Shown here in pieces: positions 1 through 64,000 of a stretch of 64,000 bases of DNA (the stretch's first letter is position 1; each line of letters starts with the position of its first letter). The notes under the pieces were generated by a model, which saw nothing but the letters and a program-made list of their open reading frames with translations, was not told the origin of the DNA and did not search any database. Origin of the DNA: Rhodospirillales bacterium (GTDB lineage: Bacteria; Pseudomonadota; Alphaproteobacteria; Rhodospirillales; Casp-alpha2); assembly GCA_023145215.1 (NCBI GenBank), contig JAGLED010000001.1:1-64000 (forward strand), written 5' to 3'. Position numbers and translations under genes: made by a program.

Positions 1-34
1 ATCCCGTTTTCAAGGATGGGCGGGGTTGGTTCGG

Positions 35-1048
35 TTAGTGCTTTTCAGCGACCTCCTTCTTCGGGGCATCGAAGATCGTCAGGTTGTCGGGGCCGTGGAC
101 TTTGATGTGACCCGCGAGACCTTTCTCGACCCGGCTCAGGGCGTGGTCGACGATGACGTAGGTGCCCGGCACTTCGAACGTGAGATCCGCGATGGTGGCG
201 CCGCCCGGCGCGACGGTGACGGTCTGCACGTCGTCGGTGGTCGCCTTGACACCCCCCAGATCGTAGATCTTGTCGAAGATTTCGCCGATCACGTGGAAGC
301 TGGAAGTCTTGTTCGGGCCGCCGACACCGAAGTAGATGCGCGCGGTTTCACCGACCTTCGCCGTCAGGGGGTTGTCCTTGACCAGGCCGCCGACCTTGCC
401 GTTGAACACGTAGTGCGTCGGCAGTTCGTCGATCAGGCGCTCGTAGCTTTCGGTCAGCTCACCCTGCGTGCCGATGGACTCCTCGGTGTAGAGTTCGCCC
501 TGCATGACGTAGAACTCCTTGTCGACCTTGGGCAGGCCGCCTTCGGGCTCGACCAGGATCATGCCGTACATGCCGTTGGCGATGTGCTGGGCCACCGTCG
601 GCGTGGCGCAGTGATAGACATAGAGCCCGGGCTTCATCGCCTTGAAAGAGAATTTCTTGGTGTCGCCGGGGTCGGCCAGCGTGGCGACCGCGCCACCGCC
701 CGGTCCGGTGACCGCGTGGAAGTCGACGTTATGCTGCATCCAGCTGTCTTCCGCGTTCTTCAGGGAAACCTCGACGGTGTCGCCGACGCGGGCGCGGAAC
801 ATCGGCCCCGGCACCTGGTTATTGAAGGTCCAGTAGCGGTACTCGCTGCCGTCGTTCAATTCGGCGACCCGCTCGATGGTTTCGAGCTCGATCTTCACGG
901 TCGCCGGCTCGGTGCGGGCAATCGGCGCCGGCACCTCTGCCGGATCGCGGACGATGCTCTCCGACGCCTGAGCGTCCATTGCACCGCCCAGACCGATGGC
1001 GGCCATCAGGGCGAGAGCACTCACGGTTGACTTCAAAAGCGGTTTCAT
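35..1048 (-). CDS. nirK: Copper-containing nitrite reductase NirK
   Basis: Periplasmic enzyme reducing nitrite to nitric oxide in denitrification. The 337-residue protein has a signal peptide ending near residue 28 (DAQA|SES) and two cupredoxin domains. All copper ligands can be placed: type 1 copper H106, C147, H155 and M160; type 2 copper H111, H146 and H302; catalytic D109 and H252. Length is normal for the family. The start is supported by AAGGAG eight bases upstream. A TTGCG-N4-CGCAA operator lies about 100 bases upstream, and the NO reductase terminator separates it from the upstream gene, so nirK is probably its own NO/anoxia-controlled transcript. No electron-donor gene is adjacent. 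Confidence 0.96.
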   Translation of the reverse strand: MKPLLKSTVSALALMAAIGLGGAMDAQASESIVRDPAEVPAPIARTEPATVKIELETIERVAELNDGSEYRYWTFNNQVPGPMFRARVGDTVEVSLKNAEDSWMQHNVDFHAVTGPGGGAVATLADPGDTKKFSFKAMKPGLYVYHCATPTVAQHIANGMYGMILVEPEGGLPKVDKEFYVMQGELYTEESIGTQGELTESYERLIDELPTHYVFNGKVGGLVKDNPLTAKVGETARIYFGVGGPNKTSSFHVIGEIFDKIYDLGGVKATTDDVQTVTVAPGGATIADLTFEVPGTYVIVDHALSRVEKGLAGHIKVHGPDNLTIFDAPKKEVAEKH

Positions 1049-1150
1049 CGGAATAACTCCTTGCTTGTCATTCGACAGCTGGCGGCGGCTCGCTCACCGG
1101 GTCGTCGTCGCTGACAAGACGGATCATGCGCGATCCGGCGGCGCTCGATA

Positions 1151-1164
1151 TTGCGCTGGCGCAA
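1151..1164. promoter_or_regulatory. Crp/Fnr-type (NnrR/DNR) operator upstream of nirK
   Basis: Perfect dyad TTGCGCTGGCGCAA (TTGCG-N4-CGCAA), centred about 109 bases before the nirK start. The same 14 bases recur at 3629 and, inverted, at 4292. The half-site matches the TTGNN-N4-NNCAA form of FNR-family sites. That the regulator at 4380 binds here is inferred. Confidence 0.85.
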
Positions 1165-1199
1165 ACAACGGGATGTTTTTCAAACGGGCGCGCAACCAT

Positions 1200-1235
1200 A
1201 AAAAAGGCCCCACCTGCATCGGCAGATGGGGCCCG
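1200..1235 (-). terminator. Rho-independent terminator after the NO reductase gene
   Basis: On the minus strand a hairpin with stem GGCCCCAtCTGC / GCAGgTGGGGCC and a four-base loop is followed by TTTTTT. It sits just after the NO reductase stop codon and before the nirK operator, insulating the two genes. Confidence 0.85.
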
Positions 1236-1253
1236 AGTTTCCTTGAGGCTTGT

Positions 1254-3548
1254 TTATTCGGCGGGTTGCACCGGGATCGACGGTGTCGTCGGCACCGCTT
1301 TCGCGCCGCGCCGCGAGCGCAGCACCAGACCCGCCGCGAACACCGCAAGGGCGACCGCCCCCGCGCTGAACACGATGTCACCCGGCACACGCAGCCACAC
1401 GAACAGGCGCACCAGCTCGCTCTGCATCATCTCGGCGGACCGGGCATACCACAGCCCTTCCGAGATGCTGGCCCAGGCCTGCACGGCACCCGTCGGGAAC
1501 AGGCTCATCACGACCATCATCGCGAGCCCGCCGTTCAAGAGCCAGAAGGTCCAGGCCAGCGGCCTGTCCGACCAGGCCTGGCGCGGGAACAGGCCGCGCA
1601 GGCAGAACAGCATCAGGCCGATGCCGAGCAGCCCATAGACCCCGAACAGCGCAGCGTGCCCGTGCGTCGCCGTCAGGTTGAGGCCCTGCACGTAGTAGAG
1701 CGAGATCGGCGGATTGATCAGGAAGCCGAACACACCGGCGCCGACGAGGTTCCAGAACGCAACCCCGACGAAGAACAGGATCGGCCACTTGTAGGTTTTC
1801 ACCCATGGCGCCGCCTTGGTCATGCGGTAGTTCTCGTACGCCTCGTGACCGACCAGCGCCAGCGGCACCACCTCGAGCGCCGAGAACACCGCGCCGACGG
1901 CGATCACGCCCGTCGTCGTTCCCGAGAAGTAGAGGTGGTGCAGCGTGCCCAGCACGCCGCCCGTGAGAAAGATCACGGTGGCGAACAGCACCGCGCCGTT
2001 TGCCGTGCGCCCGCGCACAAGACCGAGTTTGACGGTCAGCAGCGCAATGGCCGCGGTGGCGAAGACCTCGAAGAAGCCCTCAACCCACAGGTGCACGACC
2101 CACCAGCGCCAGTATTCGATCATCGACAGGTGCGTGTGCTTGCCCCATGTCAGACCGGCGCCGTAGAACAGGCCGATGCAAACGGTCGACAGGAACAGGA
2201 TGACCGTCAGCGGCCGCGCGTCACCGGGCGTGCGCAATGCCGGCCAGAGCGCCCGGCCGACCAGCGTCAGCCACAGCATCAGACCCGCGAACAGCGCGAT
2301 CTGCCACACGCGGCCGAGATCGACGTATTCCCAGCCCTGATGACCGATCCAGAAGTTGGTATCCAGATCGAACACCTGCTGCACGCCCAGCCATTCGCCG
2401 GCCATTGAGCCGACGACGACCAGCAGCAACGCCCCATAGAGCACGTTGACGCCGAGTTTCTGGAACCGGGGTTCGCGGCCGCCCAGCAGCGGACCGAGGT
2501 AAAGGCCCGTCGCCAGCCACGCGGTGGCGATCCAGAATACGGCCAACTGCGTGTGCCAGGTCCGCGTCACCGCGTAGGGCAGGACGTCGGCGATCGGAAT
2601 GCCGTAGAAGTCGTGCCCTTCGACCGCATAGTGCGCGGTCGTCGCGCCGAGCGCGATCTGCGCACCGAAAAGCGCGATCACGGTCCAGAAGTACTTGGCG
2701 GTCGCCCGCATGGACGGCGTCGGCTCGGCGCCGCCGAGCGGATCCTCGACGGGCGGCGTCGGCGCCGGTTCTTCCTTACGTGCCGAATGCCACCACGTCA
2801 GCGCACCGATCCCGGCGATCAGCAGCACGATACTGGCGATCGACCAGACGACGTTGGGCGTCGACGGCGCGTTGCCGACAAGCGGCTCGTGCGGCCAGTT
2901 GGCGGTGTAGGTCACGTCGTCTCCCGGACGTTCGGTGGTCGTCGCCCAGGCCGCCCACTGGAAGAACCCCGTCAGCATTTGGCGGCGTTCGGGATCGGGG
3001 ATCGCGCCGTTGGGAATGGCGTAATCCTCGCGCAGTCCTTCAAGCGCCGCCGCATCGCCAAACAGATCGACATAATGCGCCGCGACCCGGCGAATGGCTT
3101 CGGCCCGGTCCACCGAGACGACGATTTCGTCCGTATCGGCAATGTAGCTGTTGGTCCGCATCTCGGTTTTAAGGCGTTCCTTGAGCGCGCCTTGACGGCT
3201 GGCCGACAGATCGGCGAACGCCGGCTGGCCATATTCGCGCATCGCCCAGATATCGAGCAGCGTGACCGCTTCGCGGTGCAGCCAGTCGGCCGACCAGTCC
3301 GGCGCCAGATAAGCGCCGTGGCCCCAGATCGAGCCGACCTGCTGGCCGCCCATCGACTGGTAGACCTGGCGGCCTTTCTGGATGTCGTCCTTGGTGTAAA
3401 GAACCGTGCCGTCGCTGGAAACGACGGCGGTGGGCACCGGTGGGGCTTCGCGGTGAATTTCCCGGCCGAGCATCAGCAATGTGCTGAACGACGCGACCAG
3501 GATCAACGCAAGCGCGATCCACAGGCGTTTGAGCGATGTCGCATGCAT
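1254..3548 (-). CDS. norB: Quinol-dependent nitric oxide reductase (qNOR, NorZ-type NorB)
   Basis: Integral membrane enzyme reducing NO to N2O with quinol electrons. At 764 residues it is much longer than the NorB of cNOR (about 450). The extra N-terminal part, with an anchor helix and the GQQVGSIWGHGAYLAPDW stretch, is the qNOR hallmark, and no norC lies nearby. The heme-copper-oxidase-like core has many helices and His-rich motifs such as HLWVEGFFEVF and LHHLYFSGTT, which carry the heme/FeB ligands and the conserved glutamate. I chose the ATG at 3548 because GAAGGA precedes it; an in-frame ATG at 3605 would add 19 residues of unlikely sequence. An operator is centred 87 bases upstream. Confidence 0.95.
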   Translation of the reverse strand: MHATSLKRLWIALALILVASFSTLLMLGREIHREAPPVPTAVVSSDGTVLYTKDDIQKGRQVYQSMGGQQVGSIWGHGAYLAPDWSADWLHREAVTLLDIWAMREYGQPAFADLSASRQGALKERLKTEMRTNSYIADTDEIVVSVDRAEAIRRVAAHYVDLFGDAAALEGLREDYAIPNGAIPDPERRQMLTGFFQWAAWATTTERPGDDVTYTANWPHEPLVGNAPSTPNVVWSIASIVLLIAGIGALTWWHSARKEEPAPTPPVEDPLGGAEPTPSMRATAKYFWTVIALFGAQIALGATTAHYAVEGHDFYGIPIADVLPYAVTRTWHTQLAVFWIATAWLATGLYLGPLLGGREPRFQKLGVNVLYGALLLVVVGSMAGEWLGVQQVFDLDTNFWIGHQGWEYVDLGRVWQIALFAGLMLWLTLVGRALWPALRTPGDARPLTVILFLSTVCIGLFYGAGLTWGKHTHLSMIEYWRWWVVHLWVEGFFEVFATAAIALLTVKLGLVRGRTANGAVLFATVIFLTGGVLGTLHHLYFSGTTTGVIAVGAVFSALEVVPLALVGHEAYENYRMTKAAPWVKTYKWPILFFVGVAFWNLVGAGVFGFLINPPISLYYVQGLNLTATHGHAALFGVYGLLGIGLMLFCLRGLFPRQAWSDRPLAWTFWLLNGGLAMMVVMSLFPTGAVQAWASISEGLWYARSAEMMQSELVRLFVWLRVPGDIVFSAGAVALAVFAAGLVLRSRRGAKAVPTTPSIPVQPAE

Positions 3549-3628
3549 GATTTCATATCCTTCTGCAATTCCGGCCGCGAAAAACGGCGGCGGTGCAGAC
3601 GTCATAGACCTGTGGACGGCGGGCGTTA

Positions 3629-3642
3629 TTGCGCTGGCGCAA
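3629..3642. promoter_or_regulatory. Crp/Fnr-type operator upstream of norB
   Basis: TTGCGCTGGCGCAA, identical to the nirK operator, centred 87 bases before the norB start and lying between the nnrU stop codon (3661) and norB. This suggests norB has its own promoter rather than relying on read-through from nnrU. Confidence 0.85.
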
Positions 3643-3660
3643 ATTAACGGGAAACGGCGA

Positions 3661-4254
3661 TCACGGCAGGATCAGGGCGAGCGGATCGACACCGATGACG
3701 ACCGGATGCAGAAGCAGAAGGAGCATCCACACCGCGAGCGCATAGATCACCGGCATCATACGAAGCTTCGTCTCGCCCGCCTCCGGCGCGGCGGGCGGCG
3801 GTGCGCTCAGCGTGTTCTTGACCATCGCAATGGCGCCGATTGCGGCAAAGACGCCGAACAGCATGACGGCGCGTGCGTGACCGACATTCAACAGATGCAG
3901 CAAGGCCCACAGCAAGATCCCCGCACTTCCCGGCGCCGGGATCAGGCGATAGATACCGGTGCGCATCTCACCGGGCCGCTCGAGCAATCGGACGGCGATC
4001 AGCCACAAGGCAACGGGCATGCCCATGACCGCGACCCAGCGCGCCCATACGGGCGGTGTCCACAACCACGGGCCGCCGGCGGCGGCGATGTAGGCGGCGA
4101 TCATCCACGCCACCACCCCGAGCGAGACCAGACTGTACGCCACACGAAACCCGGTCAGCCCGAGCGCGCGGACGCATGCGGGCCGCACGCCCGGCGCCGA
4201 CGGCACGAGATGGGTCAGGACGAGTAAGGCTAAGGCGGCGGCAAGCTCGATCAT
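3661..4254 (-). CDS. nnrU: NnrU family membrane protein
   Basis: Predicted inner-membrane protein of 197 residues with about six hydrophobic segments, ending in the family-typical LLLLLHPVVIGVDPLALILP. NnrU proteins accompany nitrite and NO reductase genes in alphaproteobacteria; their biochemical role is not established. The ATG at 4254 is preferred over one at 4305 because the longer form would run through the operator at 4292-4305 and add a charged, non-family N-terminus. No strong ribosome-binding site is visible before 4254, so the exact start is uncertain. It reads toward norB. Confidence 0.85.
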   Translation of the reverse strand: MIELAAALALLVLTHLVPSAPGVRPACVRALGLTGFRVAYSLVSLGVVAWMIAAYIAAAGGPWLWTPPVWARWVAVMGMPVALWLIAVRLLERPGEMRTGIYRLIPAPGSAGILLWALLHLLNVGHARAVMLFGVFAAIGAIAMVKNTLSAPPPAAPEAGETKLRMMPVIYALAVWMLLLLLHPVVIGVDPLALILP

Positions 4255-4291
4255 GATGGCGTTACTGTAACAGACGAACGACCTTTTCAAT

Positions 4292-4305
4292 TTGCGCCAG
4301 CGCAA
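4292..4305. promoter_or_regulatory. Crp/Fnr-type operator between divergent nnrU and regulator gene
   Basis: TTGCGCCAGCGCAA, the exact reverse complement of the sites at 1151 and 3629. It is centred 81 bases before the regulator start (4380) and 44 bases before nnrU (4254), so it could control either gene, including autoregulation. Confidence 0.8.
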
Positions 4306-4379
4306 TTTTTATCCTCGGGGTATTCGTCAAACCGGACAACGGCTGCTAGAGTCCGAACGCAACGCAGCCGGGATACGTC

Positions 4380-5078
4380 ATGGATATCGATGCACGAATG
4401 AGCGTTCTCGAACGCTCGCCGTTTTTCGCCAGCGCCGACCGGGACACGCTCAAACACGCGGCGGAAACGGCGAGCGAGCTTCCCATCGCCAAGGAAGATC
4501 AGATCTTCCGCCAGGGCGAAGAGGCGAGCTACAGCTATCTGCTGGCGTGGGGCCGCGTGCGTCTGGACCAGACAACGAGCGACGGCCGCAACGTGGTGAT
4601 CCGCTATCTCGGCCCCGGCGACCTGATCGGCACCGTCGCCGTTCTGAGGCGAAAGCCCTACCCGGCGACGCCCGTCGCCGTCGAGGACGGCATGACGCTT
4701 TTCTGGAGCGCCGAGAAAAAGGCGATGCTGATCGCCGCCCACCCGGTGCTGGCGACGAATGCCATCGAACTGACGGGCAGTCGCCTTGAAGAACTGCAGG
4801 AGCGGCTCCGCGAGGTCGCGACGCAGCGGGTCGAGCGGCGCATCGCCGCGACGTTGCTGCGCCAGGTCCGCCACGCCGGACGGCGGGTCGAAGAGGGCGT
4901 CGAAATACCGTTCACCCTGACGCGTGGCGAAATCGCCGAACTGACGGCGACGACCCTGCACACCGTCAGCCGGACGCTCGCGGCGTGGGAGCAGGAAGGC
5001 ATCCTGTCGGGCAAGCGCGCGTCCCACCTCGTGATCACGAAGCCCCACCGCCTCGTCGAGATCGCCGAGCAGGAATAG
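4380..5078 (+). CDS. Crp/Fnr family transcriptional regulator, NnrR/DNR-like
   Basis: 232-residue cytoplasmic regulator with an N-terminal cyclic-nucleotide-type beta-barrel (about residues 10-125), a dimerisation helix (about 130-150) and a C-terminal winged helix containing GEIAELTATTLHTVSRTLAA. The barrel has no cysteines, so it is not an Fe-S FNR; DNR/NnrR-type NO sensing by heme is the natural inference. The recognition helix (TVSRTL) retains the Ser-Arg pair of FNR-type proteins that read TTG/CAA half-sites, matching the four operators here. It is divergent from nnrU and probably controls nirK, norB and the DUF1858-nnrS operon. Confidence 0.85.
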   Translation: MDIDARMSVLERSPFFASADRDTLKHAAETASELPIAKEDQIFRQGEEASYSYLLAWGRVRLDQTTSDGRNVVIRYLGPGDLIGTVAVLRRKPYPATPVAVEDGMTLFWSAEKKAMLIAAHPVLATNAIELTGSRLEELQERLREVATQRVERRIAATLLRQVRHAGRRVEEGVEIPFTLTRGEIAELTATTLHTVSRTLAAWEQEGILSGKRASHLVITKPHRLVEIAEQE

Positions 5079-5093
5079 ATAATTCCGCTGAGT

Positions 5094-5107
5094 TTGCGCT
5101 ACCGCAA
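5094..5107. promoter_or_regulatory. Crp/Fnr-type operator upstream of the DUF1858-nnrS operon
   Basis: TTGCGCTACCGCAA keeps perfect TTGCG/CGCAA half-sites but has a different four-base spacer from the other three. It is centred about 72 bases before the start at 5173 and just downstream of the regulator stop codon. Confidence 0.8.
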
Positions 5108-5172
5108 CGTCGTCGGATCATACGGCGCCTAATATCGACGCTCTGTTGTCGTTCGGATGCATGGAGCGTGAT

Positions 5173-5406
5173 ATGCCCGAGTTTGCATTGGAAAATACCA
5201 TGGTCGGCGAGATCCTTGAGCGATGGCCCAAAACCGCCGTCGCCTTCAACCGGCTCGGCATGGCCTGTCCCGGCTGCGTCATGGCGCCGTTCATGACGCT
5301 CGACGAGGCATGCAAAGCGTATGGCCTCGACCTAACAAAAGTTGCGTCGGCGGTGCGTCAGAACATCGGCCCGGCCACGCCCGATAGACCGAAGGAAGAA
5401 AAATGA
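5173..5406 (+). CDS. DUF1858 (hybrid-cluster-protein-associated redox disulfide) protein
   Basis: 77-residue cytoplasmic protein matching the DUF1858 domain: an N-terminal helix (VGEILERWPKTAVAFNRLGM) followed by the redox motif CPGC. Such domains are linked to hybrid cluster protein and nitrosative stress and may act as a thiol/disulfide or NO-handling module; that role is inferred. The start at 5173 follows GGAG by six bases; an earlier ATG at 5161 is less well placed. The stop codon overlaps the nnrS start (ATGA), so the two are translationally coupled and share the operator at 5094. Confidence 0.85.
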   Translation: MPEFALENTMVGEILERWPKTAVAFNRLGMACPGCVMAPFMTLDEACKAYGLDLTKVASAVRQNIGPATPDRPKEEK

Positions 5407-6611
5407 GCAACACATCTGCCGCTGCCACCGCGCGTGCCGGTATTCCGCGCTACAAATCGTGGAATGGCGTGTCCGTCTTCCGCCAAGGCTTCCGGCCGTT
5501 CTTTCTGGCCGCGGGCCTGAGCGCCGCCGTTCTTTTGGCGATCTGGCTTCTCGTGCTGGCACGCGTGGTCGAGCTACCGTACGCCGTCTTCACGCCGGTT
5601 CACTGGCACGCCCACGAAATGATCTTCGGCACGCTGGCCGCAGCCGTCGCGGGATTCCTGCTGACCGCGATCCCGAACTGGACGGGGCGCATGCCGTTAC
5701 AGGGCTGGCCCCTCATCGGCTTGTTCGTGTTGTGGCTTGGCGGCCGGCTGGGAATGGCGTTCGGCAATACGATCGGCGCCGAAACGGCCGCCGTCATGGA
5801 CGTTTCCTTTCTTGCCGTTCTGCTGGCTGTCGTCGTGCGCGAGATCGCGGCCGGGCGCAACTGGCGTAACCTACCGGTGGTCGCAGCCCTGGCGCTTTTG
5901 ACAGCCGCCAACGCCACCGCACATCTTGAGGTTCTCGGCTTCATCGACACCTACGACCTCGGCATGCGCGGCGGCATTGCGGTCATCGCGTTGCTGATCG
6001 GGCTGATCGGCGGACGCATTATTCCCAGCTTTACCAACAACTGGCTCGCCAAGCGGGATGTGGCGCAGCGGCCGCGCCCGTTCGGGCGGTTCGACGCCGT
6101 TGTGCTGTTGTTGACGGTGGCTGCCCTTGGCGCCTGGACCTTCACCCCCGCCTACGACACAACCGGTTTTCTGCTGCTCGCCGCGGGTATCGGCCATGCG
6201 CTCAGGATCGCCCGCTGGCAGGGCGGGCGCACATGGGCCGAGCCGCTGGTCTGGAGCCTGCACGCCGCGTATGCCTGGATCCCGATCGGGCTGTTGCTGT
6301 TGGGCCTTTCGTATTTCTGGTCCGTCGCACCGGAATCCGCCGGTCTCCACGCGCTGACCGCCGGCGCGATGGGCGGGATGATCCTGGCCGTCATGACACG
6401 CGCGACGCTTGGACATACGGGACGGACACTCACCGCCGACCGGTGCACGACAATCATCTATACCCTTGCCAATATCGGCGCCGCTGCCCGGGTCGCCGCC
6501 GCTTTGTCACCGGTGGGATACGACAATCTGCTGATGCTGGCGGGCGCCGCGTGGATTGCGGCATTCGGACTGTTCAGCATCCGCTATGGCGCGATCCTGT
6601 TAAGCCGTTAG
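5403..6611 (+). CDS. nnrS: NnrS family membrane protein
   Basis: 402-residue polytopic inner-membrane protein with about twelve hydrophobic helices. The FRQGFRPFFLAA start and HWHAHEMIFG, with several histidines in helices, are typical of NnrS, a heme- and copper-containing protein that relieves nitrosative stress. The gene overlaps the DUF1858 gene by four bases and is under the same operator, closing the NO island. A short hairpin GCCGAAccTTCGGC follows at 6613 but lacks a T-run. Confidence 0.92.
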   Translation: MSNTSAAATARAGIPRYKSWNGVSVFRQGFRPFFLAAGLSAAVLLAIWLLVLARVVELPYAVFTPVHWHAHEMIFGTLAAAVAGFLLTAIPNWTGRMPLQGWPLIGLFVLWLGGRLGMAFGNTIGAETAAVMDVSFLAVLLAVVVREIAAGRNWRNLPVVAALALLTAANATAHLEVLGFIDTYDLGMRGGIAVIALLIGLIGGRIIPSFTNNWLAKRDVAQRPRPFGRFDAVVLLLTVAALGAWTFTPAYDTTGFLLLAAGIGHALRIARWQGGRTWAEPLVWSLHAAYAWIPIGLLLLGLSYFWSVAPESAGLHALTAGAMGGMILAVMTRATLGHTGRTLTADRCTTIIYTLANIGAAARVAAALSPVGYDNLLMLAGAAWIAAFGLFSIRYGAILLSR

Positions 6612-6984
6612 GCCGAACCTTCGGCGCTTGCGGTATCCGGTCATTTATGAGGCCGGTCATGGGCAAAACTTACGTTTCCAGCGGGCGGCGCAGCCGCCGC
6701 GCCGGGCACGCCAACCACCCAAATACCCGCCCCGATTTTATTTTCGAAATATATAATCATTGTCTAGTAAAGAATTTTATAGTATAAGATAATTGAAAAT
6801 TATATTTCTGCTGACATTTGGTTTTTACAATTGGATTTTTTGTAAAACCCGCCCGACTCTACCTCAGATTTTGTAATTTTTTTGGCGCCCGGTTTCGGGG
6901 CGCCGGACGATGCGTTGCGGCATGCGTATGCGCCCGGGCATCGTCGTTCATATTGCGCGCTCATTCACACAGGATTCAAATTCC
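6612..6984. other. Intergenic region with an AT-rich block
   Basis: No gene seen. Bases about 6725-6885 are strikingly AT-rich for this genome. They contain an inverted repeat TTTTACAA-N9-TTGTAAAA (6823-6847) and then a GC hairpin GGCGCCC-N7-GGGCGCC (6884-6904) that lacks a trailing T-run. This could be the promoter region of the gene at 6985. Bases 6672-6698 carry a 27-base element almost identical to 14550-14576. Confidence 0.6.
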
Positions 6985-7332
6985 ATGAAACTTCCCGAAA
7001 ATACCCTCCCCTTCTCCATCGGCGCCGCGCTTGGTGCCGTCCTGATTTCCGGGCTCGGCCTCGCCAACGGATGGGTCATCGCGTCCTCGAAAGTCGACAC
7101 ACAACTCGAAAGCGCCATCCTCACGGCCCAGGCATCGATTTGCGCCGCGCGCGCCGAGACCTTCCTGAAAGAGTCGAACAGCAACGTGGAACTCGAGGGT
7201 TATCAAGCCGACGCCCGCGCCAACCGTGAAGAACTGGCACAGAAGTATTCTTCCCCGCTGCAGGGGCAGGAAACCGTACACAACAATGTGGTCGACGCCT
7301 GCGCGCGGCTGCTGAACAAACCCCACGCCTGA
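6985..7332 (+). CDS. Small membrane-anchored hypothetical protein
   Basis: 115 residues from the ATG at 6985, preceded by a weak AGGA. Residues about 10-32 (SIGAALGAVLISGLGLANGW) form one hydrophobic helix that could be an uncleaved anchor. The remainder is soluble, helical and charged, with two cysteines (in SICAAR and DACARL). I recognise no family. It is followed 16 bases later by the 63-residue charged ORF and then the Cys-module protein, so the three may be one transcript. Confidence 0.6.
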   Translation: MKLPENTLPFSIGAALGAVLISGLGLANGWVIASSKVDTQLESAILTAQASICAARAETFLKESNSNVELEGYQADARANREELAQKYSSPLQGQETVHNNVVDACARLLNKPHA

Positions 7333-7348
7333 TCCAAGAGGACGCGCG

Positions 7349-7540
7349 ATGAGAGGATCGAACCGATTGACCGCCGAAGAACAGTTCAAGGCGGCTCAGA
7401 AAAAAACCGAGAAAGCGAAAACCGAGAAGGAAGAGGCTGACCAGGTGCGCGCCGAAAAGATCGGCGCGCTTCGCGCCCGGCGGCTGGCACAGGCGGCCCA
7501 AGACGAGAAAACCGCCGCCGCCAAACCCCGCAAGGGGTAA
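7349..7540 (+). CDS. Small highly charged helical hypothetical protein
   Basis: 63 residues, almost entirely Lys/Glu/Ala/Arg/Gln, predicted as one long helix or coiled coil (residues about 8-50). No cysteine, signal or membrane segment. AGAGGA lies a few bases upstream of the ATG and the gap to the preceding gene is 16 bases, which supports translation. No function can be assigned. Confidence 0.5.
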   Translation: MRGSNRLTAEEQFKAAQKKTEKAKTEKEEADQVRAEKIGALRARRLAQAAQDEKTAAAKPRKG

Positions 7541-7587
7541 GGCGGCGCAACGCCTTCCTGAGATCGCAACAAGAAAAGGACGGGGAC

Positions 7588-8250
7588 TTGAAACCTGTAC
7601 GAATGACGGTGATCGCCGTCTTGCTCGCACTGACGCTGTCGGGCGCCGCCACCGCCGCCGACGGCGTTCCCGCCAACGCCTACCCATCGAGCACCGGCTA
7701 CGGTAAATCGTGGAAATGCTCATACGGTTACATCGAGCGCGGCGACACCTGCGTCGCCGTCGAGGTGCCGCCCAATGCGCATCTTCGCCCGTCCGGCGAG
7801 CGCTGGGCCTGCGACCGGGGTTACCGGCCCGAAGCGGGCCGGTGCATCGCCATTCAGGTGCCTGAGAACGGATACCTGTCGGACTCGTCCTATTCGGACG
7901 GCTGGACCTGCGATAGCGGCTACCAGGCCCAGAACGGCAAATGCGCGGTCATCGCGGTGCCCAAGAACGCGCGCCTCTCGGGTGCGAGTTACGGGTCGGG
8001 CTGGGAGTGCGATCGCGGTTATATCGTCAAGGCCGGACGGTGCGAGAAAATCGACATTCCGAAAAATGCTTATCTGGACGATTCACGCCGCAACACCGGG
8101 TGGGTCTGCGAACGCGGCTACCGAAAGTCCGGCGACACGTGCGTCGCCATTGCCGTGCCGCCGAACGCGCACCTCGATTATTCCGGCAACGACTGGGAAT
8201 GCAACAAGCCCCTCAGGCGGACGGACGACGGCTGTAAACCCGGGAACTGA
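7588..8250 (+). CDS. Exported protein of six Cys-x10-Cys modules
   Basis: 220 residues with a signal peptide (cleavage near ATA-ADG, residue 23) followed by six imperfect repeats. Each has W-x-C-x2-GY-x4-G-x-C and then a V/I-P-x-N-A/G linker; the last unit is truncated. Cysteine pairs are 44/55, 75/86, 108/119, 141/152, 174/185 and 205/216, always C-x10-C with a period of 31-33 residues. Each pair probably forms a disulfide in the periplasm or outside the cell. The start is a TTG at 7588 preceded by AAGGAC, which gives a Lys/Arg-containing signal peptide; an ATG at 7603 is the alternative. Function unknown. Confidence 0.8.
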   Translation: MKPVRMTVIAVLLALTLSGAATAADGVPANAYPSSTGYGKSWKCSYGYIERGDTCVAVEVPPNAHLRPSGERWACDRGYRPEAGRCIAIQVPENGYLSDSSYSDGWTCDSGYQAQNGKCAVIAVPKNARLSGASYGSGWECDRGYIVKAGRCEKIDIPKNAYLDDSRRNTGWVCERGYRKSGDTCVAIAVPPNAHLDYSGNDWECNKPLRRTDDGCKPGN

Positions 8251-8345
8251 CGGGCGCTGCCGGGGCGCACCGCTGCCGCCCTCTTCCCGCACCGCCGTCC
8301 GCCGTATAATCTCCGCAAAATACGACCTGAAGCGGACGGAGATAT

Positions 8346-8954
8346 ATGGCCGACTGGAACAAGCGCTACCTGGAAACCGGTGAACGTCTGTTTGGTGAGA
8401 ACCCGAACGAGTACGTCCGCGAGGTCATGGCGCGCTCGGACGTGAACATTTCATCCGCGCTGATGATCGCCGACGGCGACGGGCGCAACGGCGCGTGGCT
8501 GGCGGCACAGGGCATCCAGGTCACTGCCGTCGATATCTCGGACGTCGCCACCGAACAGGCCCTTGAACATGACGACGCCATGGGCGTCACGGTCGAGCGC
8601 ATCGCCGCCGATCTCGAGACGTGGACACCGGATCCAGGTCGAACCTTCGACGCCGCCTTCATGATCTATCTGCAATGCGAAACCGCCGTCCGCCAACGCG
8701 CCGTGGAAATCGCCGCCAGGGCGCTCAATCCGAACGGCTGGTTCGTGGCCGAAGGATTCGCCACCGGCGACGACGGTTCTGGCGAGTTGGGTCCGGGCAA
8801 GGACGATCTTTTGTACGATCCCGAGGGTTTGCTGTCCGCGCTCGCGGACATGCGGATCGTGCATGCCCTGTCGGGCCGCGTGCATCTGGACGAAGGCGTC
8901 AAACACCGGGGCACCGGCTGGGTGTTCAGGTTGCTGGCGCGGCGAAACGGCTAG
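8346..8954 (+). CDS. Class I SAM-dependent methyltransferase, TehB-like
   Basis: 202-residue cytoplasmic protein. WNKRYLETGERLFGENPNEY is typical of TehB/thiopurine-methyltransferase-like enzymes. The SAM-binding region is modified: IADGDGRNGAWLAAQG provides the glycine loop and VTAVDIS the acidic end of strand 2. The substrate is not visible; family members act on tellurite, small thiols or unknown metabolites. ATATATGG at the start has GGAG close upstream. It stands alone between the Cys-module gene and the molybdenum hydroxylase operon. Confidence 0.8.
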   Translation: MADWNKRYLETGERLFGENPNEYVREVMARSDVNISSALMIADGDGRNGAWLAAQGIQVTAVDISDVATEQALEHDDAMGVTVERIAADLETWTPDPGRTFDAAFMIYLQCETAVRQRAVEIAARALNPNGWFVAEGFATGDDGSGELGPGKDDLLYDPEGLLSALADMRIVHALSGRVHLDEGVKHRGTGWVFRLLARRNG

Positions 8955-9310
8955 CGTCCGTTCTCCTTTGAGATGGCCTTACGGCCTCCTCAGGATGCGG
9001 CGCGCATGACAATCGAAATATCACCTCATACTGAGGAGACGCGCACGCGTCGTCTCGAAGCATGGGGCTATGCAAAACTTTCACGAAACCACCCAGACAC
9101 CCCCTGAAACAACCCTTGCGGTCATTGACTCAGAACCGCGCGCGGGCATACCGTAATCACAAGGGCGTTGTGGAGATTGCCGTTTCTAAAAAACGTCACC
9201 TTTCTGCGTCCAAAGTTGCGTCATAATCGGCGCACGAGAGCCGGAAAACCGGCCGATCTGGTGCTTTGGGTCTGGCCCGTCGGCACCGCCAAACAGGAGA
9301 GGAAACGTCC
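8955..9310. other. Intergenic region with palindromic repeat; likely hydroxylase promoter
   Basis: No gene seen. Bases 8986-9067 hold a repeat-like element: arms CCTCCTCAGGATG (8986-8998) and CATACTGAGGAGA (9027-9039) are inverted copies with two mismatches, followed by GAGACG-N9-CGTCTC (9035-9055). The form resembles dispersed intergenic palindromes common in alphaproteobacteria. The rest (about 9070-9300) should contain the promoter of the downstream operon, but no clear box was recognised. Confidence 0.5.
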
Positions 9311-9781
<471 letters not shown>

Positions 9782-9784
9782 TCG

Positions 9785-12157
<2,373 letters not shown>

Positions 12158-12168
12158 GGAGAAGACAG

Positions 12169-12963
12169 ATGTACAACTTCGATTACGAAAAAGCCGCCAG
12201 TGCCGACGACGCCGTGAAAGCGGCGGGCGGCAGCGACGACGTGATGTTCCTCGCGGGCGGCATGACGCTGATCCCGACCCTCAAGCTGCGCCTCTCGCAG
12301 CCTGAAAAAGTGATCGACGTCGGATCGATTGCCGACATGAAGGGGATCACCGTTTCCGGCGACACCGTCACCATCGGTGCGGCGACGACCCACGCGGATG
12401 TGGCGGGCTCAAGCGATGTCCAGAAAGCGATCCCGGCACTGGCCAAACTCGCCTCATTAATCGGCGATCAGCAGGTCCGCAACCGGGGCACGATTGGTGG
12501 TTCCATCGCCAATGCCGACCCGGCGGCGGACTACCCGGCTGCGGTGGTCGGCCTGGGCGCCACGGTCAAGACCAACAAGCGCGAGATCGCCGGCGACGAC
12601 TTCTTCACGGCGATGTTCGAAACGGCGCTCGAGCCGGGGGAACTGATCACGTCGGTGTCGTTCCCGGTGCCGGAGGCGGCGGACTATCAGAAGCTCGCCA
12701 ACCCGGCATCCGGCTATGCGATGGTCGGCGTGATGGTCGCCAAGACGAAAGACGGCGTCCGTGTCGGCGTCACCGGCGCGGGGCCAAGTGCGTTCCGCGC
12801 AAGCGCCATCGAGGACGCGCTCGCGAAGGACTTCTCATCGGAGGCCGCCAAGGGCGTGACGATGCCGGCGGACGACCTCAACAACGACTTGCACGCGACG
12901 GCGGACTACCGCGCCAGCTGCATCAGCACATTAGCTGCACGGGCGGTGAAAGCCATCGGCTGA
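12169..12963 (+). CDS. Molybdenum hydroxylase medium subunit, FAD-binding (CoxM-like)
   Basis: 264-residue flavoprotein subunit passing electrons from the Fe-S subunit to an acceptor. It has the FAD-binding PCMH-type fold: AGGMTLIPTLKLRL (here AGGMT replaces the usual AGGQS), then IGAATTHADV and RNRGTIGGSIANADPAAD, the flavin-contacting signatures. The start at 12169 follows AAGGAGAAGAC closely and lies 11 bases after the large-subunit stop. It is the last gene of the operon; maturation factors (CoxD/E/F or XdhC type) are not in the window. Confidence 0.93.
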   Translation: MYNFDYEKAASADDAVKAAGGSDDVMFLAGGMTLIPTLKLRLSQPEKVIDVGSIADMKGITVSGDTVTIGAATTHADVAGSSDVQKAIPALAKLASLIGDQQVRNRGTIGGSIANADPAADYPAAVVGLGATVKTNKREIAGDDFFTAMFETALEPGELITSVSFPVPEAADYQKLANPASGYAMVGVMVAKTKDGVRVGVTGAGPSAFRASAIEDALAKDFSSEAAKGVTMPADDLNNDLHATADYRASCISTLAARAVKAIG

Positions 12964-12977
12964 TACCGGCGGCGAGC

Positions 12978-13020
12978 TAAAAAAACAAAGGGCGCGAGCG
13001 GTCAGCCGTTCGCGCCTTTG
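12978..13020 (-). terminator. Rho-independent terminator of the molybdate transporter gene
   Basis: Read on the minus strand, CAAAGGCGCGAACGG and CCGCTCGCGCCCTTTG form a long stem with a four-base loop, followed by TTTTTTTA. The stem overlaps the last codons of the transporter gene. It lies between the two convergent units and may also slow transcripts arriving from the hydroxylase operon. Confidence 0.85.
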
Positions 13021-14171
13021 CCGTTCCGGGACTTGAAGTACGCCGTCCGTGCCGCCTCCAACGCCAATCCGATCACAAGCCCGGCGGCGACGTTGAGCGC
13101 GACGCAGGCGATCCCCGTCGTGATGATGATGACCCGGCACATCGGGCGCGCGTCCATGACGCGCCGTCCCAGCGCCAGTTCGGCGCCCGCGATGGCAAGC
13201 ATCGCGCCGAGCGCGCTCAGCGGCAGCACGCCCAAGATCCGGGCCGCGTCCGGGCCGAAGGCGAGGCCGAGGGTCAGGCACAACGACCCGAAGATCGCCA
13301 GCGCGATCCACGTCCGCGCGCCGAACCCATACTGCGCCACCAGCCCGCCCGAGCCGTGGCACATCGGCAGCGCGCCGATGGGGGCGAGCGCGAGGTTGAG
13401 GATGCCGGTCGAGGCGGCGAGGCGGTTCGGGCTCAGCTTGTCTTTATCTTCGGGGAAGTAATCGCCGGCGATGGCCGCCGTCACGATGACCGCGTTCGAC
13501 AGCGTCAACGCCAGTTGCGGGATGACGGCGACGAAGAGCGCGCCTTCGACATCGCCGAGCGTCGGCAGCGCGACACCGGGGAGGCTCAACGACATCGTCA
13601 CGCCCGCGAGCTGATGCGGGTCGGTATATAACGAGACGGCGGCGGCGGCGATAAAGACGACGATGCAAGAGAACGCCCGCAAGCGGGTGAAGAACATCAT
13701 CAGAAGGATCGCCAGCGCGCCGAGGCCGAACGCGGGCGCGTCATATATATGCGTGAATCCGATCATCGCCAGTTGCGCGCCGACCCCCAACTGCACGCCG
13801 GCGATGACGGTGCCCGGAATCATCCTGGCGATCCGGTTGATGACTTTGAACGACGCGAGCGCGAGCAGGATGACGCCGATGACGATGCCGCTCGCCATCA
13901 TCTCGCCGGGGGTCAGCGCACCGACGATCGCCAAAGCGGCGACCGCCTTCATCGGCTGCACCGGGATCGGGCGGCGGTAGAAGAAAGCGACCGCGAGGGC
14001 GAAAATTCCGAAGCCGGTCAGCACGCCGGTCGGGTCCATCGTCCCCAGCGCGAGCACGCCGAGCACGAGCGGCAGGAAGGTGCCGAAGTCGGCGAGCGAT
14101 CCCGAGACCTCGCCCACGAGGCCCGGGTCGAATTTCGGATCGAAGCCCGGTTTTCGGCGCGTCGGTGTCAT
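13002..14171 (-). CDS. MOT1-type molybdate (sulfate-permease-like) transporter
   Basis: 389-residue inner-membrane protein with about ten to twelve hydrophobic helices. GSLADFGTFLPLVLG near the N-terminus, PIPVQPMKAVAA and PMCHGSGGLVAQYGFGART are hallmarks of the MOT1/SulP-related molybdate transporter group. It lacks the C-terminal STAS domain of true sulfate permeases, as is usual for MOT1. Its position, convergent with a molybdenum hydroxylase operon, supports molybdate as substrate. Specificity over sulfate or tungstate is inferred. Confidence 0.88.
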   Translation of the reverse strand: MTPTRRKPGFDPKFDPGLVGEVSGSLADFGTFLPLVLGVLALGTMDPTGVLTGFGIFALAVAFFYRRPIPVQPMKAVAALAIVGALTPGEMMASGIVIGVILLALASFKVINRIARMIPGTVIAGVQLGVGAQLAMIGFTHIYDAPAFGLGALAILLMMFFTRLRAFSCIVVFIAAAAVSLYTDPHQLAGVTMSLSLPGVALPTLGDVEGALFVAVIPQLALTLSNAVIVTAAIAGDYFPEDKDKLSPNRLAASTGILNLALAPIGALPMCHGSGGLVAQYGFGARTWIALAIFGSLCLTLGLAFGPDAARILGVLPLSALGAMLAIAGAELALGRRVMDARPMCRVIIITTGIACVALNVAAGLVIGLALEAARTAYFKSRNGKGANG

Positions 14172-14392
14172 ATCCGGTTACTCACCCGCCCGTTGCGCGC
14201 AAATCGGGGCAAATCGGGCCTGATTCGGTTAAAAAATCCGCGTCCGGGGGAGTCTCGCCGGAATTCATGCAACTTTAAACAGGAAAATGCAGGTTTCGGC
14301 GGGATCGGCGGAATCTCGGGGCCGGGATCAGTTTTTCCTGTACTTACCCCGCCCGGTCGGATTATTTTCCGGCCCGTACCCGACATCACCGA

Positions 14393-14470
14393 TGGGGTGT
14401 GGCGAAGCGGTCTAACGCACCGGATTCTGATTCCGGCATTTCCTAGGTTCGAATCCTAGCACCCCAGCCA
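14393..14470 (+). tRNA. tRNA-Gln (anticodon CTG)
   Basis: Acceptor arm TGGGGTG pairs with CACCCCA, followed by discriminator G and an encoded CCA (14468-14470). D-arm, anticodon stem CCGGA/TCCGG with loop TTCTGAT (anticodon CTG, reading CAG) and T-arm CCTAG-GTTCGAA-CTAG are all present. A terminator follows directly. The last 19 bases of the gene and the terminator recur at 14577. Confidence 0.95.
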
Positions 14471-14520
14471 CTCAAAAGGCCCGCCTCGCGCGGGTCTTTT
14501 TTGTGGGTGCGGGTTGCGGG
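14452..14520 (+). repeat. 69-bp direct repeat, copy 1 (tRNA-Gln 3' end plus terminator)
   Basis: Runs from AATCCTAGCACCCCAGCCA in the tRNA T-arm/acceptor through the terminator and GTGGGTGCGGGTTGCGGG. It matches copy 2 at 14577-14645 with a single difference in the hairpin loop region (CCTCGC against CCCCGC). Confidence 0.9.
14478..14502 (+). terminator. Rho-independent terminator after tRNA-Gln
   Basis: Hairpin GGCCCGC-ctcgc-GCGGGTC followed by TTTTTT, eight bases after the tRNA CCA. An almost identical copy lies at 14603-14627. Confidence 0.85.
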
Positions 14521-14549
14521 AGACGACCCTTTCGTGCGCGAGAAACGGC

Positions 14550-14576
14550 ACGTTTCGAGCGGGCGGCGCAGCCGCC
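14550..14576. repeat. Short dispersed GC-rich element (second copy at 6672-6698)
   Basis: 27 bases, ACGTTTC then AGCGGGCGGCGCAGCCGCC, differing at one position from 6672-6698 in the same orientation. The GGCGGC-gca-GCCGCC part is a small dyad. Two intergenic copies 7.9 kb apart suggest a dispersed genomic repeat. Confidence 0.6.
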
Positions 14577-14645
14577 AATCCTAGCACCCCAGCCACTCAA
14601 AAGGCCCGCCCCGCGCGGGTCTTTTTTGTGGGTGCGGGTTGCGGG
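14577..14645 (+). repeat. 69-bp direct repeat, copy 2 (orphan tRNA-Gln 3' end plus terminator)
   Basis: Second copy of the tRNA-Gln 3' end and terminator, 125 bases downstream of the first and without the 5' part of the tRNA. The 56 bases between the copies contain the GC-rich element also seen at 6672. A duplicated tRNA 3' end is what site-specific integration at a tRNA leaves, but no integrase or cargo is present. Slippage or recombination are alternatives. Confidence 0.85.
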
Positions 14646-14654
14646 TTTTAATGC

Positions 14655-16265
14655 TCAGGCGCGGGCGTCCTCGCGGATCATGTCGGCGCCTTTTTCGGCG
14701 ATCATGATGGTCGGCGAGTTGGTGTTGCCGCTGGTGATGGTCGGCATCACCGACGCGTCGATGACGCGCAACCCCTTGATTCCCCTGACCCTCAGGCGTT
14801 CGTCGACGACCGCCATATCGTCCGATCCCATCTTGCAGGTGCCGACCGGGTGGAAGATCGTGGTGCCGATATCGCCCGCCGCACGGGCCAGGCCGTCGTC
14901 GTCCATGTACTCGGGGCCGGGCTTGAACTCTTCCGGTTTGAACTTCTGAAGCGCCGGCTGGTCGATGATTTTCCGGGTCAGCCGGATCGCGTCGGCGGCG
15001 ACCTTTCTATCGGCATTGGCGCTCAGGTAATTCAGCTTGATCGCCGGCTTGGCCATCGGATCGGCGGACTTGATATGGATGGAGCCGCGGCTTTCGGGAC
15101 GCAGGTTGCAGACGCTCGCCGTGAACGCCGGGAACGGATGCAACGGTTCGCCGAACCTGTCCAGCGACAGCGGCTGCACGTGATACTGGATGTTGGGCGT
15201 GTCGTATTCGTCCGAGCTTTTCCAGAACGCGCCCAGCTGCGACGGCGCCATGGTCATCGGCCCGCGCCGGAACAGCGCATATTGAAGGCCGATTTTCGCC
15301 TTTCCGATCAGGGAGTTGTATTGCTCGTTCAGTGTCGTGACGCCGGTCACCTTGTAGATACAACGGATCTGCAGGTGATCCTGCAGGTTCTCGCCGACCC
15401 CCTTGAGCGCACGCTTCACGTCGACGCCGTGCGCACCGAGGACGTCCGGATTACCGATCCCCGAGACCTCCAAAATCTGCGGTGAGCCGACCGACCCGGC
15501 GGCGAGGATCACCTCGCCCGACGCCGTGATCGCCGCATCGGTATCACCGTGGCGCAGTTCGGCACCGGTGACACGGCCGCCGGAGAGCGTCAACGATTTG
15601 ACCTGAGCGTGCGTGAATACCTGCAGGTTCTTCCGCTCTTTGGCCGGGCGCAAAAAACCCTTCGCCGTGCTCCAGCGCCAGCCGGCCTTCTGGTTGACGT
15701 GGAAGTAACCGACACCGGCGTTGTCACCCGTATTGAAGTCATTGGTCAGCGGCAGACCGGCCTGGTTCGCCGCATCCCGGAACGCATCCAGGATATCCCA
15801 TCTCAGCCGCTGGTTTTCGACCCGCCACTCGCCGCCGGTCCCGTGAAATTCGCCGCCCGGCACAGCCAACTGATCTTCGGATTTTTTGAAGTACGGCAGG
15901 ATGTCGTCCCATCCCCAGCCGGTATTTCCGAGCTGCCGCCACTGGTCGTAGTCCCGCGCCTGACCGCGCATGTAGATCATCCCATTGATTGACGAACATC
16001 CCCCCAGGACCCGGCCGCGGGGGTAGTTGAGCTGGCGGCCGTTAAGCCCTTCATCCGGTTCGGTCTGAAAGCCCCAGTCCGTGCGCGGATTGCCCATGCA
16101 GTAGAGGTAGCCGACGGGAATGTGAATCCAGAAATAATCGTCCTTTCCCCCCGCTTCCAGCAACGCGACCCGCACCTTCGGGTCTTCGGAAAGGCGATTG
16201 GCCAACACGCACCCGGCGCTGCCCGCACCGACGACGACATAGTCGAATGTTCCCAGATCCTTCAT
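14655..16265 (-). CDS. GMC family FAD-dependent oxidoreductase (choline/alcohol dehydrogenase-like)
   Basis: 536 residues from the ATG at 16265. The N-terminal FDYVVVGAGSAGCVLANRLS is the ADP-binding Rossmann motif; GRVLGGCSSINGMIYMRG is the GMC signature 1 region; and the C-terminal HPVGTCKMG plus DASVMPTITSGNTNSP is typical of choline dehydrogenase/alkanol dehydrogenase relatives and supplies catalytic His and Asn. The substrate cannot be read; no betB or betaine transporter is nearby. GGAG lies nine bases before the chosen start; starts at 16280 or a GTG at 16304 are possible and would add 5 or 13 residues. Confidence 0.88.
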   Translation of the reverse strand: MKDLGTFDYVVVGAGSAGCVLANRLSEDPKVRVALLEAGGKDDYFWIHIPVGYLYCMGNPRTDWGFQTEPDEGLNGRQLNYPRGRVLGGCSSINGMIYMRGQARDYDQWRQLGNTGWGWDDILPYFKKSEDQLAVPGGEFHGTGGEWRVENQRLRWDILDAFRDAANQAGLPLTNDFNTGDNAGVGYFHVNQKAGWRWSTAKGFLRPAKERKNLQVFTHAQVKSLTLSGGRVTGAELRHGDTDAAITASGEVILAAGSVGSPQILEVSGIGNPDVLGAHGVDVKRALKGVGENLQDHLQIRCIYKVTGVTTLNEQYNSLIGKAKIGLQYALFRRGPMTMAPSQLGAFWKSSDEYDTPNIQYHVQPLSLDRFGEPLHPFPAFTASVCNLRPESRGSIHIKSADPMAKPAIKLNYLSANADRKVAADAIRLTRKIIDQPALQKFKPEEFKPGPEYMDDDGLARAAGDIGTTIFHPVGTCKMGSDDMAVVDERLRVRGIKGLRVIDASVMPTITSGNTNSPTIMIAEKGADMIREDARA

Positions 16266-16547
16266 GCTCGGAAGCTCCATCCCCAGCGTCGTTTTATTGG
16301 CCACAGGGTCCCACAGTCCGGGATGCGAGGCAATTCCCGGCGTACAGGTCCACGTAAATCATGCATCCCTACCGTGAATCTTTCGGGAATCGTCGTTCCC
16401 GCTTGGATTCGATCCCGAATTGACGCTACGCTGTACAGGAAAACAAACGAATGAAGTGCCCGACGGGCCGCACCATTCGGAAAAAACAGACGACCCACCA
16501 TAAGCGGTCCCTCGGGCCTGGATGAAACATCCGGGGAGGAACCGTAT

Positions 16548-18575
16548 ATGACCAGAAATCATCCAATGCCCCCGCGCGCGGCGCTGATCGCCGGACCTTA
16601 TTCGTCGGGAAAGACCTCGCTTCTCGAGGCGATCCTCGTCGAGGCCGGCGCGCTTAACCGACGCGGCACCGTTACCGACGGCACAAGTCTCGGCGATGCG
16701 TCCATCGAAGCCAGGGCGCACGCCATGTCCACGGAAATGAATGTCGCCAGCACCGAGTATCTGGAGGAGCGCTGGACGTTTATCGACGTCCCGGGCTCGG
16801 TGGAGCTTCACCAGGAAATGTTAAGCGCCATGAACGTCGCCGATATCGCCGTCGTCGTCTGCGAGCCGGAACCCGACAAAGCCGTCGCACTGGCGCCGAT
16901 GCTGCGCGCCATGGACGAAGCCGGGCTGCCGCATCTCCTGTTCATCAACAAGATGGACCAGACACGCGCCAGCGTTCGCGAAACCATGGCGGCGCTGCAG
17001 GCCGCGTCGACCCGGCCGCTGGTGCTGCGTGAGGTCCCGATCCGTGACGGCGAGGCCGTGAACGGCCATGTCGATCTTGTGTCGGAACGCGCCTTCAGCT
17101 GGCAGGAGGGACAGGCATCGAAGCTGATTACGCTTCCCGAGACGGTGCAGGACCGCGAGTCGGAAGCCCGTAACGACATGCTGGAAAGTCTCGCCGATTT
17201 CGATGACACGCTTCTGGAGAAGCTTCTGGAGGACGCGATCCCGAATACCGATGAAGTCTATGCCAATCTGACAAAGGATTTGGCCGAGAATCTGATCGTC
17301 CCGGTTTTCTTCGGATCGGCAACGCATGGCAACGGCATTCGCCGCCTGATGAAGGCGCTGCGCCATGAAGCGCCGAGCCCGGAAGAAACGGCCAAGCGCC
17401 TCGGTATCGAAAAAACGCCGGACGCGCGCGTACGCATCTTCAAGACCGTTCATGCGGGGCACGCCGGCAAACTGTCTTACGGACGTGTCATGCGCGGCAA
17501 GGTCGCCGATGGCGACAATTTGGCGGGCGCCCGTCCAGCCGGAATCAACCGCGTTTTCGGCGCCAATCTGGATCGCGTGCCGGTCGCCGAAACCGGAGAT
17601 GTGGCAGGGTTCGGCAAACTTGAAGATGCCGCCACGGGCGATCTGCTCGGCCCCGACAAAGTCCTATCCGGTGCTGCTCCCGACGCCGTGATCTCACCTC
17701 TCTATAGCCTGGCAATCCGCGCCGAGAGCCGTTCGGATGACGTCAAACTGCCCGCCAACCTGCAAAAGATCATGGATGAGGACCCGTCGCTTTCCACCAG
17801 GCATGACGACACAACGGGCGAGTATGTCTTGCTGGGGCAAGGTGAGATGCATCTGAAACTGGCCCTGGAGAAACTTCAGAACCGAAGCGGCCTTGGCGTC
17901 CTATCGACGACACCGAAGGTGGCCTACCGGGAAACCATACGTAAGGCGGTCTCCAAACATGCGCGCCACAAAAAGCAATCCGGCGGACATGGCGAATTTG
18001 CCGATGTCCACATCGACGTCAAACCGCTCGGACGCGGCGAAGGATTTCAATTTGCCGACACCATCCACGGCGGTGCGGTGCCGAAACAGTACATCCCCGC
18101 CGTCGAGGCTGGGGCACGGGAAGCGCTGGAAACCGGCCCACTCGGTTTCCCGGTTGTCGACGTATCGGTGACGCTGACAGACGGCCAGTTCCACGCCGTC
18201 GATTCATCCGAGATGGCATTCCGCAAGGCCGGCGGCCAGGCAATCCGCGAAGCCCTGCCCGAAGCGGGGCCGGTCCTGCTGGAACCGATAAACAGCGCAA
18301 CCATTTCGATCCCGAATGCCTACACCGCGCGTATCCAGCGGATCATCACGTCTCACCGGGGGCAGATCCTCGGGTTCGATGCCAAGGACGGCTGGGAAGG
18401 CTGGGATGAAGTCTCATGCCAGTTGCCCGCAGCCGAGATGCATATGTTGATCGTCGAAATCCGCTCGGCGACACAGGGGGCGGGCACGTTCGCGTCGGAT
18501 TTCGACCATCTTCAGGAACTGACCGGCAAGGACGCCGACAAGGTCGTGGAGGCGCACGCCCAGGCTGCGGATTAG
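16548..18575 (+). CDS. EF-G-like translational GTPase paralogue
   Basis: 675-residue cytoplasmic GTPase with the domain order of elongation factor G. P-loop GPYSSGKT (16-23), G3 DVPGS (80-84) and NKMD (134-137) are visible, then domains II-V including the GHGEFADV region. Canonical EF-G has DTPGH in G3, with the catalytic histidine replaced here by serine, and is about 700 residues. No ribosomal or tuf/rps operon surrounds it, so it is not the housekeeping fusA. It matches the EF-G-like paralogue of alphaproteobacteria, whose role is unclear. GGAGGAA precedes the start. Its stop overlaps the convergent gene by four bases. Confidence 0.88.
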   Translation: MTRNHPMPPRAALIAGPYSSGKTSLLEAILVEAGALNRRGTVTDGTSLGDASIEARAHAMSTEMNVASTEYLEERWTFIDVPGSVELHQEMLSAMNVADIAVVVCEPEPDKAVALAPMLRAMDEAGLPHLLFINKMDQTRASVRETMAALQAASTRPLVLREVPIRDGEAVNGHVDLVSERAFSWQEGQASKLITLPETVQDRESEARNDMLESLADFDDTLLEKLLEDAIPNTDEVYANLTKDLAENLIVPVFFGSATHGNGIRRLMKALRHEAPSPEETAKRLGIEKTPDARVRIFKTVHAGHAGKLSYGRVMRGKVADGDNLAGARPAGINRVFGANLDRVPVAETGDVAGFGKLEDAATGDLLGPDKVLSGAAPDAVISPLYSLAIRAESRSDDVKLPANLQKIMDEDPSLSTRHDDTTGEYVLLGQGEMHLKLALEKLQNRSGLGVLSTTPKVAYRETIRKAVSKHARHKKQSGGHGEFADVHIDVKPLGRGEGFQFADTIHGGAVPKQYIPAVEAGAREALETGPLGFPVVDVSVTLTDGQFHAVDSSEMAFRKAGGQAIREALPEAGPVLLEPINSATISIPNAYTARIQRIITSHRGQILGFDAKDGWEGWDEVSCQLPAAEMHMLIVEIRSATQGAGTFASDFDHLQELTGKDADKVVEAHAQAAD

Positions 18576-19288
18576 ACCCTGCCGCTGCCACGCCCGGCAA
18601 GCGCCTGATTGGTACGGACGAGTTTGTGCATCACCTGCCGGCTGACAGCCGCCTGAAGATGCGTGCGGATTTCCACGTCGCGCATCAGGCGGTCGCGCAA
18701 TACCCGCACTCCGATGCAGAAGTAACGGGCGTCTGTCTTGAGCCGCACGGTCGCCGTTGCCGGCTCGCCGGATATCGCCGTCAGTTCACCGATGAATGAG
18801 TGGGCGTCACAATGGGCGATCACCTGGTCGTTGCTGATGATCTCGGCGGTACCTGTCAGGATGTAGATCAGGTGATCGACGGGCTCACCCTCTTCGGTCA
18901 GATGAGCTCCGGCCTCGCCGTCGATCCAGTGCCCAGCATCGAGGACCTTGCGTGCTTTCCGTTTAGGCAGCGTCGGCAGCGCACGACCGATGAAGTCCTG
19001 CTCTTCCTCGGTGAAGCGGATGCGTCTGGTCAAAAGATACATTCGGACAAGCCCGACGATACTGATGACGATCCAGAACGCCTGAATGACGGCAGACGAC
19101 AGATTGAAGGCCTGAACGAGGCTGATCAGCACGCTGCTGGCCGCCAAAAGGTTCAGCAACGCGTATAGCCCGCCTTGCCCGTTGAGATAGCCAAGCTGCA
19201 GCGCCGCGTACGACCCCAGATACAGGGCCACGCCGACAAAGCCGAAAATGGCGTAAAGATTCAGGCTGAGTTCGGGCAAGCGATCCAA
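18572..19288 (-). CDS. Three-helix membrane protein with C-terminal cyclic-nucleotide-binding fold
   Basis: 238 residues. Residues about 10-85 hold three hydrophobic helices resembling the CBU_0592-type membrane domain; about 115-225 form a cyclic-nucleotide-type beta-barrel with the phosphate-cassette-like FIGELTAISGEPATATV. The arginine normally binding the cyclic phosphate is not in its usual place (PATATV instead of RxATV), so ligand binding is doubtful. The three-helix-plus-barrel layout recalls Popeye-domain proteins; that is analogy only. The apparent start is TTG at 19288 with a weak upstream signal, so the N-terminus is uncertain. Confidence 0.72.
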   Translation of the reverse strand: MDRLPELSLNLYAIFGFVGVALYLGSYAALQLGYLNGQGGLYALLNLLAASSVLISLVQAFNLSSAVIQAFWIVISIVGLVRMYLLTRRIRFTEEEQDFIGRALPTLPKRKARKVLDAGHWIDGEAGAHLTEEGEPVDHLIYILTGTAEIISNDQVIAHCDAHSFIGELTAISGEPATATVRLKTDARYFCIGVRVLRDRLMRDVEIRTHLQAAVSRQVMHKLVRTNQALAGRGSGRV

Positions 19289-19337
19289 TCAAGCACCGGT
19301 AACTGCCAGTGCTCCATGTCTCGTCGGTTACGACACG

Positions 19338-20234
19338 TTAACCGCCGAGGAACAGACGACCGACTTCGGGGTTTTCGAGCAATTCATCACCCTTCCCCGC
19401 AATCGCCAGTTCACCGGACACCAGCACGTAACCGATATCGGCGAACTCAAGGCCCTTCTTCGCATTCTGCTCGACCATGATGATGGTCTTGCCCTCACCA
19501 TGCTGCAGATCGTCGAGAATCTCGAATACCATATCGATGAAGCGCGGTTCCAGACCGATCGAAGGTTCGTCGACCAGCAACACTTCCGGATCCATGACCA
19601 ACGCACGGGAGATTTCCAGAAGCCGCCGTTCACCGCCCGACAACACCTTCGCCTTGTGCGTCCTGCGTTGGGCGAGACGGTCGTATTTGGCGAACACCCT
19701 CTCGGCCGCTTCCCTGGCCTTGGTCGGCGTATCCATCAGGAAACCGCCCATCCAGAGATTTTCCTCCACCGTCATATCGGGGAAGATCGACTTGTCCTGC
19801 AAAATATAGGCAATCCCCGCCTTCATCAGTTTCTGATTCGGCGACAGCTTGGTTACGTTCTGCCTATTGTCGGCCGGACCGATCTCGATGGATCCCGAAA
19901 ATATATTGGTGAAGCCGTATATCGAATGCAGGATCGTCGATTTACCGGCCCCGTTCGGTCCGATAAGACAAAGCGACTGGCCTTTTGCGACCTGAAGGTT
20001 CAGATCGTGCAGGATCTCCATCTTGCCATATCCGGCCTTGAGATCCTTGATCTCGACAAACGGGTCGTTGTTGGCCAGCGCCGCCAACTTCTCAATCGGA
20101 ACTTCTTCGGCAATCGCCCGTGTCTGGGCAACGACCTGTTCCACGGATATGACCGACTCGACGCCACCCATATGATAGCCGCCGGCCTTGCGCTTGGCCC
20201 GCTCGGCGCTTGTTTCCTGTTGTTCTTCAGCCAT
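19338..20234 (-). CDS. Branched-chain-amino-acid-type ABC transporter ATP-binding protein (LivF-like)
   Basis: 298-residue cytoplasmic ATPase. Walker A GPNGAGKST, signature LSGGERRLLEIS and Walker B VLLVDEPSIGLEP are present. LivF is usually about 235 residues; here about 60 extra charged N-terminal residues precede the ATPase fold (which starts near FVEIKDLKAGYG). The extension is in frame with a plausible start that overlaps the livG-like stop by ATGA, so it is probably translated. Last gene of the SBP-H-M-G-F operon. Confidence 0.92.
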   Translation of the reverse strand: MAEEQQETSAERAKRKAGGYHMGGVESVISVEQVVAQTRAIAEEVPIEKLAALANNDPFVEIKDLKAGYGKMEILHDLNLQVAKGQSLCLIGPNGAGKSTILHSIYGFTNIFSGSIEIGPADNRQNVTKLSPNQKLMKAGIAYILQDKSIFPDMTVEENLWMGGFLMDTPTKAREAAERVFAKYDRLAQRRTHKAKVLSGGERRLLEISRALVMDPEVLLVDEPSIGLEPRFIDMVFEILDDLQHGEGKTIIMVEQNAKKGLEFADIGYVLVSGELAIAGKGDELLENPEVGRLFLGG

Positions 20235-20983
20235 CAGTGCGCTCCCAGGTAGGCGTCAATGACGCGTTGATCGTTCTGGATTTCATCCGGGCTGCCGTGG
20301 GCCAGCATTTCGCCGTGCGCGAGACAATAGATGCTTTCAGCCATGTTCATGATGACCCGCATGTTATGCTCGATAACGAAGAGCGTGATGCCGAATTCCT
20401 CGTTGGCCCGGCGTAACCGGTCGATCAGGCCATTGATCAGCGTCGGGTTGATCCCCGCTGTCGGTTCGTCCAGCAGCAGCACTTCAGGCTTGTTCATCAG
20501 CGCCATCGCAAACTCGAGCAGCTTCTGCTGACCAAAAGACAGGTCGCCGGAACGGAGCCTCCGCTTCTCGTACAGACCGACGAAGTCGAGTAATCGCTCG
20601 ACCTCCTCCATCGTTGCCTTGTCTTCGCGCTCGCCGAACATATCGGCGAACCCCATCTTGCGGTGAGGGACTGAGATCAGCATGTTCTCGATACAGTTCA
20701 TGTTCGAGTAGATACGTGTCTGCTGGAAGGTCCGGAGAAGCCCCAGGCGCGCGATCTGCGGCACCCGGAGCGACGAAATTTCCTGCCCCTTGAACTTGAT
20801 CGACCCCTCGTCAATCGGATGATAGCCGACGATGGAGTTGAACAGCGTCGTCTTGCCCGACCCGTTGGGGCCGATCAGACCGGTGATCTTGCCGTCCGGC
20901 ACTTTCATCGAAATGCTCTGATTGGCGACCACACCGCCGTAGGACTTCGTAACGCCCTCAACTTCGATTACGTAATTGGTCAT
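20234..20983 (-). CDS. Branched-chain-amino-acid-type ABC transporter ATP-binding protein (LivG-like)
   Basis: 249-residue ATPase of normal LivG length. Walker A GPNGSGKTT, signature LSFGQQKLLEFA (Phe in place of the second motif Gly) and Walker B VLLLDEPTAGINP are visible, with the C-terminal EHNMRVIMNMAESIYCL region typical of LivG. It overlaps livM-like by four bases upstream and the livF-like gene by one base downstream, so stoichiometry is set by coupled translation. Confidence 0.94.
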   Translation of the reverse strand: MTNYVIEVEGVTKSYGGVVANQSISMKVPDGKITGLIGPNGSGKTTLFNSIVGYHPIDEGSIKFKGQEISSLRVPQIARLGLLRTFQQTRIYSNMNCIENMLISVPHRKMGFADMFGEREDKATMEEVERLLDFVGLYEKRRLRSGDLSFGQQKLLEFAMALMNKPEVLLLDEPTAGINPTLINGLIDRLRRANEEFGITLFVIEHNMRVIMNMAESIYCLAHGEMLAHGSPDEIQNDQRVIDAYLGAH

Positions 20984-22014
20984 CGTGTGGCCTCTTTGTT
21001 TTCAACGACAATACCAAACTTCTCGGGGAACTTTTCCATAAGCCACCCCATGATGCCCTGTTGGAAGAACACCACGTTGACGATGATGAGCACACCGAGC
21101 GCGACCCACTGCCAGCCCAGGAAGTACGTCCAGGTGACCTCTTTCAGGGTATGGAACAGGATGGCACCAAGTACTGGCCCCCACAGCGTCCCCTTGCCGC
21201 CAAGCAACGTCATGGCAACCATGAAGATACCGAATGTGACGGTCGGAAAGGCGACTTCCAGCGGCTCGATAATACCGGTGATGTTTCCGAAGAGCGCCCC
21301 GGAGATGCCGACAAAGAACGCCGAAATGGACCACGCCACCGTTTTGTAACGGAGCGTATGAATGCCCATTGCCTCGGCCTTTTCCTCGTCGTCGCGGATC
21401 GCATTGACCGCCAGCCCGAAACGCGTCTTGTAAATCCATTGTACCGCCACGAACGTCAGCACCGCTGCGCCGAAACAGAGGAAGTAGAACAGCAACGACC
21501 TGGCGTAGGCACTACCCGGGAAAACCGGGACGGAAATGCCGCTGCCGGCACCGACCCATTCCCAGGTCCCCATCAACTCGCCTGCGGCAATGGCCATACC
21601 GAGTGTGCCGATCGCGAAGTACGGACCGCGCAGACCGAATACTGTCCAGCCAAGAAGTGCCGCCGTAATCGCGGCGACGACCCCGGACATGATGATGCCA
21701 ATCACAAGCCCTTGATAATATTCGGCATTGGTAAACGTGAAAGAGTCCCCGCCATGCGCTGCCGTATAGGCGCCGATCTCGGCAAACTGCCCGACCTGGA
21801 ACAAGACCGATGTGTACATCCCAACGCCGAAAAAGAAGATGTTCCCGAGCGAATTGTAGCCCATCTGGCCGCCCATGATGTCCCAGGTGAGTGCAAACAG
21901 CACCATCACCCAAAGCGTCGCGAACTGCAGCTGAAGCCCCGGGAACAGGAACGGTGCCGCAATCCCGAATACCAGAATCGGGAAGTGCAATTTGAAACTG
22001 AAATTTTTATTCAT
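20980..22014 (-). CDS. Branched-chain-amino-acid-type ABC transporter permease (LivM-like)
   Basis: 344-residue inner-membrane permease with about nine to ten helices. The conserved GRVWKAIRDDE-type coupling loop appears as GLAVNAIRDDEEKAEAMGI, followed by AFFVGISGALFG, both family markers. AAGGGACG lies about ten bases upstream. It pairs with the LivH-like permease encoded 15 bases upstream. Confidence 0.94.
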   Translation of the reverse strand: MNKNFSFKLHFPILVFGIAAPFLFPGLQLQFATLWVMVLFALTWDIMGGQMGYNSLGNIFFFGVGMYTSVLFQVGQFAEIGAYTAAHGGDSFTFTNAEYYQGLVIGIIMSGVVAAITAALLGWTVFGLRGPYFAIGTLGMAIAAGELMGTWEWVGAGSGISVPVFPGSAYARSLLFYFLCFGAAVLTFVAVQWIYKTRFGLAVNAIRDDEEKAEAMGIHTLRYKTVAWSISAFFVGISGALFGNITGIIEPLEVAFPTVTFGIFMVAMTLLGGKGTLWGPVLGAILFHTLKEVTWTYFLGWQWVALGVLIIVNVVFFQQGIMGWLMEKFPEKFGIVVENKEATR

Positions 22015-22029
22015 TGTTCGAGCCGTCCC

Positions 22030-22929
22030 TTAGCTGACCACTTGGCGCAACTTGCGCTGTTGAATTTGACGCCAGACCAGCACCAGAAGAAGCAGACCGA
22101 CGACTGTCGCCTGCTGGAATTCCGCACCAAGCACGAAGCCGCTGTAGTTTTCCATCATGCCGAGGCCGAGCCCCGCCATAATCACGCCTGGCAAATTACC
22201 GAAGCCGGCCGCCGTGACGATCACGAACGACCGGATCGAATACGAGATCCCGTAGAATGGTTGGATCACCCAGATCATCGAGATCATGGCCCCCGCTGCA
22301 CCACAGATCGCGGCGTTCAGCGAGAATGTGAAAGCATAGACTTTGTCGGTGTCGATCCCCATGACGCGCGCGGCACGGGCATCCTGTGCGGTCGCCCGAA
22401 TAGCCTGCCCCATGCGGCTTTTCTTCATGAAGATCACGACCGCCAGGGCGAGAAGACCGCAAAGCACGAACGCCAGCACCTTGATCTCGGCGACCGTAAC
22501 AACGCCGAGTATCTGGCGGATCGCGAAATCACTCTCGGCGGTCTGAACTTCAGGACCGAACATCAGATTGAGTAACTGGGCGATGACAATGGCCAGGCCG
22601 AATGTCGCCAACAGTGACGTGAAGAGGTCTTTATCGATAACGCGTCTTATGATGGTGACATAAATGCCCCAACCGAACGCGAACATGACGACGATAGCGA
22701 CCGGCAGGCCCCAGAGCGGATGGATACCCTGTGTCCCCAGCCACCAGGCGATATAGCCGCCCATGATGACGAAGTCCCCCTGCGCCAGGTTCTTGACGTT
22801 CATCACCCCCCAAACCAGCGCCAGACCGTATGCGGCGAGCGCAAACGTGGCACCGATAAATAGACCGTCCAACAACAACTGGACATTGAAGACCGGTGCC
22901 TGCACCAGAATCATGATGTTGTCCCACAC
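22030..22929 (-). CDS. Branched-chain-amino-acid-type ABC transporter permease (LivH-like)
   Basis: 299-residue permease with about eight helices. DGLFIGATFALAAYGLALVW and NLAQGDFVIMGGYIAWWL are LivH N-terminal signatures, and AIRATAQDARAARVMGI is the coupling loop contacting the ATPases. The start is GTG at 22929, preceded by GGGGAGAGG. A GC-rich stem-loop lies between it and the upstream binding-protein gene. Confidence 0.94.
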   Translation of the reverse strand: MWDNIMILVQAPVFNVQLLLDGLFIGATFALAAYGLALVWGVMNVKNLAQGDFVIMGGYIAWWLGTQGIHPLWGLPVAIVVMFAFGWGIYVTIIRRVIDKDLFTSLLATFGLAIVIAQLLNLMFGPEVQTAESDFAIRQILGVVTVAEIKVLAFVLCGLLALAVVIFMKKSRMGQAIRATAQDARAARVMGIDTDKVYAFTFSLNAAICGAAGAMISMIWVIQPFYGISYSIRSFVIVTAAGFGNLPGVIMAGLGLGMMENYSGFVLGAEFQQATVVGLLLLVLVWRQIQQRKLRQVVS

Positions 22930-22989
22930 GGCGACCTCTCCCCTTGTTGATTAATTCTTTAATGAAACGGGTTGCGGTGAATAAAGACC

Positions 22990-23030
22990 GGGCGTGCCCG
23001 CCCCGGCCAGCAGCCGGGACGGGCGTACCC
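22990..23030 (-). other. Intercistronic stem-loop between binding-protein and permease genes
   Basis: GC-rich inverted repeat with core CCCGcCCCGGC / GCCGGGaCGGG and extra pairs outside. There is no T-run on the minus strand (GGTCTTTATTC follows), so it is unlikely to be a full terminator. Such hairpins often protect a binding-protein mRNA and lower permease expression; that role is inferred. Confidence 0.55.
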
Positions 23031-23050
23031 AGATCATCATCCGTCTATTA

Positions 23051-24292
23051 TTAGTTCGACGGTGCCTTGCGCGGCCAGTTCACCGGATGCGATGCCCATT
23101 TGGACGGCGCGACAACGTTGTACTCGCCATTCTGAATTTGGCGTAGAACCATCGGTTTCGCGATGTTGTTGCCGGCTTCGGAGAACTTGACGGCGCCATA
23201 GAAGGTCTGCATGTCGGTCGCCGCAATGGCGTCACGGACCTTCTCGACATCGAAGCTGTTCGCACGCTCGAAGGCGTCGGCCCAGACCTGAACCGCGGCA
23301 GTTGCCTGTGCGGACTGGTACGGGACGTTCTTGTAACCTTCGTAGGTCGCTTTGAAGAGCTTGTCGTAATCAGCGGCGGTGCCGAACAGATCGTCCTTGT
23401 AGCTCAGCGTCTCGGCCCACTGCGTCGGGCAGAGAATGTCGTTGGTGGCTTCGCCGAACTTCGACGTGATTTTCGCCGCTTCGCAGTGCGTCATGGCGAT
23501 CATCGGCGTATCGATCTGCAGTTCCTTGATCTGACGGGCTGCGGTCGCGGCACCCTTGGAGTGCCCGGACAGCACCAGCAGGTCCGGCTTCAGCGCCTTC
23601 ACCTTGGTCAGCGTCGCGGAAATGTCGTTGAGGTCACGCGGCATTTTGTCGTCGATGACGGCCTTCATGCCGTACTTTTCCATATCCTCAAGCACACCGG
23701 CGCGAACGTCGAGCGAGAACGGATCGTTTTCGAACGCCATTGCGACTTTCACGTCGGAAGCCTTCTTGCCGTTCTTTTCGGCGATTTCAGCGGCCAGCGC
23801 GATCGAGCTCGCAAGATACTGTTCGGAGGTCGACAGCACTGCGAACAGGTACTTGTAACCCTTGTTGAACAGCGAACGCGAGGCACCTTCGGCTTCGACC
23901 ATGGGCACTTTGTACTTTTCCATGATCGGCGCAGCGGCTTTCGTCGTTGCCGACGAATACGGGCCGAGGAAGTACTTCACGCCGTCCTGGTTGACGAGAC
24001 GCTCGAGCAGTTGCGCGGTACGCAGCGGCGTCGATTCATCATCGTAGTACTGGACTTTCAGCTTGTACTTCTTGCCGCCGACGGTCACGCCGCCAGCTTC
24101 ATTGATTTTCTTCACGCCGAGTTCGTAACCGTTCTTGGCGTGAATGCCGTTCGTCGAATACTTACCGGTAAAGGAAATAGCGGAACCGAGGATAATCGTA
24201 TCACCCTCGACTTTGGCGCTCGCCGGCGTCGCCAGCGCAACGCCCAGGGCAACGGCAGATGCCATTACCGCCGTCGTCAGACGTGCTTTCAT
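23051..24292 (-). CDS. ABC transporter substrate-binding protein, Leu/Ile/Val-binding family
   Basis: 413-residue periplasmic protein with a clear signal peptide (cleavage after ATPASA, residue 26). The mature part has the Peripla_BP_6 layout: GSAISFTGKYSTNGIHAKNGYELGVKKIN, then KYFLGPYSSATTKAAAPI. The ligand may be an amino acid, amide or related compound and cannot be told by eye. The start follows GGGAGGA. First gene of the transporter operon, with 121 bases before livH-like. Confidence 0.93.
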   Translation of the reverse strand: MKARLTTAVMASAVALGVALATPASAKVEGDTIILGSAISFTGKYSTNGIHAKNGYELGVKKINEAGGVTVGGKKYKLKVQYYDDESTPLRTAQLLERLVNQDGVKYFLGPYSSATTKAAAPIMEKYKVPMVEAEGASRSLFNKGYKYLFAVLSTSEQYLASSIALAAEIAEKNGKKASDVKVAMAFENDPFSLDVRAGVLEDMEKYGMKAVIDDKMPRDLNDISATLTKVKALKPDLLVLSGHSKGAATAARQIKELQIDTPMIAMTHCEAAKITSKFGEATNDILCPTQWAETLSYKDDLFGTAADYDKLFKATYEGYKNVPYQSAQATAAVQVWADAFERANSFDVEKVRDAIAATDMQTFYGAVKFSEAGNNIAKPMVLRQIQNGEYNVVAPSKWASHPVNWPRKAPSN

Positions 24293-24556
24293 TGTGTGAG
24301 TCCTCCCAGACTTCGATGTTCACGAGCAATTGCCCGCCTTAGGTTCGCCTTCGCCTGTCCGATGTATTGTTATTATTGGCCGGATAGGCGACTTCGTCGG
24401 CGGATTGTATCAGTGTTCTGCATTCTGGCAAGTGAACGAAGCAAATTAACTTTTACAGGCCATTTCCCGCAAATTTCTGTCGTGACGCAAAAAAGCGGTA
24501 TGCGGCGTCCCTAAAATTGACGCACCGCCCGCGACACAGTGTCCGCTTCCGACGCC

Positions 24557-25312
24557 TTATCCGCGTCCCGCGAAGGGCATTTGCGTCGCCATAATTGTCA
24601 TGGTGAAAACATTCGTCTCGAGCGGATAGCTCGCCATATGGACGACGGCGCGCCCGACGTCGTTTACGTCCATCATCGGCTCCGGCTTGATCTCGCCGTT
24701 CGCCTGTTTGACTCCCTTCGCCATCCGGTTGGCCATGTCCGATTGCGCGTTTCCGATATCGAGTTGGCAAACCGCAATGTTGTACTTGCGACCATCGAGT
24801 GAGGCGGTCTTGGTCATGCCGGTCACGGCATGCTTGGTCGCCGTGTAGGGAATCGAATCCGGTCTCGGCGCATGCGCCGAGATCGAACCGTTGTTGATGA
24901 TGCGCCCGCCCTGCGGATCCTGGTCTTTCATCGCCCGAAACGCCGCCTGCAGGCACAGGAACGACCCCGTCAGATTGACGTCGACCACGGTCTTCCATTG
25001 CTCGTAAGAGAGATCTTCCAAAAGGATGCCCGGCGCGTTGGCGCCCGCATTATTGAACAGCAAGTCGAGACGGCCGTATGTGTCAGTGACTTTCTTGAAC
25101 AACGCCGCCACCTGGTCCGGGTCGCTGACGTCGGTGGGGACGGCCAGAACTCGATCGGGGGCCGAACACATCGAAACCGTCTCGTCGAGCGCGTCGGCAC
25201 GCCGGCCGGCCAGGGCCACAGTCCAACCGTCGTCGACCAATGCTTTGCTGGTGGCGCGGCCGATCCCGGACCCGGCCCCCGTAACGATAGCGATTTTCGA
25301 TGTCTCAGGCAT
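24557..25312 (-). CDS. Short-chain dehydrogenase/reductase (SDR)
   Basis: 251-residue NAD(P)-dependent oxidoreductase. [10 protein letters not shown] binds the cofactor, NNAGANAPG follows, and the catalytic Ser plus YTATK (Tyr and Lys of YxxxK) are present, so it should be active. The substrate is unknown. The start at 25312 was chosen because GGAGGG lies just upstream; an ATG 75 bases further out gives an unlikely extension. It is divergent from the GST gene. Confidence 0.9.
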
Positions 25313-25428
25313 GAATCCCTCCATTAGATTATCTGCGCCTCGCATTAACAAAGCTGCTTTGAGCGGGGCGCGCTTTCGGCTTATCAAGGGATATTGGCGA
25401 TCACGCGCGGCCCGGCAAGGAGAAGTTG

Positions 25429-26037
25429 ATGTTAACGTTGCTGGACGACCCGATTTCGGGCAACGGTTACAAGATCAGGCTGTTGTTGGCGTTTCTCGAT
25501 ACGCCATACACCTACAAGACGTACAGCGTCCTGAAAGCCGAGACCCGCACACCGGAATTTCTGGCCATCAGTCCGAACGGAAAAATCCCGGTCCTGATTC
25601 TGGAAGACGGCACCGTGCTGCCCGAATCCAATGCGATCCTGAATTATCTCGCCGCAGGCACGCCATATCTACCGACTGACCGGCTGCACCACGCCCAAGT
25701 GCTTCAGTGGATGTTCTGGGAACAGTATTCCCACGAACCGAATATCGCGACGCTCAGGTTCTGGAACCACCTACCTGAACTGGACGACGTACAGAAAGCG
25801 CAAATGCCGGGCAAGCGCGCCAACGGCAACGCGGCGCTGAAACTGATGGATACCCACTTAATTGAGCACGATTGGTTCGTCGCAGGCGTGCCGACCATCG
25901 CCGACATCGCCTTGTTTGCCTACACCCATGTCGCCGAGGAAGGTGATTTCGATTTATCCGCGTATCCGAACGTCCGGAGATGGATCGCGCGGATCGAGGG
26001 CCTGCCGGAATTCGTGCCGATGGAATCGGCGCATTAA
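25429..26037 (+). CDS. Glutathione S-transferase family protein
   Basis: 202 residues from the ATG at 25429, preceded by AAGGAG. N-terminal thioredoxin-like domain ([34 protein letters not shown] with the cis-proline; [12 protein letters not shown] with the Glu-Ser that binds the gamma-glutamyl group) and an all-helical C-terminal domain with [11 protein letters not shown]. The N-terminal Ser/Asn probably activates glutathione. Physiological substrate unknown. Its stop overlaps the convergent msrB stop by four bases. Confidence 0.9.
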
Positions 26038-26432
26038 TCCTCGGGCTTGAACTTCAGCGATGCGCCGTTGATGCAATACCGCTGACCGGTCGGCTTCGGG
26101 CCGTCCGGAAACACGTGGCCCAGATGCCCGTCGCACTTGGCGCAATGGACCTCGGTCCGGGTCATCCAGAGGCTCTTGTCGACTTCTTCCTCGATCGCGT
26201 CATCTCCGATCGGCTGGTAGAAGCTCGGCCAGCCGGAACCCGATTCGTATTTGGTGTCGGACGCGAACAGGGGTTCACCGCAACCGGCGCAGACGAACAT
26301 GCCCTTGCGCTTTTCGTGATTGAGCGGGCTTGTGCCGGCGCGCTCCGTCCCCTTCATGCGCATGATCTTGAAGGCCTCGAAACCGAGTTGATCCATCCAT
26401 TCCTGTTCGGATTTGGTGATTTTTTCAGACAT
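26034..26432 (-). CDS. msrB: Peptide-methionine (R)-S-oxide reductase MsrB
   Basis: 132-residue repair enzyme reducing R-methionine sulfoxide in proteins. Zinc ligands are C48/C51 and C97/C100; the catalytic cysteine is C120 in [19 protein letters not shown] is the substrate-pocket motif. Full length for a stand-alone MsrB with no fused MsrA and no signal peptide, hence cytoplasmic. A recycling Cys is not obvious outside the zinc site. Confidence 0.96.
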
Positions 26433-26524
26433 CGCATCCTCCGCTTCGTTCTCGACCCGAAGTAATCCCGGAACTCACCGGTTTCCAGTCTTTTCGGCGC
26501 CGCGCACGCAATTGTGAGGCGACG

Positions 26525-28141
26525 TCAGAAGCGACCGTCGTACGCCTTTCGGCCGATCGGACATGCGACCAGCGTGAACGTCTCGGCATCGAGGCCGTCC
26601 GAAATCGCCTTCTCGAGTGTCTCGCGATCCGTCGCCGTCACACCGATACCGCCCATGACATCGGCGAGCTTTGCAAAATCGGTGCCCCCGAAGTCGACGC
26701 CCAGATTATCCTGCTTGTTGGCGCGCTGCTTCAATTCGATCAGCGCCAGGCTTTCGTCGACGAACACCACGATCACCACCGGCAACTTCATGTCGCGCAA
26801 CGTCGCCAATTCACCAAGGATCATCTCCATCCCGCCGTCGCCGGTGAACGCGATCACCGGCGTGTCTGGGTTGGCGATCTTGTGGCCCAAGGCAATCGGC
26901 ACCGCGCAGCCCATGGTGCAGAGGCCGGTCGATTGCGCAAGCGTGCGCGGCAGATAGCAGTCCCATTGCTGGCTCAGCAAAATGCGATGCGCGCCGGTAT
27001 CCACGGCAGCGAAACCGTCTTTTGGGAACGCCGTCCTGGCCGCGTCGATGACGGCCGCCGGCCCCCAGCTTTCGTCACGCGGGAACGCATCGCGAAGTTG
27101 CGCCCGCATCTTTTCAATGGCGCCGTCTTTCCACGTTTCCTTACCGTTCAGCCCGTGGGTCAGGGCTTTGACCCCTTCACCCACATCGCACACGAAACTG
27201 ATATCGGCCTGATGCACATAGTGGGTGTTCGGGTGACCGGCGACCTCGATCACCGTTTTGCCTTCCAAACCCGTCGACCAGGCATGACGCCAATCGATGC
27301 GCATCTCGATCGGGTCGTAACCGGCAAGCACGATCACGTCGGCGTCGTCGATCATCGGTTTCAGGGCTTTAAACGATTTCGGCGACAGCCCATGCCCGCC
27401 CAGTGACAGCGGGTCATTCTCCGCAACCACGCCCTTGGCCTTGTAGCTGGTCAGGATCGGCATGTTCAATCGATGCACGGCTTCGTCGATCACCGCCGCT
27501 GCGTCGTGGTGCAGAATATCGACGCCGCCGATCATCAACGGACGTTCGGCATTGGCAATGGCATTTCTAGCACGTTCCAGATCCGGCCCGGCAGCCGGTG
27601 CGACCTTCGACGTCGCCGCGCGGCCCGGATACCCGGTGACCTTCGCATCCTTGCCGGCGATGTTGATCGGCACATCCAGATGAACCGGCCCCGGCGGGTC
27701 CTGCATCGCAATGGCCAAGGCCTTGTCGATCATCACGTCGACGACGCCGTCGGCAACGATCATGGACGCTTTCGAAATCGGCCGGATGACGTCGGTGTGG
27801 TCGAACACCTGGTGGGTGTAGGTTTCGGCTTCCGCCGCATCGACGCAGCCAGTCAGAAAAATCATCGGCACCTGGTCCTGCCAGGCATTGGCGACGACGT
27901 TGATCGCGTTGACCACGCCCGGCCCGACGGTCGCGACCAGAATGCCCGGCGCGCCGGTCGCGTGGTAAGTGCCTTCCGCCATGAACCCGCCGGCGTTTTC
28001 ATGCTTCACCAGATGAAAATCGATGCCGGCGTTTTCTAGCCCCTCCATCAACGACAGCACCTCACCACCCGGAATACCGAAGGCATGGCGGCACCCGGCG
28101 TCATAGAGCCGCTTGCCGATGATGTCGGACGTCGTCGTCAT
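26525..28141 (-). CDS. Thiamine-diphosphate-dependent enzyme, acetolactate-synthase-like
   Basis: 538 residues with the three-domain ThDP fold. The N-terminal HAFGIPGGEVLSLMEGL and KHENAGGFMAEG carry the cofactor-activating E48; GPGVVNAINVVANAWQDQVP is family-typical; the cofactor motif GDGGMEMILGELATLRD is present, but the usual second Asn is replaced (FVDES). It is the last gene of an operon with a CoA-transferase and an acyl-CoA dehydrogenase, so a 2-hydroxyacyl-CoA lyase or decarboxylase role is as plausible as acetolactate synthesis. No regulatory subunit is adjacent. Function beyond the family is not certain. Confidence 0.82.
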   Translation of the reverse strand: MTTTSDIIGKRLYDAGCRHAFGIPGGEVLSLMEGLENAGIDFHLVKHENAGGFMAEGTYHATGAPGILVATVGPGVVNAINVVANAWQDQVPMIFLTGCVDAAEAETYTHQVFDHTDVIRPISKASMIVADGVVDVMIDKALAIAMQDPPGPVHLDVPINIAGKDAKVTGYPGRAATSKVAPAAGPDLERARNAIANAERPLMIGGVDILHHDAAAVIDEAVHRLNMPILTSYKAKGVVAENDPLSLGGHGLSPKSFKALKPMIDDADVIVLAGYDPIEMRIDWRHAWSTGLEGKTVIEVAGHPNTHYVHQADISFVCDVGEGVKALTHGLNGKETWKDGAIEKMRAQLRDAFPRDESWGPAAVIDAARTAFPKDGFAAVDTGAHRILLSQQWDCYLPRTLAQSTGLCTMGCAVPIALGHKIANPDTPVIAFTGDGGMEMILGELATLRDMKLPVVIVVFVDESLALIELKQRANKQDNLGVDFGGTDFAKLADVMGGIGVTATDRETLEKAISDGLDAETFTLVACPIGRKAYDGRF

Positions 28142-28152
28142 TTTTTTCTTCC

Positions 28153-29370
28153 TTATTCGGCGGCGCGGGCGCGCTCGGCCAGTTTCAAATAGCCGTCCCG
28201 GGTCTGCGGCAGCTTGCGGTCTAGAATCTTGCCGGCGACCAGGTTCCGCAGCACCTGCGCCGTCCCGCCACCGATCGTAAACATACGGGCGTCGCGGTAC
28301 ATGCGTTCCATCGGGCGATTACGCGAATACCCGGCGGCGCCGAACACCTGAAGGGCATCCGATGTCACCTTGATGGCCGTCTCGGACGCCAGAATCTTCG
28401 CCTGCGCCGCCATCAACATGTCGGGGAAGCCACCCTCGTTGGTTTCGGACGAGGCCGCCGCTTTATAGATCAGCGCCTGCGACGCGGCGATCCCGATCGA
28501 CATGTCGGCCAGCATCCACTGCAGTCCCTGGAACTCGGCAATCGGACGGCCGAACTGTTCGCGCTCACCGGCATAGGCGAGTGCATTCTCGTACGCGCCT
28601 TCGGCGATACCGAGGGCCACGGTCCCGGCCCCAACCCGTTGCGAGTTGTAGGCGTTCATCAAACCGGCGAACCCACGCTTGATCCCCTCAGGCGGGATCA
28701 GTGCCATGCTTTCCGGCACGAACAAATCTTCGAAGATCATCTCGCATTCGGGAATACCCCGAAGCCCCATCGCCGGCTCGCGGGTGCCGACGCGAAGTCC
28801 TTCGGCTTCGTCACGGACGGCAATGAAACCGCCGATCCCCATATCGTTTCCGTTCTCGATCACGCGCGCGAAAATCAAATGCAACTTCGAGACGCCGCCA
28901 CCGGTGATCCAGTGCTTGCGGCCGTTGATCACGTAGCCGCCGTCTTTCTTAACCGCCGTCGTCGTCATCTCCGTCGCGGCGGAACCGGCTTCGGGTTCGG
29001 TGATGCAGATCGCCGGCTTGTCGCCTGCGAGCACCAACTCGGCGGCGAGCTTCTTCTGCTCGTCGGAGCCGTACTTCATGATCGCGCTGACGGCACCCAT
29101 GTTGCATTCGACGACGATGCGTGCGGTCACGCCACACACTTTGGCCATTTCCTCGACCACCAGCACCGCGTGCAGGAACGAATACCCTTTCCCACCCCAT
29201 TCCTTGGGGATCGTCATACCGGTGAAGCCGGCTTTGACCAGTTCCTCGACATTGTGCCAGGGGTATTCCTCGGTCTTGTCGACATCGGCGGCGCGGTCCG
29301 CGATCACGTCGCGGGCAAGCTTGCGGGCAGCGGCCTGAAGTTCGAGTTGTTCGTCCGTCAGCTGAAACAT
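28153..29370 (-). CDS. Acyl-CoA dehydrogenase
   Basis: 405-residue FAD enzyme oxidising an acyl-CoA to the 2-enoyl-CoA. N-terminal helical domain, CITEPEAGSAATEM (FAD/substrate loop) and INGRKHWITGG are family signatures. The C-terminal YRDARMFTIGGGTAQVLR has Gly where medium-chain enzymes carry the catalytic Glu; isovaleryl-CoA-type enzymes also lack it there and use a Glu elsewhere, so activity is likely but the chain-type differs. It lies 11 bases before the ThDP gene and 12 after the CoA-transferase gene. Confidence 0.9.
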   Translation of the reverse strand: MFQLTDEQLELQAAARKLARDVIADRAADVDKTEEYPWHNVEELVKAGFTGMTIPKEWGGKGYSFLHAVLVVEEMAKVCGVTARIVVECNMGAVSAIMKYGSDEQKKLAAELVLAGDKPAICITEPEAGSAATEMTTTAVKKDGGYVINGRKHWITGGGVSKLHLIFARVIENGNDMGIGGFIAVRDEAEGLRVGTREPAMGLRGIPECEMIFEDLFVPESMALIPPEGIKRGFAGLMNAYNSQRVGAGTVALGIAEGAYENALAYAGEREQFGRPIAEFQGLQWMLADMSIGIAASQALIYKAAASSETNEGGFPDMLMAAQAKILASETAIKVTSDALQVFGAAGYSRNRPMERMYRDARMFTIGGGTAQVLRNLVAGKILDRKLPQTRDGYLKLAERARAAE

Positions 29371-29382
29371 GGTTCGGCTCCC

Positions 29383-30609
29383 TTACAAAATGCCATCATC
29401 GCGCAGTTTGTTGCGCGCGGCGTCATCGAGGTTCAACAGTTCTTCCAGCACCTCATCGGTGTGCTCACCTGTCATCGGCGGCGGGCGGCGATACGATACC
29501 GGGGTTTCGGAGTATTTTATCGGATTCCCGATCAGGCGGCACTTACCGTCGGCGGCGATCGGGTGATCCATCTCGATCCGCATGCCCCGGTGCAGGATCT
29601 GCGGATCTTCGAAGGCCATGGGGACGGTGTTGACGGGCGCCGACGGCACGCCCAGCGGCGCCAGTCCGTCGACCCATTCCTGCGTGGTCTTCATGACGGT
29701 TATCTGGCGCATCAGAGGCGTAATGACGTCGCGATTGCGTACCCTGAGGTCATTGGTCAGGAACCGCTCGTCGGTGGCCATCTCCGGTTTGCCGATGAAT
29801 TCGCAAAAACGCTTGAACTGACCGTCGTTGCCAATCGCCATGATCACGAACCCGTCGGCGGTCGGGTAGACGTCATACGGGACGATATTGGAATGCGCGT
29901 TGGCGCGGCGCACGTTCGGATGACCGTGCGTCAGGTAGTTCACCCCTTCATTGATCAGCCACGCCACGGACGTATCCAGCAACGCCAGGTCAATCAATTG
30001 GCCCTGGCCCGTCTTGTCGCGGTGACGAAGCGCAGCCAGCAGCGCCGTCGTGGCGTACATCCCGCACATAACGTCGGAGATGCCAACACCGACCTTGTGC
30101 GGGTCGCCGTCGACGGGGCCGGTGAGGCTCATGATGCCGCCCATGCCCTGCGCCAGCATGTCGTAGCCCGCGCGTTTGGCGTATGGGCCGGTGCGCCCGA
30201 ACCCGGAGATATGCAGATAGACCTTGTCCGGGAACTCGGCGTGAATGTCGTCGTAGCCAAGACCGTACTTGTCGAGCCCCCCCACCTTGAAATTGTGGCA
30301 AAGCGCGTCGCAATGCTTGAGCAGGTCCTTGACCAGTTGCACGCCTTCGGGCTTGGCGATGTCGATGGTGATCGAGCGCTTGTTGCGGTTCGATGCCATG
30401 TAATAGGCGCTCTCGCGGGTGTCGTTGCCTTCCTTGTCTTTCAGATAAGGCGGTCCCCATCCCCGGGTATCGTCACCGTCAACGGGCTTTTCGACCTTGA
30501 TGATATCGGCGCCCAAGTCACCCAGAAGCTGGGTGCAGGTCGGCCCGGCAAGGATACGGGTGAGATCGAGAATGCGAATGCCCGCGAGCGGGCCGGTATT
30601 GGTCGTCAT
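29383..30609 (-). CDS. CaiB/BaiF family (class III) CoA-transferase
   Basis: 408 residues. GIRILDLTRILAGPTCTQLLGDLGADIIKVE at the N-terminus is the family hallmark (FRC, BaiF, CaiB), and the catalytic Asp lies in AGYDMLAQGMGG. It transfers CoA between organic acids; formyl, succinyl or another donor cannot be chosen by eye. First gene of the three-gene operon behind the LysR regulator, presumably activating the acid that the dehydrogenase and ThDP enzyme then process. Confidence 0.92.
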   Translation of the reverse strand: MTTNTGPLAGIRILDLTRILAGPTCTQLLGDLGADIIKVEKPVDGDDTRGWGPPYLKDKEGNDTRESAYYMASNRNKRSITIDIAKPEGVQLVKDLLKHCDALCHNFKVGGLDKYGLGYDDIHAEFPDKVYLHISGFGRTGPYAKRAGYDMLAQGMGGIMSLTGPVDGDPHKVGVGISDVMCGMYATTALLAALRHRDKTGQGQLIDLALLDTSVAWLINEGVNYLTHGHPNVRRANAHSNIVPYDVYPTADGFVIMAIGNDGQFKRFCEFIGKPEMATDERFLTNDLRVRNRDVITPLMRQITVMKTTQEWVDGLAPLGVPSAPVNTVPMAFEDPQILHRGMRIEMDHPIAADGKCRLIGNPIKYSETPVSYRRPPPMTGEHTDEVLEELLNLDDAARNKLRDDGIL

Positions 30610-30704
30610 GGATGTTCCTTCTCAGGTAAGGCACGGGTGCGCCCGTTTGGTTTTAGCCGATGGCTTTTCTTGATAAAAACGAAATATTATACCTATTTGC
30701 TTGA

Positions 30705-31613
30705 TTATATTTCATGATTGATGCGGGCTGATTCCCGCCTGGGACGCTTGTCACCGGCAAGGCCGCTCAATATCTCGACCAACGCCCTAGTCAGATGCGC
30801 TTTCGGATTGTCACGGCGTTCGACGACGCCGATCACCCGGCACAGGGGCGGGTCACCGAACGGCACCTTGACGATCCCCGCCGGCAAATCGGCACCGGCG
30901 CGGTCGGGCACCACGGAAACACCGAGCCCGTGCGCCACCATCGAGGCAATGGCTTCGAGTGAATCGATCTCCATGCCCGTATGCACCCTTATCCCCCGAT
31001 CCTTGAGGTGCGTATCGATCAACCGGCCGGCCCAGGCAAACCGCTGAAAACGGATGAACGGCCCGGCATCGAGCAGTTCGCGATCGGTGATGCCGCGCGT
31101 GCCTTTCGGCGCGATCACCATTAGCGGCTCTTCCGCGAACATGTGCCAGCTCAGCCCTGTCTGTAGCTGGGATGGCTCGGTCACCACGGCAGCGTCCAAT
31201 TCCCCTTTGTGCACACGCCCGACGAGATCGGCGGAAAGACCACTCGATACGCGAATGCGCAGATCCGGGTGACTTTGCCTGATGGCACTCAACGCCGGCG
31301 GCAGAATTCCCGACAACAGCGTCGGCACCGAACCGATGTCGAGGCTACCGGACAAGGCCTCACCGGTAACGATATCGGTCAAGCTCTCGCACTTCTCGAC
31401 GATCTCTCGCGCACGGTCGACGAGGTTGCGGCCCCGGGTGTTCAGGCGTGGTGGGCGCGTGGTGCGGTCGAACAGCTTGGTTTCAAGATCTTCTTCAAGC
31501 GCCTTCACATGGAGGCTGACGGCGGACTGCGTCAACCCAATGGCATCGCCGGCCGCGGCGAACGAGCCGTGCTCCGCAATTGCGATGAGGGTTTTGAGAT
31601 GCCGCAGGTCCAT
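30705..31613 (-). CDS. LysR-type transcriptional regulator of the adjacent operon
   Basis: 302 residues from the ATG at 31613; an upstream ATG at 31667 would add 18 unlikely residues. Winged helix in residues 1-60 (LKTLIAIAEHGSFAAAGDAIGLTQSAVSLHVKALE), then a periplasmic-binding-type effector domain. It reads in the same direction as the CoA-transferase operon, with only 95 bases between, which differs from the usual divergent LysR arrangement. Control of that operon is inferred. The AT-rich stretch 30668-30705 could hold its target site. Confidence 0.88.
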   Translation of the reverse strand: MDLRHLKTLIAIAEHGSFAAAGDAIGLTQSAVSLHVKALEEDLETKLFDRTTRPPRLNTRGRNLVDRAREIVEKCESLTDIVTGEALSGSLDIGSVPTLLSGILPPALSAIRQSHPDLRIRVSSGLSADLVGRVHKGELDAAVVTEPSQLQTGLSWHMFAEEPLMVIAPKGTRGITDRELLDAGPFIRFQRFAWAGRLIDTHLKDRGIRVHTGMEIDSLEAIASMVAHGLGVSVVPDRAGADLPAGIVKVPFGDPPLCRVIGVVERRDNPKAHLTRALVEILSGLAGDKRPRRESARINHEI

Positions 31614-31744
31614 GCGGCGCAGGTTAATGACTTCGGCCCGCCTGAAAAAGGTTCTTCGTAAAACCAATTTTCACGAATGCAGCGTTGACCGGAATACGCC
31701 CTCGTCGGAAGCTCCGGTGTTTCCTCATACTCGGAGGGTCATTC

Positions 31745-32167
31745 ATGACCGTAGAACGCCGCCGCGCTTATGACGACACGACTGTCAAGGATGTCAAAGG
31801 CGTGAATGAAGACTTCGTTCTGCATGTGCCAGCGGGCAGACCGCTCCGTGAAGCCGTCGACTTTCTGGCCGAACACAAGATCGGCCTGACGCTGGTCATC
31901 GCATCGGACGGCGCCCTTGCCGGCGTGATCTCGGAGCGGGACGTCGTTCGCGCCCTCTACGAGCACGGCAACCATGCGCTCAACATGCCCGTCGACATGT
32001 TCATGGCGCGTGACGTACTCACGTGTTCCGATCAGGACAAGGTCGAGGATGTCGCCAAGCTCATGGCCGAGAAGCATATCCGGCACCTGCCGATCGTCGA
32101 GGACGGCTACCTGGCCGGCATGATCAGCGCCACCGACCTGGTCCGGCACTTCGCGTCGAAGGCTTGA
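31745..32167 (+). CDS. CBS-domain-pair protein
   Basis: 140 residues consisting of one CBS pair. CBS1 (about 15-70) contains LTLVIASDGALAGVISERDVVRAL and CBS2 (about 80-138) IRHLPIVEDGYLAGMISATDLV, the two G-x-[IV]-[ST]-x2-D nucleotide-binding signatures. It should sense AMP/ATP or a related ligand and act on an unknown partner. GGAGGG precedes the ATG. It converges with the small acidic gene at 32179. Confidence 0.9.
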   Translation: MTVERRRAYDDTTVKDVKGVNEDFVLHVPAGRPLREAVDFLAEHKIGLTLVIASDGALAGVISERDVVRALYEHGNHALNMPVDMFMARDVLTCSDQDKVEDVAKLMAEKHIRHLPIVEDGYLAGMISATDLVRHFASKA

Positions 32168-32178
32168 TCGTACGGCCG

Positions 32179-32415
32179 TTATTTCTGCGGATACGGATTG
32201 ACGATGTCCCGCACGAGCTGTTCGAGCACATCGCGAACCTGGGCCTCGTCGCACCCCATGAGGACGGCGTCCTCGAGTGCGTCCTGACATTCCTGGCGGA
32301 TTTCTTCCAGGTTTTCGCGCAGCACCACGAGCTTTTCTTCGCACGATACCGGCTCACCGTCCGGCTGCAGCCAGATCACACCGTCGATATCGAGCTTTTT
32401 CACATCGTCTTTCAT
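32179..32415 (-). CDS. Small acidic conserved-looking hypothetical protein
   Basis: 78 residues from the ATG at 32415. An N-terminal patch GVIWLQPDGEPVSCEEK is followed by a long amphipathic acidic helix (EKLVVLRENLEEIRQECQDALEDA) and a C-terminal helix. Two cysteines, C32 and C45, roughly. No signal or membrane segment. No clear ribosome-binding site, but the upstream extension (to 32577) would overlap the neighbouring gene. Being 60 bases after the cyclic-nucleotide/TPR gene, it may belong to its operon. Function unknown. Confidence 0.65.
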   Translation of the reverse strand: MKDDVKKLDIDGVIWLQPDGEPVSCEEKLVVLRENLEEIRQECQDALEDAVLMGCDEAQVRDVLEQLVRDIVNPYPQK

Positions 32416-32474
32416 ATTCGGGAGATACACCCGCCCCCGGCCGGTTTCAAGCCGTCCGAGTTGAGAGCGCGTAT

Positions 32475-34370
32475 TCAGCGGAGCCGGTCGTCGAGCCAGG
32501 CATCCCTGTCGCGGGTGCTTTTCTGGCCTGACGAGAGCTTGTTCGCGGTACCGCTGGCTCCGGGACCGAATTCCCACGGTAAAGGCGGCGGCTCACCCGG
32601 TATCCCTTCCCAAGGCAGTTCGGGCGGCGCTTCCTTTCGGCGGCGGCGCGACATAGCCTTGTCTACATGTCCGAGATTTTTCTCGGCGACGGCAGCGAGA
32701 CGGTCGGCCCCCTTCTCGACGTAGATCGCACGCGCCGTGCGGAACGCATCGCGCGCGCCTTCGAGCGCGCCCGTATCACCGGCAACGCGCCCATAAAGGA
32801 ACAGCGCCGAGCCGAGGTTGTTCTGCGCCGACGCCCAATGCAGCGGCATGTTCCTGCGATCACGCGCGGAAACGACGGCGTTACAGGCTTCAACCGCCTG
32901 CAACAGCATCGACGGGTTGCGGTTCTCGCGACCGATCACCAATGCCACTTGCCCGAAATGCCCCATCGCTTCGGCCCACTCGTTCGGGTTCTTCTTTCGG
33001 TCGTAAATGCTCAGGGCGTTCTCGAACGCATGAAGCGCGTGCTCCAGCGTTTCCGCATCGCCGTTGTCGAAGTCGAGACGATAAAGCGCGAGACCCAGGC
33101 GATTGTTCATCGCCGCCCAGTCATGTGGAAACGCCGTCGGCCCAATGACCTTGAGCGCGTCTTCCAAATCGTTGATCGAAGCTTCCAGCGCGCCGGTGTC
33201 GTTCGTCCGCTCGGCGATGAACTGCCCTAGGAATGCCCGGTCACGGTGCGCGAACGCCCATTCCAATGGCGTCTTCTCGGCACTGAAGGATTCGAGCGCG
33301 TTATCGAACAACGTCATCGCGGTCTGCGCGTCATCGGCCTTTCGTTTGAATCGGATGGTGCTGGCAAAGGTCCGGGCGAGGGTGGCACGCTCTTCGGCGC
33401 GAGACAGCGGGTCCAGGCCCGGCACTTCCTGGAGCAACTGCTCGCGGGCGTCCTGCAGCAACACGTCGAGATCGCGCCGCACCGTTAAAAGCTTTCCCGC
33501 CTGCTTCGTACGCATCGCCGCCAAGAGAGCGGCATGGAGTCTATGCGATGACGCCGGATCCAGCGGCATGGGGAGGATCAACAACGTCCACCCGTCACCC
33601 ATCCGGAACTGATCGACCGACGGGTCCTCGCGGACAAACAGGCGCAGATGCAGCAACTGTCCACCATGCACAGTCGCGCCCCAGATCACGACGTCGCCTC
33701 CGTTGTCCAGCAGCCAGCGCTCGGAGGCACGCTTGAGATCGGCCATCGCCGATACCGGATCGCTCTCGAACTCAAGCGACACCTTGGCGTTCATCGTGCG
33801 GGCGCGGATTCCCCGTCGTTTGGAAAGTTCGGAGACAAGATGCTGCGCCGCCTGCTCGCCGCCCTCACCCTCAAGGGCGGACACACGCACATCAAGGCGG
33901 TCGTAAATATCCGCGAATTCGGGTTTCAGAATACGCCTGAGGAGACCGGGCTTCAGCACGCTCGATGCCGGGTCCTCGGCGGTATATTCGGTGTCCGACT
34001 GTGCCGACAACGCGACAAGCGCCCGCGACGTGGATTTTGCCGGGACCTTTTCGGACGTTCTCTTGCGGTCGGGTTTATCACGGGCGTCCGGCCTGGCCGG
34101 CTGCTTGCCCAAAAGACGCGCCGCCTGTTCCTTACCGACAACCTCGACAACAAGATTGCCAAGCGCCTGCACGGCATCTTCCATGGCGCGGCCGTCCAAC
34201 AGCTCCTCGGCACCGACCAGCGCGCCCCGGTCAAGCACGGCGGTCGGCATCGACATGCCGTCGACATCGCGCGTCAGTTCGACCGAACCGTTTACGACCC
34301 GGTAAGCGGTTTCCGGCACGGTGCCTTCAGCGATCAGCACATCGCCGGATTTATACTCTTTGGTTGCCAC
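32475..34370 (-). CDS. Cyclic-nucleotide-binding-domain / TPR protein
   Basis: 631 residues, no signal peptide. Residues 1-85 read as a divergent cyclic-nucleotide-type barrel (GDVLIAEGTVPETAYRVVNGSVEL); 86-140 is a charged linker; 150-300 is an unrecognised domain with DVVIWGATVHGGQLLHLRLF; 345-570 hold TPR units of the W-A-x2-NN-L-G-x-A type (MPLHWASAQNNLGSALFLYG); 575-631 is proline-rich and disordered. The barrel lacks the canonical GE-L-x(n)-R-x-A phosphate cassette, so ligand binding is doubtful. It is probably a signalling scaffold. The histidine kinase gene lies upstream, 116 bases away. Confidence 0.78.
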   Translation of the reverse strand: MATKEYKSGDVLIAEGTVPETAYRVVNGSVELTRDVDGMSMPTAVLDRGALVGAEELLDGRAMEDAVQALGNLVVEVVGKEQAARLLGKQPARPDARDKPDRKRTSEKVPAKSTSRALVALSAQSDTEYTAEDPASSVLKPGLLRRILKPEFADIYDRLDVRVSALEGEGGEQAAQHLVSELSKRRGIRARTMNAKVSLEFESDPVSAMADLKRASERWLLDNGGDVVIWGATVHGGQLLHLRLFVREDPSVDQFRMGDGWTLLILPMPLDPASSHRLHAALLAAMRTKQAGKLLTVRRDLDVLLQDAREQLLQEVPGLDPLSRAEERATLARTFASTIRFKRKADDAQTAMTLFDNALESFSAEKTPLEWAFAHRDRAFLGQFIAERTNDTGALEASINDLEDALKVIGPTAFPHDWAAMNNRLGLALYRLDFDNGDAETLEHALHAFENALSIYDRKKNPNEWAEAMGHFGQVALVIGRENRNPSMLLQAVEACNAVVSARDRRNMPLHWASAQNNLGSALFLYGRVAGDTGALEGARDAFRTARAIYVEKGADRLAAVAEKNLGHVDKAMSRRRRKEAPPELPWEGIPGEPPPLPWEFGPGASGTANKLSSGQKSTRDRDAWLDDRLR

Positions 34371-34486
34371 CCGTCTCTCCTATAGGGACACGCGCCCAGG
34401 CGCCCCTATGGTGGGCTTCAAGGAGTAAAGATGGTGTTAACGATTACTTCAGTCGGCGGCGGCAATCAGGGCGGCCAGAGCCCGCC

Positions 34487-36043
34487 TCATCGGGTTTCTT
34501 CCTTTTTCTCCGGACCGTACTTCGGCAACGTCATGGTGAAGGCCGCGCCTTGATCGCCCCTGGGACTAGCTCCCACCTTACCGCCGTGGCGCATTGCCAC
34601 TTTCCTCACGATCGAGAGACCGATGCCGGTGCCCGGGTAGAGACTGCGGCCGTGCAACCGTACGAACGGCAGGAATACCTGCTCGGCGAATTCCGGATCG
34701 AACCCGATCCCGTTATCGGCAACGCATAAAGACAGGTTATTACTATCGGCAACAGCGCTGACGCATACATCCGGGGGCACGCCATCACGTGCATATTTGA
34801 CCGCATTATCGAGGAGGTTATCGAGCGCAAAGCCGAGCAGCTTCGAATCCGCGACGATTTCCATATCCTTGGGCACCATATTCACGAACTTCCCATTCCC
34901 CGCCCCCGGTTTATCGACGATTTCGGCAATCGCTTCGTCGACGATCTTGTGCAGGTTACAGGGCAATAACGTCATGGTCTCGGTGCTGCGCCGGGAATAA
35001 TTCAAAAGATCCTCGATCAGATTCCGCATATCGCCGGCCGCGCGTGCAACACGTTCGAAATATTTCTGCTGGTCTTCGCTGAGCTCTTTTCCGTGCTTCG
35101 TTTCCAGCAGTTCGATATTCGACTGGATTTTCCGAAGAGGTTCCTGCAGGTCGTGAGAGGCCGCATAGGCGAAGCGGTTCAGATCTTCGTTGGCAATGCG
35201 AAGTGATGTCGTCGTCTCGACAAGATCTCGCTGCTGTTCCTCGACCATGCGTGCCAGCCTGATGACGGCGTCTTCGACTTTTTCGGCATCCAGCGCATCG
35301 ATCACGGCAAGCGTCGGACCGTCATCCGAATCGGCGCCCGCCTTCGATTGTGCAAAAGAAACGGTTTCCATCAGCAGATCGCGCGCCCGGATCAGCGATT
35401 TAGACTGACGCATAACGACGACGTAGATCCATCCCAGAATCATCGCCGCCAGAATCAGGGCGACCGCAAAAACAGTGCCGACACTGACCGCCGAATTGTG
35501 CGCCCCGATGTGAATACCAAAATTGTCATCAAGTTCGTTGCGCAGCTTGTTGATCTCTTTATCGAGCGAAAGCAACGCCGCCTCCGCCGCCGTATCATCC
35601 ACCGCGACCCGGCGATCGATTTCTTGGGGTGGAAGCCCTTGCTCAATCAACTTAAGGCCGATATCCGACTTGATGCGGTATTCGTCCAGGGTCCCCTTCA
35701 AATCGTTGAGGATCGGACCCAGTTCCGGATTGAGCCCACGCAGGTCGCCAATCCGACGCCGAGCGCGATCAAGATCGGCCTGCGCCAACCACATCTTCTG
35801 CGGCTGGCCACGTAAAACCGCGTTCTTGAAATTGTGGATGAAGTGCGCGTAACCGATCGTCCGTTCGATATCGGAACTCGCCTGCAGCTGCGCGATGATT
35901 GACACGCGCTTGCTGTCGATTCCGGTCAGATGCTCGAAGGAATGCCGGGACTCGGCCGCCAGATAAATACCAGCGACCATGAGGAGCACGCTGAGAAACA
36001 GCATCCCGCGCAACGCCAACTTTAGGACATCGCTATTATTCAT
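34487..36043 (-). CDS. Membrane sensor histidine kinase
   Basis: 518 residues. Two transmembrane helices (about 11-30 and 186-211) enclose a helical periplasmic sensor of about 155 residues; then a coiled segment (260-290), the dimerisation/phosphoacceptor helix with H297 in FAYAASHDLQEPLRKI, and an HATPase domain with N-box LLDNAVKYA, G1 DNGIGFD and G2 GTGIGLSIV. The HDLQEPLR form is shared with phytochrome-like kinases. No response regulator gene lies nearby, so it is an orphan kinase; the stimulus is unknown. Confidence 0.9.
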   Translation of the reverse strand: MNNSDVLKLALRGMLFLSVLLMVAGIYLAAESRHSFEHLTGIDSKRVSIIAQLQASSDIERTIGYAHFIHNFKNAVLRGQPQKMWLAQADLDRARRRIGDLRGLNPELGPILNDLKGTLDEYRIKSDIGLKLIEQGLPPQEIDRRVAVDDTAAEAALLSLDKEINKLRNELDDNFGIHIGAHNSAVSVGTVFAVALILAAMILGWIYVVVMRQSKSLIRARDLLMETVSFAQSKAGADSDDGPTLAVIDALDAEKVEDAVIRLARMVEEQQRDLVETTTSLRIANEDLNRFAYAASHDLQEPLRKIQSNIELLETKHGKELSEDQQKYFERVARAAGDMRNLIEDLLNYSRRSTETMTLLPCNLHKIVDEAIAEIVDKPGAGNGKFVNMVPKDMEIVADSKLLGFALDNLLDNAVKYARDGVPPDVCVSAVADSNNLSLCVADNGIGFDPEFAEQVFLPFVRLHGRSLYPGTGIGLSIVRKVAMRHGGKVGASPRGDQGAAFTMTLPKYGPEKKEETR

Positions 36044-36349
36044 CGCACCACCAACGGGTCATGACGTCTGACGACACACTGTTTCAATCCCGGCGTCGCG
36101 GGGGTTCATTTCGCATTAACGATGAACTTCACCAATGAGCGGCGCGGTACACCTGGCAACTGTCCGGTGATGAACTTTCATTGGATCGAATCCTCACACC
36201 CATGAGCTTATACTTCTGCTCGATGTCAGGTTTTCGATCCCTGCCACGCCCCCCCGCAGCATTGATCTGAGTCACTCAGTACTAAACGACAGTATTACCT
36301 ATCGGGAATTAGTCCGTAAACACTGTCCCAAATAGCATGTGGGAAGTAC
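36044..36349. other. Intergenic region upstream of the histidine kinase gene
   Basis: 306 bases without a convincing gene. Contains the dyad CTGAGTCACTCAG (36267-36279) and two copies of GATGAACTT. The kinase promoter is presumably here. I see no tRNA, terminator or repeat beyond these. Confidence 0.4.
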
Positions 36350-37870
36350 TTAGCCGTCGACGATTTCGTCGCGGAGCGCACGGCGGATATCGCCGAATAC
36401 CCCGGCCCATGCCCCATGCCGCTTTTGCCGGAATAGCCGCATGCTTGGGTACCAGGGCGACGTTTCGGTATTCCGCATCCAACGCCAGTCCGGCGCGAAC
36501 GGCACGGCGACCCAAACCGGCTTGCCCATCGCCCCCGCCAGATGCGCGAGTGCGGTGTCGACGGTGATCACCAGATCGAGTTGATTGACGACGGCCGCGG
36601 TGTCCGAGAAATCGCGCAGACGCCCCCCCAGATCGTTCACCAGTGCATCGCAGCCATGCTCGGCAATGTCCGATGCGGCAGGCCCCTTTTGCAGGGAATA
36701 GACCGACAGCCCAGGCAGGCCGAGGATTTCGATGAAATGCTTAAACCCGGCGGAGCGGTTTTGATCGTTCCGATGCGTGGGACGTCCGGCCCAGGAAATC
36801 CCAACCCGCTTAATACGCCCGAGTGACGAAGGCAACTGAACCGCGCCCGGATCCAGTGGCCCAAGATACGGCACATCGGCCGGGATCGTGTTGAGCGACG
36901 TGCCGAAGACGTTGGCCAATGACATCATCGGAATCCAGAAGTCGAATTTGGGTGGTGTCTGGCCACGGTTAAAGACTTTGGAGACACCGTCCACGGACCC
37001 AACCAGGCGCGCCAGTTCGGGCTGAACTTCAACAACCACCTGGCCACCGCGTTCCTTGATCATCGGCAGATACCGCGCGAACTGGATCATATCGCCGAAA
37101 CCCTGTTCGTGATGGACCAGCACCGTCTTACCCTTGAGGTCGGAACCGTCCCAGCGCGGCTTGTCGAATTCCCGCGGCGGGCTACGGTCCAGAAGCCAGC
37201 GGCTTTCGTAGGCCTCGAAGCCTTCCTCCAGGCGCCCCATCTCGAGTAGCGTCAACGCTTTGTCCCATTGGCAATCGACGTGGTTCTCGTTGAGCGACAG
37301 CGCCTTTTCCAGACAGCTCAACGCAGCGTCGGTCTGGCCGAGATCGCGAAGCACGAGCCCCAGGTTGTAATACGCTTCCGTCGAGCGCGGTTGGAGACGA
37401 ACCGCCTGTTGGTGCGACGCCATCGAAACTTCGAGCCGGCCAAGTTCGCGAAGCGCGTTGCCCATGTTCGAATAGACACCCGAATTATTCGGCTTCAGCA
37501 CCAGCGAGCGGCGGTAACATGCGACCGCCGCTTCGAGCTTGCCGAGCGACCGCAACGCGACACCCATGTTGTTGTAGACGTCGGGCTGCTTCGGGTTGAG
37601 GAGCAGGGACTTGCCGTAGGATTCGACCGCTTCTTCGAGTTTCCCTTCCCGGTGCAATCCGGCGGCGACGTTGAACATGCGAACCGCTTCACGTTCGCGG
37701 AGCGCGGTGCGCTGGTCCTCGGGCAGAGAGCGCCAGACCTCCAGTTTTTCAGGATCGACCGTATGCGGCTTCGACTGGACCGACGGGGCGGCTTCTTTCT
37801 CGCGCGGGCGTAACACCGCCTTGGCGCGCTTTTTCGGCGCGGCACCGGTCGTTGCGCTCTGTTTCGCCAT
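36350..37870 (-). CDS. TPR protein with C-terminal glycosyltransferase-9-like domain
   Basis: 506 residues from the ATG at 37870 (GGGGGGCAG upstream). After a basic, disordered first 50 residues come five to six TPR units (about 75-240; for example PDVYNNMGVALRSLGKLEAAVACYRRSL), followed by a GT-B-like domain (HHEQGFGDMIQFARYLP; ITVDTALAHLAGAMGKPVWV) of the heptosyltransferase/GT9 type. In alphaproteobacteria such proteins are usually envelope- or flagellum-glycosylation-related, but acceptor and donor are not known. It lies 115 bases after arsC on the same strand. Confidence 0.82.
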   Translation of the reverse strand: MAKQSATTGAAPKKRAKAVLRPREKEAAPSVQSKPHTVDPEKLEVWRSLPEDQRTALREREAVRMFNVAAGLHREGKLEEAVESYGKSLLLNPKQPDVYNNMGVALRSLGKLEAAVACYRRSLVLKPNNSGVYSNMGNALRELGRLEVSMASHQQAVRLQPRSTEAYYNLGLVLRDLGQTDAALSCLEKALSLNENHVDCQWDKALTLLEMGRLEEGFEAYESRWLLDRSPPREFDKPRWDGSDLKGKTVLVHHEQGFGDMIQFARYLPMIKERGGQVVVEVQPELARLVGSVDGVSKVFNRGQTPPKFDFWIPMMSLANVFGTSLNTIPADVPYLGPLDPGAVQLPSSLGRIKRVGISWAGRPTHRNDQNRSAGFKHFIEILGLPGLSVYSLQKGPAASDIAEHGCDALVNDLGGRLRDFSDTAAVVNQLDLVITVDTALAHLAGAMGKPVWVAVPFAPDWRWMRNTETSPWYPSMRLFRQKRHGAWAGVFGDIRRALRDEIVDG

Positions 37871-37985
37871 CCTGGCTGCCCCCCGTTGGATATCCCGTCT
37901 GGCATATTGCAAGGGGTTTTGCCTGACCGCAAGCGCTCCAAGGGGCCATGCGCAAGGGCCTGCGCTTATTTGCGGTGAATTTTAG

Positions 37986-38327
37986 TCAAATTATAGAAAG
38001 GACGTTTTCCGGCGGGCGGCCCATGACGGCTTTATCCCCGGCCACTACGATCGGCCGCTCGATGATAATTGGAGTGGCAACCATGGCGTCGACAATCTCG
38101 GCATCGCTCATGGATCCGAGATCCAGGCCGGCTTCCCTGGCTTCCTTTTTGCGGACGATCTCAGCGGGCTTCACGCCCAGCATACCGATAATCCGCTTCA
38201 GTTCCGCCTTCGACGGCGGCGCCGAAAGATATTCGACGACGTCGTGATCGACTTTCTTCTCCTCCAAGATAGCCAGGGTCTGGCGCGACTTGGAGCATCG
38301 CGGATTATGATAGATCGTGACCGACAT
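37986..38327 (-). CDS. arsC: ArsC-family (glutaredoxin-type) reductase
   Basis: 113-residue thioredoxin-fold protein with the HNPRCSKSR signature, C11 being the catalytic cysteine that forms the arseno-thiol, and RPIVVAGDKAVMGRPPENV near the end. It matches the glutaredoxin-coupled arsenate reductase family; paralogues of unknown substrate (YffB type) share this fold. No arsR, arsB or acr3 gene is adjacent, so resistance cannot be inferred. GGGAGAG precedes the start and it follows mscS by 17 bases. Confidence 0.88.
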   Translation of the reverse strand: MSVTIYHNPRCSKSRQTLAILEEKKVDHDVVEYLSAPPSKAELKRIIGMLGVKPAEIVRKKEAREAGLDLGSMSDAEIVDAMVATPIIIERPIVVAGDKAVMGRPPENVLSII

Positions 38328-38344
38328 GGTTCTCTCCCAACTGA

Positions 38345-39589
38345 TTAACTCGCCTCGTCGTCGTCCGGGGTATCGCCCCGGCCGCCGGTCGGCGATTGTT
38401 CCGCCGACAACGCCGCTCCGTCGTGGGCTTCACCGTCCGATTTCGACGCGCCGCCCTCTTTCGGCGGCACAAACTGCTCAGGCCTGTCCGATGGCAGGCT
38501 CTCGACGTAAAGCGACGTCGACGGGAAGGCGAACCCGCTGCCGGCGCCATGAACGACATCCATGATCTTATAGGCCAGCTTCTCCTTGATCTCCAACCAC
38601 TCTCCCCAGACCTTCGTATAGGTAAAGCAATAGACGAGAATATCGATTGAAGAGTCGTTGAAGCGATCGATACGCACGAACGTGGACGCCTCGCTCGGGG
38701 TCACGAAATCATCATTCTCTTCGATATAGGTGGCGATACCTTCGCGAATTTCGCTGAGTTGATCGATAGTGGTCGAATATTCGACACCGATATGCCAGAA
38801 AATCCGCCGATAGGTCATATCCGAGAAGTTCGTGACGGCCGTATCCGACAATTGCGCGTTCGGCACCATCACCGGGGCCTTGTCGAAACGGCGCACCACC
38901 GTGGAACGGAAGCCGATCGCTTCGACGGTTCCCTCGACAATGCCTTCGACCTTGATCCAATCCCCTTTACGGAACCTTTTCTCACCCAGGATCAAAATGC
39001 CGGCGATCAGGTTCTTGAACAGGTCCTGCGCCCCAAGCGCAACGGCGACGCCGAACAAGCCCGCACCTGCGATAATCGGCCCGATCTCTATGCCCCAGAT
39101 CTGCAGGATCGTCGCGACTCCGACGAGGATAACCGCGACGCGCATCGCCTTCATGACCCATTCGACCAGCTCACGGCTGAGAAGCTGCTCGAGCTTGTCC
39201 AGCGTCCGCGATAGCGGTCCAATCGCCCGCATCAGGGCCCAGAAAATCACAACGACGATCAGCGTCCGGGTCACGTTCTCGGTGACCGTCTCGACCATCC
39301 CTTCGAAGTTCATGTAGTTGGTGGCGACAAATATCCCGAACACGACCGGGATCGCGCGCAACGGCGGGGCAATCGCATCGACCACATAATCGTCGATCCG
39401 CCATTCGGTACTGGCGGCCATGCGGCGGAGCCATCCGATCAGAAACTTTGCGATCAGCCCCCTGAGGATGAAGAACGCAAGCAGTATCAGCAGTGCGTTG
39501 ATTGCCTGCCCGATGTCGACACCGCCGACGCCGTTGCGCCAGACGTCAACAACCAGGTCCCAGAACTTTGTGAGGTCTTCTAAATTCAA
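38345..39589 (-). CDS. MscS-family mechanosensitive ion channel
   Basis: 414-residue inner-membrane protein. Helices at about 22-45, 70-95, 105-125 and 145-170 end in the pore-lining segment GAGLFGVAVALGAQDLFKN, then a cytoplasmic beta domain with FRKGDWIKVEGIVEGTVEAIGFRSTVVR and a C-terminal alpha/beta part. The last 45 residues are polar and probably disordered. It releases solutes on osmotic downshift. Slightly larger than E. coli MscS (286) owing to an extra N-terminal helix pair and tail. Confidence 0.93.
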   Translation of the reverse strand: MNLEDLTKFWDLVVDVWRNGVGGVDIGQAINALLILLAFFILRGLIAKFLIGWLRRMAASTEWRIDDYVVDAIAPPLRAIPVVFGIFVATNYMNFEGMVETVTENVTRTLIVVVIFWALMRAIGPLSRTLDKLEQLLSRELVEWVMKAMRVAVILVGVATILQIWGIEIGPIIAGAGLFGVAVALGAQDLFKNLIAGILILGEKRFRKGDWIKVEGIVEGTVEAIGFRSTVVRRFDKAPVMVPNAQLSDTAVTNFSDMTYRRIFWHIGVEYSTTIDQLSEIREGIATYIEENDDFVTPSEASTFVRIDRFNDSSIDILVYCFTYTKVWGEWLEIKEKLAYKIMDVVHGAGSGFAFPSTSLYVESLPSDRPEQFVPPKEGGASKSDGEAHDGAALSAEQSPTGGRGDTPDDDEAS

Positions 39590-39673
39590 CGCCTATCCTC
39601 GCTCGGACACTGAACTCCGGTCGACGAGGCATAGCCGAGTTCGCCGGGCATTACAAACCGCCTCAATGTTAGG

Positions 39674-40648
39674 CTATATCCACTTTAATCGCCGGAAGAT
39701 CAGCACCTGGAGCACAACGACAGCGACGAGCAGGACGGCAATCACAATAAAGCCATCCTTACTTTCGGCCAGCGGTACGCCGCCGACATTCATGCCGAGC
39801 ATGCCGGTAATCACGCCGAGCGGCAGCATTAGCGCGGCGACGACGCTCAGCGTGTACATATTTCGGTTCATGTGCTCGGCGGTCCGGTTGGTCAATTCAT
39901 CCTGGATAACGGCTGCACGTTCGCGAATGGCATCCATGTCTTCGACGATCCGCGCCACCTGTTCGGCGCATTCGCGGAACGCGAACCGGTGATCGTTCGC
40001 CATCCATGGAACGACCTCCGAATGCAGCCGGGCGAGCGCTTCCCGCTGTGGTGCCAAATACCGCCGTAGGGCGATCGCCTGGCGACGTATTGCCTTCAAT
40101 CGGTGGCGAATGTCGGCCGCCGGGTTTTCGACGAGGTCGTCTTCCAGCGCGTCGATTTCGTCGTTCATGTCCTCGACCACGGGCGCCATCCGGCGCACGA
40201 GGCTGAACGCCAGCATGCGGAGCGCATCACCGGTGCTTTGCGGCCCGGCACCCTCCGCAAGCCGCTCGCGAACATCGTTGACCGCCATCAAGCGGCGCAG
40301 ACGAACCGTGATGATCTGGTGTGCATCGACCCAAATCCTCAGGCTCACCATGTCCTCCGGATCGGCGCCGGGGTTCAGGTTGACGCCGCGAAGCGTGATC
40401 AGGATGCCGTCGTCCATGAAGGCGACGCGCGGACGAGTTTCGGGCGCCACGAGCGCATCGGCCTGCAATTGTCCAATGCCGGCCGTTTCCCTGAGCCAGG
40501 TTTCCGATTTTTCGCCGTTCCGGTCCAGATGCACCCAAACCGGGCCGTCGAATCCGGCATTCTTCTCAAGGTCGCCCCATGCAAGTGCGCGTCCGCCCCC
40601 TTTGCCGTCGAGAACGTAGGCGCCGATCAGTCCGTCCTGCTCACTCAT
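39674..40648 (-). CDS. zntB: CorA-family divalent cation transporter, ZntB-like
   Basis: 324-residue protein with a long cytoplasmic helical funnel and two C-terminal transmembrane helices. The pore motif GMN is at 285-287 (GMLGMNVGGVPL). The GVPL after GMN, rather than the EFMPE-type loop of CorA, favours ZntB (zinc transport). Adjacent genes are mscS and, divergently, an MFS carrier; no metal regulator is seen. Confidence 0.87.
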   Translation of the reverse strand: MSEQDGLIGAYVLDGKGGGRALAWGDLEKNAGFDGPVWVHLDRNGEKSETWLRETAGIGQLQADALVAPETRPRVAFMDDGILITLRGVNLNPGADPEDMVSLRIWVDAHQIITVRLRRLMAVNDVRERLAEGAGPQSTGDALRMLAFSLVRRMAPVVEDMNDEIDALEDDLVENPAADIRHRLKAIRRQAIALRRYLAPQREALARLHSEVVPWMANDHRFAFRECAEQVARIVEDMDAIRERAAVIQDELTNRTAEHMNRNMYTLSVVAALMLPLGVITGMLGMNVGGVPLAESKDGFIVIAVLLVAVVVLQVLIFRRLKWI

Positions 40649-40748
40649 ATTCGTTCAATCACCTTCCACAGATTTTTCACGTTCACGGGTGGCACGTCCG
40701 TCTCAGGGCATTAGAATAGCCGACCGTATCCGGTATGGGGAGTAACCT

Positions 40749-42014
40749 TTGAATTCGGTTCGAGAACAGATCGTATCCATTTCGTCGCTGCTGGTCGGCA
40801 TGTCGATGCTGCTGATCGGCAACAGCCTTCAAGGCACGTTATTGGCGATCCGAGCCGCGGGTGAGCAGTTCTCATCGAATGCGATCGGGATCATGGCGTC
40901 AGGATATTTTCTTGGCTTCGTCATCGGCACCATGATCACGGCATATCTGATCGAACGCGCCGGCCATATCCGCGCCTTCACGGCATTGGCTTCGCTTGCG
41001 TCCGCGTCGGCACTCGGTCACATCATCCTCATCGACCCGATTTCCTGGACGATCTTCCGGGCTATATCGGGTGTCTGCTTTGCCGGCATTTACATGGTCA
41101 TCGAAAGCTGGCTCAACGAACGCGCGACCAATGAAACGCGGGGACAGGTACTGGCCGCCTATATGGCCGTTAATCTGCTGTCGTTGACCGTCGGGCAATT
41201 CCTGCTCTCGACGTCGGACCCGCACGGATACGTGCTGTTCTGTCTGGTCTCGATCCTGGTGTCCATCGCCATCATCCCGGTCTCGATCACCCGAACGATT
41301 GCGCCCGCGCCGCAGAAGCCTCGCCCGCTGCCGATCCGCCGGCTCTTTAAGATCTCACCGCTCGGATTCATCGGATGCTTCGCCTACGGGCTCGCGATGG
41401 GCGCATTCTGGGGCCTAGCCCCGGTGTTCGCGGGAAATGTCGGTCTCGATATCGACGGCGTGGCGTTGTTCATGTCCCTCTGCATTCTCGGCGGGGGCTT
41501 GATGCAGTGGCCGATGGGCTGGATTTCCGATCATTTCGACCGCCGCCTCGTTCTGTTGATCGGGTGCCTGCTGAGTGGCGGGATGGCGTTTCTCGTCGCG
41601 ACCGGCGGGATGATCAAACCTGACCTGCTGATCTATATGGCGGCACTCTTCGGCGCCGTTTCCTTCCCGATCTATGCCGTGACGGTATCGCACGCCAACG
41701 ACTACGTACACGCGGACGAACGCGTCGTGGTCAGCGGCACGCTGCTGCTGATTTACGGGGCCGGCGCGATCGTCGGTCCCTTGCTGGCCGGGCCGGTGAT
41801 GGATGCGCTCGGCGCTGCGGGTCTTTTCTTTTATATCGGCGGGGTATTTACGGTTGTCTCGGCATATGCCGCCTGGCGGATGACCCGCCGCGCAGCGCCG
41901 ACGGCGGAAGAAAAGACAAACTTCGTGCCGGCCCCCAGTCAGACCCCGTTGGCGGCTGCTTTGGATCCGCATGCGGAACCCATGCCGGAGCATACCGAAG
42001 ACCTCGCCCGATAG
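40749..42014 (+). CDS. MFS transporter (YcaD-like), copy 1
   Basis: 421-residue carrier with twelve predicted helices. AYLIERAGHIRAFTALASL and MVIESWLNERATNETRGQVL in the first half are typical of the YcaD-type MFS group. The start is TTG at 40749, preceded by GGGGAG six bases before. The C-terminal tail of about 40 residues is polar and ends EHTEDLAR. A close paralogue is encoded at 62252-63523. Substrate unknown. Convergent with recX. Confidence 0.9.
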   Translation: MNSVREQIVSISSLLVGMSMLLIGNSLQGTLLAIRAAGEQFSSNAIGIMASGYFLGFVIGTMITAYLIERAGHIRAFTALASLASASALGHIILIDPISWTIFRAISGVCFAGIYMVIESWLNERATNETRGQVLAAYMAVNLLSLTVGQFLLSTSDPHGYVLFCLVSILVSIAIIPVSITRTIAPAPQKPRPLPIRRLFKISPLGFIGCFAYGLAMGAFWGLAPVFAGNVGLDIDGVALFMSLCILGGGLMQWPMGWISDHFDRRLVLLIGCLLSGGMAFLVATGGMIKPDLLIYMAALFGAVSFPIYAVTVSHANDYVHADERVVVSGTLLLIYGAGAIVGPLLAGPVMDALGAAGLFFYIGGVFTVVSAYAAWRMTRRAAPTAEEKTNFVPAPSQTPLAAALDPHAEPMPEHTEDLAR

Positions 42015-42026
42015 AAGTAGACGGCC

Positions 42027-42626
42027 TCAGCCCTCCCGGGCTGCCAGTTCCAGTTCCTCGATGCTGTCCGCATCCAGGACCTGGCAAACCACGTCGTAGG
42101 AGAACCCAGCGCGCGCCAGCACCGCCATGTCCTTTTCACGACGCTCGGCGCGAACGTCTTTGTCATCGGTCCGGTATGGGCCGATGCGGCGGCGGCGCGC
42201 CAGCGTCAGGGCCGCCGCCAGATCCAGGTCGGCCGCCCGTTCCTCGTCGGCGAGATGTTCGAGGGCCGCTTCGACATGATCCTCGCCGAGGCCTTTCTGC
42301 ATCAGCTTGTAGCGGATTCCGCGCACGGGCGTGCCCTTGGCGTGCAACGAACGGGCCCGCATTTCGGCATAGGCCTTGTCGTCGAGAAATCCGTATTTCT
42401 CGAACTTCGCAATAATATCATCGACGAACTTTTCACCCTCGGCCGGGTCGGTCCCGTGTTGTTCGGCAGAGCGCTTGACCTTCTGCATCATCAACTGGCG
42501 CAAATGCGCACGTGACGTCGCGAAACGGCCGAGATAATGGGCGGCGGAATTCTCCAGATACCTGGCCGTCGCTTTTTTCGGCCCGCGCCGGCGCTTCGGC
42601 GTCTTGTCGGTTTCGTCGTCACTCAT
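42027..42626 (-). CDS. recX: RecX family regulatory protein
   Basis: 199 residues from the ATG at 42626 (alternatives at 42638 and 42668). A basic, disordered N-terminus is followed by three helical RecX repeats: AAHYLGRFATSRAHLRQLMMQKVK, then FLDDKAYAEMRARSLHAKG, then GEDHVEAALEHL. RecX restrains RecA filaments in recombination and the SOS response. recA is not adjacent, as in many alphaproteobacteria. The upstream ABC-2 permease gene is divergent. Confidence 0.88.
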   Translation of the reverse strand: MSDDETDKTPKRRRGPKKATARYLENSAAHYLGRFATSRAHLRQLMMQKVKRSAEQHGTDPAEGEKFVDDIIAKFEKYGFLDDKAYAEMRARSLHAKGTPVRGIRYKLMQKGLGEDHVEAALEHLADEERAADLDLAAALTLARRRRIGPYRTDDKDVRAERREKDMAVLARAGFSYDVVCQVLDADSIEELELAAREG

Positions 42627-42729
42627 ACCCGGTCCCATTCCGGCAGCACTGGTTTCCGCCGCCATCACTCTTTATATAGACCTCAAAGGACAACAAACGA
42701 AACAACGCAACATCCAAGCCGGGATATCC

Positions 42730-43509
42730 ATGCGACAGCCCACCACGTCCAATGCCATTGGCCTCTGGACACTCTACATGCGCGAGGTGCGCCGCTTCAT
42801 GAAGGTCTACACCCAGACCCTCATGGCGCCGGTCGTCACGACGCTCCTGTTTCTCGCCGTATTCACCCTCGCCCTCGGCAAGTTCCGTCCCGATGTGCAT
42901 GGCGTGCCGTTCTCGACCTTTCTGGCCCCCGGGCTGATCATGATGGCCATCGCCCAGAATGCTTTCGCCAACACGTCGAGTTCGATCATGATCGCCAAGG
43001 TGCAAGGCAACATCGTCGACACCCTGATGCCGCCGTTCTCGCCACTTGAACTGGTCACCGGGATCGCGTTCGGCGGCGTCACCAGGGGGATCGTGGTCGG
43101 TCTTGCGGTGGCACTTGCCATGGCGCTCGTGGTGGGTCTCAGCATCTCCAATATCGGCCTGATCGTCTATCACGCCGTCATGGCATCGCTGATGCTTTCG
43201 CTGCTCGGCATCATGGCCGGAATCTGGGCAGACAAGTTCGATCACATGGCAGCCGTCACGAACTTCGTGATCACACCGCTCGCCTTTCTTTCGGGTACGT
43301 TTTATTCCATTGAGCGCCTGCCGGAGTTCGGACAGTTGCTGGCGCACCTAAATCCGTTTTTCTATATGATCGACGGCTTCCGTTCCGGCTTCATCGGGCA
43401 TGCGGATGCGCCGTCATGGCTCGGGATCACGGTGATGGCGGTCATCGATGCCGTGCTTTGGGGCATTTGTACGTGGATGTTCAGATCGGGCTACAAACTC
43501 AAGCCCTGA
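42730..43509 (+). CDS. ABC-2 type transporter permease
   Basis: 259-residue membrane protein with six helices; MKVYTQTLMAPVVTTLLFLAVF at the start and FLSGTFYSIERLPEFGQLLAHLNPFFYMIDGFR near the end are the ABC-2 family signatures. The ATM at 42730 lacks a strong ribosome-binding site but an upstream extension (to 42604) would overlap recX and looks unlike the family. No ATP-binding partner is adjacent, so it must pair with one encoded elsewhere. Substrate unknown. Confidence 0.88.
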   Translation: MRQPTTSNAIGLWTLYMREVRRFMKVYTQTLMAPVVTTLLFLAVFTLALGKFRPDVHGVPFSTFLAPGLIMMAIAQNAFANTSSSIMIAKVQGNIVDTLMPPFSPLELVTGIAFGGVTRGIVVGLAVALAMALVVGLSISNIGLIVYHAVMASLMLSLLGIMAGIWADKFDHMAAVTNFVITPLAFLSGTFYSIERLPEFGQLLAHLNPFFYMIDGFRSGFIGHADAPSWLGITVMAVIDAVLWGICTWMFRSGYKLKP

Positions 43510-43527
43510 ACGCAATAACCGCAGACA

Positions 43528-43881
43528 TCAGCGGCTGTGGATCGACACTCGCTGATGCCGTTTGCGCTCTTTCTCTTCTTTCTCTTTCGCCTTTTCATGG
43601 GCTTCGACCAGCGGCTCGACGACTTTACGGATAACGTTGATTTCACGTGTCTGCGCGAGTTCGGTCTCCTCGAGCGACTTTGCGGTCCGCGCAATGGCGT
43701 CGATTGCGCCTTTGATGGCTCGGTCCTGTTTTTGCGTTTTCTCGGCCAGCGCGGCCTCGCACTCGTTCATCCGCTCCTCGATCAGAAGCTGGCAGCGTTT
43801 CGAGACTTCGGTGGCATAAACCAGCCCGGCAATCCCGAAAAACAGGGCAAACGCACTGACAAACTGAAAAAATACATCCAT
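43528..43881 (-). CDS. Membrane-anchored coiled-coil hypothetical protein
   Basis: 117 residues. One N-terminal helix (about 3-24, VFFQFVSAFALFFGIAGLVYA) anchors a long charged coiled coil (about 27-110) with two cysteines (C30, C40). The C-terminus is Lys/Glu/Arg-rich. No family recognised. It converges with the ABC-2 permease gene with 18 bases between stops. Confidence 0.65.
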   Translation of the reverse strand: MDVFFQFVSAFALFFGIAGLVYATEVSKRCQLLIEERMNECEAALAEKTQKQDRAIKGAIDAIARTAKSLEETELAQTREINVIRKVVEPLVEAHEKAKEKEEKERKRHQRVSIHSR

Positions 43882-44067
43882 TAGTTGTCACAAGCCTCCC
43901 TCAAGCACAAACGAGTGTAGGTGCGAATAAGAAGCGGTCAAATGATGAAAATCACAGGTTGAGAAAAAAGTTTTATGCGCCTCGTGCAATCACCGGGATT
44001 TTCCTGTACCGCCCCCGAGCCGCACGGTTAGATTTCAGCGTTGAACACCACTTGATCGGATCCCGTC

Positions 44068-45390
44068 ATGGCCCACCTCGCCCGCCGTTCCTGGCCGCCC
44101 GAAATCTGCGAAACCTATGTGCAGAAAATCGCCGAAGAAACCGCATCCGCCGGTTCCGAGGCCGTCCACGCACGTATCGACGAACTGATTGCGGAAAACC
44201 GCCGAATTCACGAGCGGGACTGCTTTAACCTCAACCCGGCGACCAACATCATGAACCCGAAAGCCGAGGCCGCGCTCGCCTCGGGTCTGGGCTCACGCCC
44301 GTCGCTCGGGTATCCCGGCGACAAATATGAGATGGGTCTCGAAGCGATCGAGAAAATCGAGGTCATCTGCGCCGAACTGGCCGCCGAGATATTCCAAGCC
44401 AAGTTCGCCGAGATTCGGGTCGGGTCGGGCGCGCTCGGCAATCTATACGCCTTCATGGCGACCACCAAACCAGGCGATGCCATCATCGTGCCGCCGTCGA
44501 CGATCGGCGGGCATGTCACCCATCACAACGCAGGCGCGGCCGGTCTTTATGGTGTCGACATTCACGCGGCCCCCGTGCGCGCCGACGGCTACACCGTCGA
44601 CGTGGATGCGCTTGCCGTCCTCGCCCGCGAGATCAAACCGGCGTTGATCACCATCGGCGGCAGCCTCAACCTGTTCCAGCATCCGGTTGCCAGGGTCCGC
44701 GAGATCGCCGACGAGGTCGGGGCGAAGCTCCTGTTCGATGCGGCCCATCTCTGCGGCATGATTGCCGGGAAGGTGTGGGAAAATCCCCTTACGCTCGGCG
44801 CCGACGTGATGACGATGAGCACATACAAAAGCCTCGGCGGCCCGGCTGGCGGCCTTGTGGTGACCAACGACGCGGCAATCGCCGAACGTCTCGATAAAAT
44901 CGCGTTCCCCGGACTGACTGCCAACTTCGATGCCGCAAAGTCGGCGGCATTGGCGATCACACTTCTGGATTGGCGCGAATTCGGTGAGGCATATGCGACA
45001 CAGATGCGGGATCTCGCCCTTTCCCTCGCCCGGACGCTGGACAACCTTGGATTACCTGTTTTCGCCAAGAATAATGGCTTCACGACATCACATCAGTTCG
45101 CGCTGGAAGCACACAGCTTTGGCGGCGGTCAGGCCGCCGCCAAGCGGCTGCGCGAGGTCAACCTTCTGTCGTGCGGGATCGGTCTGCCAATGGCCGAGGT
45201 GCCGGGCGACGTCAACGGCCTTAGGATCGGCACGCCAGAACTCGCCCGGATCGGCATGCACACCGACGACATGACCGAGCTCGCCCACCTGATCCATCGC
45301 GGCTTGACCGGAAACGACCCCTCCTCGGTCGCCGGCGACGTGAGGGCATTCCGCAAACGCTTCACGGATCTGAAATTCATCCGAAAGTGA
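44068..45390 (+). CDS. Serine hydroxymethyltransferase-family PLP enzyme, divergent
   Basis: 440 residues, fold type I. LGYPGDKYEMG corresponds to the SHMT GYPGxRYYGG; FDAAHLCGMIAGK (D224, H227) holds the PLP ring; K254 in MSTYKSLGGPAGG is the Schiff-base lysine, where GlyA has TTTTHKTLRGPRGG. The missing His before Lys and altered loop mark it as a paralogue, for instance alpha-methylserine or other beta-hydroxy-amino-acid enzyme, not housekeeping GlyA. No glycine riboswitch is seen upstream. The start has only a weak ribosome-binding site. Confidence 0.8.
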   Translation: MAHLARRSWPPEICETYVQKIAEETASAGSEAVHARIDELIAENRRIHERDCFNLNPATNIMNPKAEAALASGLGSRPSLGYPGDKYEMGLEAIEKIEVICAELAAEIFQAKFAEIRVGSGALGNLYAFMATTKPGDAIIVPPSTIGGHVTHHNAGAAGLYGVDIHAAPVRADGYTVDVDALAVLAREIKPALITIGGSLNLFQHPVARVREIADEVGAKLLFDAAHLCGMIAGKVWENPLTLGADVMTMSTYKSLGGPAGGLVVTNDAAIAERLDKIAFPGLTANFDAAKSAALAITLLDWREFGEAYATQMRDLALSLARTLDNLGLPVFAKNNGFTTSHQFALEAHSFGGGQAAAKRLREVNLLSCGIGLPMAEVPGDVNGLRIGTPELARIGMHTDDMTELAHLIHRGLTGNDPSSVAGDVRAFRKRFTDLKFIRK

Positions 45391-45459
45391 CGCTTCTGTT
45401 GCGACATCAACGTCTTATTGACAGCGACAAGCCGCCTCACGATACTCCTCGGCTTTCCC

Positions 45460-45478
45460 GGGGACATTCGGTGTCCCC
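45460..45478 (+). promoter_or_regulatory. Stem-loop just before the argD ribosome-binding site
   Basis: GGGGACA-TTCGG-TGTCCCC, a perfect seven-base stem, ends 18 bases before the argD ATG with GAGGAG between. It lacks a T-run, so it is not a terminator. It could affect argD translation or be an operator; no evidence for either beyond position. Confidence 0.45.
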
Positions 45479-45496
45479 AGCAGAGGAGCAAAGGTC

Positions 45497-46684
45497 ATGA
45501 TTCCGGCAGTTATGCCCACGTATGCCCGTTACGATCTTGCCTTCGATCACGGCGAAGGCGCGCATCTTTGGGATGCCGAAGGGCGACGTTATCTGGACTT
45601 CGGCGCAGGCATTGCGGTGGCGTCCGTCGGCCACTGCCATCCGCATCTGGTCGAGGCGATCCGCGACCAGGCCGGCCGGCTCATGCACACCTCGAACCTC
45701 TACAACATCCCGGGCCAAGAGAAGCTTGCCCAGCGTCTCGTCGACAACACGTTCGCCGACGCCGTGTTCTTCAACAACTCCGGCAACGAAGCCGTCGAGA
45801 TGGGCGTCAAGATGATGCGGCGCTACCATTATGCCAACGGCCATCCGGAGCGCTATCGGGTGATTACGGTGAGCGGCGCGTTTCATGGCCGCTCGCTCGC
45901 CATGCTGTCGGCTGGCAAGCAGGAGAAACACCTGAAAGGCTTCGGCCCCGAGGTCGACGGCTTCGATCAGGTCGCCTTCGACAACCTGAACGAACTGCGC
46001 GCCGCCATCGGCCCGGAAACCGCGGGAATTCTTGTCGAGCCTATCCAGGGCGAAGGCGGCATCCGGCCAATGAGCAAGGAATATCTAAAAAGTCTGCGCA
46101 AGATCGCCGACGAGTTCGGCTTGCTGTTGATGTTCGATGAGGTGCAGACCGGCGTCGGCAGAACCGGCAAGCTTTACGCTTATGAATGGAGTGGCATCAC
46201 CCCCGACATCCTTGCGACCGCCAAGGGGATCGGCGGTGGCTTTCCGCTCGGCGCGACCATGGCGACCGAAAAGGTCGCCGAAGCCATGACGGCCGGGTCG
46301 CACGGTTCGACGTATGGCGGCAACCCGCTCGCCATGGCGGCGGGGAACGCCGTGCTCGATATCGTATTGGCGCCCGGGTTCCTGGACGGCGTTCAGAAAG
46401 CGGCGGATCAGCTCAAGTCCGGTCTGGATGAGATCGCCCGCAAGCATCCTTCGGTCTTCGAGGGGGCGCGCGGTACCGGGCTTATTTTGGGTCTTAAATG
46501 CGTCGATGGGGTGACCAACGGCGATGTGGTCAAAGCGCTGATCGGCAACGGCCTGTTGAGCGTGCCTGCAGGGGACAATGTGGTGCGGTTCGTCCCACCG
46601 CTCGTTGTAACTGCCGAAGACATCTCCGAGGCGCTCTCGATCATCGAGAAAACGAGCTCCGAAATCGAACAGAGCGCGGCCTGA
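45497..46684 (+). CDS. argD: Acetylornithine aminotransferase ArgD
   Basis: 395-residue class III PLP aminotransferase making N-acetylornithine in arginine synthesis. [19 protein letters not shown], the PLP-contacting D214 in [14 protein letters not shown] and Schiff-base K243 in [13 protein letters not shown] are present; length is normal. N-acetyl-specific versus ornithine or succinyldiaminopimelate activity follows from the neighbouring argF. Start preceded by GAGGAG. argF begins one base after its stop. Confidence 0.95.
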
Positions 46685-46685
46685 G

Positions 46686-47597
46686 ATGAAACAGCCGAAG
46701 CACTTTCTCGATATCGATCGTCTCGACACCGGTACGCTGCAGGGAATCCTCGATCTCGGACACGAACTCAAGAAGTCCCGTAAAAGCGGCTCAACCGGCA
46801 AGCCGCTCGATGGCAAGACGCTCGTCATGATCTTCGAGAAGCCGTCGACCAGGACCCGTGTATCGTTCCAGGTCGGCATGCAGGAGCTGGGCGGACACAC
46901 GGTCATTCTGACCGACGACCAGTCTCAGCTCGGCCGTGGCGAAACGGTCGCCGATACGGCGCGCGTGCTGTCCAGATATGCGGACGCGATCATGATTCGT
47001 ACCGACGATCCGGCAAAGCTGATCGAGCTTGAAGAATACGCAAGCATTCCGGTCATCAATGGACTGACGGACAGCTCGCACCCCTGCCAGATCATGGCCG
47101 ATGTGATGACGTTCGAAGAGCATCGCGGCTCGATCAAGAACCGCAAGGTGGCGTGGACCGGCGACGGCAATAATGTGGTCACGAGCTGGGTACATGCAGC
47201 TGCGCGTTTTGGTTTCGAGATGCGTATCGCGACGCCGTCGGAACTCAAACCCAGCGATCAGCTTATTGGCTGGGCGGACGACCAGGGTGCAAAGGTCGTC
47301 ATGACCGAAGACCCGGCCGAAGCCGTCAGCGGCGCCGATCTGGTGGTCACCGATACCTGGGTGTCCATGGGCGACGAGGACGCGGGCACGCGCCACAATA
47401 TGCTGTCGCCGTATCGCGTCGACGACGCGTTGATGGCGAAGGCCGCTGACGATGCACTTTTCATGCACTGTCTGCCGGCCCACCGGGGTGACGAGGTAAC
47501 GGATTCCGTCCTGGACGGGCCGAAGTCGGTGGTCTGGGACGAGGCGGAAAACCGCCTCCACGTCCAGAAGGCCATTCTTTCCTGGTGTCTCAGCTGA
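46686..47597 (+). CDS. argF: Ornithine carbamoyltransferase ArgF
   Basis: 303-residue cytoplasmic enzyme turning ornithine and carbamoyl phosphate into citrulline. Carbamoyl-phosphate motif STRTR at 54-58, LSSHPCQ-type region ([12 protein letters not shown]) and C-terminal [13 protein letters not shown] with the ornithine-binding Cys are present. Length fits the family. It follows argD almost without gap and overlaps the GNAT gene by 13 bases. Confidence 0.97.
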
Positions 47598-48388
47598 CGC
47601 ACCCGCTACAGGGTCCCGCTCCGTCCGTTTTCGGCAAGGCCACGCTGTCACGGGACGAGATTCTCGCGCTCGACCGACTTGCAGCGGCGGCATGGGCGGC
47701 CCCCGAAGAGATAAACTGCCACGGCTGGTTGATGCGCTTCGCGGACGGCATCACGCGGCGTGCTAATTCGACGGCGCCATTCCCTATCGAAGGCGGCGTC
47801 GCGCTGGACGCCCAGATCGCAGCAACGGAGGCATTTTACCGCGAACGCGCCCTGCCGCCGAGGTTCCAGATATCGCCGGCGGCAGCGCCTGAAGACCTCG
47901 ATGAAGTGCTCGCCCGGCGTGGCTACGAAACGGAGGCCCCCGTCGACATCATGATCGCCGATGCTGAAAAGCTTGCTGGCGACACCGGCTCTGCCGTCTC
48001 GATCAGTGACAGCGCGCCCGGCGGGTGGTGGGAGCTATATATGGAAGGTTACGGTCGTGATCCGCGTGCGATCGTCGCGGGCGCGCGTGACGTAGCGCTG
48101 TTCGCGTCGGCATCCGGAGACGGCGGCGCCATCGAGGCCATCGGGCTCGGCGTCCTGAGCGGCGATTGGCTTGCTGTATTCGGCATGTTCACCAGGCCCG
48201 AATGCAGGCGCAGAGGCCTCGGCGCCGGCCTGATCCGCGCCCTCGCGGCGTTCGCGGTTGATCGGGGCGGGATCGGTGTCTACTTACAAGTGGAAGCGAA
48301 CAACCCGAACGCACGGCGATTGTACGAAAGCCTCGGCTTTCGCGGCGTTTACGGATACCATTACCGGACACTATGGACGGCGTCTTGA
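47585..48388 (+). CDS. GNAT family N-acetyltransferase
   Basis: 267 residues from a GTG at 47585 inside the end of arg[17 protein letters not shown] is typical of a two-domain GNAT type; the acetyl-CoA loop is [17 protein letters not shown] (R-x2-G-x-G/A) and [20 protein letters not shown] closes the fold. The acceptor is unknown. Embedded between argF and hslO with overlaps on both sides, it may act in arginine metabolism or protein modification; that is inference. Confidence 0.87.
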
Positions 48389-49287
48389 ACCAATTCCCAG
48401 CACAGAACGATTTCGGCGATTTCGTACAGACCTTCCAGATCGAAGACCTGAATATACGCGGTCGCCTGATCCGCCTCGACGAAGCTTATGAAGCAGCCAT
48501 CCAGGCGCACGGATACCCGCCCGCGATCAGATCGCTGATCGGCGAGACCATGGTCCTGACGGCAATCCTCGCCAGCGCGCTTAAATACGACGGCGTCTTC
48601 ACGCTTCAGGTGCAGGGCGATGGCCCCGTCAGCCTGATCATGGCCGATATCACGTCAGACGGCGCAATGCGGGCCTACGCCAAACTCAGGGAAGGTGTCA
48701 CACAAGACGACATCGACGGCGCTTCGATCCCTCAGACGGTCGGGGCCGGTCACATGGCGTTCACCGTCGATCAGGGACCGGATACCGATCGTTACCAGGG
48801 CATCACCGAGATTACCGGCGCGACGCTCGCCGAATGTGCGCAGAATTATTTCCGCCAGTCCGAACAACTCGAAACCGCCATCGCCATCACCGCTGACGCG
48901 GATGACGTTCGGGCCGCGGGATTGATGGTGCAACGCCTGCCCAAGTCAAGAGACGGCGAGCAGGAGGAAGAAGACTGGCGCCGTGCCGTCGTGCTCATGA
49001 GCTCGATCACGTCAAAAGAGCTGCTTGATCGGGACCTGACCTCGGCCAAGATCCTGTTTCGTCTTTATCACGAGGACGGCATTCGGCTTTACGACCCCCG
49101 CGATCTGCGCCACGAATGCAGATGCTCGGAAGAACGCGTCAGCCGCACTTTACGCTCGTTTCCGCGTGAAGAGATCGCAGATATGGCGGAAGACGGTATA
49201 ATAACCGTCACTTGCGAGTTCTGCAGAACCGATTACGTATACGATGAGCAGCGGCTGGATGCGCTTTATGCCGACGCCGCGACCTGA
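48373..49287 (+). CDS. hslO: Redox-regulated chaperone Hsp33 (HslO)
   Basis: 304-residue cytoplasmic holdase activated by oxidation. N-terminal core (residues 1-235) plus the C-terminal zinc site: C249, C251, C281 and C284 (ECRCS and CEFC), which releases zinc when oxidised. The start overlaps the GNAT gene by 16 bases. Linkage to argD-argF recurs in alphaproteobacteria as I recall. Probably expressed with the arginine genes rather than from its own heat-shock promoter. Confidence 0.95.
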   Translation: MDGVLNQFPAQNDFGDFVQTFQIEDLNIRGRLIRLDEAYEAAIQAHGYPPAIRSLIGETMVLTAILASALKYDGVFTLQVQGDGPVSLIMADITSDGAMRAYAKLREGVTQDDIDGASIPQTVGAGHMAFTVDQGPDTDRYQGITEITGATLAECAQNYFRQSEQLETAIAITADADDVRAAGLMVQRLPKSRDGEQEEEDWRRAVVLMSSITSKELLDRDLTSAKILFRLYHEDGIRLYDPRDLRHECRCSEERVSRTLRSFPREEIADMAEDGIITVTCEFCRTDYVYDEQRLDALYADAAT

Positions 49288-49308
49288 AGTCAGCCGGAGA
49301 ACCGACCC

Positions 49309-49911
49309 ATGCGCCTTCCCCGTTTCGCACGTAAAGCCACAATCGCCGCCGTTCTGTTGGCTGTCGCAACCGGGCTCGGGTCGTGCGCGACGCCCCCGCC
49401 GCCGCAGTTCCCCGAACTGACCTTCACGCATCTGCCGCAGATCACTCTGGGGGTTGAACGCATCGAGGTCGTCGATAACTTCACACCGCCCAGCGATTCC
49501 AAGCATGTCGAAAACCGGATGCCGGTCTCGCCGGAACAGGCGCTGAAGAATTGGGCGCGTGACCGGCTTAAGGCCAACGGCGTGTCCGGCGTTGCCAAAT
49601 TCATCATCACCAATGCCTCCGTGGTCGAGACCGATCTCGCCCGATCCAAGGGCCTCAAGGGCGTCTTCACCACCGAACAGGCGGAGCGTTACGACGCCGC
49701 GGTGAATGTGGAGGTCCGGTTGGAGGGTGTACCGCGCGTCAATCAGGCTTTTGCGCAGGCCTCGGTCGAGCGTTCGCAAACCGTCGCCGAGGATGCCTCG
49801 ATCAACGTCCGCGAGGAAGTCCTGTTCGCGCTCACCGAGCAGCTGATGAAGGATTTCGACCCGCAAATGGCATCGTCGATCCGCAAACATCTGGCCGACT
49901 TCATCCGCTGA
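49309..49911 (+). CDS. Conserved-looking alphaproteobacterial lipoprotein
   Basis: 200 residues with a basic start, hydrophobic helix and lipobox GLGSC (cysteine near residue 26), so a lipoprotein, likely outer membrane. The mature part is mostly alpha/beta with ERIEVVDNF and repeated short polar loops, but no domain recognised. It follows hslO by 21 bases and closes that gene chain. Confidence 0.8.
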   Translation: MRLPRFARKATIAAVLLAVATGLGSCATPPPPQFPELTFTHLPQITLGVERIEVVDNFTPPSDSKHVENRMPVSPEQALKNWARDRLKANGVSGVAKFIITNASVVETDLARSKGLKGVFTTEQAERYDAAVNVEVRLEGVPRVNQAFAQASVERSQTVAEDASINVREEVLFALTEQLMKDFDPQMASSIRKHLADFIR

Positions 49912-49914
49912 CGA

Positions 49915-50385
49915 TCAAACGTCGTCTGAGAACTCGGCGGGGACTTCGTTCGCCATCGATATGTTGAGATCGAAGCCCGTTTCCTTGGAAACCAGCTTGC
50001 GGGCCTTGGCCACATGCGGCTGACCGCGCTTCAGCTCCCGCCACAGATCAACGCCTAGCCCGAACAGACCGGGATCGGCGACGCAACGAAGTGAGTGCAC
50101 CCAAATCTGCAGGCCGAGTGAATCGTGTTGGCGCTTGTTGCGGGTCAGGACATTGACCGCTTTCGCCAGTTCATGCTGGTACATCGGCTGCGAACGGGCG
50201 AGCCCCGTCAGGTCACGCAGGTCGACGCCGGTCTCGAGCAATGCATTCCGGTGATGCGCGGCGATCGCAAGCACGAGGCCGATGCTTTCGTCATCCAATG
50301 TACGCAGATGACCAATGAGACGATCCGCTTCCTTGCGATAGCGTTTACGCGCCCAGCCGCGCATCAGGTCACTGAACGGATTCAT
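49915..50385 (-). CDS. Hypothetical helical protein next to trkH
   Basis: 156 residues from the ATG at 50385, directly after the trkH stop. All-helical, no signal, no cysteine-rich region. Contains IGLVLAIAAHHRNALLETG and LQIWVHSLRCVADPGLFGLG. No family recognised. Same strand as trkH with only four bases between, so likely one operon. Converges with the lipoprotein gene. Confidence 0.65.
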   Translation of the reverse strand: MNPFSDLMRGWARKRYRKEADRLIGHLRTLDDESIGLVLAIAAHHRNALLETGVDLRDLTGLARSQPMYQHELAKAVNVLTRNKRQHDSLGLQIWVHSLRCVADPGLFGLGVDLWRELKRGQPHVAKARKLVSKETGFDLNISMANEVPAEFSDDV

Positions 50386-50389
50386 CAAA

Positions 50390-51835
50390 TCACGGCCGCC
50401 AGAAGCTGCGGCTCAACAGCACGATCACAGTGAACAGTTCCAACCGTCCCATCAGCATGCCAAGCGACATCAGCCACTTTGCCGCATCGGGAAATGTCGA
50501 GAAATTACCGGCCGGCCCCGCGATCGGCCCAAGCGCCGGACCGACGTTGGCGATCGACGTCGCCGCTGCCGAGAACGCGGTGATGAAATCGAGCCCCAAA
50601 AAACTCAAAGCCAGTGCCAGCAAGGCAAACGTGAAAAACCACATGAAGAAGAACGACAGCACGGAGATAATGATCTCTTCCGAAATCGGGCGCTTGTTGA
50701 AGTACGGAATGAACACGCCGTGCGGCTGCAGCAGATGATGAATCTGCGTCCGTGCGGCAGCATAGAGCACCTGGAACCGGAACACCTTGATCCCGCAGGT
50801 GGTCGACCCCGCGCAGCCGCCGATAAACATGATGAAGAAAAAGATCACCGGCGAGAAGGCTCCCCAAAGACCGTAGTCGTCGGTCGCATAGCCCGTTCCC
50901 GTGATCACGGAGACGATATTGAATGCGGAAAGACGCAAGGCTTCAAGCGGCCGCTCGCCGATCTCCAGGACCAGCCATCCCGTCGTCATCACGATCACCG
51001 ACGCGACGAACACCACGAACCACTGCACCTGGCTGTCGTTGAAAACCGCCAGCAAATCGCCCTGAAGCGTACGCAGATAAAGAATGAACGGCAGGGCGCC
51101 GACCAGCATTCCGGCGGTCGCGATATAGTCGATCGCAGCCGATTCAAAATGCGCGATCGACGCGTCGTGCGATGAAAACCCACCCGTCGCGATGGTTGTC
51201 ATCGCATGGACGATCGCATCGAAACCGCTCATCCCGGCGAGCCAATAGAACCCCGACCAGATAAGGGTCAGCGCAAAATAGATCACGCCAATGGCCGACG
51301 CGATCTGGGCCGCACGCGGCATCGCCTTGTCGGACTGATCGGAGCTTTCCATCCGGAACAGCTGCATACCACCGACCTGCAGCATCGGCAGAACGGCGAT
51401 ACCCATGACGATGATGCCGATTCCGCCGAGCCATTGCAGCAGCGAACGCCAGAGCAGAATGCCGGGCGGTGCATTGTCGAGACCGACGATGACCGTCGAA
51501 CCGGTGGTGGTGATCCCCGACATCGCTTCAAACAGCGCGTCGGTGAAGTTCATATCCAGTTCCGAAAATACGAACGGCAGCGAGGCGAATAGCGTCATCG
51601 CGACCCAGCTTGCGGTCGTGATCATGAACGCGTGCCGGATCGTCAGCTTGAGCCCCCGGACCTTTGCGGTGAGGGACATGGTAACGCCGACGAAGAACGT
51701 GGTTGCAGCCGCGACCGCGAAAACCTGCCAGTCCGGATGCCCATAGGCAAAGTCTGCGATGGCCGGGAGGCACATCACGACCGCGAGCGTCGCCAGCAGC
51801 AGGCCGACGATGAATATAGCCGGTCGATAGTCCAT
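50390..51835 (-). CDS. trkH: Trk-type potassium uptake protein TrkH
   Basis: 481-residue inner-membrane channel subunit. Four pore loops appear in order: SGITTTGSTVIVG, TTIATGGFSSHDAS, SVITGTGYATDDYG and AATSIANVGPALG, each with the selectivity-filter glycine. Length is normal. The peripheral NAD-binding subunit trkA is not in the window. It imports potassium under ATP/NAD control of TrkA. Confidence 0.93.
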   Translation of the reverse strand: MDYRPAIFIVGLLLATLAVVMCLPAIADFAYGHPDWQVFAVAAATTFFVGVTMSLTAKVRGLKLTIRHAFMITTASWVAMTLFASLPFVFSELDMNFTDALFEAMSGITTTGSTVIVGLDNAPPGILLWRSLLQWLGGIGIIVMGIAVLPMLQVGGMQLFRMESSDQSDKAMPRAAQIASAIGVIYFALTLIWSGFYWLAGMSGFDAIVHAMTTIATGGFSSHDASIAHFESAAIDYIATAGMLVGALPFILYLRTLQGDLLAVFNDSQVQWFVVFVASVIVMTTGWLVLEIGERPLEALRLSAFNIVSVITGTGYATDDYGLWGAFSPVIFFFIMFIGGCAGSTTCGIKVFRFQVLYAAARTQIHHLLQPHGVFIPYFNKRPISEEIIISVLSFFFMWFFTFALLALALSFLGLDFITAFSAAATSIANVGPALGPIAGPAGNFSTFPDAAKWLMSLGMLMGRLELFTVIVLLSRSFWRP

Positions 51836-51953
51836 GGATGGTTTGGTCCCCGTCCGCCCGATTCAGGCCACGTCGTTAAAAAAGCGCGGGGCTTGAAGCG
51901 GGTCAAGCCCCGACCGTTTTAGCCGATTTTGGCCTAAAAAGCGCGAAATTGCG

Positions 51954-52622
51954 TCAGGCGAAGTTACCACCGTCGTGGTTGACCATCGACAGAAATTCAC
52001 GGCGCGTGGTCGGGTCGTCGCGGAACGCGCCCAACATACGGCTGGTCACCAACGAAACGCCCGGTTTGTGAACGCCTCGCATGGTCATGCACTGGTGGAC
52101 CGCCTCGACGATGACGGCAACGCCACGCGGCTCCAAGACCTCGTCGATCGTGTTGGCGATCTGGGCGGTGAGCTTTTCCTGGATCTGCAAACGCTTCCCG
52201 TAAGCCTCGACGACGCGGGCGAGTTTGGAGATGCCGACGACGCGCCGGTCGGGCAGGTAAGCGACATGCGCCTTACCGATGAACGGCACCATGTGGTGCT
52301 CGCAATGGCTCTCGAGGCGAATATCCTTGAGGAGCACGATCTCGTCGTAACCCTCCGTCTCCTCGAACGTCTTGGAAAGATAGTCGCGCGGACAGATATC
52401 GTAGCCCTTGAAAAACTCTTCATAGGAACGGACAACGCGATCCGGCGTCTCAAGAAGGCCTTCGCGATTCGGGTCATCGCCCGCCCAGCGGATCAAGGTC
52501 CGGACCGCCTCTTCTGCCTCGGCGCGGCTCGGCTTTTCAACCTCGGGCCCCTTGTCGAGCGCCGGGGATGAATGTTTGTGCGGGTTGCCTGCGACCACGC
52601 TCAGCGGTTTCTGATCAGTCAC
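51954..52622 (-). CDS. folE: GTP cyclohydrolase I (FolE)
   Basis: 222 residues from a GTG at 52622 (AGGA six bases before); an in-frame TTG at 52646 would add eight. Zinc ligands lie in [19 protein letters not shown] (Cys and His) and HQCMTMRGV (Cys). [22 protein letters not shown] is the family signature. It turns GTP into dihydroneopterin triphosphate for folate. The first 35 residues are variable and possibly disordered. It stands alone on the minus strand. Confidence 0.95.
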
Positions 52623-52786
52623 GGTCTGTCCTAACTCTCTGCCCAAGGCCGGGCGCGCAGCTTATCAGATTTCGCCGAAGCGGCTACACCCATTGTTTTC
52701 AGGGTTTTTCTGCCCGAAGTCGTAATTCATACGTTCATATATAGGCAGTGGATCATCGCGATGCACGCCGTACCGGACGCTGACGT

Positions 52787-53194
52787 TCAGTGGACGGCTC
52801 TTGGCGGCTCCGGGCCATCCAGCGAGAACGGCGGCACCTGCACCGCAAACCGGCGTCCGTTCGCGTCGATCATCTGGAAAATTCCCGTCATAAAACCGGT
52901 CGAGGTCGCAAGCGGCGTGCCGCTTGAATACTCGTAGTGATCGCCGGGCCGAAGTATCGGCTTGTCACCAACCACGCCGTCTCCGATGACTTCGTGCGCC
53001 CGGCCGTTGCCGTCCGTGATGCGCCAGCGCCGGGTCAGGAGTTGCACCGGCTGGCTGCCGAGGTTCTCGACACGCACCTGATATGCCCATACATGGCGAT
53101 TTTCTTCCGGGTCCGACTGCTCTTCGATATAGGCGGACGCCACCAGAACCCGGATGCCGTCCGTGGTCTGTTCGAATGCCTGCAGTTCCGTCAT
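52787..53194 (-). CDS. apaG: ApaG family protein
   Basis: 135-residue fibronectin-III-like protein. VENLGSQPVQLLTRRWRITDGNGRAHEV and YSSGTPLATSTGFMTG are ApaG hallmarks. The family is associated with Co2+/Mg2+ and Ap4A phenotypes, but the mechanism is not settled. The hairpin upstream (about 53224-53256) has a weak T-run. No ksgA or apaH neighbour here, unlike enterobacteria. Confidence 0.93.
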   Translation of the reverse strand: MTELQAFEQTTDGIRVLVASAYIEEQSDPEENRHVWAYQVRVENLGSQPVQLLTRRWRITDGNGRAHEVIGDGVVGDKPILRPGDHYEYSSGTPLATSTGFMTGIFQMIDANGRRFAVQVPPFSLDGPEPPRAVH

Positions 53195-53295
53195 AAAAAT
53201 TTCCTTCGTCCATAAACGGGCGCGCCCGCCCCGGCATTTAGCCGAAGCGGGCCACGCTTGTCCAGACGCCGAACAAGGTGCGAACAGACGGCAAT

Positions 53296-54156
53296 CTAGA
53301 GCATGCGGTCCGGTCCGATGACGATTTCGACCCGGCGGTTTTCATCACTTTTCTGGCCGTCGGGGGTCATCACGGTCGGATAGGTTTCGCCGAAACCGAT
53401 CGTGCTGATCTGCGTCTCTGACACGCCACGGGACTTCAACATCCCCGCGATCCGCTCGGCACGGGCCTGAGACAGATACTGGTTCCGCGTCGCCGAACCC
53501 GACTTGTCGGCATGACCGCCGAGTACGATCCGCATGTTCTTGCCGGATTTGGCATAGGCCGCGGCTGCATCGAGAACCGTATCCGCGCCGACGGCAGGCA
53601 TCGTCGAACCCAGCGGGAAGGTCACTTTGAACGTACGCAGCATCGGCGCCGTGATGGCAACGGGACGGCCCGCGGCTTTCAACGCTTCCGCCGTCGCGGA
53701 GGCATATTCGACGAAACCATCACGGCAAAAGCCGATGTCGAGGGGTTGATCGCCCTCTCGTTTCTGCTCGGCCCAGCAATCCAGCCGCGCGATCGCCTGT
53801 CCCGTCGCCTTGGGGGCGATCCGGTCGGCGCCAAGCGCACGCATGTGGTTGAGATATCGATAGGCGTTGGCAATTTCCGCATCGCGGATTACCTGATCCG
53901 CCGCCGGATCTGTGCCGACGAACCCGTTCGCGGCAGCAATGGCTTTTTCCGAGAACGCGATAGCGGACGCCTTGTCCCACATCTGCTTGTCTTCGAAATG
54001 CGCCAGGCGCTTGTATTCCCGGGCCGCCTCGGCGCTGACATCGTTGCCCTTGATTCCAAGTTCCTTTGCGGCCTCGACTTCGGGATTGGCGCAAGCCGCG
54101 ATGGCCAAGAGGCAACCGGCGGCGGTGGCCCTGAAAAAAGTGGTTCTGGTGGACAT
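53296..54156 (-). CDS. OmpA-family lipoprotein
   Basis: 286 residues with lipobox LAIAAC (Cys at about residue 22). An extended helical region (25-155) precedes the OmpA C-terminal peptidoglycan-binding domain (about 175-285), with LGGHADKSGSATRNQYLSQARAERIAGMLKSRGV, where the conserved Asp and Arg contact diaminopimelate. It anchors outer membrane and cell wall (Pal/ OprF-like). No tol genes nearby, so not Pal itself. Confidence 0.9.
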   Translation of the reverse strand: MSTRTTFFRATAAGCLLAIAACANPEVEAAKELGIKGNDVSAEAAREYKRLAHFEDKQMWDKASAIAFSEKAIAAANGFVGTDPAADQVIRDAEIANAYRYLNHMRALGADRIAPKATGQAIARLDCWAEQKREGDQPLDIGFCRDGFVEYASATAEALKAAGRPVAITAPMLRTFKVTFPLGSTMPAVGADTVLDAAAAYAKSGKNMRIVLGGHADKSGSATRNQYLSQARAERIAGMLKSRGVSETQISTIGFGETYPTVMTPDGQKSDENRRVEIVIGPDRML

Positions 54157-54271
54157 ATCGGTCTCCTCTCACTGAGTTGTTAAAAACCGTGATAAAGACC
54201 GCTTCCGGCGAAACGATGGCCGATTGTGACGCTTCGGTGATGATTCCGGGGCAGATTGCGCCGGGGACAGT

Positions 54272-55150
54272 TCAGTCCGCAGCGGCGGGGACGGCGTCCG
54301 GCCAGAATACATGAGCGGGCTGAATCGGTTTGCCCGCCTTGTGACGCTCGTCCGGCGGCATCACGTCCATGTTCGGCCACAACCCCGTTTCCAGGCATGC
54401 CGCATACCCTTCCGGCAGCTTGCGCGCGCGCATGGCACGGGCCGCGGCGGCATAGTCGTAGTCGAGACCGCAAACAGAAATTTCCAATCCGCCATCGACC
54501 GTATTAAGCAGCGCATACCAGACCCGCGGCGTTCCATCGTTGGCAGGCATACCGATGACACCCGCATTCAGCCACAAGCGGTCGCCAAGAATTTGCATGA
54601 ATGGCACGCCTGAATGTCCGCCGATCACCGCATCGACACCAAGCGCTTCCAGACTTTCGCGCTTGATAACGTCATCGGTTTTTTCGAACACGAAGTCATT
54701 GATAGAAGCGGCACTGCCATGCACGACCGCGAAGCGGCGGCGGCCAAGCTGAAATTCGACACGTCCCGGCAACTGCCTCATCCAGGCCCGGTGTTCTGGC
54801 GTCAGCCTGGCATTGGCATACGCATACCATTGCCGCGACATGACATCGCACTCGGTCCCCTCGTCGAAACCGCAGCCGCAATCGTCGGCTTCCGCACCGA
54901 AGCTTTCCTCGCAATTTCCCATCACGGTGGTGACGCCCCAATCCATAACCGCATCCGTCGTCGCCGCCGGATCGCCGGCATAAGCGACGACGTCACCGGT
55001 GCAAATGATCCGCTCAGGTGGGATGCGGAGATGTCCGGCCTCAGCGATCATCGCTTCGGTCGCCTGCAGGTTGGAGTACGGCCCGCCGAACACCAGCACC
55101 GGACCGTCAAGCTTGCCGAGGTCGAGCGTCTTCACTTCAGTCATCGGCAT
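54272..55150 (-). CDS. Metallophosphoesterase-fold protein with altered metal site and Cys cluster
   Basis: 292 residues with the layout of calcineurin-like phosphoesterases, but key ligands are changed. The DxH strand reads VFGGPYSNLQA (22-30), so Asp and His are gone; GD at 52-53 is kept; GNH is GNC (78-80); H144 in VHGS and H179 in GGHSGVPF remain, while the last His of GHxH is lost. Between residues 80 and 101 are C80, C91, C93 and C101 (DDCGCGF), a possible metal or Fe-S site. The start abuts the radical SAM stop. Probably a family trait, not decay. Role unknown. Confidence 0.75.
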   Translation of the reverse strand: MPMTEVKTLDLGKLDGPVLVFGGPYSNLQATEAMIAEAGHLRIPPERIICTGDVVAYAGDPAATTDAVMDWGVTTVMGNCEESFGAEADDCGCGFDEGTECDVMSRQWYAYANARLTPEHRAWMRQLPGRVEFQLGRRRFAVVHGSAASINDFVFEKTDDVIKRESLEALGVDAVIGGHSGVPFMQILGDRLWLNAGVIGMPANDGTPRVWYALLNTVDGGLEISVCGLDYDYAAAARAMRARKLPEGYAACLETGLWPNMDVMPPDERHKAGKPIQPAHVFWPDAVPAAAD

Positions 55151-56098
55151 TCAATCCGGACTGCACGACGCGCCGCCGAGGACACAGAACTTGGCGCAAT
55201 GAGGATGATTGAGTTGCACGGATGTATTCGACTCTTGGAGCCTGCTGCCCAGCTCGAACGCCGGATCGTACGGCAGCAACGTACATGGCACGACCACCGG
55301 GCCGTCGGCCCCCTTTCTTTTCACGACCATGCGCGACGATGCGCACATCATCGTTTCCGGCTTGATCCCAAGGATGTCCCAGCAATGGACGGTGATTTCG
55401 GGGACATCGACATGGGCGTCCATTTCCGGGAACAGAACGAGTCGTCCCGGATTTTGCGCATCGATCGGAATGCTTTCGGCCGCAAAAAGACCGGCGTAAC
55501 CGGCGCGTCCGGTTGCCTCGTCCTCGTCCCAGCAGGTCCGACCGGCAACGGCAAGATTGAACCCGTTTGCAGCCAGCCAACGCAATCCTTCGACCATCGG
55601 CGGCCAGGTGTCCCTGCCGCGGATGTCCTCGTGGCCTTCGCGCGTGTAATGATCGACCGAGACGCGCACCGCCAGCGCCTCACCATAGGTTTCCTTGAGC
55701 ACCAAAAGTTTATCGCGCTTGTTCAGCAGGGGCTTCATCGCGTTGGTCAGGATGAGGACCCGGTATCCGCGCCCGAGGGCTTCCGTGATCATCCCGATGA
55801 TGTCCGGGTTCATGAACGGTTCGCCGCCGGTGAAGGCGATCTCCTCCACCTTCATGTCTTCGCGGTCGATCTCGTCGAGATAACCGCGCATTTCGTCGAG
55901 TGTGATATAGGCGAGCGCATCGTTCTTCGGCGACGAGTCCATATAGCAGTTGACGCAGGTGATGTTGCAGAGCGACCCGGTGTTGAACCACAGCGTCGTC
56001 AAGTGGGTCAGTGCGACTACGGCGCGTTGCTGCCCGTCGGCGGTAATATGCGGATCGCGGAACTTGCGCGGATCGAGCGCGCGGCTGGAATCGGGCAT
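55151..56098 (-). CDS. Radical SAM protein with extra C-terminal cysteines
   Basis: 315-residue partial TIM-barrel enzyme. The [4Fe-4S] SAM cluster ligands C44, C48 and C51 lie in LCNITCVNCYMD (C-x3-C-x2-C), and the SAM-binding GGEP is 91-94. Further cysteines C239, C252, C272 and the terminal group C301, C305, C312 (HCAKFCVLGGASC) could hold an auxiliary cluster in SPASM fashion. Its stop abuts the phosphoesterase-like start, so the two are one transcript and probably one pathway. No peptide precursor gene was found nearby. Divergent from the dioxygenase gene. Confidence 0.85.
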   Translation of the reverse strand: MPDSSRALDPRKFRDPHITADGQQRAVVALTHLTTLWFNTGSLCNITCVNCYMDSSPKNDALAYITLDEMRGYLDEIDREDMKVEEIAFTGGEPFMNPDIIGMITEALGRGYRVLILTNAMKPLLNKRDKLLVLKETYGEALAVRVSVDHYTREGHEDIRGRDTWPPMVEGLRWLAANGFNLAVAGRTCWDEDEATGRAGYAGLFAAESIPIDAQNPGRLVLFPEMDAHVDVPEITVHCWDILGIKPETMMCASSRMVVKRKGADGPVVVPCTLLPYDPAFELGSRLQESNTSVQLNHPHCAKFCVLGGASCSPD

Positions 56099-56246
56099 TT
56101 CCTGAACGATCTCCTATCCCCTTGTGGCAACTCTTGCTTAGCCGACGGCATTGCTCAACTCAAATAAACCTATCGTGAGCGGGCCGCATAGCGGGGATTG
56201 AAGTCCCGGGCCGGAATCCCATAATGCGGAGAGGAGGAAACAACAC

Positions 56247-57119
56247 ATGAATTTCGACGTACGCCCCCTTTCGACGCATCTCGGCGCGGAAATCAGAGGC
56301 ATCGATCTCAACGACGGACTCGGCGACAACGTCGCCGGCGAACTGAAACAGATCTGGTGCGAAAACGGCGGCCTGATGGTGATCCGCGGCCAGGAGAACC
56401 TGACGACCGAAGCCCATATTGAATTCGGTGCGGCGCTCGGTCCGCTGTTCGGTGCGCCCGACCAGTCGCCGCTTCAAGATACGGTGAGCCGGTATATCCA
56501 CCCGAAGCACCCGGAAATATATCGTGTTTCCAATAAGCTAGATGAAAGCGGCGAACCGCTTGGTAGAAAAGGCGCGGGCACGTACTGGCATTCCGATGTC
56601 AGTTTCCGTGAAACGCCGGCCGGCGCGTCCGTGCTGCATGGGGTCGAAATCCCGCCCGTCGGCGGCGACACGATCTTCGCCAACATGACGAAGGCCTTCG
56701 AGGATCTCTCCGAGCCGATGAAGGACCTGCTCAGGCCGCTGCATGCCTGGCACGACTTCGAGATGGCGGCACGTACGCAATACGCAAAGCCGATTGTCGT
56801 CGAGGACGATATGTCCGGCGCCAACAAGGCCCTGCATCCGGTGGTCCGCACTCATGCAGACACAGGGAAAGAGAACCTTTACGTCAACCCGGGTTTCACA
56901 TCGCATCTGGATGGGTTCGACGCGGATGAAAGCCGCTGGATTTTGGAGCCCCTCTATCGGCACGCCACGCGCGCGGAGTACCTGTATCGCCACACCTGGC
57001 AGCCCCACGACGTCATCGTCTGGGATAACCGGTGCCTGATGCACTACGCGGTGATGGATTACGGTGATGCGCCCCGCTACATGGAGCGCACCACCTGTAT
57101 CGGCGAACGGCCGGTCTAG
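56247..57119 (+). CDS. TauD/TfdA-family Fe(II)/2-oxoglutarate dioxygenase
   Basis: 290 residues. The metal ligands H115 and D117 lie in TYWHSDVSFRE and distal H266 in NRCLMHYAV; R277 or R281 binds 2-oxoglutarate. The enzyme is complete. Family members hydroxylate taurine, alkylsulfates, 2,4-D or other small acids; the substrate is not shown. GGAGAGGAGG precedes the ATG. It ends nine bases before the convergent acyl-CoA dehydrogenase stop. Confidence 0.9.
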   Translation: MNFDVRPLSTHLGAEIRGIDLNDGLGDNVAGELKQIWCENGGLMVIRGQENLTTEAHIEFGAALGPLFGAPDQSPLQDTVSRYIHPKHPEIYRVSNKLDESGEPLGRKGAGTYWHSDVSFRETPAGASVLHGVEIPPVGGDTIFANMTKAFEDLSEPMKDLLRPLHAWHDFEMAARTQYAKPIVVEDDMSGANKALHPVVRTHADTGKENLYVNPGFTSHLDGFDADESRWILEPLYRHATRAEYLYRHTWQPHDVIVWDNRCLMHYAVMDYGDAPRYMERTTCIGERPV

Positions 57120-57128
57120 CGGACCGGC

Positions 57129-58286
57129 CTAGCGCTGCTGGAAGCGCCTTCCGACCAGCGCGGCGGCGATGTTGACCTTCTGAATGTCGATGGTGCCGCC
57201 GGCGATCCCCCAGCCCCAGCCGTCGCGAAGCTTCTGTTCGATCGGGTATTCGGTGGAATAACCGTACCCGCCCATGAGCTGCATTGCCTTACCGGTCACG
57301 TCGCGCACGATCTCGTTGGCGAAGCATTTCGCGATCGAGCTGTCGGCCACCGACGGCAGCCCTTGCTGCGCGTTGACGACGGCCCGATAGAGCAACAGGC
57401 GCGAGGCATCGACCTTCATCTTCATTTCCGCGATGTGCAACTGCACGGCCTGGAAATCGACAATCGGCTTGCCGAACTGCTGCCGTTCCTGCACGTAGTC
57501 GAGTACGTAATCCAGCGCGGACTGGGCAATCGCCAGCGACATCGTGGTGTTGCCGCAGCGTTCGAGATCGAAGGCTTCCATGAGCTTGCGGAATCCGCCG
57601 GCCGGCACGACAACGTTTTCCTTCGGGACTTGCACGTTGTCGAGGAAGATGTCGGCGCTCGGGATGCCGCGAAATCCCATGTGATATTCGGGCTTGCCGA
57701 AGCTGATCCCGTCGCGATCCTTTTCCACCAGCACCGCGCCGACGCCCTTCGCGCCCGGTTCGTCCGACATGCGGCAGTAAACGACGTAGGCGTCTGCGTG
57801 ACCGGCCCCCGAACACCAACGCTTGGTGCCATTCAGCGTCACCGTATCGCCGTCAACGGCGGCCTTGGTTGTGAGGTCGGTCAAGGCCGTTCCAGCCCCG
57901 GGCTCGGACATGGAGACGGCGACGATCATTTCACCGGCACAGACCTTTGGGACGATCCGCTGTTTCATTTGATCGGGTGCGAAATGCGCCAACGCCAGCG
58001 TCGGCCCGAAGGACGATTCGAAGACCGGAAACGCGACAGAGGGCGAGATCTTCGCCACCTCTTCCAGCACCAGCACCGCATCCAGATGCGTGAGCCCCAG
58101 CCCGCCCAACTCGGATGGCAGATTGACGCCGAGGAAGCCCATTTCGGCGTAGCGCTTCACAAGTTCGTGGCTGGGCGGCGTGGCCGACCGCTCGATCTCT
58201 TTGGCGATCTCGGGGAGTTCGGTCTGCGCAAACTTGCGCACGGTTTCCTGCAGGGCTTTCTGGTCGTCGCTTAGGGTAAAATCCAT
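57129..58286 (-). CDS. Acyl-CoA dehydrogenase, second
   Basis: 385 residues with the family layout: AVSMSEPGAGTALTDL (FAD loop), LNGTKRWCSGAGHADAYV, and a C-terminal LRDGWGWGIAGGTIDIQK. As in the enzyme at 28153, Gly stands where medium-chain dehydrogenases have the catalytic Glu. It is not closely similar to that enzyme. No CoA ligase or transferase is next to it, and the substrate is unknown. A tRNA-Gly gene lies upstream on the other strand. Confidence 0.9.
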   Translation of the reverse strand: MDFTLSDDQKALQETVRKFAQTELPEIAKEIERSATPPSHELVKRYAEMGFLGVNLPSELGGLGLTHLDAVLVLEEVAKISPSVAFPVFESSFGPTLALAHFAPDQMKQRIVPKVCAGEMIVAVSMSEPGAGTALTDLTTKAAVDGDTVTLNGTKRWCSGAGHADAYVVYCRMSDEPGAKGVGAVLVEKDRDGISFGKPEYHMGFRGIPSADIFLDNVQVPKENVVVPAGGFRKLMEAFDLERCGNTTMSLAIAQSALDYVLDYVQERQQFGKPIVDFQAVQLHIAEMKMKVDASRLLLYRAVVNAQQGLPSVADSSIAKCFANEIVRDVTGKAMQLMGGYGYSTEYPIEQKLRDGWGWGIAGGTIDIQKVNIAAALVGRRFQQR

Positions 58287-58409
58287 GATGTCCTCCGGTT
58301 GAGCGGCGATAATTTAAGCGGCACTCAGCCGGATGTCACGACGGGTGGGATAGGGCTTGCCATGCGGCATCGCTGCACCTTATTAGAAGGGCACAGAACG
58401 GCATCTTTC

Positions 58410-58483
58410 GCGGGTGTAGTTCAATGGTAGAACGAAAGCTTCCCAAGCTTTAGACGAGGGTTCGATTCCCTTCACCCGCTCCA
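58410..58483 (+). tRNA. tRNA-Gly (anticodon CCC)
   Basis: Acceptor GCGGGTG pairs with CACCCGC, discriminator T and encoded CCA (58481-58483). Anticodon stem AAAGC/GCTTT with loop TTCCCAA gives anticodon CCC, reading GGG. D-arm and T-arm are intact. Independent of the flanking genes. Confidence 0.95.
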
Positions 58484-58505
58484 TTTCCATCTTCACGACA
58501 TGCGC

Positions 58506-58536
58506 AAAAGAAAACGCAGGGCCGAAGCCCCGCGTT
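58506..58536 (-). terminator. Rho-independent terminator of the porin gene
   Basis: On the minus strand AACGCGGGGC-ttcg-GCCCTGCGTT, with one mismatch, is followed by TTCTTTT. It lies about 30 bases after the porin stop, between it and tRNA-Gly. Confidence 0.85.
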
Positions 58537-58564
58537 CCCGTTGAACTGCGTTATGAAGGAGAAA

Positions 58565-59668
58565 TCAGAACGCGACGTTAACACCCGCCATGACGGCCAT
58601 GATGTCATCGTAACTGGTGCCGGTACGGTCCAGTTCGTGGTTGCGATAGCCGATGTAGACTTCGGTACCTACATCCGGCAGCGCCTGAACCACCTGCAGA
58701 CCGAAGGTGGTCATTTCGTCACCGTTCTGGGCCAGATCTTCATATAGGCCGTAGTCGATGCCGAAGCTGGTGTCGCCAAGGCTGGTCAGACCGACCGTAT
58801 AGGCCAACTTCCCATAGACGAACGTCGGGTCATCCGTACCATTCGCTTTTTTCAGCGTCTTGCCGCCCGCAAGGGTCAGGCTGATGCCGATATCATGCTT
58901 GGCAGACACGGAGCCCGCATAACCGCCGTCGTCGGTCGTGGACGTCGACGAGTTGTTCCAATAACCGGCCGCCGCACCGACGTTGATTCCACCGAACTTA
59001 CCGGAGAAATTGACGCTGACGTCACCGGCACCACCGGAGACGTACGACGTCGCAACGCCGAATCCGCCAAACGACGGTGTGTCATAGCGCACCCGGTCAT
59101 CGAGACCGAGGCCGTCCATGTTGCTGGAGACAGTGCCGATCGCCGGACCGGTACCGCCGGAAGCGGTACGAAACACCGCAGACGAAGCCATGTCGGCGAT
59201 ACCCGAGTACGCAACAATTCCCGTACCGGACATATCGGTTTCAGCAATGCCGTCGGATGCCGACGACCCCTGACCGATCGAGAACTTACCCAACGTAGCG
59301 TGCGAGAAATACGCATCCATGTGTCGCTGCGAAAACGTCGTGGCGCCGAAACCGTTGTTAGCGCCCGTAACCGTGAGCGAACTCGACGAGTTATCACGGA
59401 AATCGAACTCCATGAGGAAGCCAGCGGTCAGCGCTTCGTTAACTTTGCCTTCGCCCGTGATGAAAAAGCGCGAGCTGAGGTTTTCGTTGTCGACCACGGC
59501 CGACGTGCTGTCCTTGCCGTCATCGATATACAGTAGCGCACGGTCGACATAGCCACCAAGCGTGACGCTCATGCCATTGCTGTTCGAAACTTTCCCCGCG
59601 TGTGCTGTTCCGCTAAGCGCAATCAGAACCCCGGCGGCGATCCCTTTTTTAAGGTATGGGTTAGACAT
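58565..59668 (-). CDS. Outer-membrane porin (alphaproteobacterial general porin)
   Basis: 367 residues with signal peptide (cleavage after TAHA, residue 24) and then alternating short beta strands rich in Gly, Ser, Thr and Tyr, ending in the C-terminal Phe (VNVAF) used by the Bam machinery. VTLGGYVDRALLYIDDG and the SSRFFITGEGKVNEALTAGF region match alphaproteobacterial porins. It probably forms a trimeric sixteen-strand barrel. AT-rich upstream DNA contains an 8-5-8 inverted repeat at 59805. Pore selectivity unknown. Confidence 0.9.
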   Translation of the reverse strand: MSNPYLKKGIAAGVLIALSGTAHAGKVSNSNGMSVTLGGYVDRALLYIDDGKDSTSAVVDNENLSSRFFITGEGKVNEALTAGFLMEFDFRDNSSSSLTVTGANNGFGATTFSQRHMDAYFSHATLGKFSIGQGSSASDGIAETDMSGTGIVAYSGIADMASSAVFRTASGGTGPAIGTVSSNMDGLGLDDRVRYDTPSFGGFGVATSYVSGGAGDVSVNFSGKFGGINVGAAAGYWNNSSTSTTDDGGYAGSVSAKHDIGISLTLAGGKTLKKANGTDDPTFVYGKLAYTVGLTSLGDTSFGIDYGLYEDLAQNGDEMTTFGLQVVQALPDVGTEVYIGYRNHELDRTGTSYDDIMAVMAGVNVAF

Positions 59669-59804
59669 CCACTGTTCTCCATATTATAGCGGGGCGTTGC
59701 TTCAATCGCCGCCGCAGTCCATAAGGCACCCGCTTTTTGCGCCGCACCATTAGGCCAAATGCTACGATCTTTTATGTTTCTGTCAAATATTTTGTATAGT
59801 TTAA

Positions 59805-59825
59805 GTGCATTTTTTATAAATGCAC
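59805..59825. promoter_or_regulatory. Inverted repeat upstream of the porin gene
   Basis: GTGCATTT-TTTAT-AAATGCAC, perfect eight-base arms with a five-base spacer, in AT-rich DNA (about 59755-59870) 137 bases before the porin start. It could be an operator of the porin gene or part of the 3' end of the LysR transcript (stop at 59896); no T-run favours the former. Confidence 0.5.
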
Positions 59826-59895
59826 ATTGTTTATGCAGTATTATGAAAAAACGTAACGTTTGACCGCTTTTGCGTAAGGCGCACACGTCTATTCG

Positions 59896-60795
59896 CTATC
59901 CCACGGCTGACTTCACCATTTCCCTAAGCCAGCGATGCACCGGGTCCCGATCCAGACGCTTCGGCCAGATTTGCACAACCTGGTGGGGTTCCGCGCGAAA
60001 CGGCAGCGGATACGTCGTCAACCCGTCATCGCGTCCGAGCGTCTCGGCAATGCGCGCCGGCAGGGTCGAAATCATTGGCGTCCCCCGGATGATTGCTGGA
60101 ATGGCAAGAAAATGAGGAACCGCGTGCTGTACCGTCCTGCTCGCTCCGAGGTCGGCGAGATGATCGTCGACCCAGTTCCGGTCGCCCCCGTCGGGCGCCA
60201 TGATGACATGTGGGCAAGCGGCGTACTTCTTGATCGTCATACGGCCGTCGAGCAGCGGGTTCTCCGCGTCGGCAACGACACGCGCGGCTTCACGAAACAG
60301 CAGTTCGGCATTAACCCATCCAGGGTAGCCGCCGGAAACAGAGATCGAGAGATCGATACTGCCCTGGCGCAGATCGTCGAATTGGGCGCCGTGCATGTAG
60401 TGGCGCGTCTTCAGCCGCACCTTAGGTGCCGCGCGGGCCATGAGCCTAATCAGGACGGGCAATATGACGCTGGCACCATAATCATTCATCCCGAGCACGA
60501 ACGTTCGCTCAAGAGTTTCGGGGTGAAACGGAGCAGGTCCGGCGATACCGTCCTGAAGCTGCCGCAGCCCCGGCCGGATCCGCGCGTAAAGATCTTCTGC
60601 GACGACCGTTGGCTCCATGCCACCGCTGCGGCGGATAAACAACTCGTCTGCAAATGCCGCCCTTAACCGCGACAGCACATGGCTAAGCCCGGGCTGCGTA
60701 ATCCCCAGGCGGTCTGCCGCCGCGGTGATTTGCCGTTCCTCGTAAATCGCAACCAACGCCTTGAGCAGATTGAGATCGAATCCTTCAATATTCAT
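59896..60795 (-). CDS. LysR-type transcriptional regulator (NodD/PcpR-like group)
   Basis: 299 residues. Winged helix at 1-60 (LNLLKALVAIYEERQITAAADRLGITQPGLSHVLSRL), then the effector domain; the FDLNLLKAL start is typical of the NodD-like subgroup. It reads away from the exported hydrolase gene at 60878, 82 bases off, and toward the porin. Either could be its target. The AT-rich intergenic 60796-60877 could contain T-N11-A sites, which I did not resolve. Confidence 0.88.
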   Translation of the reverse strand: MNIEGFDLNLLKALVAIYEERQITAAADRLGITQPGLSHVLSRLRAAFADELFIRRSGGMEPTVVAEDLYARIRPGLRQLQDGIAGPAPFHPETLERTFVLGMNDYGASVILPVLIRLMARAAPKVRLKTRHYMHGAQFDDLRQGSIDLSISVSGGYPGWVNAELLFREAARVVADAENPLLDGRMTIKKYAACPHVIMAPDGGDRNWVDDHLADLGASRTVQHAVPHFLAIPAIIRGTPMISTLPARIAETLGRDDGLTTYPLPFRAEPHQVVQIWPKRLDRDPVHRWLREMVKSAVG

Positions 60796-60877
60796 TTTTT
60801 TATTTTAACTATATTTTTTATTCATTGGTAAATGTTCTCGCCGGCTTCGATCCTGTATCCCCATACAGGAGGAACTA

Positions 60878-61738
60878 ATGTCACTTAAATTCACCATTTT
60901 CCGCTTCCTCGGCGTCATGCTGACCGTCACTGCACTGGCCGGATGCGCCGGGACGACCGGCGGCGATAGAATCCTCGCGCACGAGGTGACCGGCACCGGA
61001 CCGGACAAGGTCATCGTGCTGCACGATTGGCTGGGCGACCGGCGCAACTACGACGATGCCCGACCCTATCTCGACATGCAGAGCTTCACATTCGCCTTTG
61101 CCGATCTCAGGGGGTATGGCGGCTCCGTGAAGATGAAAGGGATGTTCACCTCTGACGAGGCCGCCGGCGATGTGCTCCGTCTCGCAGATCGTCTGGGCTG
61201 GCAACGCTTCCATATCGTTGGGCACTCGATGACCGGCATGGTCGTTCAGCGCGTTGCGGCGAACGCACCGGATCGCGTCATCTCGGTCGTCGCCACGACA
61301 CCCGTCGCCGCCAACGGCATGCACACGGACCCGGACACCCGCGCATTCCTGGAAGGAGCCGCCAAGGACCCCGCCGTCACCGCCAAGGCGATACACGCTC
61401 TCACGGGCAATCGGCTCTCGGACATCTGGGCCGCATTCAAGGTCGAGCGCGCAATGTCGTCATCGACGGAAGCCGCACGGCTGGGCTATCTCGACATGTT
61501 CGACCTGGAGGATTTCCACGCGGATGTCGACGGCTTGAAAGTACCGATCACCGTGATCCTCGGCGAGAACGATCTGCCGTTCTTTCAGCCCGACTACATC
61601 AACTCGACGTTCGGCAAGTGGTATCCGAACCTGACCGTCGTGGTTAGCCCCAACGCCGGTCACTATGTCATGCAGGAAACGCCGGCATTCTATGCCAGCG
61701 CCGTGGATGCGCATTTAAAGAAGAACATGGTAAAGTAA
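60878..61738 (+). CDS. Exported alpha/beta-hydrolase lipoprotein
   Basis: 286 residues with lipobox LAGC (Cys about residue 23). The hydrolase fold has the nucleophile in GHSMTG (G-x-S-x-G), an aspartate in ILGEND, and the catalytic histidine in AGHYVMQE. Such enzymes cleave esters; a lipoprotein location is unusual for them. GGAGGAAC precedes the ATG. It is divergent from the LysR gene and is followed five bases later by the Cache-like gene. Confidence 0.88.
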   Translation: MSLKFTIFRFLGVMLTVTALAGCAGTTGGDRILAHEVTGTGPDKVIVLHDWLGDRRNYDDARPYLDMQSFTFAFADLRGYGGSVKMKGMFTSDEAAGDVLRLADRLGWQRFHIVGHSMTGMVVQRVAANAPDRVISVVATTPVAANGMHTDPDTRAFLEGAAKDPAVTAKAIHALTGNRLSDIWAAFKVERAMSSSTEAARLGYLDMFDLEDFHADVDGLKVPITVILGENDLPFFQPDYINSTFGKWYPNLTVVVSPNAGHYVMQETPAFYASAVDAHLKKNMVK

Positions 61739-61743
61739 GCGCC

Positions 61744-62241
61744 ATGATTATCTCCAGACGAAGCCTGCTTAAGATCCTGGGGGCGAGCGCAGTCGCCTTG
61801 CCCGGCGTGGCGGCAGGGCCGCTCCGGGCGGGTGAGGTATTGACCGGCAACGTCCGCGCACGCGTCATCGACATGGTGGAACAGGCTTCCGACGCCGTCG
61901 GAGAGTTCGGCTTCCCGAGCGCGCTGAACCGGACGGACTGGAAATTGTGGAAGCGTCCCGACCTGGGCCTGTACGTGTTCGTGCTGGATACCGACGGCAA
62001 GCTCCTTCTACACCCGGACCGGCGCGGCGAGGGGCAGATCGTGATCGGCAGCAAGGATACGCTGGGCACACCATTCATCCGCAACATGATCAAAGCCGCC
62101 GTCGCCGCCAAGGGCAGTGGCGTTTGGACGCGATATCAATGGGCGGACGCACGAAGCGGCGAGCCCGGCACCAAGCACACCTATTCGAAAGCCGTTGGCG
62201 GCGTCATCGTGTCGGTGGGGTACGTGGCGGCAATCAGCTAA
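61744..62241 (+). CDS. Exported Cache-domain-like protein
   Basis: 165 residues with an N-terminal SRRSLLK Tat-like signal (one hydrophobic segment to about residue 30). The mature part, with YVFVLDTDGKLLLHPDRRGEG and a final VGGVIVSVGYV, resembles single Cache sensor domains normally found in chemoreceptors and kinases, but no signalling domain follows. It may bind a small ligand. Five bases after the hydrolase gene, so the two are co-expressed. Confidence 0.75.
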   Translation: MIISRRSLLKILGASAVALPGVAAGPLRAGEVLTGNVRARVIDMVEQASDAVGEFGFPSALNRTDWKLWKRPDLGLYVFVLDTDGKLLLHPDRRGEGQIVIGSKDTLGTPFIRNMIKAAVAAKGSGVWTRYQWADARSGEPGTKHTYSKAVGGVIVSVGYVAAIS

Positions 62242-62251
62242 TCGGACACGC

Positions 62252-63523
62252 TCAGCAGCGCGTATCGTCCTCGGGGTCGTCGTCAGCGTCTTCGTCGACC
62301 GTATCCGGGTACATTTCATAAACCACCGGCGAAGTGCGCTGGAGAGAATGATACCCCCCCTGCTCTTCGACCGGGCGGCCCGGCCGCTGCGTGATTCGCC
62401 ATGCGATGAAGACCATCAGCATGCATGCAACGGCGCCGATGAACATAAAGAGGCCCGGCGGCCCGAACACATCCATCATTACGGCGCCGAGTGTCGGGCC
62501 GAACGAAGCTCCAATTCCATAAGACATCATCAGACCGCCGGAGGCGGGTACCCTGTCTTCGGCGTCGATATAGTCGTTGGCGTAAGCCACTGCGAGCGGA
62601 TATAGGGTGAATGACAAGCCGCCGAACAACGCGCCCAGCGCCAGCAGGGCGCTGCCGTTGTGTACATCCTTGTTCATGATCGCAAAGCAGACCACGGCGG
62701 TCGCCAGTGACACCCCGACCATGACCAGGCGGCGGTCGAACATGTCCGACAGCTTGCCGATCGGCAGTTGAAGCACCAGACCGCCAATGATCACCGCCCC
62801 CATGAACTGCGCCGTCTGCTGGGTGACCAATCCGGCCTGCTGCGCAAACAACGCACCAAGACCGTAGAACGCCCCCATGAGCGCCCCGGACGCCATCGAT
62901 GCCGTCATTCCTGTCGGTGAGATCCCCCACAAACGGCTGAGACGAAACCGCACGGGTTTCGGCAGTTCCGGTGCGCTCATCCGCGTCATCGCCACCGGCA
63001 TGATCGCAAGCGACATCAGGATGGATGTCAGGATGTAGAGCAACATACCGTTTTCATCTGGCACGTTGATCAGGAACTGCCCGGCCCCTTGACCCAGATA
63101 GAGGACGATCTGGTAAAGCGAGAATACCTGTCCGCGAATCTCGTTGGACGATTTTTCGTTGAGCCAGCTTTCCGTACACATGTACATGCCGACCGTCGTG
63201 AAGCCGACGATGAAACGGAGCGCGCCCCAAAGCCACGGGTCGAGCGTCAACGCATGCGCGAGCGTCGCTGCGGACATCAGCGACCCCAGGGCGGCGAATG
63301 CGCGGATATGTCCGACCGTTGTAATGAGCCGATGACAGTACCCGGTCCCGAGAACGAGACCGACGAAGTACATCGAGGTCACCATACCGACGACGGTCGA
63401 CGGCAGCCCCGCTTCACCCATTCGGAAAGCGAGAATCGTCGACAGACCGCCCGCCCCGACCATCAGGAAAGCGACGCCCAAAAGAAGGGAAGAGACGAGG
63501 CGAAGCGTCGAAAACATGCGCAC
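62252..63523 (-). CDS. MFS transporter (YcaD-like), copy 2
   Basis: 423-residue twelve-helix carrier, clearly related to the one at 40749-42014: both have GHIRAFAAL/TAL and CTESWLNEKSSNEIRGQVF-type segments and the LRPSGGLV-like second half. Substrate unknown. The C-terminal tail is acidic (TVDEDADDDPEDDTR). It converges with the Cache-like gene. Confidence 0.9.
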   Translation of the reverse strand: MRMFSTLRLVSSLLLGVAFLMVGAGGLSTILAFRMGEAGLPSTVVGMVTSMYFVGLVLGTGYCHRLITTVGHIRAFAALGSLMSAATLAHALTLDPWLWGALRFIVGFTTVGMYMCTESWLNEKSSNEIRGQVFSLYQIVLYLGQGAGQFLINVPDENGMLLYILTSILMSLAIMPVAMTRMSAPELPKPVRFRLSRLWGISPTGMTASMASGALMGAFYGLGALFAQQAGLVTQQTAQFMGAVIIGGLVLQLPIGKLSDMFDRRLVMVGVSLATAVVCFAIMNKDVHNGSALLALGALFGGLSFTLYPLAVAYANDYIDAEDRVPASGGLMMSYGIGASFGPTLGAVMMDVFGPPGLFMFIGAVACMLMVFIAWRITQRPGRPVEEQGGYHSLQRTSPVVYEMYPDTVDEDADDDPEDDTRC

Positions 63524-63636
63524 GGCCTTGAGGCTGGGGTTTCAATTCCCGGCGCGTGTACGCCTCATGGTTTCCGGGCGCAAGTCATTTATTGTAAGCC
63601 GATTGTAAAGACTTAGCGGGCCGATTTTACCCCTCG

Positions 63637-64000
63637 CTAGCCGGCCGCCAGGGCCTCTGCGTGATGTCGTAAATGGTCCTCGATAAAGCTCGCGATGAAG
63701 AAGTAGGAATGGTCGTAACCGGGCTGCATCCTGAGGTCCAGCTTCTGCGCCGCCTTGGCACAGGCGTCCGCGAAAATTTCCGGGCGGAGTTGCTCCTCGA
63801 GGAAATTGTCCGCCGTTCCTTGATCGATCAGAATTTCGCCGTCGAAACGTTTGCCGGACTCGACGAGAGCGGTCGCGTCATAGTCGGCCCACGCGCTGCG
63901 ATCGTCCCCAAGATACCCGGTGAACGCTTTCTCGCCCCACGGCACCTGGCTTGGCGCAACGATGGGCGAAAAGGCGGACACACTGGAGAACGTGTCCGGA
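63637..64000 (-). CDS. fghA: S-formylglutathione hydrolase, C-terminal part (cut by window edge)
   Basis: About 121 residues visible; the gene continues past the right edge. PDTFSSVSAFSPIVAP, WGEKAFTGYLGDD, and the C-terminal GYDHSYFFIASFIEDHLRHHA with the catalytic His are FghA/EstD signatures; the acid Asp is in DQGTADNFLEEQL. It hydrolyses S-formylglutathione to formate in glutathione-dependent formaldehyde oxidation. The nucleophile region lies outside. The alcohol dehydrogenase partner is probably beyond the edge. Confidence 0.93.
   Translation of the reverse strand, partial: PDTFSSVSAFSPIVAPSQVPWGEKAFTGYLGDDRSAWADYDATALVESGKRFDGEILIDQGTADNFLEEQLRPEIFADACAKAAQKLDLRMQPGYDHSYFFIASFIEDHLRHHAEALAAG

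Follow-up and report, generated by a model that had tools for sequence, protein, structure and literature searches.

In the available portion of PMC5478658, arsenic in seaweed is described as occurring mainly in the form of arsenosugars, and the bacterial genes assigned to their synthesis, as far as the text available from PMC8552651 goes, cover only the first steps, namely ArsM and ArsS. According to the same source, ArsS and ArsM act together in the opening steps in Synechocystis, and the accessible part of PMC12159101 states that a radical SAM enzyme adenosylates arsenic in arsenosugar synthesis. The corresponding part of PMC12608789 holds no gene-level information on arsenosugar synthesis, and in those of PMC9312934 and PMC13188914 the ArsS family, TIGR04167, appears only as a selenoprotein family, as does arsenite methyltransferase in PMC9312934. 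Arsenic chemistry has also been described for a protein of the phosphoesterase fold. In operons with the order arsR-orf1-acr3-arsM, the product Orf1 is about 40% identical to Car1, the arsenate reductase of Rufibacter tibetensis; Cys74 and Cys76 are reported as essential in Car1, and both are present in Orf1 (PMC12124457, in the excerpt available).

The analysis described here concerns a window of 64,000 nucleotides, by which the whole stretch of DNA analysed is meant, from a Rhodospirillales bacterium (contig JAGLED010000001.1), in which the gene of a radical SAM protein (RS) is followed by that of a calcineurin-like phosphoesterase-fold protein (MP). Judged from sequence comparisons, RS and MP probably both belong to an organoarsenic pathway of the arsenosugar type. 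By analogy, RS is fairly likely to form the C-As bond, and that MP is an arsenic(V) reductase may be given an even chance; the combined proposal, with RS as C-As bond former and MP as thiol-based arsenic(V) reductase of the same pathway, is likewise evenly balanced. The two directly abutting reading frames described in the first-pass annotation were recovered on the minus strand (Table 1), and the MP letters that it had listed (GGPY, GNC, VHGS, GGHS, DDCGCG and the cysteines C80, C91, C93 and C101) were read identically. With this layout, RS and MP are likely to be carried on one transcript.

Table 1. Features of the RS-MP gene pair, with positions counted from the first letter of the window
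Feature	Coordinates	Strand	Evidence or conservation
RS (315 aa), of the radical SAM type; putative ArsS-like enzyme of C-As bond formation	55151-56098	minus	Radical_SAM 62.5 bits
MP (292 aa), with calcineurin-like phosphoesterase fold; putative thiol-dependent arsenic(V) reductase	54272-55150	minus	Metallophos_2 46.1 bits
RS stop TGA abutting MP start ATG	55148-55153	minus	sequence
RS radical SAM motif CX3CX2C (C44, C48, C51)	55946-55969	minus	27/27; common to RS2 and ArsS
RS C239, C252, C272	55283-55384	minus	27/27; C252 and C272 also in ArsS, C239 only with RS2
RS C-terminal triplet C301, C305, C312	55163-55198	minus	27/27; aligned with ArsS and RS2
MP C80, replacing the catalytic His of GNH	54911-54913	minus	3rqz alignment; 16/20, V in 4
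MP C91-G-C93 and C101	54848-54880	minus	20/20; C91/C93 align with Cys74/Cys76 of Car1-like proteins

The arrangement recurs elsewhere. RS lies directly before MP in 22 of 80 related MP loci, the spacing ranging from -16 to +65 nt, and is at most 2.6 kb away in 4 further loci; RS was not found in the examined stretch of the other 54. In the 5.9 Mb genome G095, MP and RS share a single open frame (L137:8600-10700), with MP first and a linker of around 50 residues, for which a sequencing error remains a possible cause. The same genome carries a second RS near TIGR04282 and TIGR04283 genes (L138). These neighbourhood surveys were made with a simple ORF caller, which mislabels some genes in GC-rich DNA, and part of the genes were relabelled by tblastn. 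Opposite RS in the window lies a divergent TauD/TfdA dioxygenase gene (56247-57119). Eight of 149 loci contain its ORF cluster, which faces RS in L002-L007 and L124 and stands a few genes off in L138; it was set aside as a part of the system. The window neighbours, taken to be OmpA-like, ApaG, FolE and TrkH, were also set aside; their gene order is common to several related loci.

The AF2 model of MP (pLDDT 92.5) adopts the phosphoesterase fold and matches SapH-type phosphoesterases with a Z of 25.9 and an rmsd of 2.8 over 245 residues, SapH and two archaeal relatives being tied as the nearest structures (Z 25.6-25.9). In the alignment to 3rqz, G23 and Y25 stand in place of the site-1 ligands D and H, and G181 in place of the third, the second H of GHxH. 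The first-pass annotation had described a protein that lost its metal ligands, which holds for site 1 and for the catalytic His but not for site 2, where all four ligands (D53, N79, H144 and H179) are kept in 20 of 20 MPs; its view that the change is coordinated was borne out across the family. As read from these alignments, MP is a protein with a half-dismantled metal centre and a new cysteine triplet, not one whose centre is wholly lost. In the first homologue set (80 sequences kept of 479 relatives) the Cys group was conserved in 79-81 of 81, and because this set had been partly seeded with Cys motifs, conservation was rechecked in a set of 20 consisting of the window MP and 19 MPs found by profile. 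There the triplet held without exception, and C50 was present in 17 of the 20. One sequence, L078, was left out of one MP set, as its chosen frame contains a stop codon.

The best plasmid matches of MP outside its own family were phosphoesterases of ars operons (E 1e-25 to 1e-18). Those of Hymenobacter, Mucilaginibacter, Pedobacter and Pontibacter are among the matches that follow the best one, in Roseomonas, and further phosphoesterases with ars genes were found in Adhaeribacter, Paraclostridium, Rubrobacter and Flammeovirga, the Paraclostridium operon matching the order arsR-orf1-acr3-arsM given in the available text of PMC12124457. Among the eight ars-operon proteins, a CxC motif is located at 74/76 in five and at 75/77 in two, and is absent in Flammeovirga; the Mucilaginibacter and Pedobacter operons each encode a second phosphoesterase, and neither of these has it (0 of 2). 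With these relatives standing in for Car1, the ars-operon CxC aligns with C91/C93 in 7 of 7 MPs. At the same position CxC occurs in 2 of 10 other phosphoesterases, both cyanobacterial and both with no annotated ars gene within 3 kb. On cyanobacterial plasmids (L244:3001-4568 and L245:3001-4618) two phosphoesterase-fold genes stand in a row, the first with CEC or CDC where Car1 has its CxC and with GCW instead of GNH, and the second without most of the ligands.

A cluster, as suggested in the first-pass annotation, is conceivable for MP, but C91 and C93 align with the cysteines reported as essential in Car1, an arsenate reductase of the same fold, and a more specific role is thereby suggested. 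By profile, MP scored 277 against the ars-operon set (seven sequences) and 195 against ordinary phosphoesterases (five sequences). The tree did not place MP firmly: it stood apart from the Car1-like proteins at supports of 52/84 and 71/87, and one clade uniting MP with the ars-operon and cyanobacterial rows gave an AU p of 0.435 with three long-branch rows left out; both the MP/ars-operon alignment and the first tree lack one distant MP, L134. The CxC of MP could be convergent with that of the ars-operon proteins.

A different use of the same residues is conceivable, in which MP binds trivalent arsenical at a three-thiol As(III) site made up of C91, C93 and C101 and hands it to RS as substrate. 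The invariance of the three cysteines in all 20 sequences, the loss of the catalytic His and of site 1, the MP-RS protein encoded in a single frame and the shared arsenic context would all suit such a carrier. However, the CxC aligns with cysteines reported as essential for reduction in Car1 (PMC12124457, in the excerpt available), and invariant site-2 ligands would be needless for a pure thiol carrier. Delivery is thereby considered unlikely, and arsenic(V) reduction remains the preferred function for MP.

Turning to RS, a score of 56.9 bits against the ArsS model (TIGR04167), far below the cut-off of 300, rules it out as a plain ArsS member. By profile, RS matches ArsS only over residues 32-213 (E 1.9e-14), and for these two reasons RS is placed as an enzyme that would work like ArsS and not as a member of that family. 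RS2, a distant relative of RS, is related to it over the full length (E 8e-53). Eight aligned Cys columns are common to 12 RS, 8 RS2 and 9 ArsS rows, comprising CX3CX2C together with C252, C272, C301, C305 and C312. The six extra RS cysteines counted in the first-pass annotation are in fact seven, of which six are conserved in 27 of 27 sequences and the seventh, C189, in 14 of 27. For the peptide substrate that had also been suggested no evidence was found: in the profile searches RiPP maturases match RS across the radical SAM core only, on which grounds peptide maturation was rejected. The AF2 model of RS (pLDDT 81.5) nevertheless also matches peptide maturases such as SkfB and SuiB at low TM-scores of around 0.4-0.5, its best match being BlsE at 0.56.

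Among 289 Alphaproteobacteria, MP was found in 20 genomes, RS in 83 and both in 17 (P 9e-8, in a count that ignores phylogeny), the 83 including G116 with a match of 201 bits, comparable to that of RS2. The proposed link between the two genes is thus upheld, with RS in 17 of the 20 MP genomes besides the direct neighbourhood in 22 of the 80 loci. Strict pairing, for which the first-pass annotation had named RS without its partner in most genomes as the refutation, failed, with 66 of the 83 RS genomes lacking MP, and a strict two-gene system is ruled out by these counts. Arsenic(V) can be reduced by ArsC or glutathione in place of another reductase, and that most RS genomes do without MP agrees with a reductase whose place others of this kind can take. 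The same counts bear on a further possibility, in line with the new cofactor suggested in the first-pass annotation: the cysteines and site-2 residues of MP would bind a cofactor, iron-sulfur or another metal, and MP would serve RS as redox partner or maturation factor. Conserved cysteines next to retained metal ligands, and a radical SAM partner with further conserved cysteines, are compatible with it, but profile and domain model searches gave no iron-sulfur family match for MP, and an RS that mostly occurs without MP does not generally depend on it; this possibility is judged very improbable.

A second pattern emerged from the MP genomes whose locus does not contain RS. In 49 of these 54 loci (L066, L072, L075, L078 and L080 were left out), the genome carries RS or RS2 in 27 cases, ArsS in 20, both in none and neither in 2, an overlap of 0 against 11 expected (P 8e-12); in one of the 27, G326, the match is split in three pieces. 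ArsS (E 1e-30 or better) was detected in 2 of the 289 Alphaproteobacteria, both of them MP genomes without RS (2 of 3 such genomes).

The genes that accompany RS and MP point in the same direction as the proposed arsenosugar-type pathway. TIGR04282 and TIGR04283 carry the label "arsenosugar biosynthesis glycosyltransferases", which is an annotation. Of the 83 RS genomes among the 289 Alphaproteobacteria, 77 also have TIGR04282 (E 1e-20 or better) and 78 have TIGR04283 (at least 100 bits), with P ~1e-40 when phylogeny is ignored; five RS genomes lack both, and TIGR04282 is present without RS in 26 genomes. TIGR04283 (E 1e-25 or better) was found in 48 of the 49 MP genomes whose locus lacks RS and in 24 of the 26 whose locus has it, but its presence alone is not specific, because 27 of 53 background Gammaproteobacteria carry it too. 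Above the model cut-off the contrast is weaker (32 of 49 and 20 of 26 MP genomes, against 25 of 54 Gammaproteobacteria with the centre genome included), and this background is matched only in part, the 49 genomes being Alpha- and Gammaproteobacteria and a few others. In the genome of the window, which is 66% complete, TIGR04282, TIGR04283, ArsS and ArsM were not found; TIGR04283 is present in the genome of L002, its nearest relative found. At five alphaproteobacterial loci (L172, L173, L175, L177 and L179) the TIGR04282/TIGR04283 pair stands beside a different radical SAM gene, often with what is presumably a MoaB/Mog-like gene, and the pair may have a second setting there.

At related loci the genes near RS and MP encode TIGR04282, TIGR04283, an MTA-phosphorylase relative, an FAD oxidoreductase and a PhnD-like binding protein, the MTA-phosphorylase-like gene and a PhnD-type ABC transporter occurring at several loci; a further neighbour is a membrane protein that we take to be TVP38-like ("VTT domain" in the Roseomonas annotation). 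In one stretch (L232) ArsS, TIGR04282, TIGR04283, a symporter and MP occur together, and in another (L135) ArsS, phosphorylase, TIGR04283, MP and PhnD. Of the 54 MP loci without RS, 33 (for example L032 and L048) have a sodium/solute symporter gene of about 460 aa immediately before MP, and in L232 the symporter gene lies around 5 kb from the ArsS gene set.

The best plasmid match of MP (52%) was found in Roseomonas haemaphysalidis (L239, NZ_CP061178.1 50177-67025), in a run of TIGR04282, DUF547, radical SAM, an RS-like protein of 315 aa, PhnD, PhnE, ATPase and MP. A TIGR04283-type transferase lies some 5 kb beyond this run (165 bits, below the cut-off of 182), so that RS, MP and both transferases are located within about 13 kb of the plasmid. 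The other radical SAM protein of this run, with 459 aa and placed between DUF547 and RS, has TrsS as its best model (100 bits, under the cut-off of 490) and gave no tblastn match in the 80 MP loci.

Whether the element handled is arsenic has to be weighed against the possibility that RS, MP and the transferases form one pathway towards a related compound without arsenic, be it of another element or free of any metalloid; selenium and a phosphonate-like sugar are examples. ArsM was matched in only 14 of the 83 RS genomes (E 1e-40 or better, with at most eight candidates scored per genome); the PhnD-like protein passes the phosphate/phosphite/phosphonate model with 165.9 bits and gives 84.9 bits, below cut-off, with a putative selenate model; and acr3, arsC and arsH (one query each, E 1e-8) were found at none of the 80 MP loci, all of which would agree with a pathway other than arsenic. 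Nevertheless, ArsM-like genes occur at most 1.6 kb from RS or RS2 at four loci, as direct neighbours of RS in L183 and of RS2 in L166 and with one gene in between in L184 and L151 (163-203 bits against PRK11873, below the cut-off of 263), ArsS is exchanged for RS or RS2 in MP genomes, and MP has the Car1-like CxC; a pathway without arsenic is therefore rated as distinctly unlikely. RS is present in 14 of 18 ArsM genomes (P 1e-5, phylogeny ignored), and among the 80 MP loci one weak ArsM match was seen, in L052. The ArsM-family matches of G093, G194, G196, G208, G281 and G287 read through one in-frame TGA, perhaps a selenocysteine or simply the end of the gene.

Under the arsenosugar-type proposal, an arsenic oxyanion would be taken up by the PhnD-like or the sodium/solute transporter and held by MP in the old phosphate pocket at D53, N79, H144 and H179, where C91/C93 and C101 would reduce As(V) to As(III); arsenate, methylarsonate and dimethylarsinate are candidate substrates. 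Like ArsS, RS would then use SAM to attach the trivalent arsenical at the 5' carbon of adenosine, the MTA-phosphorylase-like enzyme would remove adenine, and TIGR04282 and TIGR04283 might pass the arsenic-ribose to an acceptor. It is conceivable, if doubtful, that MP and RS work as coupled enzymes, with the two fused in one lineage. MP would then reduce a pentavalent arsenical at its three cysteines, next to the one metal still bound, and hand the trivalent product directly to RS, which would represent a new radical SAM class and be the prevailing C-As bond maker in Alphaproteobacteria. In that case the synthesis of organoarsenic sugars would extend well outside cyanobacteria and algae.

The first-pass annotation had put the pair forward as an undescribed system. 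A pathway label, arsenosugar biosynthesis, does exist; RS and MP as its parts were not found in the literature searched, and no MP-type phosphoesterase turned up in arsenosugar work in these searches, which do not span the whole literature. The RS family, found in 83 of 289 Alphaproteobacteria with the same partner genes and in the place of ArsS, would provide a testable organoarsenic gene set in heterotrophic bacteria, and MP, if a reductase, would be a second case of the phosphoesterase fold turned toward arsenic redox chemistry.

In comparison with known systems, MP shares the fold and the site-2 ligands with the SapH-type Ap4A hydrolase and the YfcE metallophosphoesterases, but fails their DxH, GNH[DE] and GHxH motifs. 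The best NCBIfam match of RS is the Rv1681 family radical SAM protein (NF049973), at 81 bits and far under the cut-off of 380; in parallel, the Rv1680 SBP-like model weakly matches the PhnD-like neighbour (29.8 bits). In relation to ArsS, RS differs by its score below the model cut-off, by a profile match restricted to part of its length and by C239, which is absent from ArsS, whereas CX3CX2C, five further aligned cysteines and the neighbour genes are the same and the two are mutually exclusive in MP genomes. With respect to Car1/Orf1, the site-1 DxH and GHxH are kept in 8 of 8 ars-operon proteins, while MP has G23, Y25 and G181 at these places; MP has C101 and usually C80 in addition, and acr3, arsC and arsH were not found at its loci with one query each. 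The fold is nonetheless the same, MP being 31% identical to an ars-operon relative, the CxC stands at the position occupied in 7 of the 8 ars-operon proteins, and GNH is altered in both, to GNY in those seven and to GNC or GNV in MP.
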